Below the pieces are notes generated by a model that had not been told where the DNA came from, did no database searches, and saw only the letters and a program-made list of their open reading frames with translations. 63,441 nucleotides of DNA, from positions 1 through 63,441 of the forward strand of contig NZ_FOCO01000019.1 of the NCBI RefSeq assembly GCF_900110135.1. The letters run 5' to 3'. The translations under genes and the position numbers were made by a program. This document shows, piece after piece, positions 1 through 63,441 of this stretch (positions are counted from its first letter, which is position 1; each line of letters opens with the position of its first letter). This stretch comes from Pseudorhodobacter antarcticus. Its GTDB lineage: Bacteria > Pseudomonadota > Alphaproteobacteria > Rhodobacterales > Rhodobacteraceae.

Positions 1-331
1 CCACGGTAGGGGATGTTGACCTTCAAGGTCTTCTGGCGACGGCTCAGGGTGCTGAAGTTTGGCACCGCCCAATCCAAGTCGATCAGGTGCAGGAGGCTCT
101 CGACAAACCCCGTCGTCTGCCGCAGCGCCATGCCGAACAGTACTTTCATCGTCAGACATGTCTGGATCGCAGCGTCACTGTAGTCGGCTGTCGGCCACGT
201 TTTCCGGTCGGCGCAGCCTCCCAGGTCATGGTGGGATCGAACCAAATCGTCAGCGAGCCACGACGCTTGAGCGCTTCGTTATAGGCGGACCAGTTCCTGG
301 TCTTGCAGGCGAGGGGTGTCGGTTTACTCAT
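1..331 (-). pseudogene. IS5-family transposase, N-terminal part, frameshifted
   Basis: On the minus strand an ATG at 331-329 opens a frame beginning MSKPTPLACKTRNWSAYNEA and continuing through RRGSLTIWFDPTMTWEA to KRGRQPT. This is the typical N-terminus of IS903-group IS5 transposases. Near 181-186 one base is missing relative to the expected RQPTYSDAAIQT. The frame is lost there and recovered in the next register, which reads YSDAAIQTCLTMKVLFGMAL and on to SRRQKTLKVNIPYRG at the left edge. About 110 codons are visible and the DDE catalytic core would lie outside the window. With the frameshift this copy should not make a full transposase unless it uses programmed slippage, and I see no slippery run here. 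It is either a dead copy or a sequencing error. Confidence 0.85.
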
Positions 332-394
332 ACCACACAGCTACCATGCTGGATTCACAAGATGAATCCCTCATGGGATTTGTGCAACAGAGCC
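1..394 (-). mobile_element. IS5-family insertion sequence, 5' end only (runs off the left edge)
   Basis: The right boundary is set by an 18-base terminal sequence at about 377-394. Read on the minus strand it begins GGCTCTGTTGCACAAATC, the form I know for IS903/IS5-type terminal repeats. Inside it lies the start of a transposase read leftward. The other end and any target-site duplication are outside the window. Bases right of 394 return to a different, AT-richer gene, so the element appears to have inserted into it. Confidence 0.85.
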
Positions 395-765
395 GGTTAA
401 CAGGGCAAACTTACGAGAAAAGCTGTTTGAAAGACGATTTCAGATTTTTAAAAAGGCACAGTCATTTTTGTCTGAGATATTGGGAAAAGCAAAACTCTCA
501 GATGAAAGTTATTGAAAATCCACAGACACATGCCAACGCATCACGGTTTCTTTTTGGGAAAGACATCCAGCGCTATCTTCTGGAAGTGCGAAATCATGCC
601 GGCAAAATGAAAATGTATCAATCAATTTTGGCAGACTTAGAACTGGGTGAAGAACGAACAAAAAATGTTAGATTACAACACGATCACAACACTTGGTTAA
701 CGGACCAACTTAACCCGTTATTCGATAAGTTTGAACCGTTTCTCGGCTTTGGAAAACATAGGTGA
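395..765 (+). pseudogene. 3' remnant of an unknown gene interrupted by the IS5 element
   Basis: An open frame continues from inside the IS end to a TGA at 763-765. The part outside the IS, about 123 residues, is rich in Lys, His, Phe and Tyr. It has amphipathic helices (for example FLFGKDIQRYLLEVRNHAGK) and no membrane segment or known catalytic motif. Its base composition is clearly AT-richer than the neighbouring genes, which suggests a horizontally acquired gene. The upstream half lies beyond the IS and off the window. I do not recognise the family. The ATG codons inside the IS-derived part are probably not a native start, so this is best read as the tail of a disrupted gene. Confidence 0.55.
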
Positions 766-858
766 CATACGAAGTGTTCGGCACGCCTCAAAATAGTTTC
801 ACTTTAATTTCGGCTCTTCGAGACAATTACGCCACCCTTTGGCCCTGTTAGAAGCAAA

Positions 859-924
859 CGTAGGGTGAGGTTCCACCCCACAACTCCCCCACCCCACCAA
901 CAGCAAGTTAAAACCCACCCTACG
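859..924. repeat. CGTAGGGTG inverted repeat, related to the 48 kb repeat
   Basis: CGTAGGGTG at 859-867 is matched by its exact reverse complement at 916-924. The 14 bases at 913-926 (ACCCACCCTACGCC) are identical to bases 48000-48013. The rest of the 292-base gap from 766 to 1057 is C-rich and holds no convincing gene apart from overlapping shadow frames. It is probably a dispersed intergenic repeat family or a terminator-like structure. Confidence 0.5.
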
Positions 925-1057
925 CCCCCTTGCATCCTCCCTCCCACAAGCCCATCTTCCAACCACAGGCTCCGGCCCACCGCCCCTGATGTGCATATCG
1001 CGCAACCATCCGCCCGGCACCCCGCACGGCGGAAACTTCGGCCAAAGGGAACACCCC

Positions 1058-1189
1058 ATGTCCAAAGAGAAAAACAAAGGCAACAAGGAAACCAAAAAGC
1101 CCAAAAAGGAAAAGGTCAAAATCCTCGCCACCGCCAATTCCAACGCGGGCAAGGATGCGACCACCATCGCGGGCAAAAAGATCAAATAA
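1058..1189 (+). CDS. Small lysine-rich hypothetical protein (43 aa)
   Basis: ATG at 1058 follows AAAGGGA (1044-1050) at good spacing. This start is preferred to the longer frame beginning at 989, whose extra residues look non-coding. The product begins MSKEKNKGNKETKKPKKEKV and ends IAGKKIK. It is extremely basic, with Lys at roughly a third of positions, and has no signal peptide or membrane segment. I know similar 40-60 residue Lys-rich peptides with a Thr-Ile-Ala-Gly-Lys-Lys ending as conserved hypotheticals in Rhodobacterales. A nucleic-acid-binding role is plausible from charge alone but unproven. A 7-base-pair hairpin at 1208-1225 directly downstream may end its transcript. Confidence 0.65.
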   Translation: MSKEKNKGNKETKKPKKEKVKILATANSNAGKDATTIAGKKIK

Positions 1190-1207
1190 CCACCGCGTCA
1201 GGCGTAG

Positions 1208-1225
1208 GTCGGGGTTCACCCCGAC
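1208..1225 (+). terminator. Hairpin downstream of the Lys-rich peptide gene
   Basis: GTCGGGG-TTCA-CCCCGAC forms a perfect 7-base-pair stem 18 bases after the stop codon. It is followed by a C/T-rich stretch rather than a clean T run, so it is only a tentative terminator. Confidence 0.4.
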
Positions 1226-1316
1226 TCTCCCCCTCTCTGCGCACTCCCCTCCGCCCCCCGCACCCTGCCGCAAAAACCCGATATTTTCCCTTTGACAATA
1301 CTCCCCCGCCCCCGGC

Positions 1317-2357
1317 ATGAACCGCGAGCAATCAGCGCAGGCCGGGGGTGTGATGCCGCAGCGACGTTCCGGGTTTGACGTGGTCAAGGGGGCGGCCATC
1401 ATTCTGGTAGTCATAGGCCATGTTTGGCGCGGGCTTTTCACCGCCGAAATGATCCCCAATACGGGTCTTTATCAACGCATCGACGCCGCCATTTACCTCT
1501 TTCACATGCCGGTGTTTTTCTTCCTGTCCGGCCTGTTCTTCAGCGCCCGCCTCCCTTTGACAGATTTCATGCAAAACCGCGCAATTCTGCTGATCTGGCC
1601 AATGCTGCTGTGGGGTTGGATTGATGCTGCCCTAAAAACCGCCGCAAACATCCCAATCAAAGGGCAGGTTTTGATATGGCCCGAGGTGGCGCTGTCGGTC
1701 CTGCCGCCCATCGGCATTTTCTGGTTTCTGTACACGCTGTTTATTCTGCATATCATCGGTTGGGCCGTCACGCGCTTGCCGCGCACCCTGCGCCTCATAA
1801 CCCTTGCGGGGCTGTCTATCGCTGCGATCATGGGCTGGATCAACGTCAGCCCCTTCGACAGCCTGTGGCCCAGCGTCATCTATGCCCCACCGTTTTTCGC
1901 AGGGCTGGCCTTTGCTGTGGTGGCGGGGTCGGGCAAGCTGCTGCACCGCGCGCTGATTTGGCCGGGGATTGCCGCCTTTGTGCTGGCGCAAGGCATGGTC
2001 GCAAGCGGCGTGACCGTGCTGCATCCACTGGTCGCAGCGCTGGCGATGGTGCTTGGCACCGCCGCGTTCATCGGCCTGTTTGCGAACTTGCCGTCAGGGG
2101 CGCGCTGGCACGCAGGCTTGCTTGCGCTTGGGCGGGTGACCATGCCGATCTATCTGACCCATGTGATTTTTTCGGCAGGCACCCGTTTGATTTTGCGCGC
2201 GCTTGGCACCGAAAACCTTGCGCTGCACCTTAGCTTGGGCACAATCGCGGGCGTCCTTGGCCCCCTCGCTTTGGTCTGGGCGGCGCGGCGCATGGGCATT
2301 GCGACTTGGATCGGCTTCGATGCCCCCGCCCGCGTCAGTTCAACGACAGCCCGCTGA
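1317..2357 (+). CDS. Acyltransferase family 3 membrane protein
   Basis: A 346-residue polytopic membrane protein of the Acyl_transf_3 (OafA/WecH-type) family, which transfers acyl groups to surface sugars or other acceptors at the inner membrane. The signature is near the N-terminus: RSGFDVVKGAAIILVVIGHVWRG carries the early conserved Asp and the catalytic-region His. It is followed by about ten hydrophobic segments (for example FFFLSGLFFSA at about residue 67 and MPIYLTHVIFSAG near residue 276). The start could be the ATG at 1317 or the internal Met at 1353. Length and topology fit the family. The substrate cannot be told from sequence. Its last 23 bases overlap the convergent gene ending at 2335. 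Confidence 0.85.
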   Translation: MNREQSAQAGGVMPQRRSGFDVVKGAAIILVVIGHVWRGLFTAEMIPNTGLYQRIDAAIYLFHMPVFFFLSGLFFSARLPLTDFMQNRAILLIWPMLLWGWIDAALKTAANIPIKGQVLIWPEVALSVLPPIGIFWFLYTLFILHIIGWAVTRLPRTLRLITLAGLSIAAIMGWINVSPFDSLWPSVIYAPPFFAGLAFAVVAGSGKLLHRALIWPGIAAFVLAQGMVASGVTVLHPLVAALAMVLGTAAFIGLFANLPSGARWHAGLLALGRVTMPIYLTHVIFSAGTRLILRALGTENLALHLSLGTIAGVLGPLALVWAARRMGIATWIGFDAPARVSSTTAR

Positions 2358-2994
2358 TGCTGGCACGAATGGCGGTTTTGGTGTCGTCGCTGTCCGCAGA
2401 CACGGCCAACCCAACCAAGGCCCCCGGCGTTCCACCAAACGCGCGCTTGTAATCCGCCACCAAATTCACGCTTTCGGAATGTTGCCCCGTCCCCGCCGCC
2501 CGCAGCAAAATCGTTTTGCCGCGACTGCCAAGGTACGGGCTGGCAAGCTGCGTGCCCCGCGCCCGGTTGTCGCCCCAAACATAGGTCAACACCCGTGCGG
2601 AATCTTTGGTCAACAGCTTGCGCACATCGGCATTTGCGCCCAGCGCGCGCGCCTCTGCCTCGGGCAAAAACACGAAATACAGTGACGCATTGCGATCATC
2701 GCCGCCTTTTTTCGCCAAATCCGTGGCGGGCACTGATTGCGTCACCCCCCAAGACCATTTCGCCGCCTTTGCCCCCCAAGATGCTTCAGTCACGCGGGCA
2801 TACGCCAGCGATACCGATCCATCCGATGCAATGGACATCGACCGACCGCCAAACCCGTATTTATTCGACGAAAACAGCGAAAACCGTTGGGTTTTCCATG
2901 TGTTGTCAAAGGCCACGCTTTGCGCTTGCGCGCTGGTGGTCAGGCTGGGGGCAAGGAATGCGGCCAAAATGCTGGCAAGAATAAAACGCGTCAT
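2335..2994 (-). CDS. DUF3047-family secreted protein
   Basis: 219 residues from the ATG at 2994, which opens a clear Sec signal peptide (MTRFILASILAAFLAPSLTT, then SAQA before the mature SVAFDNTW). The longer upstream frame would bury the signal and is rejected. The mature part contains SLYFVFLPEAEARAL, VLTYVWGDNRARGTQLASPY and a C-terminal LVGLAVSADSDDTKTAIRASISGLSL. These match the DUF3047 family, a beta-sandwich-like domain of unknown function exported to the periplasm. It is a single gene convergent with the acyltransferase, and its stop lies inside that gene's 3' end. Confidence 0.8.
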   Translation of the reverse strand: MTRFILASILAAFLAPSLTTSAQAQSVAFDNTWKTQRFSLFSSNKYGFGGRSMSIASDGSVSLAYARVTEASWGAKAAKWSWGVTQSVPATDLAKKGGDDRNASLYFVFLPEAEARALGANADVRKLLTKDSARVLTYVWGDNRARGTQLASPYLGSRGKTILLRAAGTGQHSESVNLVADYKRAFGGTPGALVGLAVSADSDDTKTAIRASISGLSLN

Positions 2995-3078
2995 GGGGCC
3001 TCCAATATATGTAGCCTTAGCCCTAGCACCCTTTGGCTGTAACAGGGCACACAACTGCTTGAAGCGCGCGTGAGCGTG

Positions 3079-3759
3079 TCACACCACGACCTGCCCCGCC
3101 TCCAGCCGCACGATGCGGTCCATCCTTGCGGCCAATTCCATGTTATGCGTGGCGATCAAAGCTGACAGCCCGGTGTCGCGCACCAGCGCCATCAATGCGC
3201 CGAACACTTGGTCCGATGTGGCGGGGTCAAGGTTGCCCGTGGGTTCATCCGCCAACAGCAAACGCGGGCCGTTTGCCAGCGCCCGGCAAAAGGCCACGCG
3301 CTGTTGTTCGCCCCCCGACAGGGCGGCGGGGCGGTGAACCGCGCGGTGACCCACGCCCACTTGGTCCAACAGCATCCGCGACCGCGCATCGGCCACGCTG
3401 CGCGCCACGCCATTGGCGAGCTGCGGCAGGGTGATGTTTTCCAACGCCGAAAATTCGGGCAGCAGGTGGTGAAACTGGTAAATAAAACCCACATCGCGGC
3501 GGCGCGCATCGGTGCGCGCGCGGTCGGATAAACCCGCCAAATCGGTGCCCCCCAACCGCATTTCGCCACTATCGGCGGTGTCCAGCAACCCCGCGATATG
3601 CAACAACGTCGATTTGCCGGCCCCCGATGGGGCCACCAGCGCCACCACCTCGCCCCGCGCCACGGTCAGGGACGCGCCGCGCAGCACTTGCACCTCGGCG
3701 GGCTTGCCTTTGTTATAGGCTTTGGTCACGTCTTGCAGCGACAGCATGATGTCATTCAT
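3079..3759 (-). CDS. lolD: Lipoprotein-releasing ABC transporter ATPase LolD
   Basis: A 226-residue ABC ATPase of the LolD/MacB type that energises removal of outer-membrane lipoproteins from the inner membrane. Visible motifs are Walker [10 protein letters not shown] (residues 43-51), the Q-loop region [15 protein letters not shown] (94-108), the signature LSGGEQQR (147-154) and Walker [13 protein letters not shown] (about 165-176). The [14 protein letters not shown] segment is typical of LolD. Its start overlaps the end of the upstream membrane subunit gene by 8 bases, so the two are translationally coupled and co-transcribed. Confidence 0.93.
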
Positions 3760-5038
3760 AGCGCAGCGCCTCCACGGGGTTCATTCGGGCCGCACGGCGC
3801 GCCGGGAATATGGTCACCACAAACGACAGCCCCAGCGACAACCCCACCGCCGACATCACATCGGCAAGTTGCAGCTTGGCGGGCAGCGCATAAATGCCGC
3901 GAATGGCCGGGTCCCACACGCCGCCCCCCGCAACATAATTCACAAAGCTGAAAATCGGGTCGATATAGACCGCAAACACGCAGCCCAACACCACGCCCAG
4001 CGCGGTGCCAATAATCCCGGTAAACGCGCCACAGATGAAAAACACGCGCAAAATCGACCCTTCGGTCAGGCCCATCGTGCGCAAAATCCCAACATCGCGG
4101 CCTTTGTTTTTCACCAACATAATCAGCCCCGACACAATGTTCATCGCTGCAATCAGCACCAAAACGGACATGATGATGAACATCACATTATCCTCAATAT
4201 CCAGCGCGCGCAAAAATCCGCCCGAACTGTCGCGCCATGTCCAGACATTGGCCAGCGGCCCCGCAGCCCCCATCAGGTCATACACCATCCGGTCCACGCC
4301 TTCGGGGTCTGTCACCATCACCTCAATCTCATCCGCCAAACCTTCGCGGTTGAAATAGGTCTGCGCCTGCGCCAGCGGCATATAAATCCGTGTGCGGTCA
4401 ATGTCATAGCGCCCAGCGGTAAAGACATAAACCACCTCATAGGCCGATACGCGCGGGCTGGTGCCAAAGGCGGTTTTCACCCCATTGGGCGAAATCAGGC
4501 GAATACGGTCGCCCACCGTCACCCCCAATTCGCGCGCCACCCCCGACCCTATCGCGATGCCTTCATCATAGCGTTCAATCGCGCCATATGCCTCCGCCCC
4601 GTCGCCCACGCGCGGGATGGACCGCATATCGGCGGCGCGCATGCCGTACACCTCAACCCCCGAACTGCGATCACCCGATGTCGCCATCACTTGGCCGCGC
4701 AGCATGGGGGCCGCGCGCGTCACACCCGGCACGGCGGCCACGTTTTGCGCCACCGCATCATAATCTTCAAAGCTGCGAATGGTACGCCCATCCGCCGCCT
4801 CATGCTGGCTGGCATAGATGGTCACATGGGCGTTGGCCCCCAAAATCGTGTCCACAAATTCCGCGCGAAACCCTGCGCGCACCGACAAGGTGGCAATCAG
4901 CGCAAACACCGCCAACGTGATGCCGATCAAGCTGATCCAGGTCATCACCGACACGCCACCTTCGGCCCGTTTGGCGCGCAGATACCGCCACGCGATCATC
5001 CATTCAAACGGCGCAAAGGGCGGGGTGGACAAAGGCAT
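3752..5038 (-). CDS. lolC: Lipoprotein-releasing ABC transporter permease LolC/LolE
   Basis: 428 residues with the LolC/E layout: a short cytoplasmic N-terminus ([14 protein letters not shown]), a first membrane helix near residues 32-52, a large periplasmic MacB-type domain to about residue 290, then three membrane helices and the C-terminal [17 protein letters not shown] motif. Alphaproteobacteria usually have a single LolF-like gene doing the work of LolC and LolE, and no second copy is present here. It works with LolD encoded just downstream to extract lipoproteins for LolA. Conserved neighbours (proS upstream, lolD downstream) match other Rhodobacterales. Confidence 0.92.
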
Positions 5039-5096
5039 ATCTCCTGTAATCGGGCGGCGTCTTGGCCCTAGGCCATAGGGTTAACCAAGCGCCGGG

Positions 5097-5627
5097 TCAA
5101 TGCACGCGCCCGTGTGCGGCGTCGCGCACCGGGCTTTTCGCGCGCAACCGCCGAAACGGCCAACCAAGAATGGAAAAAACCAATTTTATCCCCGCAAAAC
5201 CGCCAAAAAACCCCAGCACCCCAGCCACAGCCCCCGCCACCGTCAAGGGCAGCGCAGGTTGGTAATCCCCCCATGTCGCGGCGAACGTTTCTGCGTCGCC
5301 CAACCTATGCGGCATTGCGATGCGTTCCATCGGGCTGGCCAGCCGCAAAAACGCCAAATCCGCCGCCAACCGTTCGTGGCGCGCAAACATCCGCGCCGTA
5401 TCGGTTTTGCGCGCGGCCAAAAACGCGGTGCCTTGCAACTGGTCCAGTGCGGCGTCCCGCGTCAGGCCATTGGCGGTGGCAGACCGATCAAAATCGGCCA
5501 CCACCAGCGTCAGCGCATCGACTTGGCCGCCAAGGCGTTGAATATATTGCTGCGAAAATTCGGGGTATTGCGACAGCGCCACAGCCCCCGAAATGCCACC
5601 GGCAAGGGCAAGAATTTTAGCAATCAT
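5097..5627 (-). CDS. DUF2937-family protein
   Basis: A 176-residue protein beginning MIAKILALAGGISGAVALSQ (hydrophobic N-terminal segment or signal anchor), followed by PEFSQQYIQRLGGQVDAL, the hallmark of DUF2937. A second hydrophobic stretch near residues 127-155 (LTVAGAVAGVLGFFGGFAGIK) precedes a basic tail (PFRRLRAKSPVR). This predicts two membrane helices with a periplasmic helical loop. Function is unknown. It lies between proS (15 bases upstream) and the lol genes, all on the minus strand, and could be read from the proS promoter. Confidence 0.75.
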   Translation of the reverse strand: MIAKILALAGGISGAVALSQYPEFSQQYIQRLGGQVDALTLVVADFDRSATANGLTRDAALDQLQGTAFLAARKTDTARMFARHERLAADLAFLRLASPMERIAMPHRLGDAETFAATWGDYQPALPLTVAGAVAGVLGFFGGFAGIKLVFSILGWPFRRLRAKSPVRDAAHGRVH

Positions 5628-5642
5628 CCTTGCCCCCTGCCC

Positions 5643-6980
5643 TTAAATTCCGGCGTAGATTTCGACAATCCGCGCCACGGCATCCTCTGCCGTCATCTCT
5701 ACACTTTCGCCCGTGCGCCTGCTGGTCAATTCCACCACGCCGTTTTTCAACCCACGCGGCCCCACGGTGATGCGCCACGGCAAGCCGATCAAATCCATCG
5801 TCGCAAACTTGGCCCCTGCGCGTTCGTCGCGGTCGTCATACAAGGGGTCAAGGCCAGCCTTTTGCAGCGCCTTATACATCGCCTCACAGGCCGCATCGGT
5901 ATCGGCGTCGCCTTGCTTTAGGTTCACAATCCCGCAATGGAAGGGCGTGACACCTTCGGGCCAGATGATACCCTTATCGTCATGGCTCGCCTCAATAATC
6001 GCACCCAGCAAGCGTGATACGCCAATGCCGTGGCTGCCCATATGCACGGGCACTTTGCCGCCATCGGGCGTGACCACATTGGCCCCCATCGCATCGGAAT
6101 ACTTGGTGCCGAAATAGAAAATCTGGCCCACCTCGATCCCCCGCGCCGATTTGCGCCGTTCCTCGGGGATGGCATCAAACACCGCCACATCATGCGTCTC
6201 GTCCGTACGAGCATAAAGCGAGGTAAACTCCTGCATCACCGCCTCGCACTGCGCTTTGTCGTCATAATCAATCTCGCGCGCGCCCAGTTTGATGTCGGTC
6301 ACTTGGGCGTCATAAAACACCTCCGACTCGCCGGTTTCGGCCAGCACCAAAAATTCATGCGTGTCATCGCCGCCAATGGGCCCCGAATCCGCGCGCATCG
6401 GAATGGCTTGCAGCCCCATGCGTTCATAAGTACGCAAATAACTGACCAAGTGGCGGTTATACGCGTGCAGCGCATCTTCCTTGGTCAAATCAAAGTTGTA
6501 CCCGTCCTTCATCAAGAACTCGCGCCCCCGCATCACGCCAAACCGTGGCCGCATCTCATCGCGGAACTTCCACTGGATGTGGTACAGCGTCAGCGGCAAA
6601 TCCTTGTAGCTGCCAACATGGGCGCGAAAAATATCGGTGATCATTTCCTCATTCGTCGGACCATAAAGCATGTCCCGCCCCTGCCGGTCCTTGATGCGCA
6701 ACATTTCCTGCCCATAATCATCATAACGACCGGATTCGCGCCACAAATCAGCGGGTTGCAGTGTGGGCATCAACAACGGAATATGGCCTGCGCGCGCTTG
6801 TTCCTCATGCACAATCTGTTCAATCCGCCGCAGCACTTTGAACCCCAGCGGCAACCAGGAATAAATCCCCGCCGCCTGCTGCTTTATCATACCCGCCCGC
6901 AACATATAGCGGTGGCTGACAATCTGCGCCTCGGCAGGATTGTCTTTCAAAACAGGAAGGAAATAGCGTGTCAGCCGCAT
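5643..6980 (-). CDS. proS: Prolyl-tRNA synthetase
   Basis: A 445-residue class II aminoacyl-tRNA synthetase that charges tRNA-Pro. The start is taken at the ATG at 6980 ([20 protein letters not shown]), the family N-terminus. The frame extends 34 codons further upstream but that stretch is not conserved. Motif 2 is seen as [24 protein letters not shown], motif 3 near [14 protein letters not shown], and the anticodon-binding domain begins near GIVNLKQGD. Its length without the large editing insertion is typical of the alphaproteobacterial short ProS type. Confidence 0.95.
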
Positions 6981-7145
6981 CAAGGCACCTATCGGGCAAA
7001 GGAATTTATCCGCAGCTTTAGGCAAAACCAACCGTTCAAGCAAGGGTATCGCTGCAAAGCACCGCCAATAGGCACCACACATCGGGCGCGGCCCTTGAAA
7101 ACGGCGGGCTAATGGGCAATGTGTGGCTTAACTCATGGGGGCGCT

Positions 7146-8222
7146 ATGGCATTGCCGGTAAAACAACAATTGACCTATTGGGGCGTGGCCAGCGTGGTGT
7201 TCTTGCTGGTGCTGTGGTTTTTGGCCCCTGTGCTGGCCCCGTTCTTGGTCGGCGGCGCGATTGCCTATTTCATGGACCCGGTGGCGGACCGCCTCCAACG
7301 CTTCGGCGCAAGCCGCGTTGTCGCTACCACCGTCATATCGCTGTCCGCGCTGCTGATTGCGGTGTTGCTGATGCTGGCCGTCATCCCATCCCTCGCCGCA
7401 CAGTTGACCGCATTGATCGACGCCACCCCCCGCATTTTCCAACGCCTGCAAGCCGTGCTGACCGAACAATTCCCCGAGCTGCTGGATGAAAACAGCGTGA
7501 TCCGTAAGGCGATCTTGTCCATCGGCGACAATTTGCGCCAATGGGGCACCGAGGCCGCGAAAACCGTGTTCACCAGCGCGCTTGGGGTGCTGAACGCAGT
7601 TTTGTTCTTGGTCGTGGTTCCCGTGGTCGCTTTCTACTTGCTGCTGGATTGGGACAATATGGTCGCCCGCATCGACGCGCTGCTGCCGCGCGACCACGCC
7701 CCCACCGTGCGCTTGCTGGCGGGCCGCATTGATGGCGTGCTGGCCGCATTCGTGCGCGGCCAAATCAGCGTTTGCATCGTGCTGGGCGTCTATTATTCGG
7801 TGGCATTGATGCTGGCGGGCTTGGAATTTGGGCTGGTTGTGGGGGCGATTGCGGGGGCCATCACCTTTATCCCCTATATCGGCGCACTGGTTGGCGGCGC
7901 TTTGGCAATCGGTCTGGCCTTGTTCCAGTTTTGGGGTGACCCCATTTCCATCGGCATTGTCGCCGCAATCTTCGCCCTCGGCCAGTTTTTAGAAGGCAAC
8001 GTGATCACCCCCCGCCTGGTTGGCAATTCCGTGGGCCTGCACCCGGTGTGGCTCTTGTTTGCACTGTCTGCCTTTGGGTCCGTGCTGGGCTTTGTCGGCA
8101 TGCTGGTCGCGGTGCCTGTGGCCGCCGCGATTGGCGTGATCGCCCGCTGGGGGATTGAACAATACCAAGACAGCCTTTTGTATCGCGGCACAAACACACC
8201 CGATGACACATCCCCCCCGTGA
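7146..8222 (+). CDS. AI-2E family transporter (PerM-like)
   Basis: About 358 residues from the ATG at 7146 (MALPVKQQLTYWG). An upstream in-frame start at 7119 is possible. The protein has a pair of N-terminal membrane helices, a soluble helical segment at about 70-145 (ATPRIFQRLQAVLTEQFPEL) and five or six C-terminal helices including IAGAITFIPYIGALVGGALA and the conserved GNVITPRLVGNSVGLHP. These are diagnostic of the AI-2E/PerM family, exporters or cation/proton antiporters of uncertain substrate. Its stop overlaps the GTG start of hdaA (GTGA), so it is coupled to the hda-ppk-ppx run. The proS gene diverges upstream. Confidence 0.88.
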   Translation: MALPVKQQLTYWGVASVVFLLVLWFLAPVLAPFLVGGAIAYFMDPVADRLQRFGASRVVATTVISLSALLIAVLLMLAVIPSLAAQLTALIDATPRIFQRLQAVLTEQFPELLDENSVIRKAILSIGDNLRQWGTEAAKTVFTSALGVLNAVLFLVVVPVVAFYLLLDWDNMVARIDALLPRDHAPTVRLLAGRIDGVLAAFVRGQISVCIVLGVYYSVALMLAGLEFGLVVGAIAGAITFIPYIGALVGGALAIGLALFQFWGDPISIGIVAAIFALGQFLEGNVITPRLVGNSVGLHPVWLLFALSAFGSVLGFVGMLVAVPVAAAIGVIARWGIEQYQDSLLYRGTNTPDDTSPP

Positions 8223-8890
8223 CCGATCAACTGGCCTTTGATCTGCCATTTCGCGCGGCCTTGGGGCGGGGGGATTTCTTTGTCTCCGCCACCAATGCCG
8301 CAGCGCTGGCAGCATTGGACGATTGGCCCAATTGGCCAAGTGCCAAAATGGTGCTGACAGGCCCGCCCGCATCGGGCAAAACCCATCTGGCGCATGTCTG
8401 GGCCGAAACCACGAATGCCGCCCTGCACCAAGCCGCCAGTTTGGCCACTGCCGATATCGCCACCCTCGCCACCGCAGCCGCCGTGGTGGTGGAAGATTGC
8501 GAAAATCTGCCCCACCAAAACGGCGCGCAAAACGCCCTGTTCCATCTGCACAACATGCTCGCCGCCCGAAACGCGCCGTTGCTCATGACCGCCGCCACAG
8601 CGCCCCGCGATTGGGGCCTCACCCTGCCCGATCTGGCCAGCCGCGTCCAAGCTGCCCCCCTGACCCGGCTGGACGGTCCCGATGATGCGCTGCTCGCCGC
8701 CGTGCTGGTCAAACTGTTCGCCGACCGCCAAATCAGCGTCACGCCCGCCCTGATTGGCTATCTTTTGCCCCGCATGGAACGCAGCTTTGACGCCGCCCGC
8801 GCGCTGGTCGCCACGTTGGATGCCCACGCCCTTGCGCGCGGCACTGGCGTCACCCGCGCGCTGGCCGCAACTGTGCTGGACAATTCATAA
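8219..8890 (+). CDS. hdaA: DnaA regulatory inactivator HdaA-like ATPase
   Basis: A 223-residue AAA+ protein related to DnaA domains III-IV without the DNA-binding domain. It begins with GTG overlapping the preceding stop. The N-terminal QLAFDLPFRAALGRGDFF contains the beta-clamp-binding QLxFDLP motif of Hda. Walker A is GPPASGKTHL (about residues 43-52), and the Walker B region is VVVEDCENL. Hda with the DNA-loaded clamp stimulates ATP hydrolysis by DnaA and so limits re-initiation. The gene sits directly upstream of ppk1 and ppx, an arrangement I know from other alphaproteobacteria. Confidence 0.9.
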   Translation: MTDQLAFDLPFRAALGRGDFFVSATNAAALAALDDWPNWPSAKMVLTGPPASGKTHLAHVWAETTNAALHQAASLATADIATLATAAAVVVEDCENLPHQNGAQNALFHLHNMLAARNAPLLMTAATAPRDWGLTLPDLASRVQAAPLTRLDGPDDALLAAVLVKLFADRQISVTPALIGYLLPRMERSFDAARALVATLDAHALARGTGVTRALAATVLDNS

Positions 8891-8945
8891 AACCCAGCCC
8901 ACAGTTGCCACATGCGCGTTACAAACCAAAGACATAAGCCCCGCC

Positions 8946-11129
8946 ATGACACAGGCTGATTTCCTCTCTGCCCCCTTTGCGCCCCCCGTGGCGCTGCCCG
9001 GCGTCGATCTGCGCGGCCCCGCCCGGTTTTTCAACCGCGAACTCAGCTGGCTCGCCTTCAACTGGCGCGTGCTGGATGAGGCGTCGAACCCCGCCGTGCC
9101 GCTGCTGGAACGTCTGCGCTTTCTCTCTATCTCCGCCACCAATCTGGATGAATTTTACACCGTCCGCGTGGCAGGCCACCGGGCCTTGATGCGCGGCGGC
9201 AAACCCGCGATGTCTGAAGATGGCCACACCCCCGCCCAGCAATTGGTGATGATCAATGAAAACGCGCGCCGCTTGCTGCAAGCCCAACAAACCGTTTTCA
9301 ACAAGCTGAAAAAGGAAATGGACGCGCAGGGCATCACCATCGTCACCCGCTCCAAACTCAACGCCCGCGACTTGAAATTTCTCGAAGATTACTTTGTAAA
9401 TAAGGTGTTCCCGGTCCTGTCGCCGCTTGCCATTGACCCCGCGCACCCGTTTCCCTTCATCCCCAACACCGGGTTTTGCCTCGCACTCGAACTGGAACGC
9501 GCCACCGACCACCGCGCGCTGCAAGCGTTGCTACCCATCCCCCAGCAAATCAACCGCTTTGTTCCGCTGCCCGCCAAGGATGGCGAGGCGCGTTTTTTGC
9601 CGCTCGAAGAACTCCTCCTCCTGCACCTTTCCATGCTTTTTCCCGGCTACACCGATCGCGGCCATTGCACCTTCCGCGTGCTGCGCGACAGCGACCTAGA
9701 GGTGGAGGATGAGGCCGAAGATCTGGTCCGCGAATTTGAAACCGCCCTAAAACGCCGCCGCCGGGGCGAGGTGATCCGCATGAAAATCAGCGCAGGTGCG
9801 CCGCATGATCTGCGCGCCCTGATCATGGGGGAACTTGGCGTCACCGACGATGATGTGGTCGAATTGCGCGGGCTTTTGGGCGTCGCCGACCTCAAGGAAT
9901 TGGTGCTGGACAGCCGCAAAGACCTGCAATGGCCCAAATTCACACCCCGCATCCCCGAACGCGTCCAAGACCACGAAGGCGATATGTTCGCCGCCATCCG
10001 CCAAAAGGATATGCTGCTGCACCATCCTTATGAAACCTTTGACATGGTCATCCGGTTTCTGGAACAGGCCGCGCGCGACCCCAATGTTTTGGCAATCAAA
10101 CAAACCCTCTACCGCACCAGCCACGACAGCCCCATCGTCGCCGCGTTATGTGAGGCGGCCGAAGCGGGCAAATCCGTGACTGCGCTGGTGGAGCTGAAAG
10201 CCCGGTTTGACGAGGCCGCAAACATTCGCCAATCGCGCCGCCTTGAACGCGCAGGCGCGCATGTGGTCTACGGCTTTATGACCCTGAAAACCCACGCGAA
10301 AATCAGCACCGTGGTGCGGCGTGAAGGTGACAATCTGGTCACCTACACCCATTACGGCACGGGCAATTACCACCCCATCACCGCCCGCATTTACACCGAT
10401 CTGTCGTTTTTCACCTGCGACCCCGCCTTGGGCCGTGATGCGACCAAAGTGTTCAACTACCTGTCTGGTTACGTCCAACCCGAAGGTTTGGAAAACCTCG
10501 CCATCGCGCCCAGCACCCTAAAACCCCGCCTGCTGGAACTGATCGCAGCGGAAGGCGACCACGCCCGCGCGGGCCGCCCGGCGGAAATCTGGGTCAAGGT
10601 CAACTCCCTTGTCGAACCCGATATCATCGACGCGCTTTACGCCGCCTCCGCCGCTGGCGTCAAAATCAGCCTTGTCGTGCGCGGCATTTGTGCGCTGCGC
10701 CCCGGCATCAAAGGGCTGTCCGAAAACATCCGCGTCAAATCCATCGTGGGCCGCTTCCTTGAACATTCCCGCATCGTCTGCTTTGGCAACGGCCACGGCC
10801 TGCCGTCCAAAAAGGCCCGCGTGTTTTTCTCCTCCGCCGATTGGATGGGCCGCAACCTGTCGCGCCGCGTAGAGACGTTGGTGGAGGCACATAACCCAAC
10901 AGTAAAAGCCCAAATCGTCAGCCAAATCATGGCCGCCAATATGGCGGATGAGGCGCAAAGCTGGGTCCTTGGCCCCAATGGCTGCTACACCCGCAGCCTA
11001 ACGCCAAAGGATGGTCGCCTGTTCAACTGCCACCGTTTCTTTATGGAAAACCCGTCCCTGTCCGGGCGCGGCAAAGTCGGTGCCAAGGATGTCCCAAAAC
11101 TGGCGCACAGCCGCGACGACACCCCTTAA
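8946..11129 (+). CDS. ppk1: Polyphosphate kinase 1
   Basis: A 727-residue PPK1, which reversibly makes polyphosphate from ATP. The start at 8946 (MTQADFLSAPF) is chosen because the N-domain motif RFFNRELSWLAFNWRVL follows at the expected distance. The frame upstream of it overlaps hdaA and is a shadow. The phospholipase-D-like catalytic domain shows ARFDEAANIRQSRRLERAG, then MTLKTHAKI with the autophosphorylated His, and VTYTHYGTGNYHPITARIYTD. The C-terminal domain has GRFLEHSRIVCFGNG and SSADWMGRNLSRRVE. All the known catalytic blocks are present. It lies 55 bases after hdaA and before ppx, so the synthesising and degrading enzymes are clustered. Confidence 0.96.
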   Translation: MTQADFLSAPFAPPVALPGVDLRGPARFFNRELSWLAFNWRVLDEASNPAVPLLERLRFLSISATNLDEFYTVRVAGHRALMRGGKPAMSEDGHTPAQQLVMINENARRLLQAQQTVFNKLKKEMDAQGITIVTRSKLNARDLKFLEDYFVNKVFPVLSPLAIDPAHPFPFIPNTGFCLALELERATDHRALQALLPIPQQINRFVPLPAKDGEARFLPLEELLLLHLSMLFPGYTDRGHCTFRVLRDSDLEVEDEAEDLVREFETALKRRRRGEVIRMKISAGAPHDLRALIMGELGVTDDDVVELRGLLGVADLKELVLDSRKDLQWPKFTPRIPERVQDHEGDMFAAIRQKDMLLHHPYETFDMVIRFLEQAARDPNVLAIKQTLYRTSHDSPIVAALCEAAEAGKSVTALVELKARFDEAANIRQSRRLERAGAHVVYGFMTLKTHAKISTVVRREGDNLVTYTHYGTGNYHPITARIYTDLSFFTCDPALGRDATKVFNYLSGYVQPEGLENLAIAPSTLKPRLLELIAAEGDHARAGRPAEIWVKVNSLVEPDIIDALYAASAAGVKISLVVRGICALRPGIKGLSENIRVKSIVGRFLEHSRIVCFGNGHGLPSKKARVFFSSADWMGRNLSRRVETLVEAHNPTVKAQIVSQIMAANMADEAQSWVLGPNGCYTRSLTPKDGRLFNCHRFFMENPSLSGRGKVGAKDVPKLAHSRDDTP

Positions 11130-11216
11130 CCACTTGGCCAATCGAACGGCATGAATCGTTGACCTCCACGCTGCAACGCGGCAAAGTCTGCGCGCAATAA
11201 CCAAAAGCAGATGATA

Positions 11217-12818
11217 ATGGCGCAAACGACCAAGACCAAAGCCCCCAAAACCCAAAAGCCCACACCTGCGCTTGATGATGGTGGCCCCTTTGGTCGCTCC
11301 CTGCTCGATGATCCGCAGGTCCGCGCCCTCAGCCGCTTTGGCGTGGTCGATGTCGGTTCCAACTCGGTGCGGATGGTGGTGTTTGACGGGGCCGCGCGCT
11401 CACCCGCCTATTTTTACAACGAAAAACTGATGGCGGGCTTGGGCAAGGGCCTTGCCGAAACCGGAAAACTGAACGTTGAAGGCAAAAAGCGCGCTCTGAT
11501 CGCGCTGAAACGCTTTGCCATTCTGGCCCGCGGCATGGGCATATCGCCGCTCACCTGCGTCGCCACGGCGGCCGTGCGCGAGGCCAGTGATGGCCCCGAA
11601 TTTGCCGCCCTTGTGCTGGCCGAAACCGGCCTAAAACTCTGGGTCGTGAATGGCGAGGAGGAGGCGCGCCTGTCCGCCCAAGGTGTGCTGCTGGGCTGGC
11701 CCGAGGCGAAGGGCATTGTTTGCGACATTGGCGGCAACTCCATGGAAATGGCGCGCATCGGCAATGGCAAGGTCGGCACCCGCGCCACATCCCCGCTTGG
11801 CCCCTTCCGTCTGCAACAGGTCGAAGGCGGCGTGGAAAAACGCCGTTTGCTGATCGACCGCGTGCTGAAAAAACTGAAATCCAAACTGGAACCCGATGGC
11901 GACCGCATTTATCTGGTCGGCGGCTCGTGGCGGGTCATCGCGCGTCTGGATATGGAGCGGCGCAACTATCCCCTCACCGTTTTGCACGAATACCGCATGA
12001 CCCCGCAGTCGGTGCTGGACACGCTGGATTGGATCGCGGTGTCCGACCCCGCCATGCTGCGCGCCCGCACGGGCACTGGCGCCGAACGCATGGCGCTGGT
12101 CCCGCTTGCGTCCGAGGTGTTGCGCGAAATGATCCGCATTTTCAAACCCCGCGAAATCGACGTGTCCAGCTATGGCATTCGCGAAGGGCTGCTCTACGAA
12201 CAAATGCACGAAAAACTGCGCGCCCGCGACCCGTTGATCGAGGCGGCGCGCGCCACCGAAATCACCTCCGCGCGCCTGCCCGGTTTTGGCAAAAAGCTGT
12301 TCAATTTCCTGCTGCCCATCTTCAAAACCGCCACCGCCGAGGAGATGCGCCTGATCAAAGCAGCTTGCCTGCTCCACGACACCACATGGCGCGCCCATCC
12401 CGATTACCGCGCCGAAGTGTGCTTTGACAACGCCACCCGCGCCAATCTGGGCGGGCTTGACCATCCGGGCCGCGTGTTTTTGGGCCTGTCCTTGCTGCAC
12501 CGCTATAAAAACAGCCGCGCCGGGTCGCGCCTTGAACCCCTGTTTCGCCTGCTGACCGACGATCAGATCCAAAAGGCCGAAGTGCTGGGCAAGGCCATGC
12601 GGTTCGGTGCCATGTTTTCCGCCACAGGCCCCGAAAACGCAGGCAGCCTGCAATGGTTCCCGCGCAAAAAGGTGCTGGAACTGACCCTAACCCCCATGGG
12701 CCGCGACCTGTTTGGCGAGGTGACAGAGGCGCGGTTTCGCTCCTTTGCCACCGCCTTGCGCGCAATTCCCGTGGTGATCGACGGCCCCGCAATCACCGAA
12801 AACGCCCCCGATGTTTAA
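11217..12818 (+). CDS. ppx: Exopolyphosphatase, Ppx/GppA family
   Basis: About 533 residues. The start is either the ATG at 11211 or the one at 11217 (MAQTTKTKAP); the latter is given. The ASKHA-fold phosphatase domain shows VVDVGSNSVRMVVFDG (phosphate 1), VATAAVREASDGPEF, CDIGGNSMEMARIGNGK (phosphate 2) and YLVGGSWRVIARL. A C-terminal HD-like helical domain follows (KAACLLHDTTWRAHPDYR). Ppx releases terminal phosphate from polyphosphate, and GppA-type members also hydrolyse pppGpp. The N-terminal 40 residues before the catalytic core are a low-complexity extension. The last bases overlap the next start at 12811. Confidence 0.93.
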   Translation: MAQTTKTKAPKTQKPTPALDDGGPFGRSLLDDPQVRALSRFGVVDVGSNSVRMVVFDGAARSPAYFYNEKLMAGLGKGLAETGKLNVEGKKRALIALKRFAILARGMGISPLTCVATAAVREASDGPEFAALVLAETGLKLWVVNGEEEARLSAQGVLLGWPEAKGIVCDIGGNSMEMARIGNGKVGTRATSPLGPFRLQQVEGGVEKRRLLIDRVLKKLKSKLEPDGDRIYLVGGSWRVIARLDMERRNYPLTVLHEYRMTPQSVLDTLDWIAVSDPAMLRARTGTGAERMALVPLASEVLREMIRIFKPREIDVSSYGIREGLLYEQMHEKLRARDPLIEAARATEITSARLPGFGKKLFNFLLPIFKTATAEEMRLIKAACLLHDTTWRAHPDYRAEVCFDNATRANLGGLDHPGRVFLGLSLLHRYKNSRAGSRLEPLFRLLTDDQIQKAEVLGKAMRFGAMFSATGPENAGSLQWFPRKKVLELTLTPMGRDLFGEVTEARFRSFATALRAIPVVIDGPAITENAPDV

Positions 12819-13416
12819 GCTCGATCATCTGGCGGTCTCCGCCACCAATTTGGCCGAAGGTGCGTTATGGCTAGAATCCACCCTTGGCGTCCCCCTCGCG
12901 CCGGGCGGTGAACATCCCCACATGTCCACCCACAACCGCTTGTTAAACCTTGGGGATTTGTACCTAGAGGTGATTGCGATCAACCCCGCAGCCCCCACCC
13001 CACCGCATCCGCGTTGGTTCGATTTGGACAATTACACCGGGCAGCCCCGGCTGACCAATTGGATCATCGCCTGCGATGATCTGGACGCAGGGCTGGCCCA
13101 ACTGCCCGGCAGCGGCCAGGCCACCGACCTTGCACGCGGCGATTTGCGCTGGCGCATGGCCATTCCCGCAGACGGTCGCCTGCCCTACGGCGGCGCACAT
13201 CCCGCCCTGTTGCAATGGATGGGCAGCGCCCATCCCGCGCACCGCCTGCCCGACCAAGCCGTGCGCCTTACCACCCTCCACATCACCACCCCCGATGCAC
13301 ATGCGCTGCAAACATCGCTGGCCGGGCTTACCGATCCGCGCTTGCACATCGCCCACGGGCATCACGCCCTGCGCGCCGAATTTGCCACCCCAAACGGACC
13401 GCGCGTGCTGGAATGA
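12811..13416 (+). CDS. VOC-family (glyoxalase-like) protein
   Basis: A 201-residue protein starting MFKLDHLAVSATNLAEGALWLE, which fits the first beta-alpha-beta of a glyoxalase/bleomycin-resistance (vicinal oxygen chelate) fold with His as first metal ligand. Further on come GGEHPHMSTHNRLLNLGDLYLEVIAI and a second module including LTTLHITTPDAHALQTSLAGL. This arrangement matches the Glyoxalase_3-like families, whose substrates are mostly unknown. It overlaps the ppx end by 8 bases and the GNAT start by 4 bases, so it is translated from the ppk/ppx run. Confidence 0.8.
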   Translation: MFKLDHLAVSATNLAEGALWLESTLGVPLAPGGEHPHMSTHNRLLNLGDLYLEVIAINPAAPTPPHPRWFDLDNYTGQPRLTNWIIACDDLDAGLAQLPGSGQATDLARGDLRWRMAIPADGRLPYGGAHPALLQWMGSAHPAHRLPDQAVRLTTLHITTPDAHALQTSLAGLTDPRLHIAHGHHALRAEFATPNGPRVLE

Positions 13417-13898
13417 TCCGCCCCGCGACCAGTGCCGATGTGCCCGCGATTGCCGCGATCATGAACCAAGTGATCGCCGAAACAACCATCACCGTCACAA
13501 GCGTCCTTAAATCCCACGCCGATGTGGCGGCCATGATCACCGAACGCCGCGCGCTGGGGTTTGACACTTTTGTCGCCGACCTTGACGGCATCAAAGGCTA
13601 TGCCACCTATGCGCAATTTCGCCCCTCACCCGGTTATCTGCGCACGATGGAACACTCGCTTGCCCTGTCGCCCGCCGCCCACGGCCTCGGGTTTGGCCGC
13701 GCGTTGATGCATGCCGTCGAATCCAATGCCGCCGCCGCGGGCGCGCATGTCATGATCGCCGCAATCACCGCCGACAACACGACCAGCATCGCCTTTCACG
13801 CCCGCTTGGGCTACGCGCAGGCAGGGCTTTTGCCGCAAGTCGGCTATAAATTCGGCCGCTATCACGACCTTGTGCTGATGCAGAAATTCCTGACCTAA
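13413..13898 (+). CDS. GNAT-family N-acetyltransferase
   Basis: 161 residues from the ATG at 13413, which overlaps the stop of the VOC gene (ATGA). It begins MIRPATSADVPAIAAIMNQV and has the acetyl-CoA-binding core HSLALSPAAHGLGFGRALMHAVES, followed by IAAITADNTTSIAFHARLGY and GRYHDLVLMQK. This pattern is that of the phosphinothricin/methionine-sulfoximine acetyltransferase branch. The QxxGxG/A loop is present in altered form (HGLGFGRAL). It probably acetylates a small amine or amino-acid analogue; the substrate is not inferable. Confidence 0.87.
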   Translation: MIRPATSADVPAIAAIMNQVIAETTITVTSVLKSHADVAAMITERRALGFDTFVADLDGIKGYATYAQFRPSPGYLRTMEHSLALSPAAHGLGFGRALMHAVESNAAAAGAHVMIAAITADNTTSIAFHARLGYAQAGLLPQVGYKFGRYHDLVLMQKFLT

Positions 13899-13929
13899 CA
13901 TCGCCCCCGCTTCCAAGGTATAAGGCCGC

Positions 13930-14634
13930 ATGGAAACCTCAATCTGGACCCGTATCAACGACGCGCTGGCCGCTTTGGCGGCGGGCGAAGGTTTGTCAGT
14001 GGTCCTTGACCGCCTGCGCGGCGCGAAAATCGACACGCCCGAACGCTCTGTCAATTTCACCATCGCGGTCATCGCTTTGGGCGCAAAAATGGCCAAGGCC
14101 GATGGGCAAGTTACCCGCAATGAAGTCACCGCCTTTCGCCGCCTGTTCACCGTCCCGCCCGAAGAGGAGGCGAACGCCGCCCGCGTGTTCAACCTCGCGC
14201 GCCAGGACGTGGCAGGATTTGATGCCTATGCCCATAAAATCGCAGCCCTTTTCCCCGATGAAGGCCGCCAAACCCTGATTGACCTGCTGGAAGGGTTGTT
14301 CACCATCGCGATGGCCGATGGCGAATACCACCCGAATGAAGATGCGTTCTTGGCCGAAGTCGCCCGCATTTTCGGCCTTGGCGACCCGTGCTTTCGCAGC
14401 TTGCGCGCGCGGTTCGTCGAAGGCGCGCCGCGCGACCCTTACGATGTGCTGGGTGTGGCCCCCGGCGCCCCGATTGCAGATGTGCGCGCCGCATGGAAAC
14501 AGGCCGTGCGCGACAGCCACCCCGACCGCATGATCGCGCGCGGCGTCCCGCCCGAGGCCGTCGAACTCGCCAGCCGCCGCATGATCGACATCAACGCGGC
14601 ATGGGAAGAGATTAATGGAAAACGCGCGGCATGA
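13930..14634 (+). CDS. TerB/DjlA-like co-chaperone with C-terminal J domain
   Basis: 234 residues. Residues about 30-145 form a TerB/DjlA-type helical domain (VIALGAKMAKADGQVTRNEV and TIAMADGEYHPNEDAFLAEV, each with acidic metal-binding-like DG motifs). Residues about 170-230 are a J domain (DPYDVLGVAPGAPIADVRAAWK, with the HPD tripeptide at 197-199). The combination is that of DjlA, but the N-terminal membrane anchor of E. coli DjlA is absent, so a cytosolic co-chaperone stimulating DnaK is likely. Its stop overlaps the next start (ATGA). Confidence 0.88.
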   Translation: METSIWTRINDALAALAAGEGLSVVLDRLRGAKIDTPERSVNFTIAVIALGAKMAKADGQVTRNEVTAFRRLFTVPPEEEANAARVFNLARQDVAGFDAYAHKIAALFPDEGRQTLIDLLEGLFTIAMADGEYHPNEDAFLAEVARIFGLGDPCFRSLRARFVEGAPRDPYDVLGVAPGAPIADVRAAWKQAVRDSHPDRMIARGVPPEAVELASRRMIDINAAWEEINGKRAA

Positions 14635-15689
14635 AACCCCTGCGCCTTGCCACCTATAACGTCGAATGGTTCAACGCCCTGTTTGATGATGATGGCAATC
14701 TGTTGGACGACATCCAACGCTCCGCCCGGCATGACATCACGCGGGGCGAACAACTGGCCGCCCTTGCGGCCGTGTTCACCGCGATGGACGCCGATGGGGT
14801 GATGATTATTGAAGCACCCGATACCGGATCGCGCCGCAAAACCACCCAGGCGCTGGAAAATTTCGCGGCGCGCTGTGGGTTGCGCACCACCCGCGCGCTG
14901 CACGGCTTCACCTCAGACACCGAACAAGAAATCGCGTTTCTCTATGACCCGACCCGTCTCACGGCCACCCACGCCCCCCAAGGGGCACCCCCCTCCTCCC
15001 ACGGCGATGCGGGGGGCGTGCAGCGCTTTGACGGGGTGTTTTGGCACGACCTGAACACCGACGCCCGCCCCGAACGCATCCGCTTTTCCAAACCCCCGTT
15101 GGAGGTGGCGGTGACCGACCGCGCAACAGGCCAAGCCCTGCACCTAATCGGCGTTCACGCCAAATCAAAATCGCCCCACGGCGGGCGCAACCCCGCCCAA
15201 ATGAACCGTATCGCGATTGAAAACCGCCGCAAACAACTGGCGCAATGCTTGTGGCTGCGCGCGCGGGTGGATGTGCATCTGGACGCGGGCGATGCGCTGA
15301 TTGTGATGGGCGATTTCAACGACGGGCCGGGATTGGACGACTATGAAAAACTGTTTGGCAAATCCGGCATCGAAATTGTGATCGGCACCGACGGCCCCGT
15401 TGATCGCCAAATGGCAGAGCCTTTTGCCCAAATGATCTTGTCCCGCCGCTTGGGGTTAAGCCCCACATCCGCACGGTTTTACGACCCCGCGCACAAACGC
15501 TATTTTGGCGCGATGCTTGATTTTATCCTGCTGTCCCCCGGTTTGGCGGCAACGTCGACGCCCGAATGGCGCATCTGGCACCCGCTGGATGATCCGGCCT
15601 GTTGGGGCGATCCCGCCTTGCGCACAGCCCTGCTGGCGGCATCCGACCATTTCCCCGTCACGCTGGACCTCGTCCCCCCCGCGCGTTGA
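14631..15689 (+). CDS. Endonuclease/exonuclease/phosphatase (EEP) family protein
   Basis: 352 residues with the EEP fold: LRLATYNVEWFNALF at the N-terminus, GVMIIEAPDTGS in place of the usual metal-binding Glu segment, HLIGVHAKSKS, ALIVMGDFNDGPGLDDYEKL and the final SDHFPVTLDLV. The key Asn, Asp and His of the family are therefore present. No signal peptide is seen. EEP members include DNA repair nucleases and phosphoesterases, so the substrate is open. Start and stop overlaps with the TerB/J-domain gene indicate co-translation. Confidence 0.85.
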   Translation: MKPLRLATYNVEWFNALFDDDGNLLDDIQRSARHDITRGEQLAALAAVFTAMDADGVMIIEAPDTGSRRKTTQALENFAARCGLRTTRALHGFTSDTEQEIAFLYDPTRLTATHAPQGAPPSSHGDAGGVQRFDGVFWHDLNTDARPERIRFSKPPLEVAVTDRATGQALHLIGVHAKSKSPHGGRNPAQMNRIAIENRRKQLAQCLWLRARVDVHLDAGDALIVMGDFNDGPGLDDYEKLFGKSGIEIVIGTDGPVDRQMAEPFAQMILSRRLGLSPTSARFYDPAHKRYFGAMLDFILLSPGLAATSTPEWRIWHPLDDPACWGDPALRTALLAASDHFPVTLDLVPPAR

Positions 15690-15730
15690 AAGGGCTGGAC
15701 ATGCGGCCCCCCCCTCCCCATATCTGCAAT

Positions 15731-16129
15731 ATGAAACACATCCTCGCCCCCCTTGCCCTGGCGATTTTGCTGGCAACCCCTGCCATGCCCCAAGACACTT
15801 CGCCCACCCTGCCTCCGGGACCAAACGACGGCTTGGGCCTGATTGATCGTGGCATGCGGTTGCTGTTTGAAGGGTTGATGCAAGACGTCGAACCCGCCCT
15901 TGAGGATATGGCCGAAGCGATGAAGTCGCTGCAACCCATGGCGCGGCAATTGGCAGACCTGATCGGCGATGTGCAATATTACGATGCGCCGCAACGGTTG
16001 GAAAACGGCGATATCATCATTCGGCGCAAAGCGGATGCGCCGCCCCCGCCCGCGCTGCTGCCCGCCCTTCCCAAACCCGACGCAAACCCAGCCATTGATC
16101 AATCGCCCGACGGCCAGATCGAGCTGTGA
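15731..16129 (+). CDS. Small secreted hypothetical protein
   Basis: 132 residues from the ATG at 15731 (MKHILAPLALAILLATPAMP), a clear signal peptide ending near residue 20. The mature part is acidic and helical (LIDRGMRLLFEGLMQDVEPALEDMAEAMKSLQPMARQLADLI), followed by YYDAPQRLENGDIIIRRK and a Pro-rich tail. I know this as a conserved Rhodobacterales protein that databases sometimes label 'AAA+ family ATPase'. No Walker motif is present, so that label would be wrong. Function unknown, probably periplasmic. Confidence 0.7.
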   Translation: MKHILAPLALAILLATPAMPQDTSPTLPPGPNDGLGLIDRGMRLLFEGLMQDVEPALEDMAEAMKSLQPMARQLADLIGDVQYYDAPQRLENGDIIIRRKADAPPPPALLPALPKPDANPAIDQSPDGQIEL

Positions 16130-16150
16130 TGGGTTATTAAGGGTGAAAAA

Positions 16151-16219
16151 GGGGGCTGTTTGCCCCCTCGGGGCTGCGCCCCTCACCCCCAAAGGTATTT
16201 TAGCCAAGATGAATGGGGG
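16151..16219. terminator. Hairpin cluster at a convergent junction, with AGGTATTTTAGCCAAG loop
   Basis: Three stem-loops lie between the secreted-protein gene (+) and the mutase gene (-). They are GGGGGC/GCCCCC (16151-16167), GGGGC/GCCCC (16170-16182) and CCCCCA/TGGGGG (16186-16219). The loop of the third contains AGGTATTTTAGCCAAG. A near-identical hairpin occurs at 48095-48129. It probably works as a two-way terminator. Confidence 0.55.
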
Positions 16220-16221
16220 CG

Positions 16222-18351
<2,130 letters not shown>

Positions 18352-18447
18352 GGCAATTCCCTTTCCTTCGCGTCAAAGGCCGCGCCCATGACATTCTTTC
18401 TTTGGTTTGCGGCCATTACACCCTATATCTGGGGTGAAGGAGACCGC

Positions 18448-18891
18448 ATGAAACGACTTCAAATTCTTGTTCTCACAGCGCTTTTGCCGCTGATGGCCCA
18501 CACCGCCGCCGCCCAAGAGGAGCCGCTGGTTGTACTGGATGCCGCAGGCGTCACGCTGTCCGAATTTCTCTGGCTCAAACGCCCGGTTGTGGTGTTTGCT
18601 GACAGCCCCAATGACCCATCCGTGGCCACGCAATTGGAATATTTGGCCCAACGTCCCGGCCAATTGGCCGAACGCGACGTGGTGGTGATCGTCGACACCA
18701 ACCCCGCCGCCAAAGGGTCCATCCGCACCACCTTGCGCCCGCGCGGGTTTTCACTCGTGCTGATGGACAAGGATGGCGGCGTGGAAATTCGCAAACCAAG
18801 GCCCTGGGATGTGCGCGAGATTACCCGCGCCATTGATAAATTCCCATTGACCCGCCAAGAGGCACTGGAACGCTTCCCGGCGGGGCGGTAA
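18448..18891 (+). CDS. DUF4174 secreted protein
   Basis: 147 residues from the ATG at 18448, preceded by GAAGGAGA. The much longer open frame upstream is antisense to the mutase and rejected. A signal peptide (MKRLQILVLTALLPLMAHTA, then AAA) precedes a thioredoxin-like fold segment: LSEFLWLKRPVVVFADSPNDPSVATQLEYL, RDVVVIVDTNP, FSLVLMDKDGGVEIRKPRPWDVREITRAIDKFPLTRQE. The last block is the signature of DUF4174. Function unknown, periplasmic. It is the only rightward gene within the pcc/mutase block. Confidence 0.82.
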   Translation: MKRLQILVLTALLPLMAHTAAAQEEPLVVLDAAGVTLSEFLWLKRPVVVFADSPNDPSVATQLEYLAQRPGQLAERDVVVIVDTNPAAKGSIRTTLRPRGFSLVLMDKDGGVEIRKPRPWDVREITRAIDKFPLTRQEALERFPAGR

Positions 18892-18936
18892 CCCCAACCC
18901 CCTGTTTTTACAGCAAAAATTGGGGGGCGGACCACC

Positions 18937-20940
18937 TTATTCAAACTCCATAATCACTTCGTCCACCTTCAGGCTGGCACCCGCTGTGGCGTTGACCGAT
19001 TTGATCACGCCCTTTTTCTCAGCGCGCAGGATGTTTTCCATCTTCATCGCCTCAACCGTGGCCAGCGCTTGGCCCTCTTGCACCTCGTCGCCCACGGCCA
19101 CGTTGATTTTTACAATCAACCCCGGCATGGGGCACAACAGGTATTTCGACGTATCCGCTGGCACTTTTTCCAGCATCAATCCCGCCAGTTCCGCCTGCCG
19201 TGGAGTGCGCACATGGCACAGAAATTCCGCGCCGCGCAGCCGCAAGCGGAACCCCTGCGGCACCTTGCCCACCTTCATCACCAAAGGAGTGCCATCCACC
19301 GTCAACCGCGCAAGCGGCTGGCCGGGTGTCCAATCGCTTTCCACCCGCATCTGCGTGCCATCGGCAAACCGAATGGTCGACCCGGCACGGTCCGCCGCAA
19401 TCACGACCGGATGCGCCGCCCCTTGCAAGGTCACGGTCCAATCGCTGCCCACTTTACGTTCGTGGTTGTCCATTGTGCCCGAAATCCGGCTACGGCGAAT
19501 TTCCGCAACCCGGTTCATCGCCGCCGCCGCCGCCACCACACGCCGCGCCAAATCATCCTTCAGCGTCACGCCCGCAAACCCATCCGGGTATTCCTCGGCA
19601 ATAAACGCGGTTGTAATATCGCCGGAAACAAAGCGCGGATGGTCCATCACGGCCGAACAAAACGGCAAGTTATGCCCAATCCCCTCCACCTCAAACGTGT
19701 CGAGCGCCAGCCGCATTTCTTCAATCGCTTGCGCCCGCGTTGGTCCCCATGTGCACAGCTTGGCGATCATCGGGTCGTAAAACATGCTGATCTCGCCGCC
19801 TTCAAACACGCCGGTATCATTGCGCACAATGCCGCCGCGCGGGGTTTCCCCTTCAACGGGCGGGCGGTAGCGCGTCAAACGCCCAATGGACGGCAGGAAC
19901 CCACGATAAGGATCCTCGGCATACAAACGACTTTCCATCGCCCAGCCGTTAATCTTCAAATCCGCCTGCTTGAACGGCAACGCCTGCCCCGCTGCCACGC
20001 GGATCATCTGTTCAACCAAATCCACGCCCGTGATCAATTCGGTGACAGGATGTTCCACCTGCAACCGCGTGTTCATTTCCAAAAAGTAAAAATTCTTGGC
20101 CCCGTCCACGATAAATTCCACCGTCCCGGCCGATGTGTACCCCACAGCCTGCGCCAGCGCACAGGCCTGCTCGCCCATCGCTTTGCGCGTTGCCGCGTCC
20201 AAAAACGGCGAGGGCGCTTCCTCAATCACCTTTTGGTTGCGGCGCTGGATCGAACATTCCCGTTCGTGCAAATACACGCAATTGCCGTGCTGATCGGCGA
20301 GCACCTGAATTTCAATATGGCGCGGCTGCGTCACGAATTTCTCAATGAAAATCCGGTCGTCGCCAAAACTCGCCGCCGCCTCGTTCTTGGATGATGCAAA
20401 CCCCTCGGCCACCTCCCCCTCGGACCATGCAATCCGCATCCCCTTGCCGCCCCCGCCCGCCGAGGCTTTGATCATCACCGGATAACCGATTTCACCCGAA
20501 ATCCGCACCGCTTCCTCCGCGTCCGCAATAATGCCCATATAGCCGGGCACGGTCGAAACCCCCGCCTCCATCGCCAGCTTTTTGGATGTAATCTTGTCGC
20601 CCATCTGCTCAATCGCGGAACTTGGGGGGCCAATGAAAACAACGCCTTCGCGTTCCAACGCCGCCGCGAAATTCATATTCTCAGACAAAAACCCATAACC
20701 CGGATGCACGGCTTCGGCACCCGTTTGGCGCACCGCCGCCATGATCTTTTCAATCACGATATAGGATTGGTTGGCAGGGGCCGGGCCAATATGCACCGCC
20801 TCATCCGCCATCCGCACATGCAGCGCACCCCGGTCCGCGTCCGAATAGACCGCCACCGTTTTAATGCCCATCGCGCGGGCGGATTTGATAACACGGCAGG
20901 CAATCTCGCCCCGGTTTGCGATCAGGATTTTCTTGAACAT
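18937..20940 (-). CDS. pccA: Propionyl-CoA/acetyl-CoA carboxylase alpha subunit (biotin carboxylase + BCCP)
   Basis: 667 residues. The biotin carboxylase domain (1-450) begins MFKKILIANRGEIACRVIKSA and includes the ATP-grasp glycine loop MIKASAGGGGKGMRI and EMNTRLQVEHPVTE. A middle BT domain links to the C-terminal biotinyl domain with AMKMEN, the biotinylated Lys being about residue 633. With PccB (encoded at 23515-25041) it forms the alpha6beta6 propionyl-CoA carboxylase. The two subunit genes are on the same strand but separated by five small or medium genes. Confidence 0.95.
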   Translation of the reverse strand: MFKKILIANRGEIACRVIKSARAMGIKTVAVYSDADRGALHVRMADEAVHIGPAPANQSYIVIEKIMAAVRQTGAEAVHPGYGFLSENMNFAAALEREGVVFIGPPSSAIEQMGDKITSKKLAMEAGVSTVPGYMGIIADAEEAVRISGEIGYPVMIKASAGGGGKGMRIAWSEGEVAEGFASSKNEAAASFGDDRIFIEKFVTQPRHIEIQVLADQHGNCVYLHERECSIQRRNQKVIEEAPSPFLDAATRKAMGEQACALAQAVGYTSAGTVEFIVDGAKNFYFLEMNTRLQVEHPVTELITGVDLVEQMIRVAAGQALPFKQADLKINGWAMESRLYAEDPYRGFLPSIGRLTRYRPPVEGETPRGGIVRNDTGVFEGGEISMFYDPMIAKLCTWGPTRAQAIEEMRLALDTFEVEGIGHNLPFCSAVMDHPRFVSGDITTAFIAEEYPDGFAGVTLKDDLARRVVAAAAAMNRVAEIRRSRISGTMDNHERKVGSDWTVTLQGAAHPVVIAADRAGSTIRFADGTQMRVESDWTPGQPLARLTVDGTPLVMKVGKVPQGFRLRLRGAEFLCHVRTPRQAELAGLMLEKVPADTSKYLLCPMPGLIVKINVAVGDEVQEGQALATVEAMKMENILRAEKKGVIKSVNATAGASLKVDEVIMEFE

Positions 20941-20987
20941 TTGGGTCCCTTTTTAAACACGCCCTTGGCACGCCCTTGGCGAAAAAT

Positions 20988-21022
20988 GCAAAAAAGCCAC
21001 TCGGGGAATTACCCCGAATGGC
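20988..21022 (-). terminator. Intrinsic terminator after the 76-aa lipoprotein gene
   Basis: On the minus strand an 11-position stem (GCCATTCGGGG with CCCCGAGTGGC, one U-G pair) is followed by a T run. It lies between the lipoprotein gene and pccA, so pccA may need its own promoter or receive partial read-through. Confidence 0.75.
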
Positions 21023-21070
21023 CTCGTCAGATCGATCACCGCGACAAATCGCAGCGCAGAAATGCTGGTA

Positions 21071-21301
21071 TTAGTTACAAGGCGTAAGGCCCGGCAGGCC
21101 ACACGACACGCCGCCCGCCAACGCACCAATAAGCGCGCCTTGGGTTTTGCTGCCGCCCGTGGCACTGGCAATAACAGCGCCAGTTGCCGCGCCACCAATG
21201 GTGCGCACAGCGGCGTTGTTGACAGGCGAGTTGCTGTTTTGAACGCAGCCCGACAGGGCCAATGCGGCGGCCGCCACGATAAGGAAGGATGATTTACGCA
21301 T
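21071..21301 (-). CDS. Small lipoprotein with glycine-rich (2TM-like) region
   Basis: 76 residues with a lipoprotein signal (MRKSSFLIVAAAALALSGC, Cys at 19 in lipobox LSGC). The mature part is NAAVRTIGGAATGAVIASATGGSKTQGALIGALAGG, whose spaced Gly/Ala repeats resemble the glycine-zipper SlyB/Rick_17kDa_Anti family. It probably resides in the outer membrane and contributes to envelope integrity. A strong terminator follows at 20988-21022. Confidence 0.75.
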   Translation of the reverse strand: MRKSSFLIVAAAALALSGCVQNSNSPVNNAAVRTIGGAATGAVIASATGGSKTQGALIGALAGGVSCGLPGLTPCN

Positions 21302-21566
21302 GCTACGAAGCCTCTTTTATGGGTTTTTATTGCGACCAATTCTAACGTCTCTGACGGTAAAAGAAAGGGGGAAATTCCGGCGGCCCGGCGCAACCCCGCC
21401 GACCCGCGCAGTTGTGATGCGCGGTGCGCCACCCCGCCCCCCGCCACAACCATACCCTTGATCCCACGCAAAAATCCCGCCCCCAACACCCGGCCAGCCA
21501 TCGGCACAACGCCCCGCCGAATAGCGGCTTTTGGCCCATCAGATGTGGCGCTGCGCAAGATCATGC
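21302..21566. other. 265-base gap with no gene recognised
   Basis: Frames here are short antisense shadows. The part nearest 21302 should hold the promoter of the small lipoprotein gene (AT-rich around 21313-21345). I see no repeat or hairpin of note. Confidence 0.4.
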
Positions 21567-21965
21567 CTATTCCTCCTCGTCGCCCCAATCGTCCCAATCG
21601 TCCTCCAACGGGGGGGCATCGGGCGCGAACACTTTGGGAAATGACGCCTCGGCGATCTTCACATTGATCTTCAGCATCGCCTCGTAATCCTCAGCGTCAA
21701 ACGGCTCCTCAGCGGGCACCACCTCACGGCCAAACAGCCACGACAGGCGGCCCGCATCCAGGTTGCCACGTTCAAACGGCTCTTCGCCAAAATGAATCCA
21801 CAGCGCTTTCATAAAGCCTTCATCGGCCTTACGGTCCACCGCCGCGCGGTCGCGGTATCGTTCACGTTTGATGATTTTGGTCGCCCCGGCCTTGTTGCCC
21901 CGGCGGATCACGAACTGGAAATCAGTGGACGGCAACCGCCCCGGAAAGCCACGATGCTTGATCAT
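21567..21965 (-). CDS. Conserved hypothetical protein, acidic C-terminus
   Basis: 132 residues from the Met at 21965 (MIKHRGFPGRLPSTDFQFVI); ten further upstream codons are possible. The N-terminal half is basic (RRGNKAGATKIIKRERYRDRAAVDRKADEGFMKALWIHFGEEPF). The end is highly acidic (APPLEDDWDDWGDEEE). No catalytic motif, signal or membrane segment is seen. I do not recognise a named domain. Its place between pccB and pccA suggests co-expression with propionyl-CoA carboxylase rather than a proven role in it. Confidence 0.65.
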   Translation of the reverse strand: MIKHRGFPGRLPSTDFQFVIRRGNKAGATKIIKRERYRDRAAVDRKADEGFMKALWIHFGEEPFERGNLDAGRLSWLFGREVVPAEEPFDAEDYEAMLKINVKIAEASFPKVFAPDAPPLEDDWDDWGDEEE

Positions 21966-21997
21966 AACGCACCCCCAATATGGGGCATGCGGCACAG

Positions 21998-22039
21998 AAA
22001 AAGGGCGGGCACGGCGCGCAATGCGCCTTGCACCCGCCC
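21998..22039 (-). terminator. Intrinsic terminator of the 47-aa lipoprotein gene
   Basis: Outer arms GGGCGGG (22003-22009) and CCCGCCC (22033-22039) enclose an inner GC stem. On the minus strand the hairpin is followed by TTTTT. It lies 7 bases after the lipoprotein stop codon. Confidence 0.75.
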
Positions 22040-22046
22040 CGCAGTC

Positions 22047-22190
22047 TTACTTGTATTTGCCGGTGTAAGTTGGCTCAGCCGAAACTGCTGTATCTTCGAT
22101 ATACACAGTTTCAGTTTCTTTTGCGCCGCCGCATGCTGCCAAAAAGGCAAATGTGCAAAGCGCCAGAATTGCTTTCTTGCTCGTGGACAT
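22047..22190 (-). CDS. Very small lipoprotein (47 aa)
   Basis: ATG at 22190 preceded by a near-perfect AGGAG. The product begins MSTSKKAILALCTFAFLAAC, with lipobox LAAC and Cys at residue 20, and ends AEPTYTGKYK with a short acidic middle (KETETVYIEDTAVS). The mature chain is only about 28 residues. Shine-Dalgarno, lipobox and an immediately following terminator together make this a convincing gene despite its size. Function unknown; envelope-anchored peptide. Confidence 0.75.
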   Translation of the reverse strand: MSTSKKAILALCTFAFLAACGGAKETETVYIEDTAVSAEPTYTGKYK

Positions 22191-22404
22191 CCTCGTCTCC
22201 TAGTTTCTTGTGGGATTGGCCCGCCGGATTGTCCCGTCACGCGTCCCAAATGCGAGATATCGGCCGCTTGGGTTCGGCCTAGGGAAATAATACCCTGCTC
22301 CGCAGCTGAAGGACACAAGATATTGTGCAAGTTATCCGTATGTGGCTTGGTTACATCAGCAACCGGCGTATTCCTGCCAACGCCCCCTACATATTGTGTT
22401 TTCA

Positions 22405-22740
22405 TCAAAATAGCTCCGATATGCAGGCACCGTCTTGGATCTGGTACGCTTCAAAAAACTGTGTGGCGTCAGGGCTGGCTTCGCCAAACGGCACCTCGAT
22501 ATCCGAAAAAGTCACGACAACCTGGGCGGGCTTGTCCGCGCCAGATTCAATCTGTGGCAATATGATGGTTTCGCACAAATGGCGCATATCAACCGCCGCC
22601 ACATCATGCGAAACCGCCCCCTCCCCCCGCGCGATTTGCGGCGCAATAAACCGCACGCGCAAAATCAATTCATCGCCTTCCTCCCAGAACATATCCTGCA
22701 AGGTAACGACCTGCCCCGATGGCACCTCAAACCCGCTCAT
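22405..22740 (-). CDS. DUF6497-like hypothetical protein
   Basis: 111 residues beginning MSGFEVPSGQVVTLQDMFWE, with LILRVRFIAPQIARGEGAVSHDVAAVDMRHLC and QVVVTFSDIEVPFGEASPDATQFFEAYQIQDGAC. This pattern matches my memory of the Rhodobacterales DUF6497 family, many members of which are secreted; this one shows no signal peptide. Its first four bases overlap the stop of the upstream methyltransferase gene, so they are co-translated. Two Cys (in RHLC and DGAC) might form a disulfide if exported. Confidence 0.65.
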   Translation of the reverse strand: MSGFEVPSGQVVTLQDMFWEEGDELILRVRFIAPQIARGEGAVSHDVAAVDMRHLCETIILPQIESGADKPAQVVVTFSDIEVPFGEASPDATQFFEAYQIQDGACISELF

Positions 22741-23495
22741 GCGCTGGCCTTTCGCAACAGCACGCGCCGCGTTTTGGGTGGCCCCTCAAGGTCACTCACA
22801 TCGCCAAATTGCGCCAACGCCACCACCTGCGCCTCTGCCGTGCTTTCGCGCAAATCGAAAATCGCAGCCCCGCCGGGCACCAAGGCGCGGTCCAAAAACG
22901 GCAAGTACAAATCCACAGGATAATGAAAGCCGCAAGACAGAAAAGACACTGCCAAATCAACAGGCTTGACCGTTTCAGGCGCTTTGGTTTGCGGGTTCAC
23001 CGTGGTGATTTGCTTGGCCAAAACCCCGTTGGCGCGCAGCAATTCCTTGGCCCGCGACAGGTTGGAATAGGCGGCTCCTTCCTCTTGAAAGCCGAAATGC
23101 TTGCGCTCATTGCTTTCCAGATCAATCAGCACCACATCCGCCTTCAAATCCCGCGCCACAAACAGATCGAAAAACCCATAGCCGCAGCCAATATCGGCCA
23201 CCCGCGTTGGTGCAAGTTCGCGCAGCAATGGTGCAATCTCGCGGTATTCGGCATGGATAACCCCCGCCGCCCGCCGCGCAATTTCAACGCCAAGGCGGTC
23301 AAACTCGGCCTCCATCGGGGCCATATCCCCCGCCGCCCACGCCCGGATCACTTGCCCCGACCGTGGCCGATCAAACATCACTTCAGACCGCTGCAAGATG
23401 ATGTTGATCAAATCTTCACGGTCCAAACAGGACAAATCAAGCGCCACAACGGCCGGATCAGCCGCCTCTTTTGCAATATCAAGGGAAACAGTCAT
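22737..23495 (-). CDS. SAM-dependent methyltransferase
   Basis: 252 residues from the ATG at 23495. An upstream GTG at 23501 is in frame, but the GGAG Shine-Dalgarno is five bases from the ATG and abuts the GTG, so the ATG is chosen. The class I motif is VADIGCGYGFFDLFVARDL (about residues 97-115), with acidic motif VVLIDLES after the next strand. The N-terminal third is helical. The substrate is unknown. It sits 19 bases after pccB and overlaps the next gene, so it belongs to the pccB operon. Confidence 0.75.
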   Translation of the reverse strand: MTVSLDIAKEAADPAVVALDLSCLDREDLINIILQRSEVMFDRPRSGQVIRAWAAGDMAPMEAEFDRLGVEIARRAAGVIHAEYREIAPLLRELAPTRVADIGCGYGFFDLFVARDLKADVVLIDLESNERKHFGFQEEGAAYSNLSRAKELLRANGVLAKQITTVNPQTKAPETVKPVDLAVSFLSCGFHYPVDLYLPFLDRALVPGGAAIFDLRESTAEAQVVALAQFGDVSDLEGPPKTRRVLLRKASA

Positions 23496-23514
23496 GCGCA
23501 CTCCGCCTTATGGG

Positions 23515-25041
23515 TTATAGCGGTATGTTATCGTGCTTTTTCCACGGAGTTGTAAGCTTCTTACCGCGCAAACTTGCAAAAGCCCGTGCCACACGCCGCC
23601 GCGTCGAATGGGGCATAATCACTTCGTCGATAAATCCCTTTTCAGCGGCCACAAACGGGTTGGCAAAACGGTCCTCATATTTCGCCGCCAGCGCCGCAAT
23701 CTCCTCTGCCGATTTGCCGCGGTGGATAATCTCGGTGGCCCCTTTGGCCCCCATCACCGCAATTTCCGCCGTGGGCCAGGCATAGTTGAAATCTGCGCGC
23801 AAATGTTTGGACGCCATCACAACATAGGCCCCACCATAGGCTTTGCGCGTGATCACCGTCACTTTCGGCACCGTCGCTTCGCCATAAGCAAACAACAGTT
23901 TTGCCCCATGCTTGATCACGCCTGCATGTTCTTGCCCCACACCCGGCAAAAATCCGGGCACATCAACCAGGGTCAAAATCGGAATTTCAAACGCATCACA
24001 AAACCGCACAAACCGCGCGGCCTTGCGGCTGCTGTCAATGTCCAAACACCCCGCCAAAACCGTGGGCTGGTTGGCCACAACCCCCACTGTCTGCCCTTCC
24101 AACCGAATAAACCCGGTCAGAATGTTGCCCGCAAACGCCGCTTGAATCTCGAAAAAATCGGCCTCATCCGCCAGCTTCAGGATCAATTCCTTCATATCAT
24201 ACGGCTGGTTCGGGTTGTCGGGGATCAGCGTATCAAGGCTCATCTCCACCCGCGCGGGGTCATCGAAAAACGGTCGCACAGGCGCGCGGTCGCGGTTTGA
24301 CATCGGCAAAAAGTCGATCAAACGCCGCGTTTCCGCCAGCGCCTCCACATCATTCTCATAGGCTCCATCGGCAACGCTGGATTTGTTGGTATGGGTCAAT
24401 GCCCCGCCCAATTCCTCGGCGGTCACCACCTCATTGGTCACCGTTTTCACCACATCTGGGCCCGTGACAAACATGTATGAACTGTCTTTGACCATGAAAA
24501 TAAAGTCGGTCATGGCGGGCGAATACACCGCCCCCCCCGCGCACGGCCCCATGATCAAACTAATCTGCGGCACCACACCGCTGGCCATGATGTTGCGCTG
24601 AAACACCTCGCCATACGCCGCCAAACTCGCCACCCCCTCTTGGATGCGCGCGCCGCCGGAATCGTCCATCCCAATGATCGGCGCGCCGTTTTGCATCGCC
24701 ATGTCCATAATTTTGCAAATCTTTTGCCCGTGGGTTTCCGAAACAGACCCCCCCATCACCGTAAAATCCTGCGAAAATACATAGACCATGCGCCCGTTCA
24801 CCGTGCCCCAGCCCGTCACCACGCCGTCCCCCGCAGGCCGCTCTTTTTCCATCCCGAAATCGGTGCAGCGATGCGCCACAAACATGTCAAACTCCTCGAA
24901 CGATCCCTCGTCCAACAGCAGTTCAATCCGTTCGCGCGCGGTCAGCTTGCCTTTGGAATGTTGCGCCTCAATCCGGCGCGCACCGCCACCCAGACGGGCC
25001 ACAGCACGGCGGTCCTCCAGCTCTTGCAGGATATCTTTCAT
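23515..25041 (-). CDS. pccB: Propionyl-CoA carboxylase beta subunit
   Basis: 508 residues from the ATG at 25041 ([20 protein letters not shown]), preceded by GAGGAGGGG. The extra 45 upstream codons cover the promoter and are rejected. The carboxyltransferase shows the two crotonase-type subdomains: [45 protein letters not shown], then [49 protein letters not shown]. It transfers CO2 from biotin on PccA to propionyl-CoA. Four TGCA-cored half-sites upstream (25112-25152) suggest control by the ScfR-type regulator encoded nearby. Confidence 0.96.
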
Positions 25042-25111
25042 GGCAAGCCCCTCCTCAAATTTGCCCAACCCTATCCACTTACACCCCACCCGAAAAGCGA
25101 ATTTCGGAAAA

Positions 25112-25152
25112 TTTGCAAAGTCTTGCAGGCCATATTCCTGCAAATTGCAACC
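25112..25152. promoter_or_regulatory. Candidate ScfR/PccR operator upstream of pccB
   Basis: TTTGCAAA at 25112-25119 is followed by TTGCAG ten bases further (centre to centre) and by CCTGCAAATTGCAA at about 25137-25150. The TGCA cores are centred near 25115, 25125, 25140 and 25147. As I recall, Rhodobacter PccR binds paired TTTGCAAA boxes at the pccB promoter. The first box here is perfect and the others are degenerate. Binding here is inferred. Confidence 0.55.
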
Positions 25153-25219
25153 ATCGCAAACAGCCCGCCGTCGCATTTCGCCAATGGACAGCCCACACCG
25201 AACCGCTTATCCCTTTCCC

Positions 25220-26437
25220 ATGACCACAAAACCGATTGTCCGCTACCTAGACCGGACCACCGCCCCGCACATCACCACACTCGTCTTGATCGCCGGCATC
25301 GCCGCGATGTCGCTCAATGTGTTTTTGCCCTCGCTCCCCTCGATGGCCGCTTATTTCGGCGTCGATTACGCGGTGATGCAGCTTTCCTTGTCGCTTTACC
25401 TCGGGGCCACCGCCCTTTTGCAACTCTTTGTCGGCCCCATATCCGATAGGTTCGGCCGCCGCCCCGTCATGCTCGCCGCCGCCGCAATCTTTACGTTTGC
25501 CAGCCTCGGCACGCTGATTGCGCCCAATTACGGCGTTTTCCTTGCCTGCCGCCTTATCCAAGCCGTCATCGCCGCAGGCTTCGTGCTGTCGCGCGCCGCC
25601 GTCCGCGATATGGTCCCCCAAGATCAGGCCGCCTCGATGATCGGCTACGTCTCCATGGGCATGGCGCTGGTGCCCATGATCGCCCCCATGGTCGGCGGCG
25701 CCTTGGATGAGGCGTTTGGCTGGCGCGCCTCCTTCTTCATGCTCGCCGTGTCCGGCGCCGCACTTTTTTGGCTGATCTGGGCCGATATGGGCGAAACCGC
25801 AAAAACCCGCGCCACCAGCTTCACCGCACAATTTCGCCAATACCCGCAGCTTTTCGCCTCGCAACGGTTTTGGGGCTATTGCCTCTCGGCGGGCTTCGCC
25901 TCAGGCGCTTTTTTCGCCTATCTCGGCGGCGCGCCCTATGTTGCCACCACGTTTTACGCGATGAACGCCGCCACGCTTGGCTTTTACTTCGGCGCGCCCG
26001 CATTGGGGTATATGGCGGGCAATTTCATCTCTGGCCGCTATTCCGTGCGCTACGGCATCAACCGCATGATCATGGCGGGCGCGCTGACCTCCAGCCTTGG
26101 CATGGGCCTTCTTACCCTGCTCGCCATGGTCGATCTGGCAGGCCCCACCGCGTTTTTCGGGCTGATGATCTTTGTCGGCATCGGCAACGGCCTGCTCACC
26201 CCGTCGGCCAACGCAGGCATGCTGTCGGTCCGCCCCGAACTTGCAGGTTCCGCCGCAGGGCTTGGCGGCTCATTCATGATCGCGGTCGGTGCTTGCCTCT
26301 CTGCGCTCGCAGGCTTGCTCCTCGGCCCCACCACTGGCCCGATGCCCTTGATTTTGCTTATGCTTTTGTCCTCTCTCGCCGCCATCGCTTGCGTGTTTTG
26401 GGTCAAACGCCGGGAAAGGCAAGTGGGCGCTGCCTAA
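25220..26437 (+). CDS. Multidrug effflux MFS transporter, Bcr/CflA type
   Basis: 405 residues from the ATG at 25220 (MTTKPIVRYLDRTTAPHITT). Twelve membrane segments are predicted. MFS motif A is seen as GPISDRFGRRPVML (about 73-86), the drug/proton motif C region near APMVGGALDEAFGWRASF, and MSLNVFLPSLPSMAAYFGVD at TM1 is typical of the Bcr/CflA DHA1 group. It probably exports hydrophobic drugs using the proton gradient. It lies divergent from pccB and only 65 bases before the scfR start, so it may share promoter sequences with pccB rather than function in propionate metabolism. Confidence 0.85.
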   Translation: MTTKPIVRYLDRTTAPHITTLVLIAGIAAMSLNVFLPSLPSMAAYFGVDYAVMQLSLSLYLGATALLQLFVGPISDRFGRRPVMLAAAAIFTFASLGTLIAPNYGVFLACRLIQAVIAAGFVLSRAAVRDMVPQDQAASMIGYVSMGMALVPMIAPMVGGALDEAFGWRASFFMLAVSGAALFWLIWADMGETAKTRATSFTAQFRQYPQLFASQRFWGYCLSAGFASGAFFAYLGGAPYVATTFYAMNAATLGFYFGAPALGYMAGNFISGRYSVRYGINRMIMAGALTSSLGMGLLTLLAMVDLAGPTAFFGLMIFVGIGNGLLTPSANAGMLSVRPELAGSAAGLGGSFMIAVGACLSALAGLLLGPTTGPMPLILLMLLSSLAAIACVFWVKRRERQVGAA

Positions 26438-26460
26438 CGCCCCCCTCTTGACGGCCCAAC

Positions 26461-26488
26461 TTTGCAAAGCCACGGTAAACTTTGCAAA
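26461..26488. promoter_or_regulatory. Direct repeat of TTTGCAAA before scfR (probable autoregulatory operator)
   Basis: Two perfect TTTGCAAA boxes at 26461-26468 and 26481-26488 lie exactly 20 bases apart, about two helical turns, each within AACTTTGCAAA. They sit in the short gap between the MFS stop and the regulator's ribosome-binding site, so a bound protein would block scfR transcription or its start. The box sequence is the one I associate with ScfR-family PccR. Confidence 0.65.
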
Positions 26489-26502
26489 TTAAAGGGCATC
26501 AC

Positions 26503-27900
26503 ATGGCCACCCAAAAACTCTATGCCGGGGCAAAACTACGCGAATTGCGCGGCCGCGTGCGGCTCACGCAAAAGGCGTTTGCGCTGAAACTTGGCGTGTC
26601 CCTGCCCTATCTCAACCAAATGGAAAACAACAATCGGCCCATTTCGGCGGGCGTGGTCCTCGCCCTCGCTTCCGAATTTGGCCTCGATGTCACCGAACTC
26701 ACCACGGGTGACGCCGAACGCATCGTCACCGACATGCGCGAGGCGTTGGCAGACCCTGTGTTCACCGCACAGCCCCCAGTGGCCGATCTGCGCCTCGCCG
26801 CCTCCAACGCCCCCGCCTTGGCCCGCGCTTTCCTTGATCTGCACCGCGCCTACCGCCAAAGCCATGAACGCCTCGCCAGTCTGGATGAGGCGTTGGGCCG
26901 CGACGGCACCCCCCTCGCCCCCAGCCCGTGGGAGGAGGTTCGCGATTTCTTTCACTATTGCGACAATTACATCGACGCGATCGACCACGCCGCTGAACAT
27001 TACGCCACCGCCCAAGGGCCCGATATTGCAATTGAAACCACTGCCCTCGCCACCCTCGCGCGCCTTAACATAAATGTGTCCTTATCGAACACCACCGATC
27101 TGCGCCACTTTGATCCGCAAACCAATCACCTCGCGCTGTCGGGCCGCGTCACCGCCACCACCCGCCGCTTTCAACTGTTGCATCAGGTGGCCCTGCTCAC
27201 CCAAAATGACTTGCTAGAGGCGACGCTGGATCTCGCTCAATTCCACAGCCCCGCCGCGCGCAGCATCGCCAAAATCGGCCTCGCCAACTATTTTGCGGGT
27301 GCGGCCCTGATGCCCTACACCGCCTTTCTGGCCGCCGCTGATGCGCAGCGCCACGATCTGGAACGGCTCGCGGACATTTTCGACACCTCCATCGAACAGG
27401 TCGCCCACCGCCTTTCTACCCTGCAACGTCCCGGCGCAAAGGGCGTGCCATTTTTCTTCGTCCGCGTGGACCAAGCGGGCACTGTCACCAAACGCCACTC
27501 CGCCACCAAGTTTCAATTCGCGCGATTCGGTGGGGCCTGCCCCTTGTGGAACGTCCACCAAGCCTTTGAATTGCCCGGACGTTTCTTGCGCCAACTCGCC
27601 GAAACCCCCGACGGTGTGCGCTACGTCTGTCTTGCGCGCGACGTGTCAAAATCCGGTGGCGCGTTCGGGGCCCCCGTGCGCCGCTACGCCATCGGCCTTG
27701 GCGTCGAGATCGCCCATGCTGATCGTTTGGTCTACGCCGATGGTCTTGATCTGCGCGGCAGGTTTGAACCCATCGGCATTTCCTGCCGCATCTGCGAACG
27801 CCCCGATTGTCACCAACGCTCCGTCCCACCGTTGGAAAAGCGCCTGTCCGTGGATCCAGACAGGCGCGGCGTTATCCCCTACGACATCAACCCGGCCTAG
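26503..27900 (+). CDS. pccR: ScfR-family transcriptional regulator (XRE HTH, short-chain acyl-CoA responsive)
   Basis: About 465 residues from the ATG at 26503 (MATQKLYAGAKLRELRGRVR) after AAAGGG; an upstream TTG in frame lies inside the operator. Residues 8-62 are an XRE helix-turn-helix (LTQKAFALKLGVSLPYLNQMENNNRPIS). The middle part resembles an IrrE/M78 domain, but the metallopeptidase HExxH is replaced by HQVAL (in RRFQLLHQVALLTQ), so protease activity is unlikely. The C-terminal ScfR domain contains KFQFARFGGACPLWNVHQAFE and CRICERPDCHQRSVPPLEK, whose four Cys could bind a metal. ScfR proteins such as PccR sense acyl-CoA and control propionyl-CoA or related assimilation; the neighbouring pccB supports PccR. 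The stop overlaps the convergent gene by four bases. Confidence 0.85.
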   Translation: MATQKLYAGAKLRELRGRVRLTQKAFALKLGVSLPYLNQMENNNRPISAGVVLALASEFGLDVTELTTGDAERIVTDMREALADPVFTAQPPVADLRLAASNAPALARAFLDLHRAYRQSHERLASLDEALGRDGTPLAPSPWEEVRDFFHYCDNYIDAIDHAAEHYATAQGPDIAIETTALATLARLNINVSLSNTTDLRHFDPQTNHLALSGRVTATTRRFQLLHQVALLTQNDLLEATLDLAQFHSPAARSIAKIGLANYFAGAALMPYTAFLAAADAQRHDLERLADIFDTSIEQVAHRLSTLQRPGAKGVPFFFVRVDQAGTVTKRHSATKFQFARFGGACPLWNVHQAFELPGRFLRQLAETPDGVRYVCLARDVSKSGGAFGAPVRRYAIGLGVEIAHADRLVYADGLDLRGRFEPIGISCRICERPDCHQRSVPPLEKRLSVDPDRRGVIPYDINPA

Positions 27901-28133
27901 GCGCGCAGCATCGCCGCAACCTCATCCTTCAGACGCGCGCGCGTCTGGCGCAGCGCGTTTTGATGCGCATCACCCGTCGGCTCCACATCAGTTTCCGCCC
28001 GATGCACCGCCCGATTGACCGAGTGATATTCGTCAAAAATCTTGGCAAAATGCGCGTTATCCAGTTTCATCTGGTGCATTTTCTCCACGTCGGCCGGAAA
28101 TTCCTCGGCCAGTTCATGCGGTGTGTTCGACAT
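27897..28133 (-). CDS. YdcH-like (DUF465) small helical protein
   Basis: 78 residues, MSNTPHELAEEFPADVEKMH then QMKLDNAHFAKIFDEYHSVNRAVHRAETDVEPT, ending LRQTRARLKDEVAAMLRA. The PxExxxIxxLKxxDxHFxxLxxEYxxLxxxIxRxE pattern is that of DUF465/YdcH, short antiparallel coiled-coil proteins of unknown function common in proteobacteria. It is convergent with scfR. A 9-base-pair inverted repeat within the scfR 3' end (27840-27867) could end its transcript. Confidence 0.85.
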   Translation of the reverse strand: MSNTPHELAEEFPADVEKMHQMKLDNAHFAKIFDEYHSVNRAVHRAETDVEPTGDAHQNALRQTRARLKDEVAAMLRA

Positions 28134-28220
28134 CCAATGCGCTCCTTTTTGCTGCGTATAACAACAGCATAGCGCGAAACCACAACCGCCGCCTTGACCC
28201 GGATCAAGTGGCGCACCGCC

Positions 28221-28868
28221 CTAACGCCGCGCCGCCCTAAATCCCGCAGCCCGCGCCTCTGCCGCGCTGCAAAAATACGCCTCGCCCTTGGCCACAGACA
28301 CCCGCGTGGCCGCATAATCGCGCTGCCCCGGCATATGGTAAATCCGCACACCCTTGGCGTTGATATTGCCCTTGATCTGGCAGCCCTGCGGCGCAGGACC
28401 GCGCTTGGCCACCTTGCGGTATTCGCCCGGCGCTGTCACCGCCCCCGACCAAATCCCCCGCGCCTGCGCCTTCGCATCACGCTCCAACCCAATGTAATCG
28501 CGCGAATATTTGGCATAGGCTGTCGCGGCCCCCGCCTGCACCATCGCAGCCCCCACATCGCGCCCCGACACCGCACAGCGCGCCACGGTCCGGCCATAGC
28601 GGTCCGTATCCACCGCCTCGCAGGCCAGCACACCGCGCCCGACAATGCCCGCCAAAACCTCCGCCGCCCATGCGCCGCACGCCCAATCGCGCCCCGACGC
28701 ATCGCACCGCTGCGCCAGCTCCGGGGCGTCAATTCCAAACAGCCGAACCCGTTCGCCCGCGATCACCAAACTGTCGCCATCCGTCACCCGCGCCTGCCCC
28801 GAAAGGGTCAACGCCGCAGCCGGACCTGCCAACAATAACAGAACAAGGGTGGAACGAATGATTAACAT
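28221..28868 (-). CDS. Thermonuclease (SNase-like) family protein
   Basis: 215 residues from the ATG at 28868, which opens a signal peptide (MLIIRSTLVLLLLAGPAAA). The staphylococcal-nuclease OB-fold domain follows: RVTDGDSLVIAGERVRLFGIDAPE, with the Asp-Gly-Asp and the Arg/Asp-Ala-Pro-Glu signature, and DTDRYGRTVARC. The C-terminal part (QGCQIKGNINAKGVRIYHMPGQRDY) is an additional small domain with YFCSAAEARAAGFRAAR, the typical end of this subgroup. A secreted or periplasmic Ca-dependent nuclease is expected. Confidence 0.85.
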   Translation of the reverse strand: MLIIRSTLVLLLLAGPAAALTLSGQARVTDGDSLVIAGERVRLFGIDAPELAQRCDASGRDWACGAWAAEVLAGIVGRGVLACEAVDTDRYGRTVARCAVSGRDVGAAMVQAGAATAYAKYSRDYIGLERDAKAQARGIWSGAVTAPGEYRKVAKRGPAPQGCQIKGNINAKGVRIYHMPGQRDYAATRVSVAKGEAYFCSAAEARAAGFRAARR

Positions 28869-28949
28869 ACGCCCGTTTTGCCGTCGAATCGGCCCTTCAG
28901 GCAAGCGTTTTGTTAACTATTGGTTAACCATTATTAACGAACACCCACA

Positions 28950-30599
28950 TTATCGCTGCCGCTCCTGCCAATCCTGCGCCATCTCTGGCCCCAAATTTAG
29001 CGGTGCAAGCGGTGCGCGCCCCAAGATATGGTCGGCCGCCTTCTCGCCCACCATAATCGACGGGCCGTTCAAGTTGCCATTGGTAATGCGCGGGAAAATT
29101 GAGCTATCGGCCAGCCGCAGCCCCGCCACCCCAATCACCCGGCACTCCGCATCCACCACCGCCATCGGGTCGTCGCGCCGCCCCATCCGCGCCGTTCCAC
29201 ATGGGTGGTATGCACTTTCCGCATGTTCGCGAATAAAATCATCAATCTGCGCATCCGTTTGCACGTCCGCCCCGGGTTGGATTTCATGCTTCACAAACGG
29301 CGCCATCGCCTCTTGCGCAAACACCTCGCGCGTCAGGCGAATACAGGCGCGAAAATCCTCCCAATCCTTGGGGTCCGACATATAGTTGAACCGAATAACA
29401 GGCTGCGCCGCCGGGTCGTTGGACCGCAGCCGCACCGTGCCCCGAGACGGGCTGCGCATCGGCCCCGTATGCACTTGAAACCCATGCCCCTCCGCACTCA
29501 CTTTCCCGTCATAACGCACTGCGATCGGCAGGAAATGATATTGAATATCAGGGTATTCCACGCTGTTCTTACTGCGAATAAACCCACACGCTTCAAACTG
29601 GTTCGACGCGCCCAAACCCTTGCGCGTGAACAACCACTGCGCCCCAATCAGCGCTTTGCCCAGCAGGTTCCAATGCTTGTACAGCGTGATCGGCTGCTTG
29701 CTGGCAAACTGCATATAGACCTCTAGGTGGTCCTGCAAATTGCTGCCCACGCCGGGTCTGTCCGCCACCACCGCAATCCCATGTTCGGCCAAATGCGCCG
29801 CCGGTCCAATCCCCGACAGCATCAACAATTTCGGAGAATTAAGGCTGCTGGCGGCCAAAATCACCTCAGCATCCGCGCGAATCACCTCCACCTTGCCGCC
29901 GCGCGCAACCTCCACGCCCACCGCACGCCCGCCTTCAATCACCACTTTTTGCGCCAGCCCGCGCACCACGCGCACGTTGCCCGACTTGATCGCAGGCTTC
30001 AAATAGGCGTTTGCTGCAGACCAGCGCTGGCCTTTGTAAATCGTCGCCTCCATCGCGCCAAAACCTTCTTGCGCGGCCCCGTTGTAGTCGGGCGTGACCG
30101 GGTATCCCGCCTGCTGCCCCGCCGAAATAAAGGCGTCGAACAAGGGGTTATCGCGCGGTCCTCGTGTGATGTGTAGCGGGCCATCCGTACCGCGATAATC
30201 GGACTCGCCACCGTGCCAATGCTCCATCCGCTTGAAATACGGCAGCACATCGGCATAGGCCCAACCATCCGCCCCCGCCTCCGCCCAATGGTCAAAATCA
30301 TGGGCATGACCGCGCACATAAACCATGCCATTGATGCTGGATGACCCGCCAATCACCTTGCCGCGCGGCGTCACCAGTGACCGCCCGCCCAAATGCGGCT
30401 CAGGTTCGGACGACATGCCCCAATCATACATCGGCATGTTCATCGGGTACGACAGCGCGGCCGGCATCTGAATAAATGGCCCCACATCGGTGCCACCAAA
30501 TTCAATCACAATCACCGATTTGCCAGCAGCCCCAAGGCGGTACGCCATCGCGCACCCAGCGCTGCCCGCGCCCACAATTACATAATCTGCCTGCATCAT
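28950..30599 (-). CDS. betA: Choline dehydrogenase
   Basis: About 549 residues; the exact start among the GTG at 30608 and ATGs at 30599 and 30596 is uncertain. It is a GMC-family FAD enzyme: [19 protein letters not shown] (FAD-binding), [22 protein letters not shown] (GMC signature 1 region), [19 protein letters not shown] (signature 2) and the C-terminal [15 protein letters not shown] with the active-site His. It oxidises choline to betaine aldehyde at the membrane, feeding BetB encoded just upstream. Third gene of betI-betB-betA. Confidence 0.93.
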
Positions 30600-30617
30600 C
30601 GCGCCCACACTTCAGTT

Positions 30618-32060
30618 TCAATACGGCGCATCGACAGGCCCCATACCGACATAAACGCTTTTAATCTGGCTGTAATAGTCCAGCGCGGCCTTGCCGTTTT
30701 CACGCCCCACGCCCGACAGTTTCACCCCACCAAAGGGCATTTCAACCGGCGTCAAATTATAGGTGTTGATCCAGCACGTCCCCGCCTGCAACGCCCCAAT
30801 CACCCGGTGCGCGCGCGTCAAATCGGCGGTAAACACGCCCGCCGCAAGGCCAAAGTCCGTATGATTAGAACGGCTTACAACCTCATCTTCATCTGAAAAC
30901 TCAAGAACAGCCATCACCGGGCCAAACACCTCCTCGCGGGCAATCTCCATATCATCGGTCACGCCCGCAAACACCGTCGGCTCCACAAACAACCCATGCC
31001 CTTTGCCGCCCGTAACCAACCGCGCACCTTGCGCCACAGCGCGGTCCACAAACCCCATCACCTTTTCGGCCTGCGCGATTGATACCAAAGGCCCCATCTG
31101 CGTGGCCATATCCATCGGGTCGCCCAGCACAATCCGTTCGGCCCGCGCGGTCAAGCGGTCCAGAAACGCAGGCAAAATCCCCGATTGCACAAACACCCGC
31201 GTCCCATTCGAACACACCTGCCCCGCGGAATAGAAATTGGCCATCATCGCCGCCCCCACCGCACTGTCCAAATCGGCATCATCAAAAATAATCAGCGGCG
31301 ATTTGCCGCCCAATTCCATCGTCACATGCCGCACGCCCGCCGCCGCCGCCGCATACACCTTGCGCCCCGTCGGCACCGATCCGGTCAGCGACACTTTGGC
31401 AACGCGCGCATCCGCAATCAGTGCCGCCCCCACCGCACCGCGCCCTTGCACCACGTTGAACAACCCCGCAGGCAGCCCCGCTTGCATGAAAATTTGCGCC
31501 AATTCCAGCGCGCCAAGCGGCGTCACCTCAGAGGGTTTGAAAACCATCGCATTGCCCATCGCCAGCGCGGGCGCCGATTTCCAGCACGCAATCTGGCTTG
31601 GGTAATTCCACGCGCCAATCCCCACGCACACCCCCAACGCCTCGCGCAGGGTATAGGCAAAATCGCCACCCAAGGGGATGGTTTCACCCGTCACACTTGG
31701 CACCAAACCGCCAAAATACTCCAGCGCATCCGCCCCTGATGGCCAATCGGCCACCAAGGTTTCTTGCAACGGCTTGCCCGTGTCCATCGTTTCCAACCGC
31801 GCCAAACGGTCGCCATCCGCGCGAATCAAATCCGCCGCACGCCGCAAAATGCGCCCCCGCTCAATCGGTTTCAACGCCGCCCAGGCGCCCTGCGCCGCCC
31901 GCGCCCCTGCCAGCGCCGCCTCAATCACCGCAGGCGTCGCCTCGTGCAGGCGGGCAATCACCGCCCCCGTGGCCGGGTTCACAACGTCCAACGCCGTACC
32001 ACTGGTGTCTTCCATCCAATTGCCATTCACAAAATGGCTCGCTTTAGGTTGCACGTTCAT
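30618..32060 (-). CDS. betB: Betaine-aldehyde dehydrogenase
   Basis: A 480-residue aldehyde dehydrogenase. The ATG at 32060 follows GGAG and overlaps the betI stop (ATGA). Visible motifs are the NAD-binding [33 protein letters not shown], which holds the general-base Glu; the catalytic Cys in [14 protein letters not shown]; and [13 protein letters not shown] near the C-terminus. The SNGTRVFVQ segment is characteristic of BetB. It converts betaine aldehyde to glycine betaine, an osmoprotectant and methyl donor. Confidence 0.95.
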
Positions 32061-32644
32061 GCCCCACTCCCCTTGTTCAATTCTGCCGCCAAATAGGCCT
32101 GCACCAAATATATCGCCGCCCGGCCATCCGCTGCCCCCGGCCCCAGCGCCTCGCGCAAATAGACCCCATCAATCAACGCGCCCAGCGCGGCCGCCACACC
32201 CGGTGCCCGCGCCCCAATCAACGGCCGCAACGCATGGGTCAAATTCGATTGCAACCGCGCTTGATACACCGCCAACAACCGCCGCGCGCCCGGCACCGTC
32301 TGCGCCAAAACGTAAAAATTCAGCCACGCACTCACCACCTCACGCCGAAAATTCGCGGGGCTGAACGACGCCAACAAAATCGCATCCAACCGCGCCCGTG
32401 GCCCGCCCACAACGCACAACGCGCCCCGCACCTCTGCGCCATACAGCGACAAGATATGCCGCATCGCCGCCAAAAATATCGCCTCCTTGCCACCGAAATA
32501 GTGGTGCGCCAGCGCGGTCGACATCCCCGCCCGCTTCGCAATCTGCCCCACCGTCACGTCCAGCGAGCCCGCGCGCCCGATTTCCACAATCGTCGCTTTG
32601 ACCAAAGCGGTCTTTCGGATAGGCTCCATCCCAAGTTTCGGCAT
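32057..32644 (-). CDS. betI: Choline-responsive TetR repressor BetI
   Basis: 195 residues from the ATG at 32644, giving [19 protein letters not shown], the canonical BetI N-terminus. The longer frame to 32791 crosses the promoter and is rejected. The TetR helix-turn-helix is [28 protein letters not shown]. The C-terminal ligand domain matches BetI in length ([17 protein letters not shown]). It is the first gene of betIBA and probably represses both this operon and the divergent choXWV genes through the operator at about 32688-32701. Confidence 0.93.
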
Positions 32645-32687
32645 CGCAAACCCCAAATAACTTGCGTTCCGGGCTACCCTGAAGTTT

Positions 32688-32701
32688 ATTGACCCGTCAA
32701 T
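32688..32701. promoter_or_regulatory. Candidate BetI operator
   Basis: ATTGAC-CC-GTCAAT is an inverted repeat with perfect 6-base arms (8 of 9 if extended outward), in the divergent betI-choX region and 24 bases before the choX start. It resembles the ATTG...CAAT dyad I know at E. coli bet promoters. Assignment rests on position and symmetry. Confidence 0.65.
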
Positions 32702-32725
32702 CAACAAAAAATCGAAAGGATCACC

Positions 32726-33658
32726 ATGACCCATTTCAAACGCGCGCTCCTTGTCAGCGCCGCCACCCTCGCCCTCGCAGGCACCGCACAAGCCAATTGC
32801 GACAAAGTCACATTTTCCGACGTGGGCTGGACCGATATCACCGCCACCACGGCCACCACGACCCTCATCCTCAAGGCCCTTGGGTATGAAACCGATATCA
32901 AAGTCCTCTCCGTCCCGGTCACCTACGCCTCTCTCGCCAACGGCGATATCGACGTTTTCCTTGGCAACTGGATGCCCACGATGGAGGCGGACATCGCCGC
33001 CTACCGTGACGCGGGCACCGTCGACACCGTGCGCACCAACCTGACCGGCGCGAAATACACGCTGGCCACCAATGCCGCAGGCGTGGCTGCGGGCATCACC
33101 GATTTCGCCTCCATCGCGCAGGCGACCGAGGCGCTGGATGGCAAAATCTATGGCATTGAACCGGGCAATGATGGCAACCGCCTCATCCTCGACATGGTCG
33201 CCGCCGATACTTTCGGCCTCAAGGCTTTCGACGTCGTCGAATCCTCAGAACAAGGCATGCTGGCGCAGGCCAAACGCGCCGAACAGCGCGGTGAGGCGAT
33301 TGTGTTCCTCGGCTGGGAACCGCATCCCATGAACGCCAATATCGCCATGACCTACCTGCCCGGCGGCGATGATATCTTTGGCCCCGATCTGGGCGGTGCC
33401 ACGGTCGCTACCAACACCCGCGCAGGGTACGTCGCGGAATGTGCCAACACGGGCAAGCTGCTGCAAAACCTCGAATTTTCCCTAAAGTTGGAAAATGAGA
33501 TTATGGGCGCAATCCTTGATGATGGCGTCGAACCCGAAGCCGCCGCAAAGGCGTGGCTGGCCGCAAATCCGGGCACGCTAACCGCGTGGCTTGATGGTGT
33601 GACCACCCGTGATGGCGGCGACGCAATGGCCGCTGTCACCGCAGCCCTCGCCAACTAA
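32726..33658 (+). CDS. choX: Choline ABC transporter substrate-binding protein
   Basis: 310 residues with a signal peptide (MTHFKRALLVSAATLALAGT, cleaved about AQA-N). The mature domain is of the OpuAC/ProX type: KVTFSDVGWTDITATTATTTLILKALGYE, NGDIDVFLGNWMPTMEAD, IYGIEPGNDGNRLILDMV and AIVFLGWEPHPMNA. These match ChoX, which cages choline's trimethylammonium group with aromatic side chains (several Trp/Tyr are in those blocks). First gene of choXWV and divergent from betI. Confidence 0.93.
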   Translation: MTHFKRALLVSAATLALAGTAQANCDKVTFSDVGWTDITATTATTTLILKALGYETDIKVLSVPVTYASLANGDIDVFLGNWMPTMEADIAAYRDAGTVDTVRTNLTGAKYTLATNAAGVAAGITDFASIAQATEALDGKIYGIEPGNDGNRLILDMVAADTFGLKAFDVVESSEQGMLAQAKRAEQRGEAIVFLGWEPHPMNANIAMTYLPGGDDIFGPDLGGATVATNTRAGYVAECANTGKLLQNLEFSLKLENEIMGAILDDGVEPEAAAKAWLAANPGTLTAWLDGVTTRDGGDAMAAVTAALAN

Positions 33659-33666
33659 ACCAACTC

Positions 33667-33690
33667 TGGCCCCGGCAAACACCGGGGCCA
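33667..33690 (+). terminator. Stem-loop between choX and choW (attenuator or mRNA stabiliser)
   Basis: TGGCCCCGG-CAAACA-CCGGGGCCA forms a perfect 9-base-pair stem in the 52-base choX-choW gap. There is no T run after it. Such hairpins after binding-protein genes usually raise binding protein over permease, by partial termination or protection from decay. Confidence 0.7.
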
Positions 33691-33710
33691 AACAGCCCAA
33701 AAGGCCCTTT

Positions 33711-34556
33711 ATGTCCGCGATCACCGACCAAATCACCGCCGCCAAAATCCCCGTCGGTGACGCCGCCGAAACCGCCGTGACCTGGCTGCAAATCAACGCG
33801 GGCTGGCTGTTTGACACCATATCGGACGCGCTGAACGCCCTGATCGACGGCGTGACCTTCAGCATCGAATCCATCGGCCCCATCGGCATGACAATTCTCT
33901 TCACCGCCCTCACCTACGCCCTGCAACGCAGCGTCAAACGCTGCCTTATCGTGGCACTCGGGATGCTTTTTATCATCAACCAAGGCTACTGGGACCGCAC
34001 GATTGAAACCCTCTCGCTCATCCTTGTGTCCTGCATCGTGTGCATGGGCGCGGGCGTGCCTTTGGGCATCGCAACCGCGCGGCGCAAATGGCTTTACACC
34101 GTGGTGGAACCCGTGCTGGACCTGATGCAAACCCTGCCGCCCTTCGTCTATCTCATTCCCGCCGTTATCTTTTTCGGGCTTGGTCAGGTTCCCGGCCTCA
34201 TCGCCACCGTCATTTTCGCCCTGCCCGCCTCCATCCGCCTCACCCATCTCGGCATCTCCTCCACGCCCATGGCATTGACCGAGGCTGCAACCGCCTTTGG
34301 CGCCACGCCCATGCAGCGGCTGGTCAAGGTCGAACTCCCCTCCGCCTTTCCGCAAATCATGGTGGGCCTGAACCAAACCATCATGCTGTCGCTGTCGATG
34401 GTCGTCATCGCCACCCTTGTGGGCGCAGGCGGCCTTGGCCAACCGGTCCTGAACGGCCTCAACCGAATGCAGCCAGATCTCGGCTTTGAATCCGGATTTG
34501 TCATCGTCGCACTCGCCACCATCCTGCGCGTGATGCTGGAGGTGCGCAAAGCATGA
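33711..34556 (+). CDS. choW: Choline ABC transporter permease
   Basis: 281 residues from the ATG at 33711; the upstream extension to 33609 overlaps choX and is rejected. A short N-terminal region is followed by about six membrane helices. The binding-protein-dependent permease (EAA) loop is TEAATAFGATPMQRLVKVELPSAFPQIMVGLNQTI. It matches ProW/ChoW of the OTCN family. Its stop overlaps the choV start (ATGA). Confidence 0.92.
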   Translation: MSAITDQITAAKIPVGDAAETAVTWLQINAGWLFDTISDALNALIDGVTFSIESIGPIGMTILFTALTYALQRSVKRCLIVALGMLFIINQGYWDRTIETLSLILVSCIVCMGAGVPLGIATARRKWLYTVVEPVLDLMQTLPPFVYLIPAVIFFGLGQVPGLIATVIFALPASIRLTHLGISSTPMALTEAATAFGATPMQRLVKVELPSAFPQIMVGLNQTIMLSLSMVVIATLVGAGGLGQPVLNGLNRMQPDLGFESGFVIVALATILRVMLEVRKA

Positions 34557-35596
34557 ACACCCGCCCCCCCCCCCGCACCGCAGTCGAATTTGACCGCGTC
34601 TCCATCGTGTTCGGCGACCGCCCCGATCTGGCCCTGCCCCTGATGGACCAAGGGCGAACCCGCAGCGACATCCAATCGGCCACTGCCCAAATCCTCGGCG
34701 TCCACGATTGCACGCTGTCGGTTGCGGAAGGTGAGATTCTTGTCCTCATGGGCCTCTCCGGCTCCGGCAAATCCACCCTGCTGCGCGGCGTGAACGGCTT
34801 AAACCCCGTGGTGCGCGGCGAGGTCCGCGTGCGCGATGGCGACCACATGACCAGCATCACCAACGCCGACCCCGCCACCCTGCGCCGCTTGCGCCTGTCC
34901 AATATCGCGATGGTGTTCCAACAATTCGGCCTGCTGCCGTGGCGCAGCGTGCGCGAGAATGTCGGCCTTGGCCTTGAACTCGCAGGCCAATCCCCCGCCC
35001 AACGCACGGTGGCCGTCGATGCGCAACTCGCCCTCGTCAACCTCTCGCAATGGGCCGATCGCAAAGTGGGCGAACTCTCTGGCGGCATGCAGCAACGCGT
35101 GGGCCTTGCCCGCGCTTTCGTCACCAACGCGCCGATTTTGCTGATGGATGAGCCCTTCTCCGCGCTGGACCCCCTCATCCGCGCCCACCTCCAAGACGAA
35201 TTGCTGGAGCTGCAAAAATCCCTGCACCGCACCATCATTTTCGTGTCGCATGATTTGGATGAGGCGTTCAAACTCGGCAACCGCATCGCCCTCATGGACG
35301 GTGGCCGCATCGTGCAATGCGGCACCGCCCGCGAAATTATCGCCAACCCGGTGTCCGATTATGTGGCCGATTTTGTTGCCCACATGAACCCCATGGCCGT
35401 GCTGACCGCCCGTGATGTGATGCAACCCGGCGATGATGCCGCGCCCCAATCAGTGGACGCAGAAACCCCCGTTTTGCAAATCATGGAAATGATCCGCGAC
35501 GGGGCCACCACCCTCGCTGTCACCGACGGTGGCGCGCGCATCGGCACCCTGACCCCCGCACATGTCATGGGGCGCTTAGTCAACCCGCGCGGGTAA
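34553..35596 (+). CDS. choV: Choline ABC transporter ATP-binding protein
   Basis: 347 residues. Walker A is GLSGSGKST (about residues 68-76), the signature LSGGMQQRVGLARAF, Walker B ILLMDEPFSALDPL, and the H-loop FVSHDLDEA. The N-terminal region VEFDRVSIVFGDRPDLALPLMDQG is typical of ChoV. A C-terminal CBS-like segment (LTARDVMQPGDDAA, then TTLAVTDGGARIGTLTPAHVMGRL) resembles the osmosensing region of ProV/OpuA proteins but appears shortened. Last gene of choXWV. Confidence 0.93.
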   Translation: MNTRPPPRTAVEFDRVSIVFGDRPDLALPLMDQGRTRSDIQSATAQILGVHDCTLSVAEGEILVLMGLSGSGKSTLLRGVNGLNPVVRGEVRVRDGDHMTSITNADPATLRRLRLSNIAMVFQQFGLLPWRSVRENVGLGLELAGQSPAQRTVAVDAQLALVNLSQWADRKVGELSGGMQQRVGLARAFVTNAPILLMDEPFSALDPLIRAHLQDELLELQKSLHRTIIFVSHDLDEAFKLGNRIALMDGGRIVQCGTAREIIANPVSDYVADFVAHMNPMAVLTARDVMQPGDDAAPQSVDAETPVLQIMEMIRDGATTLAVTDGGARIGTLTPAHVMGRLVNPRG

Positions 35597-35607
35597 ATCG
35601 CATTAAA

Positions 35608-35642
35608 AAAGGGTTAAGGTTTTTTGCAAACCCTAACCCTTT
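35608..35642. terminator. Two-way terminator between choV and topA
   Basis: A 15-position stem (AAAGGGTTAAGGTTT with AAACCCTAACCCTTT, 14 pairs) has a 5-base loop, with A and T runs on both sides. It serves the convergent choV and topA transcripts. Confidence 0.8.
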
Positions 35643-35656
35643 CAATGTCTTAGCTT

Positions 35657-35676
35657 GTGCATCGCGCGCGATGCAC
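35657..35676. repeat. Perfect 20-bp palindrome at a convergent junction (copy 1)
   Basis: GTGCATCGCGCGCGATGCAC is fully self-complementary. Its 16-base core GCATCGCGCGCGATGC recurs at 45925-45940, also between two converging genes. Confidence 0.85.
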
Positions 35677-35681
35677 CCCCC

Positions 35682-38456
35682 TTATTCCGCGATTTTCTTC
35701 GCAGGGGCCTTTTTCACCGCGGCCTTTTTAGCCGGGGCTTTCTCATCCGCCCCATCCTTCGCCACCGCAACTTTCTTGGCCGGGGCTTTTTTCACAGCCG
35801 CCTTTTTCGGGGCCGCCTTTTTCACAGCCGCCTTTTTCACAGCCGCCTTTTTCGGGGCCGCCTTCTTGGCCGGGGCCTTTTTCGCCCCCGCTTTCCCCGC
35901 CCGTTCGGCCAGCAATTCCAGCGCTTGTTCCACCGAAATATCCGCAGGCTCAATTTCTTTGGGCACCGTCGCGTTCACTTTGCCCCATTTAATATAAGGG
36001 CCGTACCGCCCCGGCAAAACCTGCATCACACCCCCTTCCGGATGCTCGCCCAAATCCTTGATCGGCTCCACCGCCACGCGGGCTTTGCTGTATTTATTGG
36101 CCAAAACCTCTACCGCGCGGTTCATCCCAATCGTGAAAACCTCCTCCACATCCGGCAGGTTCGCATAGACTTTATTATGCTTCACATAGGGGCCATAGCG
36201 GCCAATCGCAGCCTCCACCATCTCACCATCTTCGGGGTGCGGCCCAATCTGGCGCGGCAGTGACAGCAAGGTCAGCGCCTTTTCCAGCGTCATCGCCTCC
36301 GGCCCCCAACCTTTGGGCAAGCTGGCACGCGGCGGTTTTGGAACCTCCTCGGTCGCCTCGCCCCGCTGCACATAGGGGCCGAATCGCCCATTTCGCAGAC
36401 TGATTTGTTCGCCATTATCATCGACGCCCAAAATCTGCCCGTCAGGGGAAATCGCAACCCCTTCATCGCCACCCACCACCGAAATCGGCCGGGTATACCG
36501 ACATTCAGGATAGCTGCCGCACCCAATAAACGCCCCCCCCGACCGCGCGGTTTTCAGGTGCAAACGCCCCTCACCACAGACTGGACACACCCGTGGGTCC
36601 GACCCATCCGCCCGCGCCGGATACAGATGCGGTCCCAAAAACTCGTCAATCTTGGTCAGCACCTCACCAATCCGCAGGTCCGCAGTTTCGGCAATCGCCG
36701 CCGAAAAATCGCGCCAAAACCGGGCCAGCACTTCCTTGTAATCCCGCTCGCCCGCCGACACATCATCCAGCTGCCCTTCAAGGTCAGCCGTGAAATCATA
36801 CTCCACATATTTGCGGAAATAATTCGACAAAAACGCCGTCACCAACCGCCCCTTATCCTCGGGGAACAGCCGGTTTTTATCTTTGCGGACATATTCACGG
36901 TCCACAATCGTGGTCATGATCGAGGCATAGGTCGACGGGCGACCAATCCCCAACTCCTCCATCCGCTTGACCAGCGTCGCCTCAGTATAGCGGGGCGGCG
37001 GCTGGGTGAAATGCTGCGCACCCAAGACTGATTTGCCCGCGTTGGTCACCGCCGATGCCACGCGCAGCGCAGTCCCTTCAATCACCGCATCGCCGTCCGC
37101 GGCCTTCGCAAATGCCTCCGCAAACGCGCCGCCCACAAAATTCGCAGCCTCGCCTTGCATGATCTGCGGCAGGCGGCCCTCATCGCCATCCTCGTCGTCG
37201 CGGCCTTCCTCATACAGCTTGAGGAACCCGTCAAACAGCACCACTTGGCCGGTCGCGCGCAAAACCACCTGCGCATCCTTGCTGCCCACATCAACCGTGG
37301 TTCGTTCCAACCGCGCGGCGGCCATTTGGCTGGCAATCGTCCGCTTCCAAATCAGGTCGTACAGCTTTTTCTGCTCCCCATCGAGGCGCAGATCATCAGC
37401 CGCTTTGTCCATATCGGTGGGGCGAATACATTCATGCGCCTCTTGCGCGTTCTTCGCCTTATTTTTGTAAATCCGCGGGCTGTCTGGCACATATTTATCG
37501 CCATAGCGCGACTTGATCGCGCCGCGCGCATCCCCGATCGCCTCAGGCGCCATGTCAATGCCGTCGGTCCGCATATAGGTGATGTGCCCGGCCTCATACA
37601 GCCGTTGTGCAGCCCCCATGCATTGCTTGGCGCCCATGCCAAACTTGCGGCTCGCCTCTTGCTGCAGGGTCGATGTCATGAAGGGTGGGGATGGGTTACG
37701 CGACGCGGGCTTTGCTTCCACCGACAGCACAGTCAATGTTCGATTTGTGACAGCCTGCACGGCCAAATCGGCAGCTTCAACATTCCCAATGTCAAATTTT
37801 TCCAACTTTTTGCCGCCCAGAACAGTCAGCCGCACATCATAATCTTGGCCGCGCGGGGTTTGCAGCCGGGCGTTTACCCCCCAAAATTCGCGGGCGCGAA
37901 AGGCCTCAATCTCCATCTCGCGTTCCACGATCAAGCGCAGGCAAACCGATTGTACGCGCCCCGCCGATTTGGCCCCCGGCAATTTGCGCCACAGCACGGG
38001 CGACAGCGTGAACCCCACCAAATAGTCCAGCGCGCGGCGCGCAAGATAGGCATCAACCAGCGGCACATCGATCTGGCGCGGGTTTTTCATCGCCTCGGTC
38101 ACGGCGGCTTTGGTGATAGCGTTGAACGTGACGCGGCTGACCTTGGTGTCGGGCTTGATGCTTTTCACCAGCGCCTCTTGCAGGTGCCACGAAATCGCCT
38201 CCCCCTCACGGTCAGGGTCGGTCGCGAGGATCAATTCGTTGTCAGTTTTCATCGCATCCGCAATCGCCTTCAGATGCTTTTTGCTGTCCGCCGCCACTTC
38301 CCATTTCATCGCGAAATCGGCTTCGGTATCGACCGATCCATCCTTGGGCGGCAGGTCGCGCACATGGCCAAACGATGCCAGAACGGTGTAATTGGAGCCG
38401 AGATATTTGTTGATTGTCTTGGCCTTAGCGGGCGATTCGACGACGACAACAGCCAT
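35682..38456 (-). CDS. topA: DNA topoisomerase I with Lys/Ala-rich histone-like tail
   Basis: 924 residues from the ATG at 38456 (MAVVVVESPAKAKTINKYLG), the TOPRIM start; the longer frame to 38525 is rejected. Catalytic blocks are ATDPDREGEAISWHL, YLARRALDYLVGFTLSPVLWRKLPGAKSAGRVQS and GHITYMRTDGIDM with the active-site Tyr. One four-Cys zinc finger (CPVCGEGRLHLKTARSGGAF, then CGSYPEC) is retained, followed by repeated small modules (GRFGPYVQRG, GRYGPYVKHN, GRYGPYIKWG). The last about 75 residues are Lys-Lys-Ala-Ala/Pro-Lys repeats resembling histone H1, presumably a DNA-binding tail. It relaxes negative supercoils. Confidence 0.95.
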   Translation of the reverse strand: MAVVVVESPAKAKTINKYLGSNYTVLASFGHVRDLPPKDGSVDTEADFAMKWEVAADSKKHLKAIADAMKTDNELILATDPDREGEAISWHLQEALVKSIKPDTKVSRVTFNAITKAAVTEAMKNPRQIDVPLVDAYLARRALDYLVGFTLSPVLWRKLPGAKSAGRVQSVCLRLIVEREMEIEAFRAREFWGVNARLQTPRGQDYDVRLTVLGGKKLEKFDIGNVEAADLAVQAVTNRTLTVLSVEAKPASRNPSPPFMTSTLQQEASRKFGMGAKQCMGAAQRLYEAGHITYMRTDGIDMAPEAIGDARGAIKSRYGDKYVPDSPRIYKNKAKNAQEAHECIRPTDMDKAADDLRLDGEQKKLYDLIWKRTIASQMAAARLERTTVDVGSKDAQVVLRATGQVVLFDGFLKLYEEGRDDEDGDEGRLPQIMQGEAANFVGGAFAEAFAKAADGDAVIEGTALRVASAVTNAGKSVLGAQHFTQPPPRYTEATLVKRMEELGIGRPSTYASIMTTIVDREYVRKDKNRLFPEDKGRLVTAFLSNYFRKYVEYDFTADLEGQLDDVSAGERDYKEVLARFWRDFSAAIAETADLRIGEVLTKIDEFLGPHLYPARADGSDPRVCPVCGEGRLHLKTARSGGAFIGCGSYPECRYTRPISVVGGDEGVAISPDGQILGVDDNGEQISLRNGRFGPYVQRGEATEEVPKPPRASLPKGWGPEAMTLEKALTLLSLPRQIGPHPEDGEMVEAAIGRYGPYVKHNKVYANLPDVEEVFTIGMNRAVEVLANKYSKARVAVEPIKDLGEHPEGGVMQVLPGRYGPYIKWGKVNATVPKEIEPADISVEQALELLAERAGKAGAKKAPAKKAAPKKAAVKKAAVKKAAPKKAAVKKAPAKKVAVAKDGADEKAPAKKAAVKKAPAKKIAE

Positions 38457-38569
38457 AAATACCTCTTTCAAAAACCGTTTGTGCTTTAGCGGAGTTAGAT
38501 GTGGCTGAATGGGGGGCAATGTCAATGGAGCGGGCGCCCAATCGGAAATCGCGCGCCGATTGCCCTAGT

Positions 38570-38591
38570 GGTCGCCTTGGTTTTAGCGACC
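38570..38591 (-). terminator. Hairpins in the topA-dprA gap
   Basis: GGTCGC/GCGACC (38570-38591) abuts the dprA stop, and CAATCGG/CCGATTG (38539-38562) lies beyond it. Neither has a long T run. They may weaken read-through from dprA into topA. Confidence 0.45.
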
Positions 38592-39764
38592 TTACACCGC
38601 GCGCGACAACAGCCCGCCGGGTTGGCGCAGCACTTTGCCCTCCAGCTCCAGCATCAGCAACTGAGGCGTGATCTGGGCCGGCGGCATCGCCAAATCACGG
38701 ATCAATTGATCCTCTGCCAAGGGGCTGGGGCCAAGGCGGGCAAGGATTTGGCTGTGCAGGTTGGACATATCCGCCAGCGGACGGCGCGCGGGGACTGGAC
38801 CCGGAAGCGGGGCGGGATGCGGCACAGGTTGGCGCGGTGGAGCGGCGGCTTGCGGCAAACAGGTGCCAATCGCCTCAATCACATCTGACGATGACCGCAC
38901 CAAGGTGGCCCCATCGCGGATCAGCATGTTGCACCCCGCCGCGCGGGCATCAAACGGATGGCCGGGCACTGCCAGCACCTCTCGCCCTTGGTCAAGCGCG
39001 TTGCGCGCGGTGATCAGGCTGCCAGACCGCGCCGCCGCCTCCACCACCACCACCGCAAGTGACAGCCCAGACACCAACCGATTGCGCAGGGGGAAATGGC
39101 GGGCTTGTGGCGCAAGGCCCATCGGTTGTTCCGATATACGGCAGCCTTTGGCGGCAATATCCAGCGCCAATTGCGTATTTTCCTCGGGGTAGATCACATC
39201 CACGCCGCCCGCCTGCACCGCCACGGTGCCCAGCGCCAATGCCGCCTTGTGCGCCGCCGCATCAATGCCGCGCGCCAAGCCAGAAATGGTGACAAACCCG
39301 CGTTCGCCCAGCGTTTCGGCCAGCCGTGTCGCCATCCGCACTCCAAGGCTGGAGGCGTTGCGCGCCCCCACCATCGCGACGCCGGGCCGGTTCAGCAAGC
39401 GAACATCGCCCAGCGCCCAAATCAGGGGCGGCGCATCGTTCAGGTCATAAAGTGCTGTGGGATAAGTCGCCTCCCCCCAGCAGATCATCTGCGCACCCGC
39501 AACGCGGCCCAGCATCATTTCATGCTGCGCCACCTCCACCAGGCAAATGCTGTACTGTTCCACCCCAGCGGCCGCCGCAATGTCAGGCAAGGCCAGCAGC
39601 GCAGCAGACGCCGTACCATGTTCCGCGATCAGGCGGTGAAAGGTGACAGGCCCCACCCGCCGCGACCGGATCAAGCGCAGCCACGCCAGACGTTCCACCG
39701 CCGAGAGATCGGGTTGGCCGGGTTCGGGCCGCGCTGCAACATGATCAAACAGGTCCGAATCCAT
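38592..39764 (-). CDS. dprA: DNA-processing protein DprA
   Basis: 390 residues from the ATG at 39764 (MDSDLFDHVAARPEPGQPDL). The N-terminal SAM-like region is AVERLAWLRLIRSRRVGPVTF. The Rossmann-fold DprA/Smf domain has VAMVGARNASSLGVRMATRLAE, TISGLARGIDAAAHKAAL, GTVAVQAGGVDVIYP and EQPMG. A C-terminal winged helix (ILARLGPSPLAEDQLIRDLAMPPAQI) follows a Pro-rich linker. DprA loads RecA on incoming single-stranded DNA during transformation. No other competence gene is in the window. Confidence 0.94.
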   Translation of the reverse strand: MDSDLFDHVAARPEPGQPDLSAVERLAWLRLIRSRRVGPVTFHRLIAEHGTASAALLALPDIAAAAGVEQYSICLVEVAQHEMMLGRVAGAQMICWGEATYPTALYDLNDAPPLIWALGDVRLLNRPGVAMVGARNASSLGVRMATRLAETLGERGFVTISGLARGIDAAAHKAALALGTVAVQAGGVDVIYPEENTQLALDIAAKGCRISEQPMGLAPQARHFPLRNRLVSGLSLAVVVVEAAARSGSLITARNALDQGREVLAVPGHPFDARAAGCNMLIRDGATLVRSSSDVIEAIGTCLPQAAAPPRQPVPHPAPLPGPVPARRPLADMSNLHSQILARLGPSPLAEDQLIRDLAMPPAQITPQLLMLELEGKVLRQPGGLLSRAV

Positions 39765-39903
39765 AGGATGCCTTTTGGTTACCTGCCGTTCACCTTTCCT
39801 AAAATGGATTAACAGAAGGTGAATCCCGGTGAAAATCACCCCGCCCCGCAAATTTTTTGCACTGTTGATTGGCAAACGGGCAACAACCGACTATGTCACC
39901 ACA

Positions 39904-40341
39904 ATGTTTGAAGCACTCCTTCGCCGTTTGACGGCCCCGACCCCAGATCGTTTGGCCGCACCCGACGCCGCTTTGGCACTGGCGGCCTTGTTGGTGCGGC
40001 TTGCCCGCGCTGATGGCGACTATGCCCCAAGTGAGGTGGCGCGGATTGACCGGGTTTTGGCCGCGCGCCATGCGCTGTCGCCCAGCGCCGCTGCCCAATT
40101 GCGCGCCCAAGCCGAGGTGTTGGAGGCGCAAGCCCCTGACACCGTCCGCTTTACCCGCGCGCTAAAGGATGCGACCGCGTTGGAGGATCGCGCAGAACTG
40201 GTGCAGGCCATGTGGTCCGTGGCGCTGGCCGACACCACGCGGGACGCCGCCGAAGATCAGTTGATGCGGCTGGTATCCAACCTTTTGGGGCTGACAGATC
40301 AGCAGTCGGCATTGGCCCGGCAAAAGGCTGCGCAAGCGTGA
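39904..40341 (+). CDS. TerB-family protein
   Basis: 145 residues from the ATG at 39904 (MFEALLRRLTAPTPDRLAAP); the frame to 39829 is a less likely extension. A TerB helical domain is seen: LAALLVRLARADGDYAPSEVARIDRVL and ELVQAMWSVALADTTRDAAEDQLMRLVSNLLGLTDQQ, each repeat with the acidic metal-binding motif (ADGDY; the second is degenerate). TerB proteins are linked to tellurite and stress responses, but stand-alone copies are common and uncharacterised. It overlaps the next gene by 4 bases. Confidence 0.8.
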   Translation: MFEALLRRLTAPTPDRLAAPDAALALAALLVRLARADGDYAPSEVARIDRVLAARHALSPSAAAQLRAQAEVLEAQAPDTVRFTRALKDATALEDRAELVQAMWSVALADTTRDAAEDQLMRLVSNLLGLTDQQSALARQKAAQA

Positions 40342-41087
40342 TTGCGGCGCTGCCGATGTATGATTTTGAAGATATGACTGCCGCAAATGATGCCTTTTGG
40401 GCACAGGTTGCAAATGGGTTGCGCGCTGCGGGCGTGGCAGCACCCGCCCATTTGACGCGCGGCCGGGACCTTTGGGACATCTGGCAATCGCCAGATTTGG
40501 TGTTGGCGCAAACCTGTGGCTATCCGTTTCGTGCCCGCCTTGCGCCCCATGTGGGTTTGGTCGGGACGCCCGATTACGCGGTGGAGGGCTGTGCGCCGGG
40601 GTATTATTGCAGCCTGTTTATCGCCCGCGCGACGGACCCGCGCAGCGATTTGGCCGCGTTTGACGGCACGCCCTTGGCCTATAATGAAGCGATGTCGCAA
40701 TCGGGTTGGGCGGCCCCGCAAAACCATGCAGCACAACATGGGCTGCACTTTCCTGCGGGGCCATTGACGGGCGCACACCGCGAAACCGCTTTGGCGATTG
40801 CCGATGGCCGCGCCGATCTGGGGGCGGTGGACGCGGTGACCTGGCGGCATTTGCAGCGGGTGGAACCGGCGGTGGCGGGGCTGCGCGTGGTGGCGCGCAC
40901 CATGCCCACGCCGGGCCTGCCCTTTATCACGGCGCGCCAGAACCCAGCGTGCGTGATTTTTGACGTGTTGGCACAAACCATCGCCGGGCTGCCGCCCGAG
41001 ATGCGGGCGATTCTGGGCCTGCGCGGTATGGTTGCTATTCCAGCGGCGGAGTATATGGCGGTGCCAAACCCGGCCCCGCCCGCCTGA
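40338..41087 (+). CDS. PhnD-like substrate-binding-domain protein, unaccompanied by a transporter
   Basis: 249 residues starting at the GTG at 40338 that overlaps the TerB stop (GTGA). It has IAALPMYDFEDMTAANDAFW, LVLAQTCGYPFRARL, YYCSLFIARATDPRSDLAAFDGTPLAYNEAMSQSG and GRADLGAVDAVTWRHL. This is the PF12974/PhnD phosphonate-type binding fold. No signal peptide is present, so it is probably cytoplasmic or the start is misplaced. It has no matching permease or ATPase next to it; the downstream ABC genes are of the amino-acid type. Ligand unknown. Confidence 0.75.
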   Translation: MIAALPMYDFEDMTAANDAFWAQVANGLRAAGVAAPAHLTRGRDLWDIWQSPDLVLAQTCGYPFRARLAPHVGLVGTPDYAVEGCAPGYYCSLFIARATDPRSDLAAFDGTPLAYNEAMSQSGWAAPQNHAAQHGLHFPAGPLTGAHRETALAIADGRADLGAVDAVTWRHLQRVEPAVAGLRVVARTMPTPGLPFITARQNPACVIFDVLAQTIAGLPPEMRAILGLRGMVAIPAAEYMAVPNPAPPA

Positions 41088-41193
41088 AACCAGATCGAAA
41101 CCGCCGGTGACGCAGCGCCCCCTAAGCGTAGTGGGTTGCAAAGCCCGTTTTTTTGCGCCCTAATTTGGCAACACCGCCGCACCCCAAAAGGAA

Positions 41194-42015
41194 ATGCTTG
41201 TTGTGACTGCCCAAACCCGCCCTGCGATTGATTCTGGCCTTGATGCCGACAGCGCCATGCCTGTCATTGAAATCCGGGGCTTGCACAAAAGCTATGGCAA
41301 TTTGGAGGTGCTGAAAGGCATTGATATGGTGGCCCCGCGCGGGCATGTGGTTTCGCTGATCGGATCATCGGGATCGGGAAAATCCACCTTGCTGCGCTGC
41401 TGTAATTTGCTGGAGGACAGTCAGGCCGGCACCATCACCTTTGAAGGCGAGGCGGTTGCATGGCGCGGCGAGGGGTTGAAACGCCACCCCGCCGACCGTG
41501 CCCAAGTCACCCGTATCCGCACCAATTTGTCGATGGTGTTCCAGCAGTTCAACCTGTGGGCGCATATGACCATCCTGCAAAACGTGATGGAAGCGCCCGT
41601 GACCGTGCTGAAACGTGACCCGGCCGAGGTGGCTGAAAAGGCGCGCTATTATTTGGATAAGGTGGGGATTGGCGACAAGGCCGATGCGTGGCCTGCGATG
41701 CTGTCGGGCGGCCAACAACAGCGCGCAGCCATTGCGCGCGCGCTGTGCATGGAACCCCGCGCCCTGCTGTTTGACGAACCCACATCCGCTTTGGACCCCG
41801 AGTTGGAGCAAGAGGTGGTGCGCGTGATCAAAGCGCTGGCCGAGGAGGGCCGCACGATGTTGCTGGTCACCCATGACATGCGATTGGCCGCCGATGTGTC
41901 GGACCATGTCGTGTTCTTGCACCAAGGCCGGACCGAGGAAGAAGGCCCGCCTGACCAATTGTTTGGAAATCCGCAATCGGACCGCTTGCGCGGCTTTATT
42001 TCTGCGGGCGGCTAA
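41194..42015 (+). CDS. Polar amino-acid-type ABC transporter ATP-binding protein
   Basis: 273 residues. The true start may be the ATG at 41194 or the Met at 41260 (MPVIEIRGLHKSYGNLEVLK), with the domain beginning at the latter. Walker A is GSSGSGKST, the signature LSGGQQQRAAIARAL, Walker B LLFDEPTSALDPE, and the H-loop VTHDM. It is of the HisP/GlnQ group (the FEGEAVAWRGEGLKRHPAD insertion matches HisP-like ATPases). It energises the permeases encoded downstream. First gene of a five-gene run ending in a glutamine-synthetase-like ligase. Confidence 0.9.
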   Translation: MLVVTAQTRPAIDSGLDADSAMPVIEIRGLHKSYGNLEVLKGIDMVAPRGHVVSLIGSSGSGKSTLLRCCNLLEDSQAGTITFEGEAVAWRGEGLKRHPADRAQVTRIRTNLSMVFQQFNLWAHMTILQNVMEAPVTVLKRDPAEVAEKARYYLDKVGIGDKADAWPAMLSGGQQQRAAIARALCMEPRALLFDEPTSALDPELEQEVVRVIKALAEEGRTMLLVTHDMRLAADVSDHVVFLHQGRTEEEGPPDQLFGNPQSDRLRGFISAGG

Positions 42016-42054
42016 GGCACAAAGACCTATCAAAAAAACCAACGGGAGACGACA

Positions 42055-42777
42055 ATGAAAAACCTGATCTTGACCACCGCGCTTTTGGCGCTGACTGCCG
42101 GTTCTGCAATGGCGCAAACTGTGCGCATGGGCACCGAAGGCGCCTACCCTCCCTACAACTTCATCAACGACAAAGGCGAAGTTGACGGGTTTGAACGCGA
42201 GCTGGGCGACAAGCTGTGCGAAATGGCGGCGCTGACCTGCGAATGGGTGACCACCGATTGGGACGGGATTATCCCCAACCTGCAATCTGGCAACTATGAC
42301 ACCATCATCGCGGGCATGAACATCACCGCCGAACGGGCCGAGGTTTTGGCCTTCACCCAAAACTACATCCCGCCCGCAAGCTCTGCCTATATGGCGTTGG
42401 ATGCGGGCACCGATGTGATGAAGGGCGTGATTGCAGCCCAAACCGGCACAGTGCAGGCCGCACATGTGGCCGCCAGCGGCGCGACCTTGTTGGAATTTGC
42501 GACCCCGGATGAAACCGTGGCTGCAATGCGCAACGGTGAAGCGGACGCAGTGTTTGCCGACAAGGATTATCTGGTCCCAATTTTGGACGAATCCGCTGGC
42601 AAATTCGCTTGGGCCGGGACCGAAGTGCAGATCGGGGATGGTGTGGGCATGGGCCTGCGCAAATCCGACACCGAATTGGTGGAAAAGTTCAACGCAGGCA
42701 TCACCGCGATGAAGGCGGACGGATCGTTGAACACCCTGATCACCAAGTGGTTTGGCGAAAAAGCAGTGACGTTTTGA
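42055..42777 (+). CDS. Amino-acid/polyamine-type ABC transporter substrate-binding protein
   Basis: 240 residues with a signal peptide (MKNLILTTALLALTAGSAMA). The SBP family 3 fold shows VRMGTEGAYPPYNFINDKGEVDGFERELGDKLC, WDGIIPNLQSGNYDTIIAGMNITAERAE and NGEADAVFADKDYL. The closest known group is lysine/arginine/ornithine binding proteins. The canonical Arg in the ligand-carboxylate-binding segment is not evident in MNITAERAE (usually S/T-x-x-x-E-R). The ligand may be an amine or amino acid; the ligase gene downstream suggests an amine. A strong hairpin follows the gene. Confidence 0.88.
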   Translation: MKNLILTTALLALTAGSAMAQTVRMGTEGAYPPYNFINDKGEVDGFERELGDKLCEMAALTCEWVTTDWDGIIPNLQSGNYDTIIAGMNITAERAEVLAFTQNYIPPASSAYMALDAGTDVMKGVIAAQTGTVQAAHVAASGATLLEFATPDETVAAMRNGEADAVFADKDYLVPILDESAGKFAWAGTEVQIGDGVGMGLRKSDTELVEKFNAGITAMKADGSLNTLITKWFGEKAVTF

Positions 42778-42793
42778 TCTGATCTAAACCTGC

Positions 42794-42842
42794 GGCAGCG
42801 CACCCTTTTAGGACCTTTTCCGTGGAAAAGGCGTGCGCTGCC
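42794..42842 (+). terminator. Large nested stem-loop between binding-protein and permease genes
   Basis: Outer arms GGCAGCGCAC (42794-42803) and GTGCGCTGCC (42833-42842) are perfect and enclose a second perfect stem, CCTTTTCC (42814-42821) with GGAAAAGG (42824-42831). It probably ends or protects much of the binding-protein mRNA, so permease is made at a lower level. Confidence 0.75.
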
Positions 42843-42856
42843 ACATCGGAATTTTT

Positions 42857-43738
42857 ATGTTTTTAAGCTGCGCCGACCCATCCCTCCTTGACGGCCTGAA
42901 CTGGCTGGCCTGCTACCTGACCACAGGCAAGCATTTCGATTTCTATTGGTCCTTTGTCACCGTGCTGGTGTTGCTGGCCGTGACCGCCCCCACAGCTCTT
43001 GCCTTTGGCTTCGGAGGCGCGATGCTGGCCCGGTCACAGCATTTGCCACTGCGCATTATTGGCAAAGGGTACACCGCGATGGTGCGCGGCGTGCCCGATA
43101 TTGTGTTTTTTCTGTTCTTTGTCATTGCTTTGGACCAAGGCATCGAATGGGCCGTGCATCAAGTGCGCTGCCCCGATTGGACCGACCCCATTCGCAATGG
43201 TCTGGAATTCCGGGTCTGCCCGCAGGCGAAAGTGCCGAACAATTCGGCGGCGCAAGTGTGGCATTCCCTTTACGGGTTTGCGCTGGCGGTGGTGACGTTT
43301 GCGCTGGTGTTTGGGGCGTTTGCGGCCAATGTGATTTACGGCGCGATGCAGGCAGTGCCCCACACACAACTGGAAACCGCCGAGGCGTATGGCATGTCGC
43401 CCCGCCAAGTGTTCCACCGCGTGTTGGTGCCGCAAATGTGGGTGTTTGCGCTGCCCGGATTGTCGAACCTGTGGTTGATTTTGATCAAGGCGACGCCGCT
43501 TTTGTTTTTGCTGGGTGTCCAAGATATTGTGTATTGGGCGCGCGAACTTGGCGGCATGAAAACCGGTGCGTTTGATTATCCGCACCCCGATTGGCGGCTG
43601 TATTATTTCCTGTTTTTGCTGGTGTTTTACCTGTGTATGACCAAGCTGTCTGAAGTTTATTTGAACCGTTTGCAAAACCACCTTAGCCGGGGCCAAGCGA
43701 CCGCTGCGGGTGAAGCGCAGCGAAAGGGGATTGCATGA
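42857..43738 (+). CDS. Amino-acid-type ABC transporter permease 1
   Basis: About 293 residues from the ATG at 42857 (MFLSCADPSLLDGLNWLACY). The longer GTG start at 42833 would lie inside the 3' arm of the hairpin and is disfavoured. Membrane helices flank a His/Glu/Met-type permease loop (LETAEAYGMSPRQVFHRVLVPQMWVFALPGLSNLW). The segment GYTAMVRGVPDIVFFLFFVIALDQGIEW is typical of HisQ-like subunits. Its stop overlaps the start of permease 2. Confidence 0.88.
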   Translation: MFLSCADPSLLDGLNWLACYLTTGKHFDFYWSFVTVLVLLAVTAPTALAFGFGGAMLARSQHLPLRIIGKGYTAMVRGVPDIVFFLFFVIALDQGIEWAVHQVRCPDWTDPIRNGLEFRVCPQAKVPNNSAAQVWHSLYGFALAVVTFALVFGAFAANVIYGAMQAVPHTQLETAEAYGMSPRQVFHRVLVPQMWVFALPGLSNLWLILIKATPLLFLLGVQDIVYWARELGGMKTGAFDYPHPDWRLYYFLFLLVFYLCMTKLSEVYLNRLQNHLSRGQATAAGEAQRKGIA

Positions 43739-44562
43739 GCTGCCTTCAGACCATCGCCGATTACGGCCTGCGGTCGATGGGCGTGGGCGAGCGTTTGTTG
43801 CCGCGCGGCGATTTCACGCTGTGCCAGCAATTCACCCTGATCGGGTCGGGGATGCTGTGGAATATCTATTTTGGCGTGCTGGCCTTGGCGTTTGGTTTTT
43901 TCTTTGCGAATGCGCTGGCGTTGGCCAAAGCATCGCGCCAGCCTGCGTTTCGCAAACCCGCTGAATGGTTCATTTTCATCTTTCGTGGATCGCCTTTGTT
44001 CATCCAGTTTTTTCTGGCGTACGAGGCGCTGGTGCTGCTGCCCCGCGGTGGGATTGAGATTTTCGGGATGACCGCCGAGGTCAGCTGGCTGTCGCGGGCC
44101 TGGGCGGGGGCGTTGATTGTGCTGTTTTTGAACACCGCCGCCTATTCTGCCGAGATTTTCTATGGCGCGCTGCGGTCCATCCCCAAGGGCGATCTGGAGG
44201 CGGCGGATGCGTATGGCATGACCGGCTGGGCGCGGTTTGCGCGCGTGCAATGGCCGACCATGCTGCGGCTGGCGTGGCCCGCCTATACCAATGAGGCAAT
44301 ATTTTTGTTTCATGCGACCACGCTGGTGTTTTTCTCGGGCTTTCCGGCCTTCGCGCAGAAAGGTGACGCGCTGTATTATGCCAGCTATTTTGTCGACAAA
44401 ACGTTCAACCCCTTCATTCCTTACCCCATTGTCGCGTTTTACTTCATCGTTTTGACGATGGGGTTGATTGGGTTGTTTGGGCTTATCAATCGGCGGCTGA
44501 ACAGGCATTTGCCGTCCAACGAGCGGTCGCGCGTGAAATTGCGCCCCCAAATCATCAGGTGA
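43735..44562 (+). CDS. Amino-acid-type ABC transporter permease 2
   Basis: 275 residues; the ATG at 43735 overlaps the stop of permease 1 (ATGA). The HisM-like features are EWFIFIFRGSPLFIQFFLAYEALVL, AAYSAEIFYGALRSIPKGDLEAADAYGMTGWARFARVQWPTMLRLAWPAYTNE (the EAA loop) and a last helix near residue 235. With permease 1 it forms the heterodimeric membrane pore. It lies three bases before the ligase gene. Confidence 0.9.
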   Translation: MSCLQTIADYGLRSMGVGERLLPRGDFTLCQQFTLIGSGMLWNIYFGVLALAFGFFFANALALAKASRQPAFRKPAEWFIFIFRGSPLFIQFFLAYEALVLLPRGGIEIFGMTAEVSWLSRAWAGALIVLFLNTAAYSAEIFYGALRSIPKGDLEAADAYGMTGWARFARVQWPTMLRLAWPAYTNEAIFLFHATTLVFFSGFPAFAQKGDALYYASYFVDKTFNPFIPYPIVAFYFIVLTMGLIGLFGLINRRLNRHLPSNERSRVKLRPQIIR

Positions 44563-44565
44563 GAT

Positions 44566-45903
44566 ATGAAAGACTGGCTGCGCAAACATCCTGAGGTGCG
44601 CACGATCCGTGTGGCCGCGGCTGATTTGAATGGGCAAGCGCGGGGCAAGCGGATTCCGGCGCGGTTTGCGGATAAAGCGGTGTCGGATGGCACGCGGTTT
44701 CCGTTTTCGGTGCTGAATTTGGACATCTGGGGCGAGGATATTGACGACAGCCCGTTGGTGTTTGAACAAGGCGACCAAGACGGGGTTTTGCGCCCCACTG
44801 AACGCGGTTTTATGCCGATGCCGTGGCTGGAGGCGCCGACAGCCTTGCTGCCGATTTGGATGTTCCATGAAAACGGCCAGCCGTATGAGGGCGACCCAAG
44901 GCAGGCCTTGGCGGCCGTGGTCGCGCGGTACAAGGCGCGGGGGTTGACGCCTGTTTGCGCGATGGAGCTGGAATTTTTCTTGATTGATGACAGCGGGAAA
45001 AAGATGCAAGTGCCCGCCTCGCCCCGGTCGGGCAAGCGCAGGAAAGCGGCGGAGACGTTGTCGATCCGGGCGTTGGATGCGTTTGATAGCTTTTTTACCG
45101 ATCTTTATGATGCGTGTGAGGCGATGGATATTCCAGCGGACACGTCGACTTCAGAAACCGGGTTGGGGCAGTTTGAGGTCAATCTGATGCATTGTGATGA
45201 TGCGTTGCGGGCGGCGGATGATGCGTGGCTGTTCAAAATGCTGGTCAAGGGGCTGGCGCGCCGGCACGGGTTTGCCGCGTCGTTTATGGCCAAGCCTTAT
45301 CCGGAATATTCGGGGTCTGGGCTGCACACGCATTTTTCAATCCTCGACAAAAACGGGGCCAATATATTCGACTGTGGTGGGCCGAAAGGCACCGCCTTGA
45401 TGCGGCATGCGGTGGCGGGGTGTTTGGCTGCGATGGCGGATTCGACGTTGCTGTTTGCCCCGCATGGCAACAGTTATGCGCGGTTGGTGCCCGATGCCCA
45501 CGCCCCCGTTGCGATTTGTTGGGGCTATGAAAACCGGACGGCGGCGGTGCGGATTCCGTCAGGCTCCACCTCGGCGCGGCGGATTGAACATCGGGTCGCG
45601 GGGGGGGATGTGAACCCCTATTTGATGCTGGCGGTGATTTTGGGCGCGGCCCTGAACGGGATTGAGGATGGGGTGGAGCCGCCGGACCCGATTTCGGGCA
45701 ATGCCTATGCCCAGCCGGGGTTGGCGCAGATTCCGACCGAATGGGGGGCGGCGATTGCGGCCTTTGAAAATTCCACCATCATGCCCCGCATTTTCAGCCG
45801 CGATTTGATTAGGAATTATGCCCTGACCAAGCGGCAGGAAATGCATTATTTGGCGGAGTTGAACCCCGAGGAACAGCTGGAATTGTATCTGGATACAGTG
45901 TGA
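44566..45903 (+). CDS. Glutamine-synthetase-like ligase (gamma-glutamylamine synthetase type), copy 1
   Basis: A 445-residue GS-fold protein of the PuuA/GlnA3-like branch. It has the short beta-grasp N-domain (HPEVRTIRVAAADLNGQARGKRI), CAMELEFFLIDDSGK (metal-binding Glu), GSGLHTHFSI, LMRHAVAGCLAAMADSTLLFAPHGNSYARLVP and ENRTAAVRIPSG (ATP/glutamate-site Arg). True GlnA has an adenylylation-site loop and more catalytic residues; this group instead joins glutamate to amines such as putrescine or ethanolamine. Being the last gene of an ABC transporter operon, it probably glutamylates the imported substrate. A second such ligase is at 49552. Confidence 0.85.
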   Translation: MKDWLRKHPEVRTIRVAAADLNGQARGKRIPARFADKAVSDGTRFPFSVLNLDIWGEDIDDSPLVFEQGDQDGVLRPTERGFMPMPWLEAPTALLPIWMFHENGQPYEGDPRQALAAVVARYKARGLTPVCAMELEFFLIDDSGKKMQVPASPRSGKRRKAAETLSIRALDAFDSFFTDLYDACEAMDIPADTSTSETGLGQFEVNLMHCDDALRAADDAWLFKMLVKGLARRHGFAASFMAKPYPEYSGSGLHTHFSILDKNGANIFDCGGPKGTALMRHAVAGCLAAMADSTLLFAPHGNSYARLVPDAHAPVAICWGYENRTAAVRIPSGSTSARRIEHRVAGGDVNPYLMLAVILGAALNGIEDGVEPPDPISGNAYAQPGLAQIPTEWGAAIAAFENSTIMPRIFSRDLIRNYALTKRQEMHYLAELNPEEQLELYLDTV

Positions 45904-45920
45904 ATTGCGCGCGATTTGGG

Positions 45921-45944
45921 CTGCGCATCGCGCGCGATGCGCAG
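45921..45944. repeat. Perfect 24-bp palindrome at a convergent junction (copy 2)
   Basis: Fully self-complementary, sharing the 16-base core GCATCGCGCGCGATGC with copy 1 at 35657-35676. It lies in the 89-base gap between the converging ligase and MFS genes. A TTTTTTCG run follows at about 45973. Confidence 0.85.
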
Positions 45945-45992
45945 ATTAAGCCATTGAAAAACATAGGTTTCGTTTTTTTCGTTTAGACAAAA

Positions 45993-47240
45993 TTAATCTT
46001 TGCGGCGCGCCCAGAGCATGAGGGTGAGCGACACCACCGCGCAGACCGTATAGCCGATTGCGATGGGATAGGCGGTCATGTTGAAAGAAAGCCCGATCAC
46101 CGCCGCGATCATCAAATTCAGCGCGGTGGTGAGCGAGGCCAGAATGGCAGAGGCAAGGCCCGCGATATGGCCCAGATTGGCAAGCGCGATTGCGTTGAAA
46201 TTGCCAAAGGTCAGGCCCATGAGAAACAGGGTCACGCAGTTAAACAGCATGAAGCCCCACAGCGGCACGGCGGCCCCGGTGATGGCTGCGAGCGCCCAAA
46301 AGCCTGCGCACCAAAGAAGAAGGGCGGTCATGGCTGCGATACAAATCCCCTCCATCCCGAAGCGCAGCACGAGGCGGGCGTTGATCAGGGTGGCAGCCGC
46401 GATGAAAGCCGCGCACAGGCCAAAAAGGGCGGCAAAAAGGTGGCCCGCGCCATACAAATCTTGGAACAATTGCTGGCTGGAATTCACATAGCCCATCATC
46501 GACCCGTAACAGCCCGCCCCCGCAAGGGTGTAGGCCATGGGTTTGGGGCTGGTCAGCACCTCACGCGCCGCCGTGATAAGGGCGCGCGCCGAGAAGGGGC
46601 GCGGGGCGGCGAGGGTTTCGGGTTGGCGCAAAAACAGCCAAACGCCGCCCGCGATGCACAAGGCAGGGAGCAGCGCAAACAGGGCGCGCCATGAGATGAC
46701 CACCAGCAACCCTTGGCCCAAAGCAGGCGCGAGCATGGGGACAAGGATGAAAATGCCCATGATGATCGACATAACTTGGGCCATTGCCGGGCCTGCGAAG
46801 CGGTCGCGGATGATGGCCACGGTGACGATGCGCGGGCCAGCCGCCCCGATGCCTTGCAAAATACGGCCCGCGATGAGGCCCGAAAAGCTGGTGGCCGTGG
46901 CGCACAGCACGCTGCCAAGGGTGAACAGCGCGATGCCCACGAATATGGCGGGGCGGCGGCCTGTGGAATCGGACAAGGGCCCAAAGATGAGTTGGCCGAT
47001 GGTGAGGCCGATGAATAAGGCGGTGACGACCCATTGGCGCTGGTTGTCGACCGCGCCCAGATCGGCCGCGATGGTGGCGAGGGCGGGCAGCATGATGTCG
47101 ACCGACAGCGAGATGGTGGCCATGAGGATGGCGGCGATGCCGATGAGTTCGGCGCGGCGCGGCATGGGCTTTGTGGGTTGGGGCCTTGCAGCTTGGGGCC
47201 TGATGATTTGGGGTTTTGTGATGGGCGGGGTTTGGGGCAT
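45993..47240 (-). CDS. Multidrug effflux MFS transporter, Bcr/CflA type (copy 2)
   Basis: 415 residues with twelve predicted helices. The core begins near RRAELIGIAAILMATISLSVDIMLPAL; motif A is GPLSDSTGRRPAIF and the antiporter region PMLAPALGQGLLVVISWRALF. The first about 26 residues form an unusual Pro/Lys/Gln-rich tail encoded by imperfect GGTTTGGGG-type repeats. A start at 47165 would remove it, but AAAAGG lies at good spacing before the ATG at 47240, so the longer form is kept. It probably exports drugs. It lies within the amine-utilisation stretch. Confidence 0.83.
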   Translation of the reverse strand: MPQTPPITKPQIIRPQAARPQPTKPMPRRAELIGIAAILMATISLSVDIMLPALATIAADLGAVDNQRQWVVTALFIGLTIGQLIFGPLSDSTGRRPAIFVGIALFTLGSVLCATATSFSGLIAGRILQGIGAAGPRIVTVAIIRDRFAGPAMAQVMSIIMGIFILVPMLAPALGQGLLVVISWRALFALLPALCIAGGVWLFLRQPETLAAPRPFSARALITAAREVLTSPKPMAYTLAGAGCYGSMMGYVNSSQQLFQDLYGAGHLFAALFGLCAAFIAAATLINARLVLRFGMEGICIAAMTALLLWCAGFWALAAITGAAVPLWGFMLFNCVTLFLMGLTFGNFNAIALANLGHIAGLASAILASLTTALNLMIAAVIGLSFNMTAYPIAIGYTVCAVVSLTLMLWARRKD

Positions 47241-47309
47241 ATGCGGCCTTTTGGTGCGTAGCTGTGGTGTGGCATAGTGTTTGCGCGCGCGCTAGGCCGG
47301 GTGTGGTTT

Positions 47310-47357
47310 GGCGGGCGTTTGGCGGGGCTTAGTTTGACGGGGCTTAGTTTGGCGGTC
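47310..47357. repeat. Short GC-rich tandem repeat
   Basis: GGGGCTTAGTTTG recurs with slight change two to three times between the MFS and GST genes, flanked by TTTGGCGG units. No gene is here; it probably arose by slippage. Confidence 0.5.
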
Positions 47358-47388
47358 TGATGCTGTGGTTGGGCGAGAGGTGTGGTTG

Positions 47389-47982
47389 ATGACCCCGGTT
47401 TTATATTCGTTTCGCCGCTGCCCTTATGCGATACGCGCAAGGCTGGCGATTGATGTGGCGGGCGTGGTGGTGGAGACGCGCGAGATTTTGCTGCGCGACA
47501 AGCCGACGGCGTTTTTGGCGGCGTCGCCCAGAGGGACGGTGCCCTGTTTGGTGACAGATGCGGGCGTGGTGGATGAAAGCCTGGAGGTGATGATCTGGGC
47601 GCTGCGCCAGCATGACCCCGAGGGGTGGCTGGAGATGCCCGATGCAGGCTGGGATTGGATTGCGCGCTGTGATGGGCCGTTTAAGGCAGCACTGGACCGA
47701 GTGAAATATGCCAGCCGCCATGCGCCCGGCGATGTGGCGGCAGCACGGGGCGTGGCGGTTGCGTTTTTGCAAGATTTGGAGGCGGCGCTGGGGGATTGGG
47801 TGTTTGCGCGGGCCAGCATTGCAGATTGCGCCCTGCTGCCCTTTGTGCGGCAATTTGCGATGATTGATGCGGCGTGGTTTGCGGCCCTGCCCCTGCCCCG
47901 CGTGCAGGCGTGGTTGGCGCAAGGGGTGGCGTCTGTGCGGTTTGTGCGGGTGATGGAAAAGCGCGCGGTTTGGCAAGGGTGA
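47389..47982 (+). CDS. Glutathione S-transferase-like protein
   Basis: 197 residues from the ATG at 47389 (MTPVLYSFRRCPYAIRARLA); eight further upstream codons are possible. The thioredoxin-fold N-domain contains the RCPYAIRARLAI active-site region with Cys, followed by LLRDKPTAFLAASPRGTVPCLV (cis-Pro) and VDESLEVMIWAL. The C-domain is helical and ends RFVRVMEKRAVW. It fits the GST/glutaredoxin-2-like families with a catalytic Cys rather than Ser/Tyr. Substrate unknown. Confidence 0.83.
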   Translation: MTPVLYSFRRCPYAIRARLAIDVAGVVVETREILLRDKPTAFLAASPRGTVPCLVTDAGVVDESLEVMIWALRQHDPEGWLEMPDAGWDWIARCDGPFKAALDRVKYASRHAPGDVAAARGVAVAFLQDLEAALGDWVFARASIADCALLPFVRQFAMIDAAWFAALPLPRVQAWLAQGVASVRFVRVMEKRAVWQG

Positions 47983-47989
47983 GGCGGGC

Positions 47990-48093
47990 GGTGGGTTGCA
48001 CCCACCCTACGCCACGCGAACCGGGCCGTATAAAACGAAAGGTGGGGGCAAAACGTAGGGTGGGTGCAAAACGTAGGGTGGGTGCAACCCACC
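47990..48093. repeat. Inverted and tandem GTAGGGTGGGT repeat element
   Basis: A 22-base sequence at 47990-48011 is exactly inverted at 48072-48093. Each arm contains its own GGTGGGT/ACCCACC hairpin. An 18-base unit (GCAAAACGTAGGGTGGGT) is directly repeated at 48048-48065 and 48066-48083. Fourteen bases recur at 913-926. The element resembles dispersed intergenic repeats (REP/MITE-like). Confidence 0.7.
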
Positions 48094-48094
48094 G

Positions 48095-48129
48095 CCCCTT
48101 TTTAGGTATTTAAGCCAAGCCGAAAGGGG
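48095..48129. terminator. Hairpin with AGGTATTTAAGCCAAG loop (second copy)
   Basis: CCCCTTT (48095-48101) pairs with AAAGGGG (48123-48129). The loop holds AGGTATTTAAGCCAAG, 15 of 16 bases identical to the loop at 16193-16208. It overlaps the last codons of the gene ending at 48102. Confidence 0.5.
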
Positions 48130-48383
48130 TCACTGCTTTTTTGCAAATTGAAGACTTTGGTTTTGGAGCCGTCTTTGTTTTTGCGCCACTTGCAGCCGGG
48201 GTTTTTCGGCGCTGTGGTGGTGATGTTATATTCGCCGCGTTTGGTTTTGGTGAAGGTTTGATTGGAGGCGTCATGCCCGCCGATGCGGACGTTTTTGCCC
48301 AAGCGCACTTCGGCCATGGCGGGCGGGGCCAATGCCGGGGCCGCGAGGGTTAGGATGAGGGTGATGAGCGTGGCGCGGATCAC
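48102..48383 (-). CDS. Small secreted basic hypothetical protein
   Basis: 93 residues with a signal peptide (MIRATLITLILTLAAPALAP, then PAMAE). The mature part is basic: VRLGKNVRIGGHDASNQTFTKTKRGEYNITTTAPKNPGCKWRKNKDGSKTKVFNLQK, with a single Cys. I know comparable short Rhodobacterales periplasmic proteins but no function. Its start overlaps the stop of the upstream DUF3775 gene, so the two are coupled. The stop codon lies within the hairpin at 48095-48129. Confidence 0.7.
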   Translation of the reverse strand: MIRATLITLILTLAAPALAPPAMAEVRLGKNVRIGGHDASNQTFTKTKRGEYNITTTAPKNPGCKWRKNKDGSKTKVFNLQKSSDPFRLGLNT

Positions 48384-48697
48384 AAGAGATCCTCCTCTTC
48401 GCCGTCCACGTCGACGCCCATGGCGTCGAGGCCCGCCTCTAGGTTTTCGGCAAGATGGGGCATGCCCATGAGGTAATCGGCGGTGGGGGTGGTTTTTTCT
48501 GTGCGCGCGGTGTGCAGCGCCTCGGCGTATTCCTCCACCTCAAAGCTGCCGCGGCCGATCCAGGCGATGGCGGTGAGGTGGGCCTGTTCATCGACGTTGA
48601 GGTTTTCGATGAAGGCAGAAAGCTCTCGGGCGGCCACATGGCCTTCGCGGGCTTGGAAGATGATTTGCACGACTTTGCTGGGGCTAATTTCGATCAT
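48380..48697 (-). CDS. DUF3775 protein
   Basis: 105 residues from the ATG at 48697, preceded by AGGAGG. The frame upstream to 48820 is rejected. It shows MIEISPSKVVQIIFQAREGH, ELSAFIENLNVDEQAHLTAIAWIGRGSFEVEEYAEALHTA and ADYLMGMPHLAENLEAGLDAMG, the complete signature of DUF3775. The acidic tail (VDVDGEEEDLL) follows. Family function unknown; a cytosolic helical protein. Confidence 0.85.
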   Translation of the reverse strand: MIEISPSKVVQIIFQAREGHVAARELSAFIENLNVDEQAHLTAIAWIGRGSFEVEEYAEALHTARTEKTTPTADYLMGMPHLAENLEAGLDAMGVDVDGEEEDLL

Positions 48698-48831
48698 GGC
48701 GGCCTCCTGTTTCGGTTGTCCTATGCTGCGCTTTGAAGGGCGTAAGGGCAAGGGGGCGTGGGCCGTTTCCCCCCTTGCCGCGCGGGGGGGGGAGCGCGTA
48801 GGATTGGGGCCAAGCAACACATAGGATATTT

Positions 48832-49527
48832 ATGCGGATCGGCATTTTGCAGACAGGCGCGGCCCCGGACCAGCTGTTGGGGGAATTGGGGGATTATCCC
48901 GATTTGTTTGTGCGGATGCTGGGCGGGCATGGGTTTACGTTTCAGACGTGGCGGGTGTTGGATGGGGTGTTTCCGGACGATGTGACGGAATGTGAGGGGT
49001 GGTTGATCACCGGGTCCAAGCACGGCGTCTATGAGGACCATGCGTGGATCCCGCCGTTGGAGGCGTTTATTCGGGCGGCCTATGGCGCGCATGTGCCCAT
49101 GGTGGGGATTTGTTTTGGCCACCAGATCATTGCGCAAGCGATGGGGGGCCGGGTGGAGAAATATGCGGGCGGGTGGGCTGTGGGTGCTACGGAATATGAT
49201 TTTGAAGGGCGGCGCGTGGTGTTGAACGCGTGGCACCAAGACCAAGTGGTGGCGCGGCCTGCAGCTGCGACCGTGGTGGGGGGCAATGATTTTTGCGCCA
49301 ATGCCGCGTTGTTGTATGATGACCGCATGTTCACCGTGCAGGCGCACCCGGAGTTTCGGGCGGAGTTTGTCGATGGGTTGATGCGGGTGCGCGGCAAGGG
49401 GGTGGTGCCAGACCCGTTGCTGGCTGTGGCGCAAGAGCGACTGGGGATGCCGTTGGATGAAAGCGCCGTGGCTGGGCAGATTGCGGAATTTTTCAAGCGG
49501 CCGCGCGTGTCGTTGGAACGGGCCTGA
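48832..49527 (+). CDS. Class I glutamine amidotransferase domain protein
   Basis: A 231-residue GATase1 protein: MRIGILQTGAAPDQLLGELG, GWLITGSKHGVYEDHAWIPPLEAFIRAAY, VPMVGICFGHQIIAQAMGG with the nucleophilic Cys, and TVQAHPEFRAEFVDGL supplying the His-Pro-Glu. It resembles stand-alone GuaA-like GATases rather than PuuD (about 254 residues with a different N-terminus). Encoded 24 bases before ligase copy 2 and in the same operon, it probably hydrolyses gamma-glutamyl bonds of the pathway's intermediates or supplies ammonia. Which of these is not decidable from sequence. Confidence 0.83.
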   Translation: MRIGILQTGAAPDQLLGELGDYPDLFVRMLGGHGFTFQTWRVLDGVFPDDVTECEGWLITGSKHGVYEDHAWIPPLEAFIRAAYGAHVPMVGICFGHQIIAQAMGGRVEKYAGGWAVGATEYDFEGRRVVLNAWHQDQVVARPAAATVVGGNDFCANAALLYDDRMFTVQAHPEFRAEFVDGLMRVRGKGVVPDPLLAVAQERLGMPLDESAVAGQIAEFFKRPRVSLERA

Positions 49528-49551
49528 GATGTTGAGAACCGGAGAGTTACG

Positions 49552-50907
49552 ATGACCAATTGGACCGAACATTTGCCCGACGCGGCCACGACCTATATCG
49601 CGGGGCGGCGCTTGGATGAGGTGGAGTGTATCATCGCCGATATTGCGGGGGTTGCACGGGGCAAGGCGATGCCTGCGTCGAAATTCGCCACGCAGGCGAA
49701 TTATTACCTGCCAAATTCGATCTTTTTGCAAACGATCACCGGGGAATGGGCGGACAACCCCGGCGGGCAGTTCACCGAGCCGGATATGGTTTTGGTGCCG
49801 GATTATTCCACCACCACGGCCGCCCCTTGGACCGCGGATGTGACGGTGCAGGTGATCCATGATGCGCAAGACCAAGCGGGCAACCCCATTCCCATCGCGC
49901 CGCGCAATGTGTTGAAACGGGTTTTGGCGCTGTATGCGGCCAAAGGCTGGGCACCCGTGGTCGCACCGGAGATGGAGTTTTTCCTGACCGCGCGGAATTT
50001 GGACCCCAATATGCCCGTATTGCCCCCCATGGGGCGGTCGGGGCGCAGGGCGGCGGGCAAGCAGGCCTATTCCATGTCGGCGGTGGATGAATATGGCAAG
50101 GTGATCGACGATATCTATGACTTTGCCGAAGCGCAGGGGCTGGAGATTGACGGGATTTTGCAAGAAGGCGGCGCGGGGCAAGTGGAGATTAACTTGGCCC
50201 ACGGTGACCCGGTGCGGTTGGCGGATGAGATCTTTTTCTTTAAGCGGCTGATCCGTGAGGCGGCGCTGCGGCATGATTGTTTTGCCACCTTTATGGCCAA
50301 ACCGATTGAGGGCGAGCCGGGGTCGGCGATGCATATTCACCATTCGGTGGTGGATATTGCGACGGGCAAAAACATCTTTTCGGCACCCGATGGGTCCGAG
50401 ACAGAGGCGTTTATGCATTTCATCGCGGGGATGCAGAATCACCTGCCGGGTGCGGTGGCGCTGCTGGCCCCTTATGTGAACAGCTATCGCCGCTATGTGC
50501 CCGATTTTGCGGCACCGATTAACCTTGAATGGGGGCGCGACAACCGCACCACGGGGCTGCGCGTGCCTATTTCGGGGGCCGAAGGGCGGCGGGTGGAAAA
50601 CCGCTTGGCCGGGATGGATTGCAACCCCTATTTGGGCATCGCGGCCAGTTTGGCCTGCGGGTATTTGGGCCTGATTGAAGCGACCAAGCCGCGCGCGGAA
50701 TGTACCGGGGACGCATATAATATTGAAACCGACCTGCCCTATACGCTGAACGATGCGCTGGATTTGTTGGAGGAGGACCCTGCCTTGCAAGAGGTTTTGG
50801 GTGAGGAGTTCTGCAAGGTTTATGATTCCGTAAAGCGCAACGAATACAAGGAATTTCAACAGGTTATTAGCCCGTGGGAGCGGGAGCATTTGCTGTTGAA
50901 CGTATGA
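49552..50907 (+). CDS. Glutamine-synthetase-like ligase (gamma-glutamylamine synthetase type), copy 2
   Basis: A 451-residue GS-fold protein in the PuuA group, preceded by GGAGAG. Key parts are VECIIADIAGVARGKAMPASKF, VVAPEMEFFLTARNLDP (metal-binding Glu), AGQVEINLAHGD, GSAMHIHHSVVDIATGKNIF, LLAPYVNSYRRYVPDFAAPINLEWGRDNRTTGLRVP and GMDCNPYLGIAASLACGYLGL. It differs clearly from copy 1, so the two are probably paralogues of different substrate range. Between a GATase and a FAD amine oxidase gene, it fits a Puu-like gamma-glutamylation step. Its stop overlaps the next start. Confidence 0.87.
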   Translation: MTNWTEHLPDAATTYIAGRRLDEVECIIADIAGVARGKAMPASKFATQANYYLPNSIFLQTITGEWADNPGGQFTEPDMVLVPDYSTTTAAPWTADVTVQVIHDAQDQAGNPIPIAPRNVLKRVLALYAAKGWAPVVAPEMEFFLTARNLDPNMPVLPPMGRSGRRAAGKQAYSMSAVDEYGKVIDDIYDFAEAQGLEIDGILQEGGAGQVEINLAHGDPVRLADEIFFFKRLIREAALRHDCFATFMAKPIEGEPGSAMHIHHSVVDIATGKNIFSAPDGSETEAFMHFIAGMQNHLPGAVALLAPYVNSYRRYVPDFAAPINLEWGRDNRTTGLRVPISGAEGRRVENRLAGMDCNPYLGIAASLACGYLGLIEATKPRAECTGDAYNIETDLPYTLNDALDLLEEDPALQEVLGEEFCKVYDSVKRNEYKEFQQVISPWEREHLLLNV

Positions 50908-52181
50908 ACCTGCTGTATGCCAACGATAAACCGGGGGAATTCCCGCCGTCTTATTACGCGGCCACGGCCACGCCGTTGGACCGATTTGCGCCGTTAAAGG
51001 GGCAAACGGTGGCGGATGTGTGCATCGTGGGGGGCGGATATACCGGGCTGTCGGCGGCACTGCATTGTGTGCAAGCGGGGCTGTCTGTAGTGCTGTTAGA
51101 GGCGCACCGGGTCGGGTTTGGCGCGTCGGGGCGCAATGGCGGGCAAGTGGGGTCCGGGCAGCGGTTGGAGCAAGACGCGCTGGAAAAACTGGCGGGAATT
51201 GGACCTGCGCGCGCGCTGTGGGATATGGGCGAGGAGGCCAAAACGCTGGTGCGGGAATTGGCGGCCAGCATGGGTGTGCCGTTTCACGCGGGCGTGGCGC
51301 ATGCGTGCTATACCCAAGCGGAGGTGGACCACGGGCGCGGGATGGCCGAGAAATTAGCGCGCGATTATGGGTATTTGCAGGTGGAACCGTTACCCGAAGG
51401 GCTGATCGGGTCGCGGGCATTCAAAGGCGGCGATGTGGACCGGGGCGCGGGGCATTTGCACCCGCTGAATTTCGCTTTGGGCCTTGCGCGCATGGCCGTG
51501 GCGGCGGGGGCGCGGATATTTGAACGGTCGGAAGTTCATCAAATTGTACATGGATTGCATACGGTTGTGCAAACCGCGACCGGGCGGGTAAGCTGTAAGC
51601 ATGTGATTTTGGCGGGCAACGGGTATTTGGCGGGCTTGGACCAAAAGGTGGCAGCGCGGGTGATGCCGATAAACAATTTCATCGTGGCGACGGAGCCGTT
51701 GGGCGATTATGCTGCCGTTTTGGCGGAAAATATCGCGGTGGCCGATAGCAAATTCGTGGTGAGTTACTGGCGGCTGTCGGACGACAAACGGCTGCTGTTT
51801 GGCGGGGGCGAATCCTATGGCTATCGATTCCCTGATATTGTGAAAACTGTGCGCAAACCGATGCTGGCGATTTATCCACAGCTGCGCGACGCGCGGATTG
51901 ATTATGCCTGGGGCGGGACGTTGGCGATTACGATGAACCGGATGCCGTGTTTCATTCGGTCGCGCGACAATGTGGTGTCTGCGTCGGGGTATTCGGGGCA
52001 TGGGGTAGCGATGGCAACGCTGGCGGGCAAGCTGTTGGCGCAGACGGTGCGCGGACAAGCGGGCGGGTTTGATGTGATGGCCGCCCTGCCCCAGCCGCGA
52101 TTCCCCGGCGGGGCTGCGTTGCGCTGGCCGCTGTTGGCGGCAGCGATGACGTGGTACGGGCTGCGCGACCGATTTGGTTAA
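50904..52181 (+). CDS. FAD-dependent amine oxidoreductase (PuuB/OrdL-like)
   Basis: 425 residues from the ATG at 50904 that overlaps the ligase stop (ATGA). The N-terminus (YYAATATPLDRFAPLKGQTV) leads into the FAD Rossmann motif DVCIVGGGYTGLSAALHCVQAGLSVVLLEAHRVGFGASGRNGGQ, then VILAGNGYLAG and a C-terminal DAO motif with ASGYSGHGVAMATLAGKLLA. It belongs to the gamma-glutamylputrescine oxidase group and would deaminate the glutamylated amine. It is convergent with phaR, whose stop overlaps. Confidence 0.9.
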   Translation: MNLLYANDKPGEFPPSYYAATATPLDRFAPLKGQTVADVCIVGGGYTGLSAALHCVQAGLSVVLLEAHRVGFGASGRNGGQVGSGQRLEQDALEKLAGIGPARALWDMGEEAKTLVRELAASMGVPFHAGVAHACYTQAEVDHGRGMAEKLARDYGYLQVEPLPEGLIGSRAFKGGDVDRGAGHLHPLNFALGLARMAVAAGARIFERSEVHQIVHGLHTVVQTATGRVSCKHVILAGNGYLAGLDQKVAARVMPINNFIVATEPLGDYAAVLAENIAVADSKFVVSYWRLSDDKRLLFGGGESYGYRFPDIVKTVRKPMLAIYPQLRDARIDYAWGGTLAITMNRMPCFIRSRDNVVSASGYSGHGVAMATLAGKLLAQTVRGQAGGFDVMAALPQPRFPGGAALRWPLLAAAMTWYGLRDRFG

Positions 52182-52735
52182 AGTTTAGACAGTTTCTTTT
52201 GCAGATCGGCCAATTGGGCTTTAATCTCGCGCAGCTCTGCCGCCGCGCTGGTTTCGGCTGATTCCGTTGGTTTTTCTGCGCTTGCAGTCCAACCAGCGGC
52301 ACCGCCCATGATGGATTTCAAAAACGTCTCTTGCTGTTTGCGCATCGCGTCAAACCCCGGAACGGAGGCCATGGAGTTGGGAACCTTGGTCATATTTTCG
52401 ACCATTTTGGACTGGCTGTCGCGCAGCATATCGAAAGAGGAAGCAAGAAACTGCGGCACGATAGAGGTGACACCCGTGGTATAGCTGCGCACCAAGTCAT
52501 TGAGAACATTGGTGGGAAGGACGGATTGGCCTTTGTTTTCCTGTTCCGCCACGATTTGGAGCAAGTATTGGCGCGTTAGGTCATCGCCGGATTTTAGATC
52601 AATGATCTGCACCTCGCGGCCCAAGCGGATGAACCCGGAAATATCATCCAGCGTCACATAGTCCGAGGTTTCGGTGTTGTAGAGGCGGCGGCTCGCGTAG
52701 CGCTTGATCAAAAGCGGCTTGTCGGTTTCGGCCAT
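52178..52735 (-). CDS. phaR: PHA synthesis repressor PhaR
   Basis: 185 residues from the ATG at 52735 (MAETDKPLLIKRYASRRLYN). The PhaR N-terminal DNA-binding domain (KRYASRRLYNTETSDYVTLDDISGFIRLGREVQIIDLKSGDDLTRQYLLQIVAEQE) is intact. The C-terminal half is a granule-associated helical region ending AELREIKAQLADLQKKLSKL (coiled coil). PhaR represses phasin and its own gene and lets go when PHA granules form. Last of the leftward phaC-phaP-phaR series, downstream of a strong terminator after the phasin gene. Confidence 0.95.
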   Translation of the reverse strand: MAETDKPLLIKRYASRRLYNTETSDYVTLDDISGFIRLGREVQIIDLKSGDDLTRQYLLQIVAEQENKGQSVLPTNVLNDLVRSYTTGVTSIVPQFLASSFDMLRDSQSKMVENMTKVPNSMASVPGFDAMRKQQETFLKSIMGGAAGWTASAEKPTESAETSAAAELREIKAQLADLQKKLSKL

Positions 52736-52786
52736 GATGCCCCCTGTTGGTAATGCTGCGTTGGCGTAAAGGGTACGGCAGTGCAG

Positions 52787-52827
52787 CAAAAAAGGAAAGG
52801 GCGGGCTTTTTGTAAAGCCCGCCCTTT
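52787..52827 (-). terminator. Intrinsic terminator of the phasin gene
   Basis: A perfect 14-base-pair stem (AAAGGGCGGGCTTT with its complement, 4-base loop, 52796-52827) is followed on the minus strand by CCTTTTTT. It separates abundant phasin mRNA from phaR. Confidence 0.9.
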
Positions 52828-52875
52828 GACAGCGTCTAACGACAGGGAGGAAGCCGGACGCCAGCCCGAGGTCGC

Positions 52876-53325
52876 TTACTTTGCAGCGGAAGCCACTTTT
52901 TTCGCAGCGTTCTGTGCATCAGCAGTCGCTTTTTTCACAGCGGCGGTGGTTTCTTCGGACATGTCCTTGCCAGCAGCCAGCATCAGCTCAACAGTTTCCA
53001 TCTGAACTTTTTTCGCAACTTCAGCGAAAGAAGCCATGTTTTCAGCAGCCATTTCGGATGCAGCAGATGCGAAGTCTGTTGCGGCTTTGGTGTATTCGGA
53101 AGCGTCTGCCTTGGCAGCGGTCACGCCGGACACTTTTGCAAGTGTGTCTTTTGCCCATTTGGACGAAATTTCGGTCGACTTTTCAGCAGCTTCCAAAGCG
53201 ACTTTGGACATCTTTTCAGCCATAGCAGCTTGGGTTTTGAATGCGTTTGTGAAGGCTGCATTGTCCACTGGGAACGCTGCCATCATGTCTTGAACCATTT
53301 TGGTCATGTCTGGGGTCTTTGTCAT
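52876..53325 (-). CDS. phaP: Phasin (PHA granule-associated protein)
   Basis: 149 residues from the ATG at 53325 (MTKTPDMTKMVQDMMAAFPV) with AGGAG upstream; the longer frame is rejected. The chain is almost wholly amphipathic helix, Ala/Lys/Glu rich (AAMAEKMSKVALEAAEKSTEISSKWAKDTLAK), with the phasin_2 family pattern and a Lys/Ala C-terminus. It coats PHA granules and sets their size and number. Placed between phaC and phaR with TGC-rich candidate operators upstream (53411-53448). Confidence 0.93.
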   Translation of the reverse strand: MTKTPDMTKMVQDMMAAFPVDNAAFTNAFKTQAAMAEKMSKVALEAAEKSTEISSKWAKDTLAKVSGVTAAKADASEYTKAATDFASAASEMAAENMASFAEVAKKVQMETVELMLAAGKDMSEETTAAVKKATADAQNAAKKVASAAK

Positions 53326-53410
53326 TTGAAAGTCTCCTATCCGGCGGGCAATCCGCGTTTTCTCGATAGACCCTATGTAGATGCTGCACTGCGGCATTGC
53401 AAGTGTTTTT

Positions 53411-53448
53411 CTGCGTTGCGGCATAGATTTTGCGCAACGCAGCGTTGC
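53411..53448. promoter_or_regulatory. Candidate PhaR operator upstream of the phasin gene
   Basis: CTGCGTTGCGGC at 53411-53422 is the exact complement of GCCGCAACGCAG at 55316-55327 between phaC and phaZ. Next to it GCAACGC-A-GCGTTGC (53434-53448) is a perfect dyad. PhaR is known to bind TGC-rich dyads upstream of phaP. Confidence 0.55.
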
Positions 53449-53468
53449 ATGGGGTGCATGGCTTGCCG

Positions 53469-55292
53469 TTAGGTCACCGGATCGGCGTGCGGTTCGGGGC
53501 GCGTGGCAGGAATGGCGCCAACGTAAGTGCCGGGGGCAGCAGACAAAATTGGGTTTTGCGGGCCGCCGGGGGGGCGTGCGGGGATTTGATCGCCGGACTG
53601 GGTGGCCAGCCATTTGCCCCATGTGGGCCACCAGCTTTCTTTATGGAAAGTGGCGTTTGCGATGAAATCCTCTGGGGTCGTGAGGGGGGCCGGGTTGGTG
53701 TAATGGCCGTATTTCAGCTTGGTGGGGGGGTTAACGATTCCCGCGATATGGCCCGATTGCGCCATGAGGAAGGTGATGTTGTTTGAGCCGAACTGCGCAA
53801 ACCCACGGTAGCTGCTTTTCCACGCCGCGATATGATCGGTTTCGCAGGCGATGGCGCAGATGGGCAAGGTGATGGCGGACAGTTGGACGGGGTCGCCGAA
53901 CACCGGGAACACGCCGCGCGCAAGGCCGTCTTGTTGGCACAGCCCTTGGATATATTCGACAGCCATTTTGGCGGGCAAATTGGTGCCGTCGCCGTTCCAA
54001 TACAAAAGGTCAAAGGCTGGCGGGGCCTCGCCCATCATGTAGCTTTTGATCGCGGGTTGATAGATCAGGTCGTTGGAGCGCAGGAATGAAAACGTGCGCG
54101 ACATAAAGGATTTGTCCAAAATGCCGTCCACGGCGACTTGGCGCGCGATGCCGTCAACGAAATCATCGGACAAGAACACGCCCACCTCACCCGGATCAGA
54201 GAAATCGGTGAGGGTGGTGAAATAGGTGGCGGATTTCACGCTATCGTCGCCCGATTTTGCCAGATGCGCGAGGGTGAGCGACAGCGTGGTGCCCGCGATG
54301 CAATAGCCGACAGCGTTGACCTGTTTGGTGCCACAAATGCTGCGCACCTCGGCCATCGCGCGCAGGTAACCGTCGCGGATATAGTCATCCATACCCACGT
54401 CGGCATAGGTGTAATCGGGGTTGACCCATGACACGACGAACAGCGTAAATCCTTGATCAACAACCCATTTTATCAGGCTGTTTTGCGGTTTCAGGTCCAT
54501 GATGTAGAATTTGTTGATCCACGGCGGAAAGATGATCAACGGGATTTCATGCACGGTTTTGGTGGTGGGGCTGTATTGAATAAGCTCTATCATATGGTTG
54601 CGATAGACGACCGCGCCGGGGGTGGTGGCAATGTTTTCGCCCACTTTGAACGCCTGCTTATCGGCCAACGTCACCAATAAATCGCCGTTGTTCGCCTCTA
54701 TATCGCGGACAAGGTTTTCCAGACCCGCAACAAGGCTTTCGCCATCGGTGGCGACCGCGCGTTCCAGCGCATCGGGGTTGGTGCCCAAGAAATTGGTGGG
54801 CGACATCATATCGACGATTTGGCGGGTGAAATATTCGACGCTGCGTTTGTCGTTCGGTTCCAAGTGTTCCAAACTGTCCACAGTGCCGGAAATCATTTCG
54901 GCGTTCAGCATATATTGTTGCTTGAGGTAATTGAAAAACGGATGATCTTCCCACAGCGGATTGGAAAACCGCTTGTCTTTTGGGGTTGGATCCGCCGGGG
55001 CCTTGATTTCACCTTTCAGCAGAACATGCTGGGCGTCAACATAGTGCTTTAGGGTTTTGCCCCAATAGCCGACTTGATTTTCCAGCATTTTGGAGGGGTT
55101 TTGCATCATTTCGGCGACAAAAGCGGTGGCGGCTTTCATGTACACCTCTTGTCCCGGACCGGACAGGGCAGTGTCGGCGGTTTTGCGATGGGCCAAGGCA
55201 GCGGTGAGGCGTTTGGAAAGATCTTCGACCCTGGCAAGGTTGGCGGTCAGTTTGTCCAGCCGTTCGTCGCCCTCATTCTGAGTTGTTGCCAT
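53469..55292 (-). CDS. phaC: Class I PHA synthase
   Basis: 607 residues, the usual class I length. The N-domain covers about residues 1-200. The alpha/beta-hydrolase catalytic domain contains the lipase-box-like GYCIAG at 329-334, with nucleophile Cys331. Further family blocks are IIFPPWINKFYIMDLKPQNSLIKWVV and the His-containing MAQSGHIAGIVNPP near the C-terminus. It polymerises 3-hydroxyacyl-CoA (typically 3-hydroxybutyryl-CoA) into PHA. It diverges from the depolymerase gene and is followed by phasin and phaR genes on the same strand. No phaA or phaB is in the window. Confidence 0.96.
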   Translation of the reverse strand: MATTQNEGDERLDKLTANLARVEDLSKRLTAALAHRKTADTALSGPGQEVYMKAATAFVAEMMQNPSKMLENQVGYWGKTLKHYVDAQHVLLKGEIKAPADPTPKDKRFSNPLWEDHPFFNYLKQQYMLNAEMISGTVDSLEHLEPNDKRSVEYFTRQIVDMMSPTNFLGTNPDALERAVATDGESLVAGLENLVRDIEANNGDLLVTLADKQAFKVGENIATTPGAVVYRNHMIELIQYSPTTKTVHEIPLIIFPPWINKFYIMDLKPQNSLIKWVVDQGFTLFVVSWVNPDYTYADVGMDDYIRDGYLRAMAEVRSICGTKQVNAVGYCIAGTTLSLTLAHLAKSGDDSVKSATYFTTLTDFSDPGEVGVFLSDDFVDGIARQVAVDGILDKSFMSRTFSFLRSNDLIYQPAIKSYMMGEAPPAFDLLYWNGDGTNLPAKMAVEYIQGLCQQDGLARGVFPVFGDPVQLSAITLPICAIACETDHIAAWKSSYRGFAQFGSNNITFLMAQSGHIAGIVNPPTKLKYGHYTNPAPLTTPEDFIANATFHKESWWPTWGKWLATQSGDQIPARPPGGPQNPILSAAPGTYVGAIPATRPEPHADPVT

Positions 55293-55315
55293 ATTAAGAA
55301 CTCCCCCCTATATTC

Positions 55316-55327
55316 GCCGCAACGCAG
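55316..55327. promoter_or_regulatory. Shared 12-mer in the phaC-phaZ divergent region
   Basis: GCCGCAACGCAG is identical to the complement of 53411-53422 upstream of the phasin gene. It is the best candidate for a common PhaR site. Confidence 0.5.
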
Positions 55328-55396
55328 CATACAGATCTTGGGCCAATTTTGGACCAAGACCACATCGCCGCAGCCCCGAAAGGCCTTGGAGATAGC

Positions 55397-56707
55397 ATGA
55401 AGTATATGATGACCTACGACCTTATGGAAAGTGCGCGCAACACAAATGCGTGGATTGGGGCATCGGCCAAGGCGATGGCGTCCTATCCAGCCTTTGCTTT
55501 GACGATGAACCCAGCGATCCAATTGACCGCCGCCTGGGGCGAAGTGATGGAGCGCAGTTTTGCCCGGATGGTGGAAAAGCCGGACTGGGGTCTGCGGTCG
55601 ATCGTGGGCACTGATGGCACCGATCATTTGGTGGATATTGTGAAAGTGGTCGAACGCCCCTTTGGCGATTTGCTGCATTTTTCGGTGCGCCGCCGCGCGC
55701 CGATGAAGCGCAAGGTAATGCTGGTGGCCCCAATGTCGGGCCATTATGCAACGCTGCTGCGGTCCACCGTGAAAAGCCTGCTGATTGATTGCGAAGTTTA
55801 TGTAACAGATTGGCACAACGCGCGCGATATTCCCGTATCGGCCGGCAAGTTTGATGTCGAAGATTACACCCTGTATCTGGTTGATTTTATGCGCGAATTG
55901 GGGCCAGACACCCATGTGATCGCCGTATGCCAGCCCGTGCCTTTGGCGTTGGCCGCAACCGCCTATCTGGCGGCCGAGGACCCAGACGCGCAACCGCGCA
56001 GCCTGACCCTGATCGGCGGCCCGGTGGACCCAGATGCCGCCGCGACCGAAGTGACAGATTTTGGCCGCCGCGTGACAATGGGCCAACTGGAACAGACCGC
56101 AATCCAGCGCGTTGGTTTCAAGCATAAAGGTGCCGGGCGGATGGTGTATCCGGGGCTGTTGCAGCTGCAAAGCTTCATCTCGATGAATTCCGAACGGCAC
56201 GGCAAAGCGTTTCAAGAGCAAATCCTGCGCGTGGCGCGCGGCGAGGCGTCAGATCACGACGCGCACAACCGCTTCTATGACGAATATCTGGCCGTCATGG
56301 ATATGACTGCCGAGTTTTATCTGTCGACGGTGGAACGCATTTTCAAAAATCGCGAGATTGCGCAGAACCAGTTTGTGGTGGCAGGCAAGAAAGTCGATAT
56401 GGGCGCGATCACGAAAGTGGCCGTGATGACCGTGGAAGGCGCAAATGACGATATCTCCGCGCCGGGCCAATGTGTTGCGGCGCTGGATCTGTGCACCGGG
56501 CTGCCCGATTCGAAAAAAACGCAGCATCTTGAACCGGGCGCGGGCCACTTTGGGATTTTCGCGGGCAAAAGCTGGCGTTTGAACATTCGTCCGCTGGTGT
56601 TGAAGTTCATTGACGCCCATTCGGGTGAAAATGCGCCCGTGACAGCAATGGCTGAAACTGCAGCAAATTCCCCCGAAACCTTGGGCAAGGCCAAAGCGGC
56701 GTCCTAA
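55397..56707 (+). CDS. phaZ: Intracellular PHA depolymerase
   Basis: 436 residues from the ATG at 55397 (MKYMMTYDLMESARNTNAWI) after GGAG; the 16 extra upstream codons are less likely. Matches PHB_depo intracellular type: MLVAPMSGHYATLLRSTVKSLL, YVTDWHNARDIPVSAGKFDVEDYTLYLVDFMRELGP, then HVIAVCQPVPLALAATAYL with nucleophile Cys178 (CQPVP), and LEPGAGHFGIFAGKSWR with the catalytic His. It degrades granule PHA to hydroxyacids. Divergent from phaC, so synthesis and breakdown share a control region of about 100 bases. A strong terminator follows. Confidence 0.94.
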   Translation: MKYMMTYDLMESARNTNAWIGASAKAMASYPAFALTMNPAIQLTAAWGEVMERSFARMVEKPDWGLRSIVGTDGTDHLVDIVKVVERPFGDLLHFSVRRRAPMKRKVMLVAPMSGHYATLLRSTVKSLLIDCEVYVTDWHNARDIPVSAGKFDVEDYTLYLVDFMRELGPDTHVIAVCQPVPLALAATAYLAAEDPDAQPRSLTLIGGPVDPDAAATEVTDFGRRVTMGQLEQTAIQRVGFKHKGAGRMVYPGLLQLQSFISMNSERHGKAFQEQILRVARGEASDHDAHNRFYDEYLAVMDMTAEFYLSTVERIFKNREIAQNQFVVAGKKVDMGAITKVAVMTVEGANDDISAPGQCVAALDLCTGLPDSKKTQHLEPGAGHFGIFAGKSWRLNIRPLVLKFIDAHSGENAPVTAMAETAANSPETLGKAKAAS

Positions 56708-56725
56708 TTTTCGCAACAGACTTTG

Positions 56726-56755
56726 AAAGCCCCTGCAATCGCGGGGGCTTTTTTT
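56726..56755 (+). terminator. Intrinsic terminator of phaZ
   Basis: AAAGCCCC/GGGGCTTT, extended by inner GC pairs, is followed by TTTTTTT, 19 bases after the stop codon. The flanking A and T runs allow two-way action for the convergent hydrolase gene. Confidence 0.93.
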
Positions 56756-56772
56756 ATGCGCCATGGGTGGGG

Positions 56773-57483
56773 TTAACGCAGGATAAGCGGGCCCTGAAAG
56801 AAGTTCATCAGCGCCTTGGTCACCGCTGCGGGCTGTTCCAAGGGCAGCAGATGCCCTGCGTTTTCAATGATTTGCACGCGGGCGGTTGGCATAAGGTCGG
56901 CCATAAAGGCCTGCCTGCGCGGGGTGACCAGCGTGTCCTTTGCGCCTGCAAGAATAAGCGCGGGCATAGTAGCGCGGCGCAGGGTTTTTTGCTGGTCGCG
57001 GCGGCGTTGCAGCGCGCGCGACTGGGCGATGAACACATCTGCGCCAAGGGTTTGGGCCATATCGGCGACCAAATCCATGAGGGTTTCGCGGGTGTCGGTA
57101 TCGGCCAGCGCGCGGGCGGGCAGTTCATCCTGCATCGCCTGAAACAAGCGGCCTGTGCGCGCAAGAATCATCCGCTTTTCACGGGCGGCGGCGGCATCGG
57201 GGGTTTCGCCCAGCGGATCGGCGGAAAGGAAAGCGACCTTGGTAATGCGGGTAAGATCACGGCGCATCAAATCAAGGGCGATATGCGCGCCAAGGCCAAG
57301 CCCCGCCACGGCAAAACGGGGGGGGGCTGTGGCGAGGATGGCGGCGGAAATATCTTCAATCGTGTTGCCATGCAGCGGCAGGGCGATGGTGACGGGGCGG
57401 CCGCGCGACAGGTCGGTGATTTGGGCAGCGAACAGGCGGGCGTCCGACATCAGGCCGGGAATAAGGATGAGGGGGTCAGTCAT
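56773..57483 (-). CDS. Alpha/beta hydrolase 1
   Basis: 236 residues: MTDPLILIPGLMSDARLFAA (oxyanion region), FAVAGLGLGAHIALDLMRRD with the nucleophile elbow, and a C-terminal VQIIENAGHLLPLEQPAAVTKALMNFF with the catalytic His. The nucleophile elbow reads GLGLG, where Ser would be expected (G-x-S-x-G). The enzyme may therefore be altered or inactive in classical hydrolysis. It overlaps the upstream hydrolase gene by 8 bases and would be co-translated with it. Confidence 0.8.
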   Translation of the reverse strand: MTDPLILIPGLMSDARLFAAQITDLSRGRPVTIALPLHGNTIEDISAAILATAPPRFAVAGLGLGAHIALDLMRRDLTRITKVAFLSADPLGETPDAAAAREKRMILARTGRLFQAMQDELPARALADTDTRETLMDLVADMAQTLGADVFIAQSRALQRRRDQQKTLRRATMPALILAGAKDTLVTPRRQAFMADLMPTARVQIIENAGHLLPLEQPAAVTKALMNFFQGPLILR

Positions 57484-58231
57484 TGGGGTGCAGGTCGGTC
57501 AGCGCGGCGGTGATCAGATCGAGACATTCGGGGGTGGAAAAGCGGTGATCGGCGCCTTTGACCAGCGTCAGGCGCAAGTCAACGCAGGTGGCGTGATCCA
57601 TCAGGCGCAGGGCGACGGCGGGGGGAACATCGGTATCCGCCGTCCCTTGCAGCAGGCGCGTGGGGAATGGCAGGTTTAAGGGGCTGCGCAGGACGAGGTT
57701 TTTGCGGCCATCGGTGATAAGGTTTTGGGTGATCGTGTAGGGGCCGTAATCCGATGGCAGGTCGATTTGGCCGCTGGCAAGGTCGTCGCGTTGGACGGGG
57801 GTGAAATTGGCCCACATGCTGTCTTCGGTAAAATCGGGGGCGGCGGCGATGCCGATCAGGGCGTGGACGCGGTGGGGAATGGCGCGGGCCAGCAGCAGCG
57901 CGATCCACCCGCCCATTGAGGACCCGATGAGGATTTGCGGGCCTGTGGTCAGGGTTTCAATCACGGTTTGCGCGTCTTGCACCCAATTGCCGATAGAGCC
58001 GTCCAGAAAATCGCCCGAGGATTGGCCGTGGCCGGAATAATCGAACCGCAGGAAGGCGCGGCCTGTGGACTGCGCCCAATCTTGCAAATGCAGCGCCTTG
58101 GAACCGTTCATGTCGGAGCGAAAACCGCCAAGAAATACCACGCCCGGACCCTGCGCCCCAGCATCCTGGCCCGGCGTTTGGTGATAGGCAATGCGGCGGT
58201 TTTGCGCGGTGGTTAGGAAGGCGGGTGTCAT
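57476..58231 (-). CDS. Alpha/beta hydrolase 2
   Basis: 251 residues from the ATG at 58231 (MTPAFLTTAQNRRIAYHQTP); the long upstream frame overlaps the thrS promoter antisense and is rejected. The classic fold is seen: GVVFLGGFRSDMNGSKALHLQDW, FLRFDYSGHGQSSGDFLDGSIGNWVQD, QILIGSSMGGWIALLLAR with nucleophile GSSMGG, and VKGADHRFSTPECLDLI with the His. The GG(F)xSDM-type segment is typical of the BEM46/FSH-like hydrolases often seen beside thrS in Rhodobacterales. Substrate unknown. Confidence 0.85.
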   Translation of the reverse strand: MTPAFLTTAQNRRIAYHQTPGQDAGAQGPGVVFLGGFRSDMNGSKALHLQDWAQSTGRAFLRFDYSGHGQSSGDFLDGSIGNWVQDAQTVIETLTTGPQILIGSSMGGWIALLLARAIPHRVHALIGIAAAPDFTEDSMWANFTPVQRDDLASGQIDLPSDYGPYTITQNLITDGRKNLVLRSPLNLPFPTRLLQGTADTDVPPAVALRLMDHATCVDLRLTLVKGADHRFSTPECLDLITAALTDLHPND

Positions 58232-58405
58232 GCAGGCTCCGGTCTTTTGGTTGCTATAGACCAGCGTTGGGGGCGGGCCAAGACGGGGTTGGTTTTTCGG
58301 GAAAATTTCGGGCTTGGTTGACATTTTTGGCAGCACCCCGGATAGAGGCGGCTCATAACCCGCAACCGGGCGCATCGTGGGCGCCAAACCGAGGAGGTGG
58401 CCCAA

Positions 58406-60352
58406 ATGGCCCAGATTTCCCTGACCTTTCCTGATGGCAATATCCGTAATTTTGAAGCGGGTGTGACGCCTGCCGAAGTGGCGGCATCCATTGCCGTAAG
58501 CCTTGCGAAAAAGGCGATTTCGGCGACCTTGGATGGCGCGCATTTTGATATGCAATGGCCGATTATGGCGGACGCCGCGATCTCGCTGAACACCATGACC
58601 GATGACGCGCCTGCGCTAGAATTGATCCGGCATGATATGGCGCATGTGATGGCGCGCGCGGTGCAAGAGATTTGGCCGGATGTGAAGGTGACGATTGGCC
58701 CGGTGATCAAAGACGGGTGGTATTACGATTTTGACCGAACCGAACCTTTCACGCCCGAGGATCTGGGCGCGATTGAAGCGAAGATGAAGCAAATCATCAA
58801 CTTGCGCGACCCTGTTCGCACCGAAACCTGGGACCGGGCGCGCGCAATTGCACATTACGAACAAAAGGGGGAGCCGTATAAGGTGGAGCTGATCCACTCC
58901 ATCCCCGGCGATGAGGCGTTGCGGATGTATTGGCACGGGCACTGGCAAGACCTGTGCCGTGGCCCGCATTTGCAGCATACGGGGCAGTTGCCTGCGGATG
59001 GGTTCAAGCTGATGTCGGTTGCAGGGGCCTATTGGCGCGGCGACAGTTCGCGCCCGATGTTGCAACGCATTTACGGCGTGGCGTTCAAGAACCGCGACGA
59101 TTTGAAAGCGCATTTGACCATGCTGGAGGAGGCGGCGAAGCGCGACCACCGCAAGTTGGGCCGCGAAATGAACCTGTTTCACATGCAAGAGGAAGCGCCG
59201 GGGCAGATTTTCTGGCACCCGAACGGCTGGACGATTTACACGACCTTGCAAGACTACATGCGCCGCAAGCAACGCGCCGATGGGTATGTGGAGGTGAACA
59301 CGCCGCAAGTGGTGAACCGCAAGCTGTGGGAAGCATCGGGGCATTGGGAAAATTACCAAGAAAACATGTTCATCGTGGAAGTGGACGAGGAACACGCGCG
59401 CGAGAAAACCGTGAACGCGCTGAAGCCGATGAATTGCCCCTGCCATGTGCAGATTTTCAACGTGGGCCTGAAATCCTACCGCGATTTGCCGCTGCGGATG
59501 GCGGAATTTGGCTCGTGTAACCGCTATGAGCCCAGCGGTGCCTTGCACGGCATCATGCGGGTGCGCGGCTTTACCCAAGATGACGCGCATATTTTCTGCA
59601 TGGAGGACCAGATTGAGGCGGAAGGGGTGAAGTTCATCCAATTCCTGTCCGGAATTTATGCCGATTTGGGGTTTGATAAATGGCGCATCAAACTGTCCAC
59701 CCGGCCCGAAAAGCGGATTGGGACCGAGGCCAGTTGGGATTATGCCGAGGCCGCACTGGCCGCAGCGGTGACGGCGGCGGGGCATGAATACGAGATTTTT
59801 GCAGGCGAAGGCGCGTTTTATGGGCCAAAGCTGGAATTTGTGCTGACCGATGCGATTGGCCGCGATTGGCAATGCGGCACGTTACAAGTGGACCCGAACC
59901 TGCCGGAGCGGTTGGATGCCAGCTATATCGGGCAGGACGGTGCGAAACATCGGCCCATCATGCTGCACCGCGCGGTTTTGGGGTCGTTTGAACGGTTCAT
60001 CGGGATTTTGATTGAAAGCCACGCAGGGAAATTGCCGTTCTGGCTGGCCCCGCGCCAAGTGGTGGTGGCGGCGATTGTGTCAGACGCGGATGAGTACGCG
60101 ATGGAGGTGGCAGCGGCGCTGAACGCGGCGGGAATCAGGGCCGAAGTTGACCTGCGCAATGAAAAGATCAACTATAAGATTCGCGAACATTCGGTGGGAA
60201 AAGTTCCCACAATCCTTGCGGTGGGGATGCGTGAAGTGGAGGAACGGACGGTTTCTGTGCGCCGTTTGGGCGAGGCAAACACCCATTCTGAAACATTTGA
60301 AGCGATTGTGCCGATGCTGGTGGATGAGGCGACACCGCCAGATATGAAGTGA
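58406..60352 (+). CDS. thrS: Threonyl-tRNA synthetase
   Basis: 648 residues. The ATG at 58406 is chosen over the GTG at 58397 because the latter overlaps the GAGGAGG ribosome-binding site (58391-58397), which is well spaced for the ATG. An N-terminal TGS domain ([26 protein letters not shown]) is followed by the editing domain with [34 protein letters not shown], and then the class II core with [55 protein letters not shown]. The anticodon-binding domain starts near [11 protein letters not shown]. All features of full-length ThrS are present. Confidence 0.97.
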
Positions 60353-60373
60353 TTAAACCAATGATATAAATAT

Positions 60374-60402
60374 AAAAAGCGCCGCATTGCCGGCGCTTTT
60401 TT
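60374..60402 (+). terminator. Intrinsic terminator of thrS
   Basis: AAAAGCGCCG-CATTGC-CGGCGCTTTT with a following T run lies 22 bases after the stop. It isolates thrS from the bufferin operon, whose promoter must lie in 60403-60540. Confidence 0.93.
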
Positions 60403-60551
60403 CATGCTATGATTGTGCGGCGATTTGTAACACTTGGTCACGCGGGCGTTGCACACGGCCCTGTGATTGGCAGGTTACCGATAAGGCGCGCTAGCACTAA
60501 GACATCGCAACAGAGCGATCGGGTTTAACAGCTGAAAAGGGAAATTTTACC

Positions 60552-60836
60552 ATGATGAACACAAAAACACTTGCCGTTGCTGGCGCTTTGGCTGCTGCCC
60601 TTGCCGCGTCTGTGGCCCCCGTTTCTGCACAATCGCAGGAAAAATGTTTTGGGGTGGCTTTGGCCGGGCAGAACGGTTGCGCGGCAGGCGAAGGCACCAC
60701 CTGCGCCGGGTCGTCCAAGGTGGATTATCAGGGCAACGCATGGTCGCTGGTGCCAGCGGGCACTTGCACCACGATGGAATTGCCAGAAGGCCGCATGGGC
60801 AGCCTTGAGGCGCTGGACCGCGACATGGCGGGCTGA
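60552..60836 (+). CDS. bufA: Bufferin-type precursor peptide (BufA1, DUF2282)
   Basis: 94 residues; the start is the ATG at 60552 or the next one at 60555, after AAGGGA. A Sec signal peptide ([20 protein letters not shown], then VAPVSA) is followed by a short mature chain with four Cys: [21 protein letters not shown] and VPAGTCTTM. This spacing matches DUF2282 proteins, the BufA1 precursors of bufferins. In these RiPP metallophores, central Cys residues are converted to thio-oxazole groups by the MNIO enzyme and the exported product binds copper. First gene of a four-gene operon with the enzyme pair and a DoxX protein. No leader peptide apart from the signal sequence is apparent, as expected for the family. 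Confidence 0.9.
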
Positions 60837-60905
60837 TCTGCCCCAGATCGCATGTGATTGACCCCTGCCACGACTGGCGGGGGGCGCATTTTGAAAGGAC
60901 GCGTT

Positions 60906-61751
60906 ATGGTTGATGCTGTGACCCCTGCCCTGCCGAATGGTCCGGGTGTTGGCTATAAGGCCCAGCATTTCAACGATATTTTGGCGGCGCCGGGGGCTGT
61001 GACTTGGCTGGAAATTCATGCCGAGAATTACATGGGCGACGGTGGCCGCCCTTTGGCGCAGCTGCGGCATTTGGCCGAACGGTTCGCGATTTCGGTGCAT
61101 GGCGTGGGCCTGTCGATTGGCGGCGAGGGGCCGCTGGACGCCGCGCATTTGGCGCGATTGAAACATTTGTGCGACTGGCTGCGCCCAGCCAGTTTTTCCG
61201 AACATCTGGCGTGGTCGACGCATGATGGGGCCTATTTGAACGATCTGTTGCCCCTGCCCTATACCCCTGCCACCGTGGCGCGCGTGGCCGATCATGTGGA
61301 CCATGTGCAATCGGTTTTGGGGCGGCGGATGCTGCTGGAAAACCCGTCATCCTATCTGGCCTTTGCGGGGGCCGAGATGGCGGAGGTGGAATTTTTGCGC
61401 GAGGTGGCGGCGCGCACGGGCTGTGGGTTGCTGCTGGATGTGAACAATGTGTTCGTGTCGGCGGCGAATTTGGACTTTGATGCGGCGGCGTATTTGGCTG
61501 ATTTCCCGCTGGATTTGGTGGGCGAAATCCATTTGGGCGGGCATTTTGTCGATGCAGATGATCATGGCGCGGCACTGTTGATTGACCATCACGGCGCGGC
61601 GGTAGTGGACCCGGTTTGGGCGCTGTATGCGGATGTGATTGCCAAAGCAGGCGCGCGCCCGACCTTGATTGAATGGGATAACGACGTGCCCGACTGGCCA
61701 GAATTGGTAGCCGAGGCGGCCCGCGCGGCAGCGATTTTGGTGCCTGCATGA
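60906..61751 (+). CDS. bufB: MNIO-family (DUF692) maturation enzyme BufB
   Basis: 281 residues from the ATG at 60906 ([20 protein letters not shown]) after GAAAGGA; the extra codons to 60858 are non-conserved. The TIM-barrel DUF692 shows [108 protein letters not shown] and [13 protein letters not shown]. The conserved His, Asp and Glu residues of the multinuclear iron site are present in these blocks. It is expected to oxidise Cys in BufA. Its stop overlaps bufC. Confidence 0.93.
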
Positions 61752-62479
61752 TGCGCGAGGCTGGGTTTATGGCCGCCCTGTTGGACCCCGAAATGGCGGT
61801 GCCTGCGGGGCTGGTGGATGCGCGGGGCCAGCCTGCGGGGCGGCGGTTTTCGGTGTATCGCAACAACGTGGCGGGCAGTTTAACAGATGTTTTGGCGGCG
61901 GGATTTCCGGTGTTGGAAAAGCTGTTGGGGGCGGCGTACTTTCGCGCTTTAGCGGGGGTATTTTTGCGCGCCCATCCGCCACAAACGCGAATGATGATGC
62001 TGTATGGCGCGGATATGCCTGTGTTTTTGGCGGGGTTTGCGCCGCTGGCCCACCTGCCCTACATGGCCGATGTGGCGCGGTTGGAACAAGCATTGCGCGA
62101 AAGTTATCACGCGGCGGATGCGGCGGCGCATGACCTAAGCGCGCTGGGGCCGGAGCCGTTTATGGCGGCGCGGCTGGTATTGGCCCCCGGTGTGCGGTTG
62201 CTGCGCGCGCGCCATCCCGTTTTGTCGATTTGGCGCGCGAATATGGAGGGCGGGCCTGCGCCACGGATGCAGGCGGAGGATGTTTTGATTGTAAGGCCGG
62301 AATTTGACCCCGTGGCGCATGTGTTGCCCACCGGGGGGGCCGCGTTTGTGGCAGCGTTGCTGGCGGGCGACAGCGTGGGGGCGGCGTTTGAGGCGGCGGG
62401 CGACGGGTTTGATGTGAATGTGGTGCTGGGCCTGTTGGTGGGCGGCGGTGCGATTGTGGGATTGAAGGAGGATTTGTGA
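61748..62479 (+). CDS. bufC: DUF2063-family partner protein BufC
   Basis: 243 residues; the ATG at 61748 overlaps the bufB stop (ATGA). The N-terminal DUF2063 ('putative DNA-binding') domain has [67 protein letters not shown]. The C-terminal half ([13 protein letters not shown], then [27 protein letters not shown]) is the PqqD/HvfC-like RiPP-recognition-type domain. Such proteins present the precursor to the MNIO enzyme rather than acting as transcription factors. Confidence 0.9.
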
Positions 62480-63045
62480 TGGACCGCGTGATGGGACTTT
62501 ATAGCGGCGCGGTGCGGGGGATCGAGGCATCGGCGGCGGGCCTGTTGCCGTTGGCGGCGCGGGGGGTGTTTGCGGCGGTGTTGCTGTTTTATTTCTGGAC
62601 ATCGGCACTGACGAAATTGGGGCCCGGGGTGGCGGGCGTGTTTTTGCCATCGGATGGGGCGTATATTCAAATCTTTCCCAAGACGACGGAGGCGTTCGGA
62701 TATGATTTCAGCCAGTTTGGCGTGTTTCATTGGGCGGTGGTCGCGGCGGGCACTTGGGCAGAGTTTATTTTGCCATTGTTGATCGTGGTGGGGCTGTTCA
62801 CGCGGTTGGCGGCCTGCGGGATGATTGGGTTTGTGATTGTGCAATCGGTGGTCGATGTGATGGGGCATGGCGTGGGCGGCGACACGTTGGGGGCGGCGTT
62901 TGACAGCGCATCAGGCGCGCTGATCTGGGACCAGCGGTTGTTGTGGGTGTTTTTGCTGCTGGTTTTGGTGGTGAAAGGCGGCGGGGCGCTGGCGTTGGAC
63001 CGGGGCTTGGCGCACGTTTGGGGGGCGCGGTCACAGAGGGCTTGA
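62479..63045 (+). CDS. bufD: DoxX-family membrane protein BufD
   Basis: 188 residues; the ATG at 62479 is six bases after AAGGAGGA and overlaps the bufC stop. Four membrane helices are predicted (AARGVFAAVLLFYFWTSALTK, WAVVAAGTWAEFILPLLIVVGLFTRLAACGMIGFVIVQSVVDVMG, LLWVFLLLVLVVKGGGALALD). The DoxX fold shows FLPSDGAYIQIFPKTTEAFGYDFSQF in the first loop. Its role in bufferin operons is not established; an electron-transfer or membrane redox role is suggested. Last gene before the IS110 element. Confidence 0.88.
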   Translation: MDRVMGLYSGAVRGIEASAAGLLPLAARGVFAAVLLFYFWTSALTKLGPGVAGVFLPSDGAYIQIFPKTTEAFGYDFSQFGVFHWAVVAAGTWAEFILPLLIVVGLFTRLAACGMIGFVIVQSVVDVMGHGVGGDTLGAAFDSASGALIWDQRLLWVFLLLVLVVKGGGALALDRGLAHVWGARSQRA

Positions 63046-63135
63046 TTTTTGCGGGCGTTTGGGCATGATTTTACCAGTGGTGACAGAGTTTATTGCTTGT
63101 CTTATGAAGGTCCCAGCTTTTGTGCGAAACAAGAG

Positions 63136-63233
63136 CCACAGACAAGCATTTTGAAATGCTTGTCTGTGGTGGTGGTTGGATCGTTTAGAGCTTGGTCTTT
63201 GAGGACCGTATCAGAGTAAGATCAACCACCACC
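63136..63233 (+). ncRNA. Structured non-coding region before the IS110 transposase (candidate bridge RNA)
   Basis: A perfect 16-base-pair hairpin (CCACAGACAAGCATTT and its complement, 2-base loop, 63136-63169) is followed by a long stem. In that stem GGTGGTGGTTG at 63168-63178 pairs with CAACCACCACC at 63223-63233 around an internal GGTC/GACC hairpin. A hairpin followed by a stem with looped-out segments, upstream of the recombinase, is the layout of IS110 bridge RNAs. Boundaries and transcription are not shown. Confidence 0.45.
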
Positions 63234-63293
63234 TTCGCCACAGGCCTGAACGGATACAGAGCGGCACGAAGCCCTCTAGGACAAGCATAGGAT

Positions 63294-63441
63294 ATGACGA
63301 AGATGCCCGATGATACCATTGGTATAGATATTTCCAAAGCCACTTTAGACATTCACCGGCTGAGCGACGGGAAGATGATGTCGTTTAGCAATTGCCCTGC
63401 AGGATTTAAGGCGCTTTCCAAGTTCTGCGCACAGACGACGG
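63294..63441 (+). mobile_element. IS110-family transposase, N-terminal 49 residues (runs off the right edge)
   Basis: From the ATG at 63294 the frame reads MTKMPDDTIGIDISKATLDI and HRLSDGKMMSFSNCPAGFKALSKFCAQTT. GIDISKATLD holds the first Asp of the DEDD RuvC-like catalytic site of IS110 recombinases. The remaining part, including the Ser of the C-terminal domain, lies outside the window. The element inserted downstream of bufD; its left end is within 63046-63290, as IS110 elements often lack terminal inverted repeats. Confidence 0.9.

Follow-up and report, generated by a model that had tools for sequence, protein, structure and literature searches.

A conserved dyad upstream of a bufferin-1 operon in Pseudorhodobacter antarcticus is a candidate operator in most Rhodobacteraceae

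Bufferins, modified peptides that handle copper, are a recently described class, and the buf operon of Pseudorhodobacter antarcticus led us to ask what switches it. The operon lies close to one end of the window, by which we mean the whole stretch of 63,441 nucleotides that was analyzed. It is an ordinary, complete bufferin-1 operon of four genes, and the order and strand given for bufA, bufB, bufC and bufD in the initial annotation were confirmed, as were the overlaps of bufB with bufC and of bufC with bufD (Table 1). The start of bufB was assigned to the ATG behind AAAGGA, with the TTG at 60858 likewise open.

Table 1. Positions of the buf genes and of the control features proposed upstream of them, in window coordinates.
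Feature	Position	Strand	Remarks
Terminator-like hairpin	60374-60401	listed on minus	thrS/buf operon interval; T run on both sides, the plus strand ending in one as well
GTAAC half-site	60427-60431	+	lies 10 bp before the dyad; element positions -9 to -6 are conserved as TNAC
Dyad element	60438-60471	+	proposed operator of the buf operon; 34 bp; from matrix and genome scans
-35-like hexamer TTGGCA	60467-60472	+	inferred; overlaps the 3' end of the dyad element
-10-like hexamer TAGCAC	60492-60497	+	placed by the spacing in relatives; lacks the last T of TANNNT
bufA	60552-60836	+	bufferin-1 precursor, DUF2282; four Cys; conserved C-terminal tail
bufB	60906-61751	+	MNIO bufferin maturase
bufC	61748-62479	+	DUF2063 partner protein; 4-base overlap with bufB
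bufD	62476-63045	+	DoxX-family membrane protein; GTG start; 4-base overlap with bufC

All four proteins scored above their Pfam cut-offs for the families to which they had been assigned: BufA with 83.6 bits against DUF2282 (cut-off 22.4), BufB with 349 bits against MbnB_TglH_ChrH, BufC with 82.6 bits against DUF2063 and BufD with 26.8 bits against DoxX (cut-off 23.6). BufB also reached 375.5 bits against the NCBIfam model MNIO_BufB (NF050167, curated cut-off 310) and matched MNIO enzymes of solved structure in sequence; the NCBIfam models HvfC (for BufC) and HvfX (for BufD) gave sub-cut-off matches only. Ten acidic, Asn and His residues of BufB, of the type that builds the metal site (E40, H65, H100, E145, D178, N180, H209, D227, H229 and E256), are identical in all 38 aligned sequences, and the iron ligands are taken to be among them. 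A genome search identified bufB as the sole MNIO gene of P. antarcticus, and there is one convincing DUF2282 gene, the second match being weak, below the cut-off and interrupted by one stop.

The translation of BufA contains four Cys and what looks by eye like a signal peptide. It had been suggested that a long tail after the last Cys is peculiar to this copy, but this is not supported: the tail has 22 residues, the median of 91 held-out relatives being 27, and its motif G-[SA]-[LM]-x(2,5)-R-D is found in 79 of those 91 precursors. The tail is accordingly not unusual in length or sequence and was rejected as a distinguishing feature. Directly before the second Cys, 34 of 38 precursors carry Asp and 2 carry Gly, BufA of the window being one of the latter; the 91 held-out precursors divide into 83 with Asp, 7 with Gly and 1 unmatched. 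The Gly of BufA adjoins a predicted modification site.

Upstream, a terminator-like hairpin is present behind thrS, in agreement with the separation of thrS from the buf genes that had been described. No ECF sigma factor gene is found within 8.9 kb upstream, which supports its reported lack of linkage; downstream, the contig extends for just 0.4 kb beyond bufD. In the flanking frames of selected relatives, many of them antisense, no linked regulator gene was recognized by eye except for the ECF and NrsF genes of two loci (L060 and L069), the ECF gene of L060 matching sigma-70 regions 2 and 4. A cold-shock-like and an ArsC-like protein were recognized by eye in flanking frames downstream of bufD. 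Within the sequence fetched, thrS lies upstream in 20 of 38 loci.

About 50 bp behind bufD a multicopy repeat begins (63095-63441), inside which the contig ends. Eleven other places in the genome carry copies that are 99-100% identical, and eight of these copies lie at the end of a contig or close to it. The 49-residue reading-frame fragment of the repeat gave no match to the DEDD_Tnp_IS110 profile, and a longer copy of the frame (71 residues) gave a weak, sub-cut-off match (E 0.0018). The repeat is therefore likely an IS110-type element, as proposed in the initial annotation. A 15-pair inverted repeat (63136-63169) lies in the 5' part of the repeat, before the reading frame, and could be part of a non-coding RNA or an end structure. 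No tie between the element and the buf operon was found at the window's locus.

The regulation of the operon had been called an open question, but an operator-like conserved dyad before bufA had been missed. This conserved stretch was first noticed when upstream regions were placed side by side. A matrix iterated from four hand-picked seeds across the 38 upstream regions of our first set of relatives (38 of 61 genomes hold BufB, P. antarcticus included) yields 19 sites, 18 of them in Rhodobacteraceae and one weak site from another family (L065, 10.6 bits leave-one-out), which did not enter the 18-site matrix used for training. The 18 family sites scored 22.9-38.7 bits when each was left out in turn, and the maximum of 760 mononucleotide shuffles was 7.4. 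The consensus, TSACG-N4-CGTG-N3-CACG-N4-YGTGA-N-TGG, contains a 29-bp double palindrome, which in the window occupies 60438-60466. Complementary bases stand at positions 1/29, 3/27, 4/26, 10/20, 11/19 and 12/18 in 17-19 of the 19 sites, as against 4-8 for the N4 stretches, a pattern more in keeping with a double palindrome in DNA than with a hairpin in RNA. A further half-site, GTNAC-like and less conserved than the upstream TNAC, lies near element position 37.

We then applied the 18-site matrix to the bufA regions of all 91 DUF2282-positive genomes that belong to a 150-genome family set and lie outside the first relatives. The dyad was found at 12 bits or more in 67 of these 91 regions, with a maximum of 9.1 bits among 455 shuffles; because the site is palindromic, reverse-strand scores (up to 30 bits) are useless as a control. 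The held-out dyads keep a near-fixed distance to bufA, and, measured from the first Cys codon of that gene, their start shifts over a range of 50 bases. In a further 80 loci, 78 with enough upstream sequence and some from genomes counted before, there were 60 dyads and 6 sigma-F-type motifs, with both together in none.

Scans of whole genomes gave a similar picture. The P. antarcticus genome has one match to the dyad pattern at 0 mismatches and one other at 3. At up to 2 mismatches 23 of the 61 relatives match, and a backwards-pattern control also gives four matches, so only matches with 0-1 mismatch were counted (the strict dyad). The strict dyad is found in 35 of the 150 family genomes (control 0 of 150), and all 35 are among the 110 DUF2282-positive genomes (Fisher 4.7e-6; as with every p-value given here, the rows are related and independence is overstated). 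Their coordinates place the match shortly in front of DUF2282 in 34 of these genomes and ahead of bufB in the remaining one; two genomes (G132 and G180) each contain one additional strict match at a distance from buf. Among 237 genomes of the class beyond this family, a single one contains the strict dyad, with bufA and bufB absent from its 3-kb locus, and this lone match is taken as chance.

In the genome with the match before bufB (G094, locus L103), the copy at 1804-1836 is perfect and directly precedes bufB, and a weaker copy of 14.6 bits precedes bufA; this operon may be split into two units. Two loci (L040 and L150) have tandem bufA, with two DUF2282 genes side by side. The dyad of L040 has one extra base and fails the matrix, and it was counted as a dyad on the BufB tree only. 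In that tree, which is largely unresolved, the dyad rows share their part of the family with an ECF row (L045) and unlabelled rows; a single gain of the dyad within the family is possible.

A Caulobacter operon homologous to buf is under sigma-F control through GTAACC-N16-CGAA (PMC3511200). The motif GTAAC-N17-CGAA is present in 5 of the 38 upstream regions of the first set, each with an ECF gene nearby and each without the dyad; a sixth ECF locus (L069) has a relaxed form of the motif only. None of the 67 held-out loci with the dyad has an ECF gene in the 1.5 kb fetched, compared with 10 of the 24 others (Fisher 3e-7), and the sigma-F motif is likewise missing from all 67 but present in 5 of the 24. 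NrsF was matched in 23 of the 150 family genomes (22 of them over the cut-off), all of which lack the strict dyad (exclusion among the 110 DUF2282-positive genomes, p 3e-4). At the level of the matrix, two genomes have a dyad together with an NrsF match: G175 (L090), with a 25.0-bit dyad, has a clear NrsF gene on a different contig, and in G152 (L087) a 17.0-bit dyad is accompanied by a weak, sub-cut-off NrsF match with two stops. For this reason the exclusion is not strict by genome, but it holds for every locus examined. One further locus (L161) combines an ECF match with a degenerate dyad-like stretch of 0.5 bits. Of the 24 held-out loci without the dyad, 14 likewise lack an ECF gene in what was fetched, and neither feature shows in five loci of the family from the first set (L052 and L054-L057), which speaks against a clean split. 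The dyad appears to replace the linked sigma factor switch of some relatives.

The position of the dyad suggests how it could act. Of 85 sites, 48 have a TANNNT whose first base is at element position 54 or 55, and no other starting point is used by more than 3 sites; with a -10 box at 54 or 55, the -35 box would fall on the TGGC at the 3' end of the element. In the window, the -35-like and -10-like hexamers are 19 bp apart. In this arrangement, a protein at the dyad would touch the -35 box, which is the geometry of an activator, although repression is also compatible.

Taken together, the locus is a standard bufferin-1 operon that, as in most Rhodobacteraceae, is probably switched by a putative DNA-binding regulator encoded elsewhere and acting at the dyad, and not by a linked ECF factor with NrsF. 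This regulator would bind the 29-bp double palindrome, with the 3' end of the element overlapping the -35-like hexamer. We infer protein binding, activation over repression, copper as the signal and an unlinked regulator gene. As judged from family membership, BufA would be exported by Sec, BufB and BufC would convert its two central Cys into copper-binding thiooxazoles, and the modified product would buffer periplasmic copper.

The dyad could instead belong to the 3' region of thrS or be an RNA element unrelated to buf, as 58 of the 67 held-out dyad loci lie behind thrS. We find this scarcely credible: in the other 9 the fetched sequence contains no thrS, which ties the dyad to buf and not to thrS, the strict dyad is found in none of the 40 DUF2282-negative family genomes, and one genome has its perfect copy directly before bufB. 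An RNA is also disfavoured by the N4 stretches, which do not pair across the dyad, and Rfam gave no match. That the buf operon answers to an ECF system of the sigma-F/NrsF type, with its genes at another place in the genome, is suggested by the Caulobacter operon described above, yet it seems very unlikely here, given that the P. antarcticus genome has no NrsF match at E up to 0.1, that GTAAC-N17-CGAA was not found before bufA in the window, and that the carriers of this motif among the 38 regions are all ECF-adjacent.

A rival that differs from our preferred reading in regulon breadth only is harder to set aside. The dyad may be the strongest site of a global regulator, such as an OmpR-type response regulator, with looser sites elsewhere that would escape the strict patterns used in our scans. 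Half-sites follow at steps of about 10 bp on both sides of the dyad (the TNAC at -9 and the GTNAC-like site near 37), and tandem winged-helix dimers would give half-sites at such steps. Against this, the full dyad occurs close to once per genome and is located at buf. We regard a global regulator as a serious possibility, if short of an even chance. Returning to an unlinked regulator acting at the dyad, its more specific form is a rewiring within Rhodobacteraceae, from a linked ECF/NrsF pair to a dedicated, single-target regulator of an unrecognized kind that is encoded elsewhere and would bind two adjacent palindromes at the bufA promoter; this we put forward tentatively and with some doubt. 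The dyad offers an exact DNA bait for capturing its putative regulator in culturable marine bacteria, and a signature that would predict which switch a given bufferin operon follows.

By title and abstract, no operator or regulator of Rhodobacteraceae bufferin operons was found among the open-licence literature matches listed. The operon shares its MNIO and DUF2063 partner with the EGKCG-type clusters, for example those of fontiphorin and of Microbulbifer, where the portions of the articles available assign this pair to thiooxazole installation (PMC13097082, PMC12538549); those clusters have repeat-type precursors, whereas the precursor here is a DUF2282 protein. The sigma-F operon CC3254-CC3257 of Caulobacter crescentus has the same DUF2282-DUF692-DUF2063-DoxX order and a precursor of 93 residues, but neither its GTAACC-N16-CGAA motif nor a sigF/CC3252 pair, as described in the accessible part of that paper, was found at the window's operon (PMC3511200). 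With the Bufferin-1 (Buf1, DUF2282) clusters of Antoine et al. 2025 (PMC12452194), the operon has in common the core of precursor, MNIO, DUF2063 and DoxX proteins and the four conserved Cys. It differs from those clusters, as they are presented in the available part of the text, in having no linked sigma factor or NrsF gene and in the conserved dyad before bufA, of which that part makes no mention. As far as our searches went, the dyad would be a control element without earlier description, one by which most Rhodobacteraceae depart from the sigma-F model.
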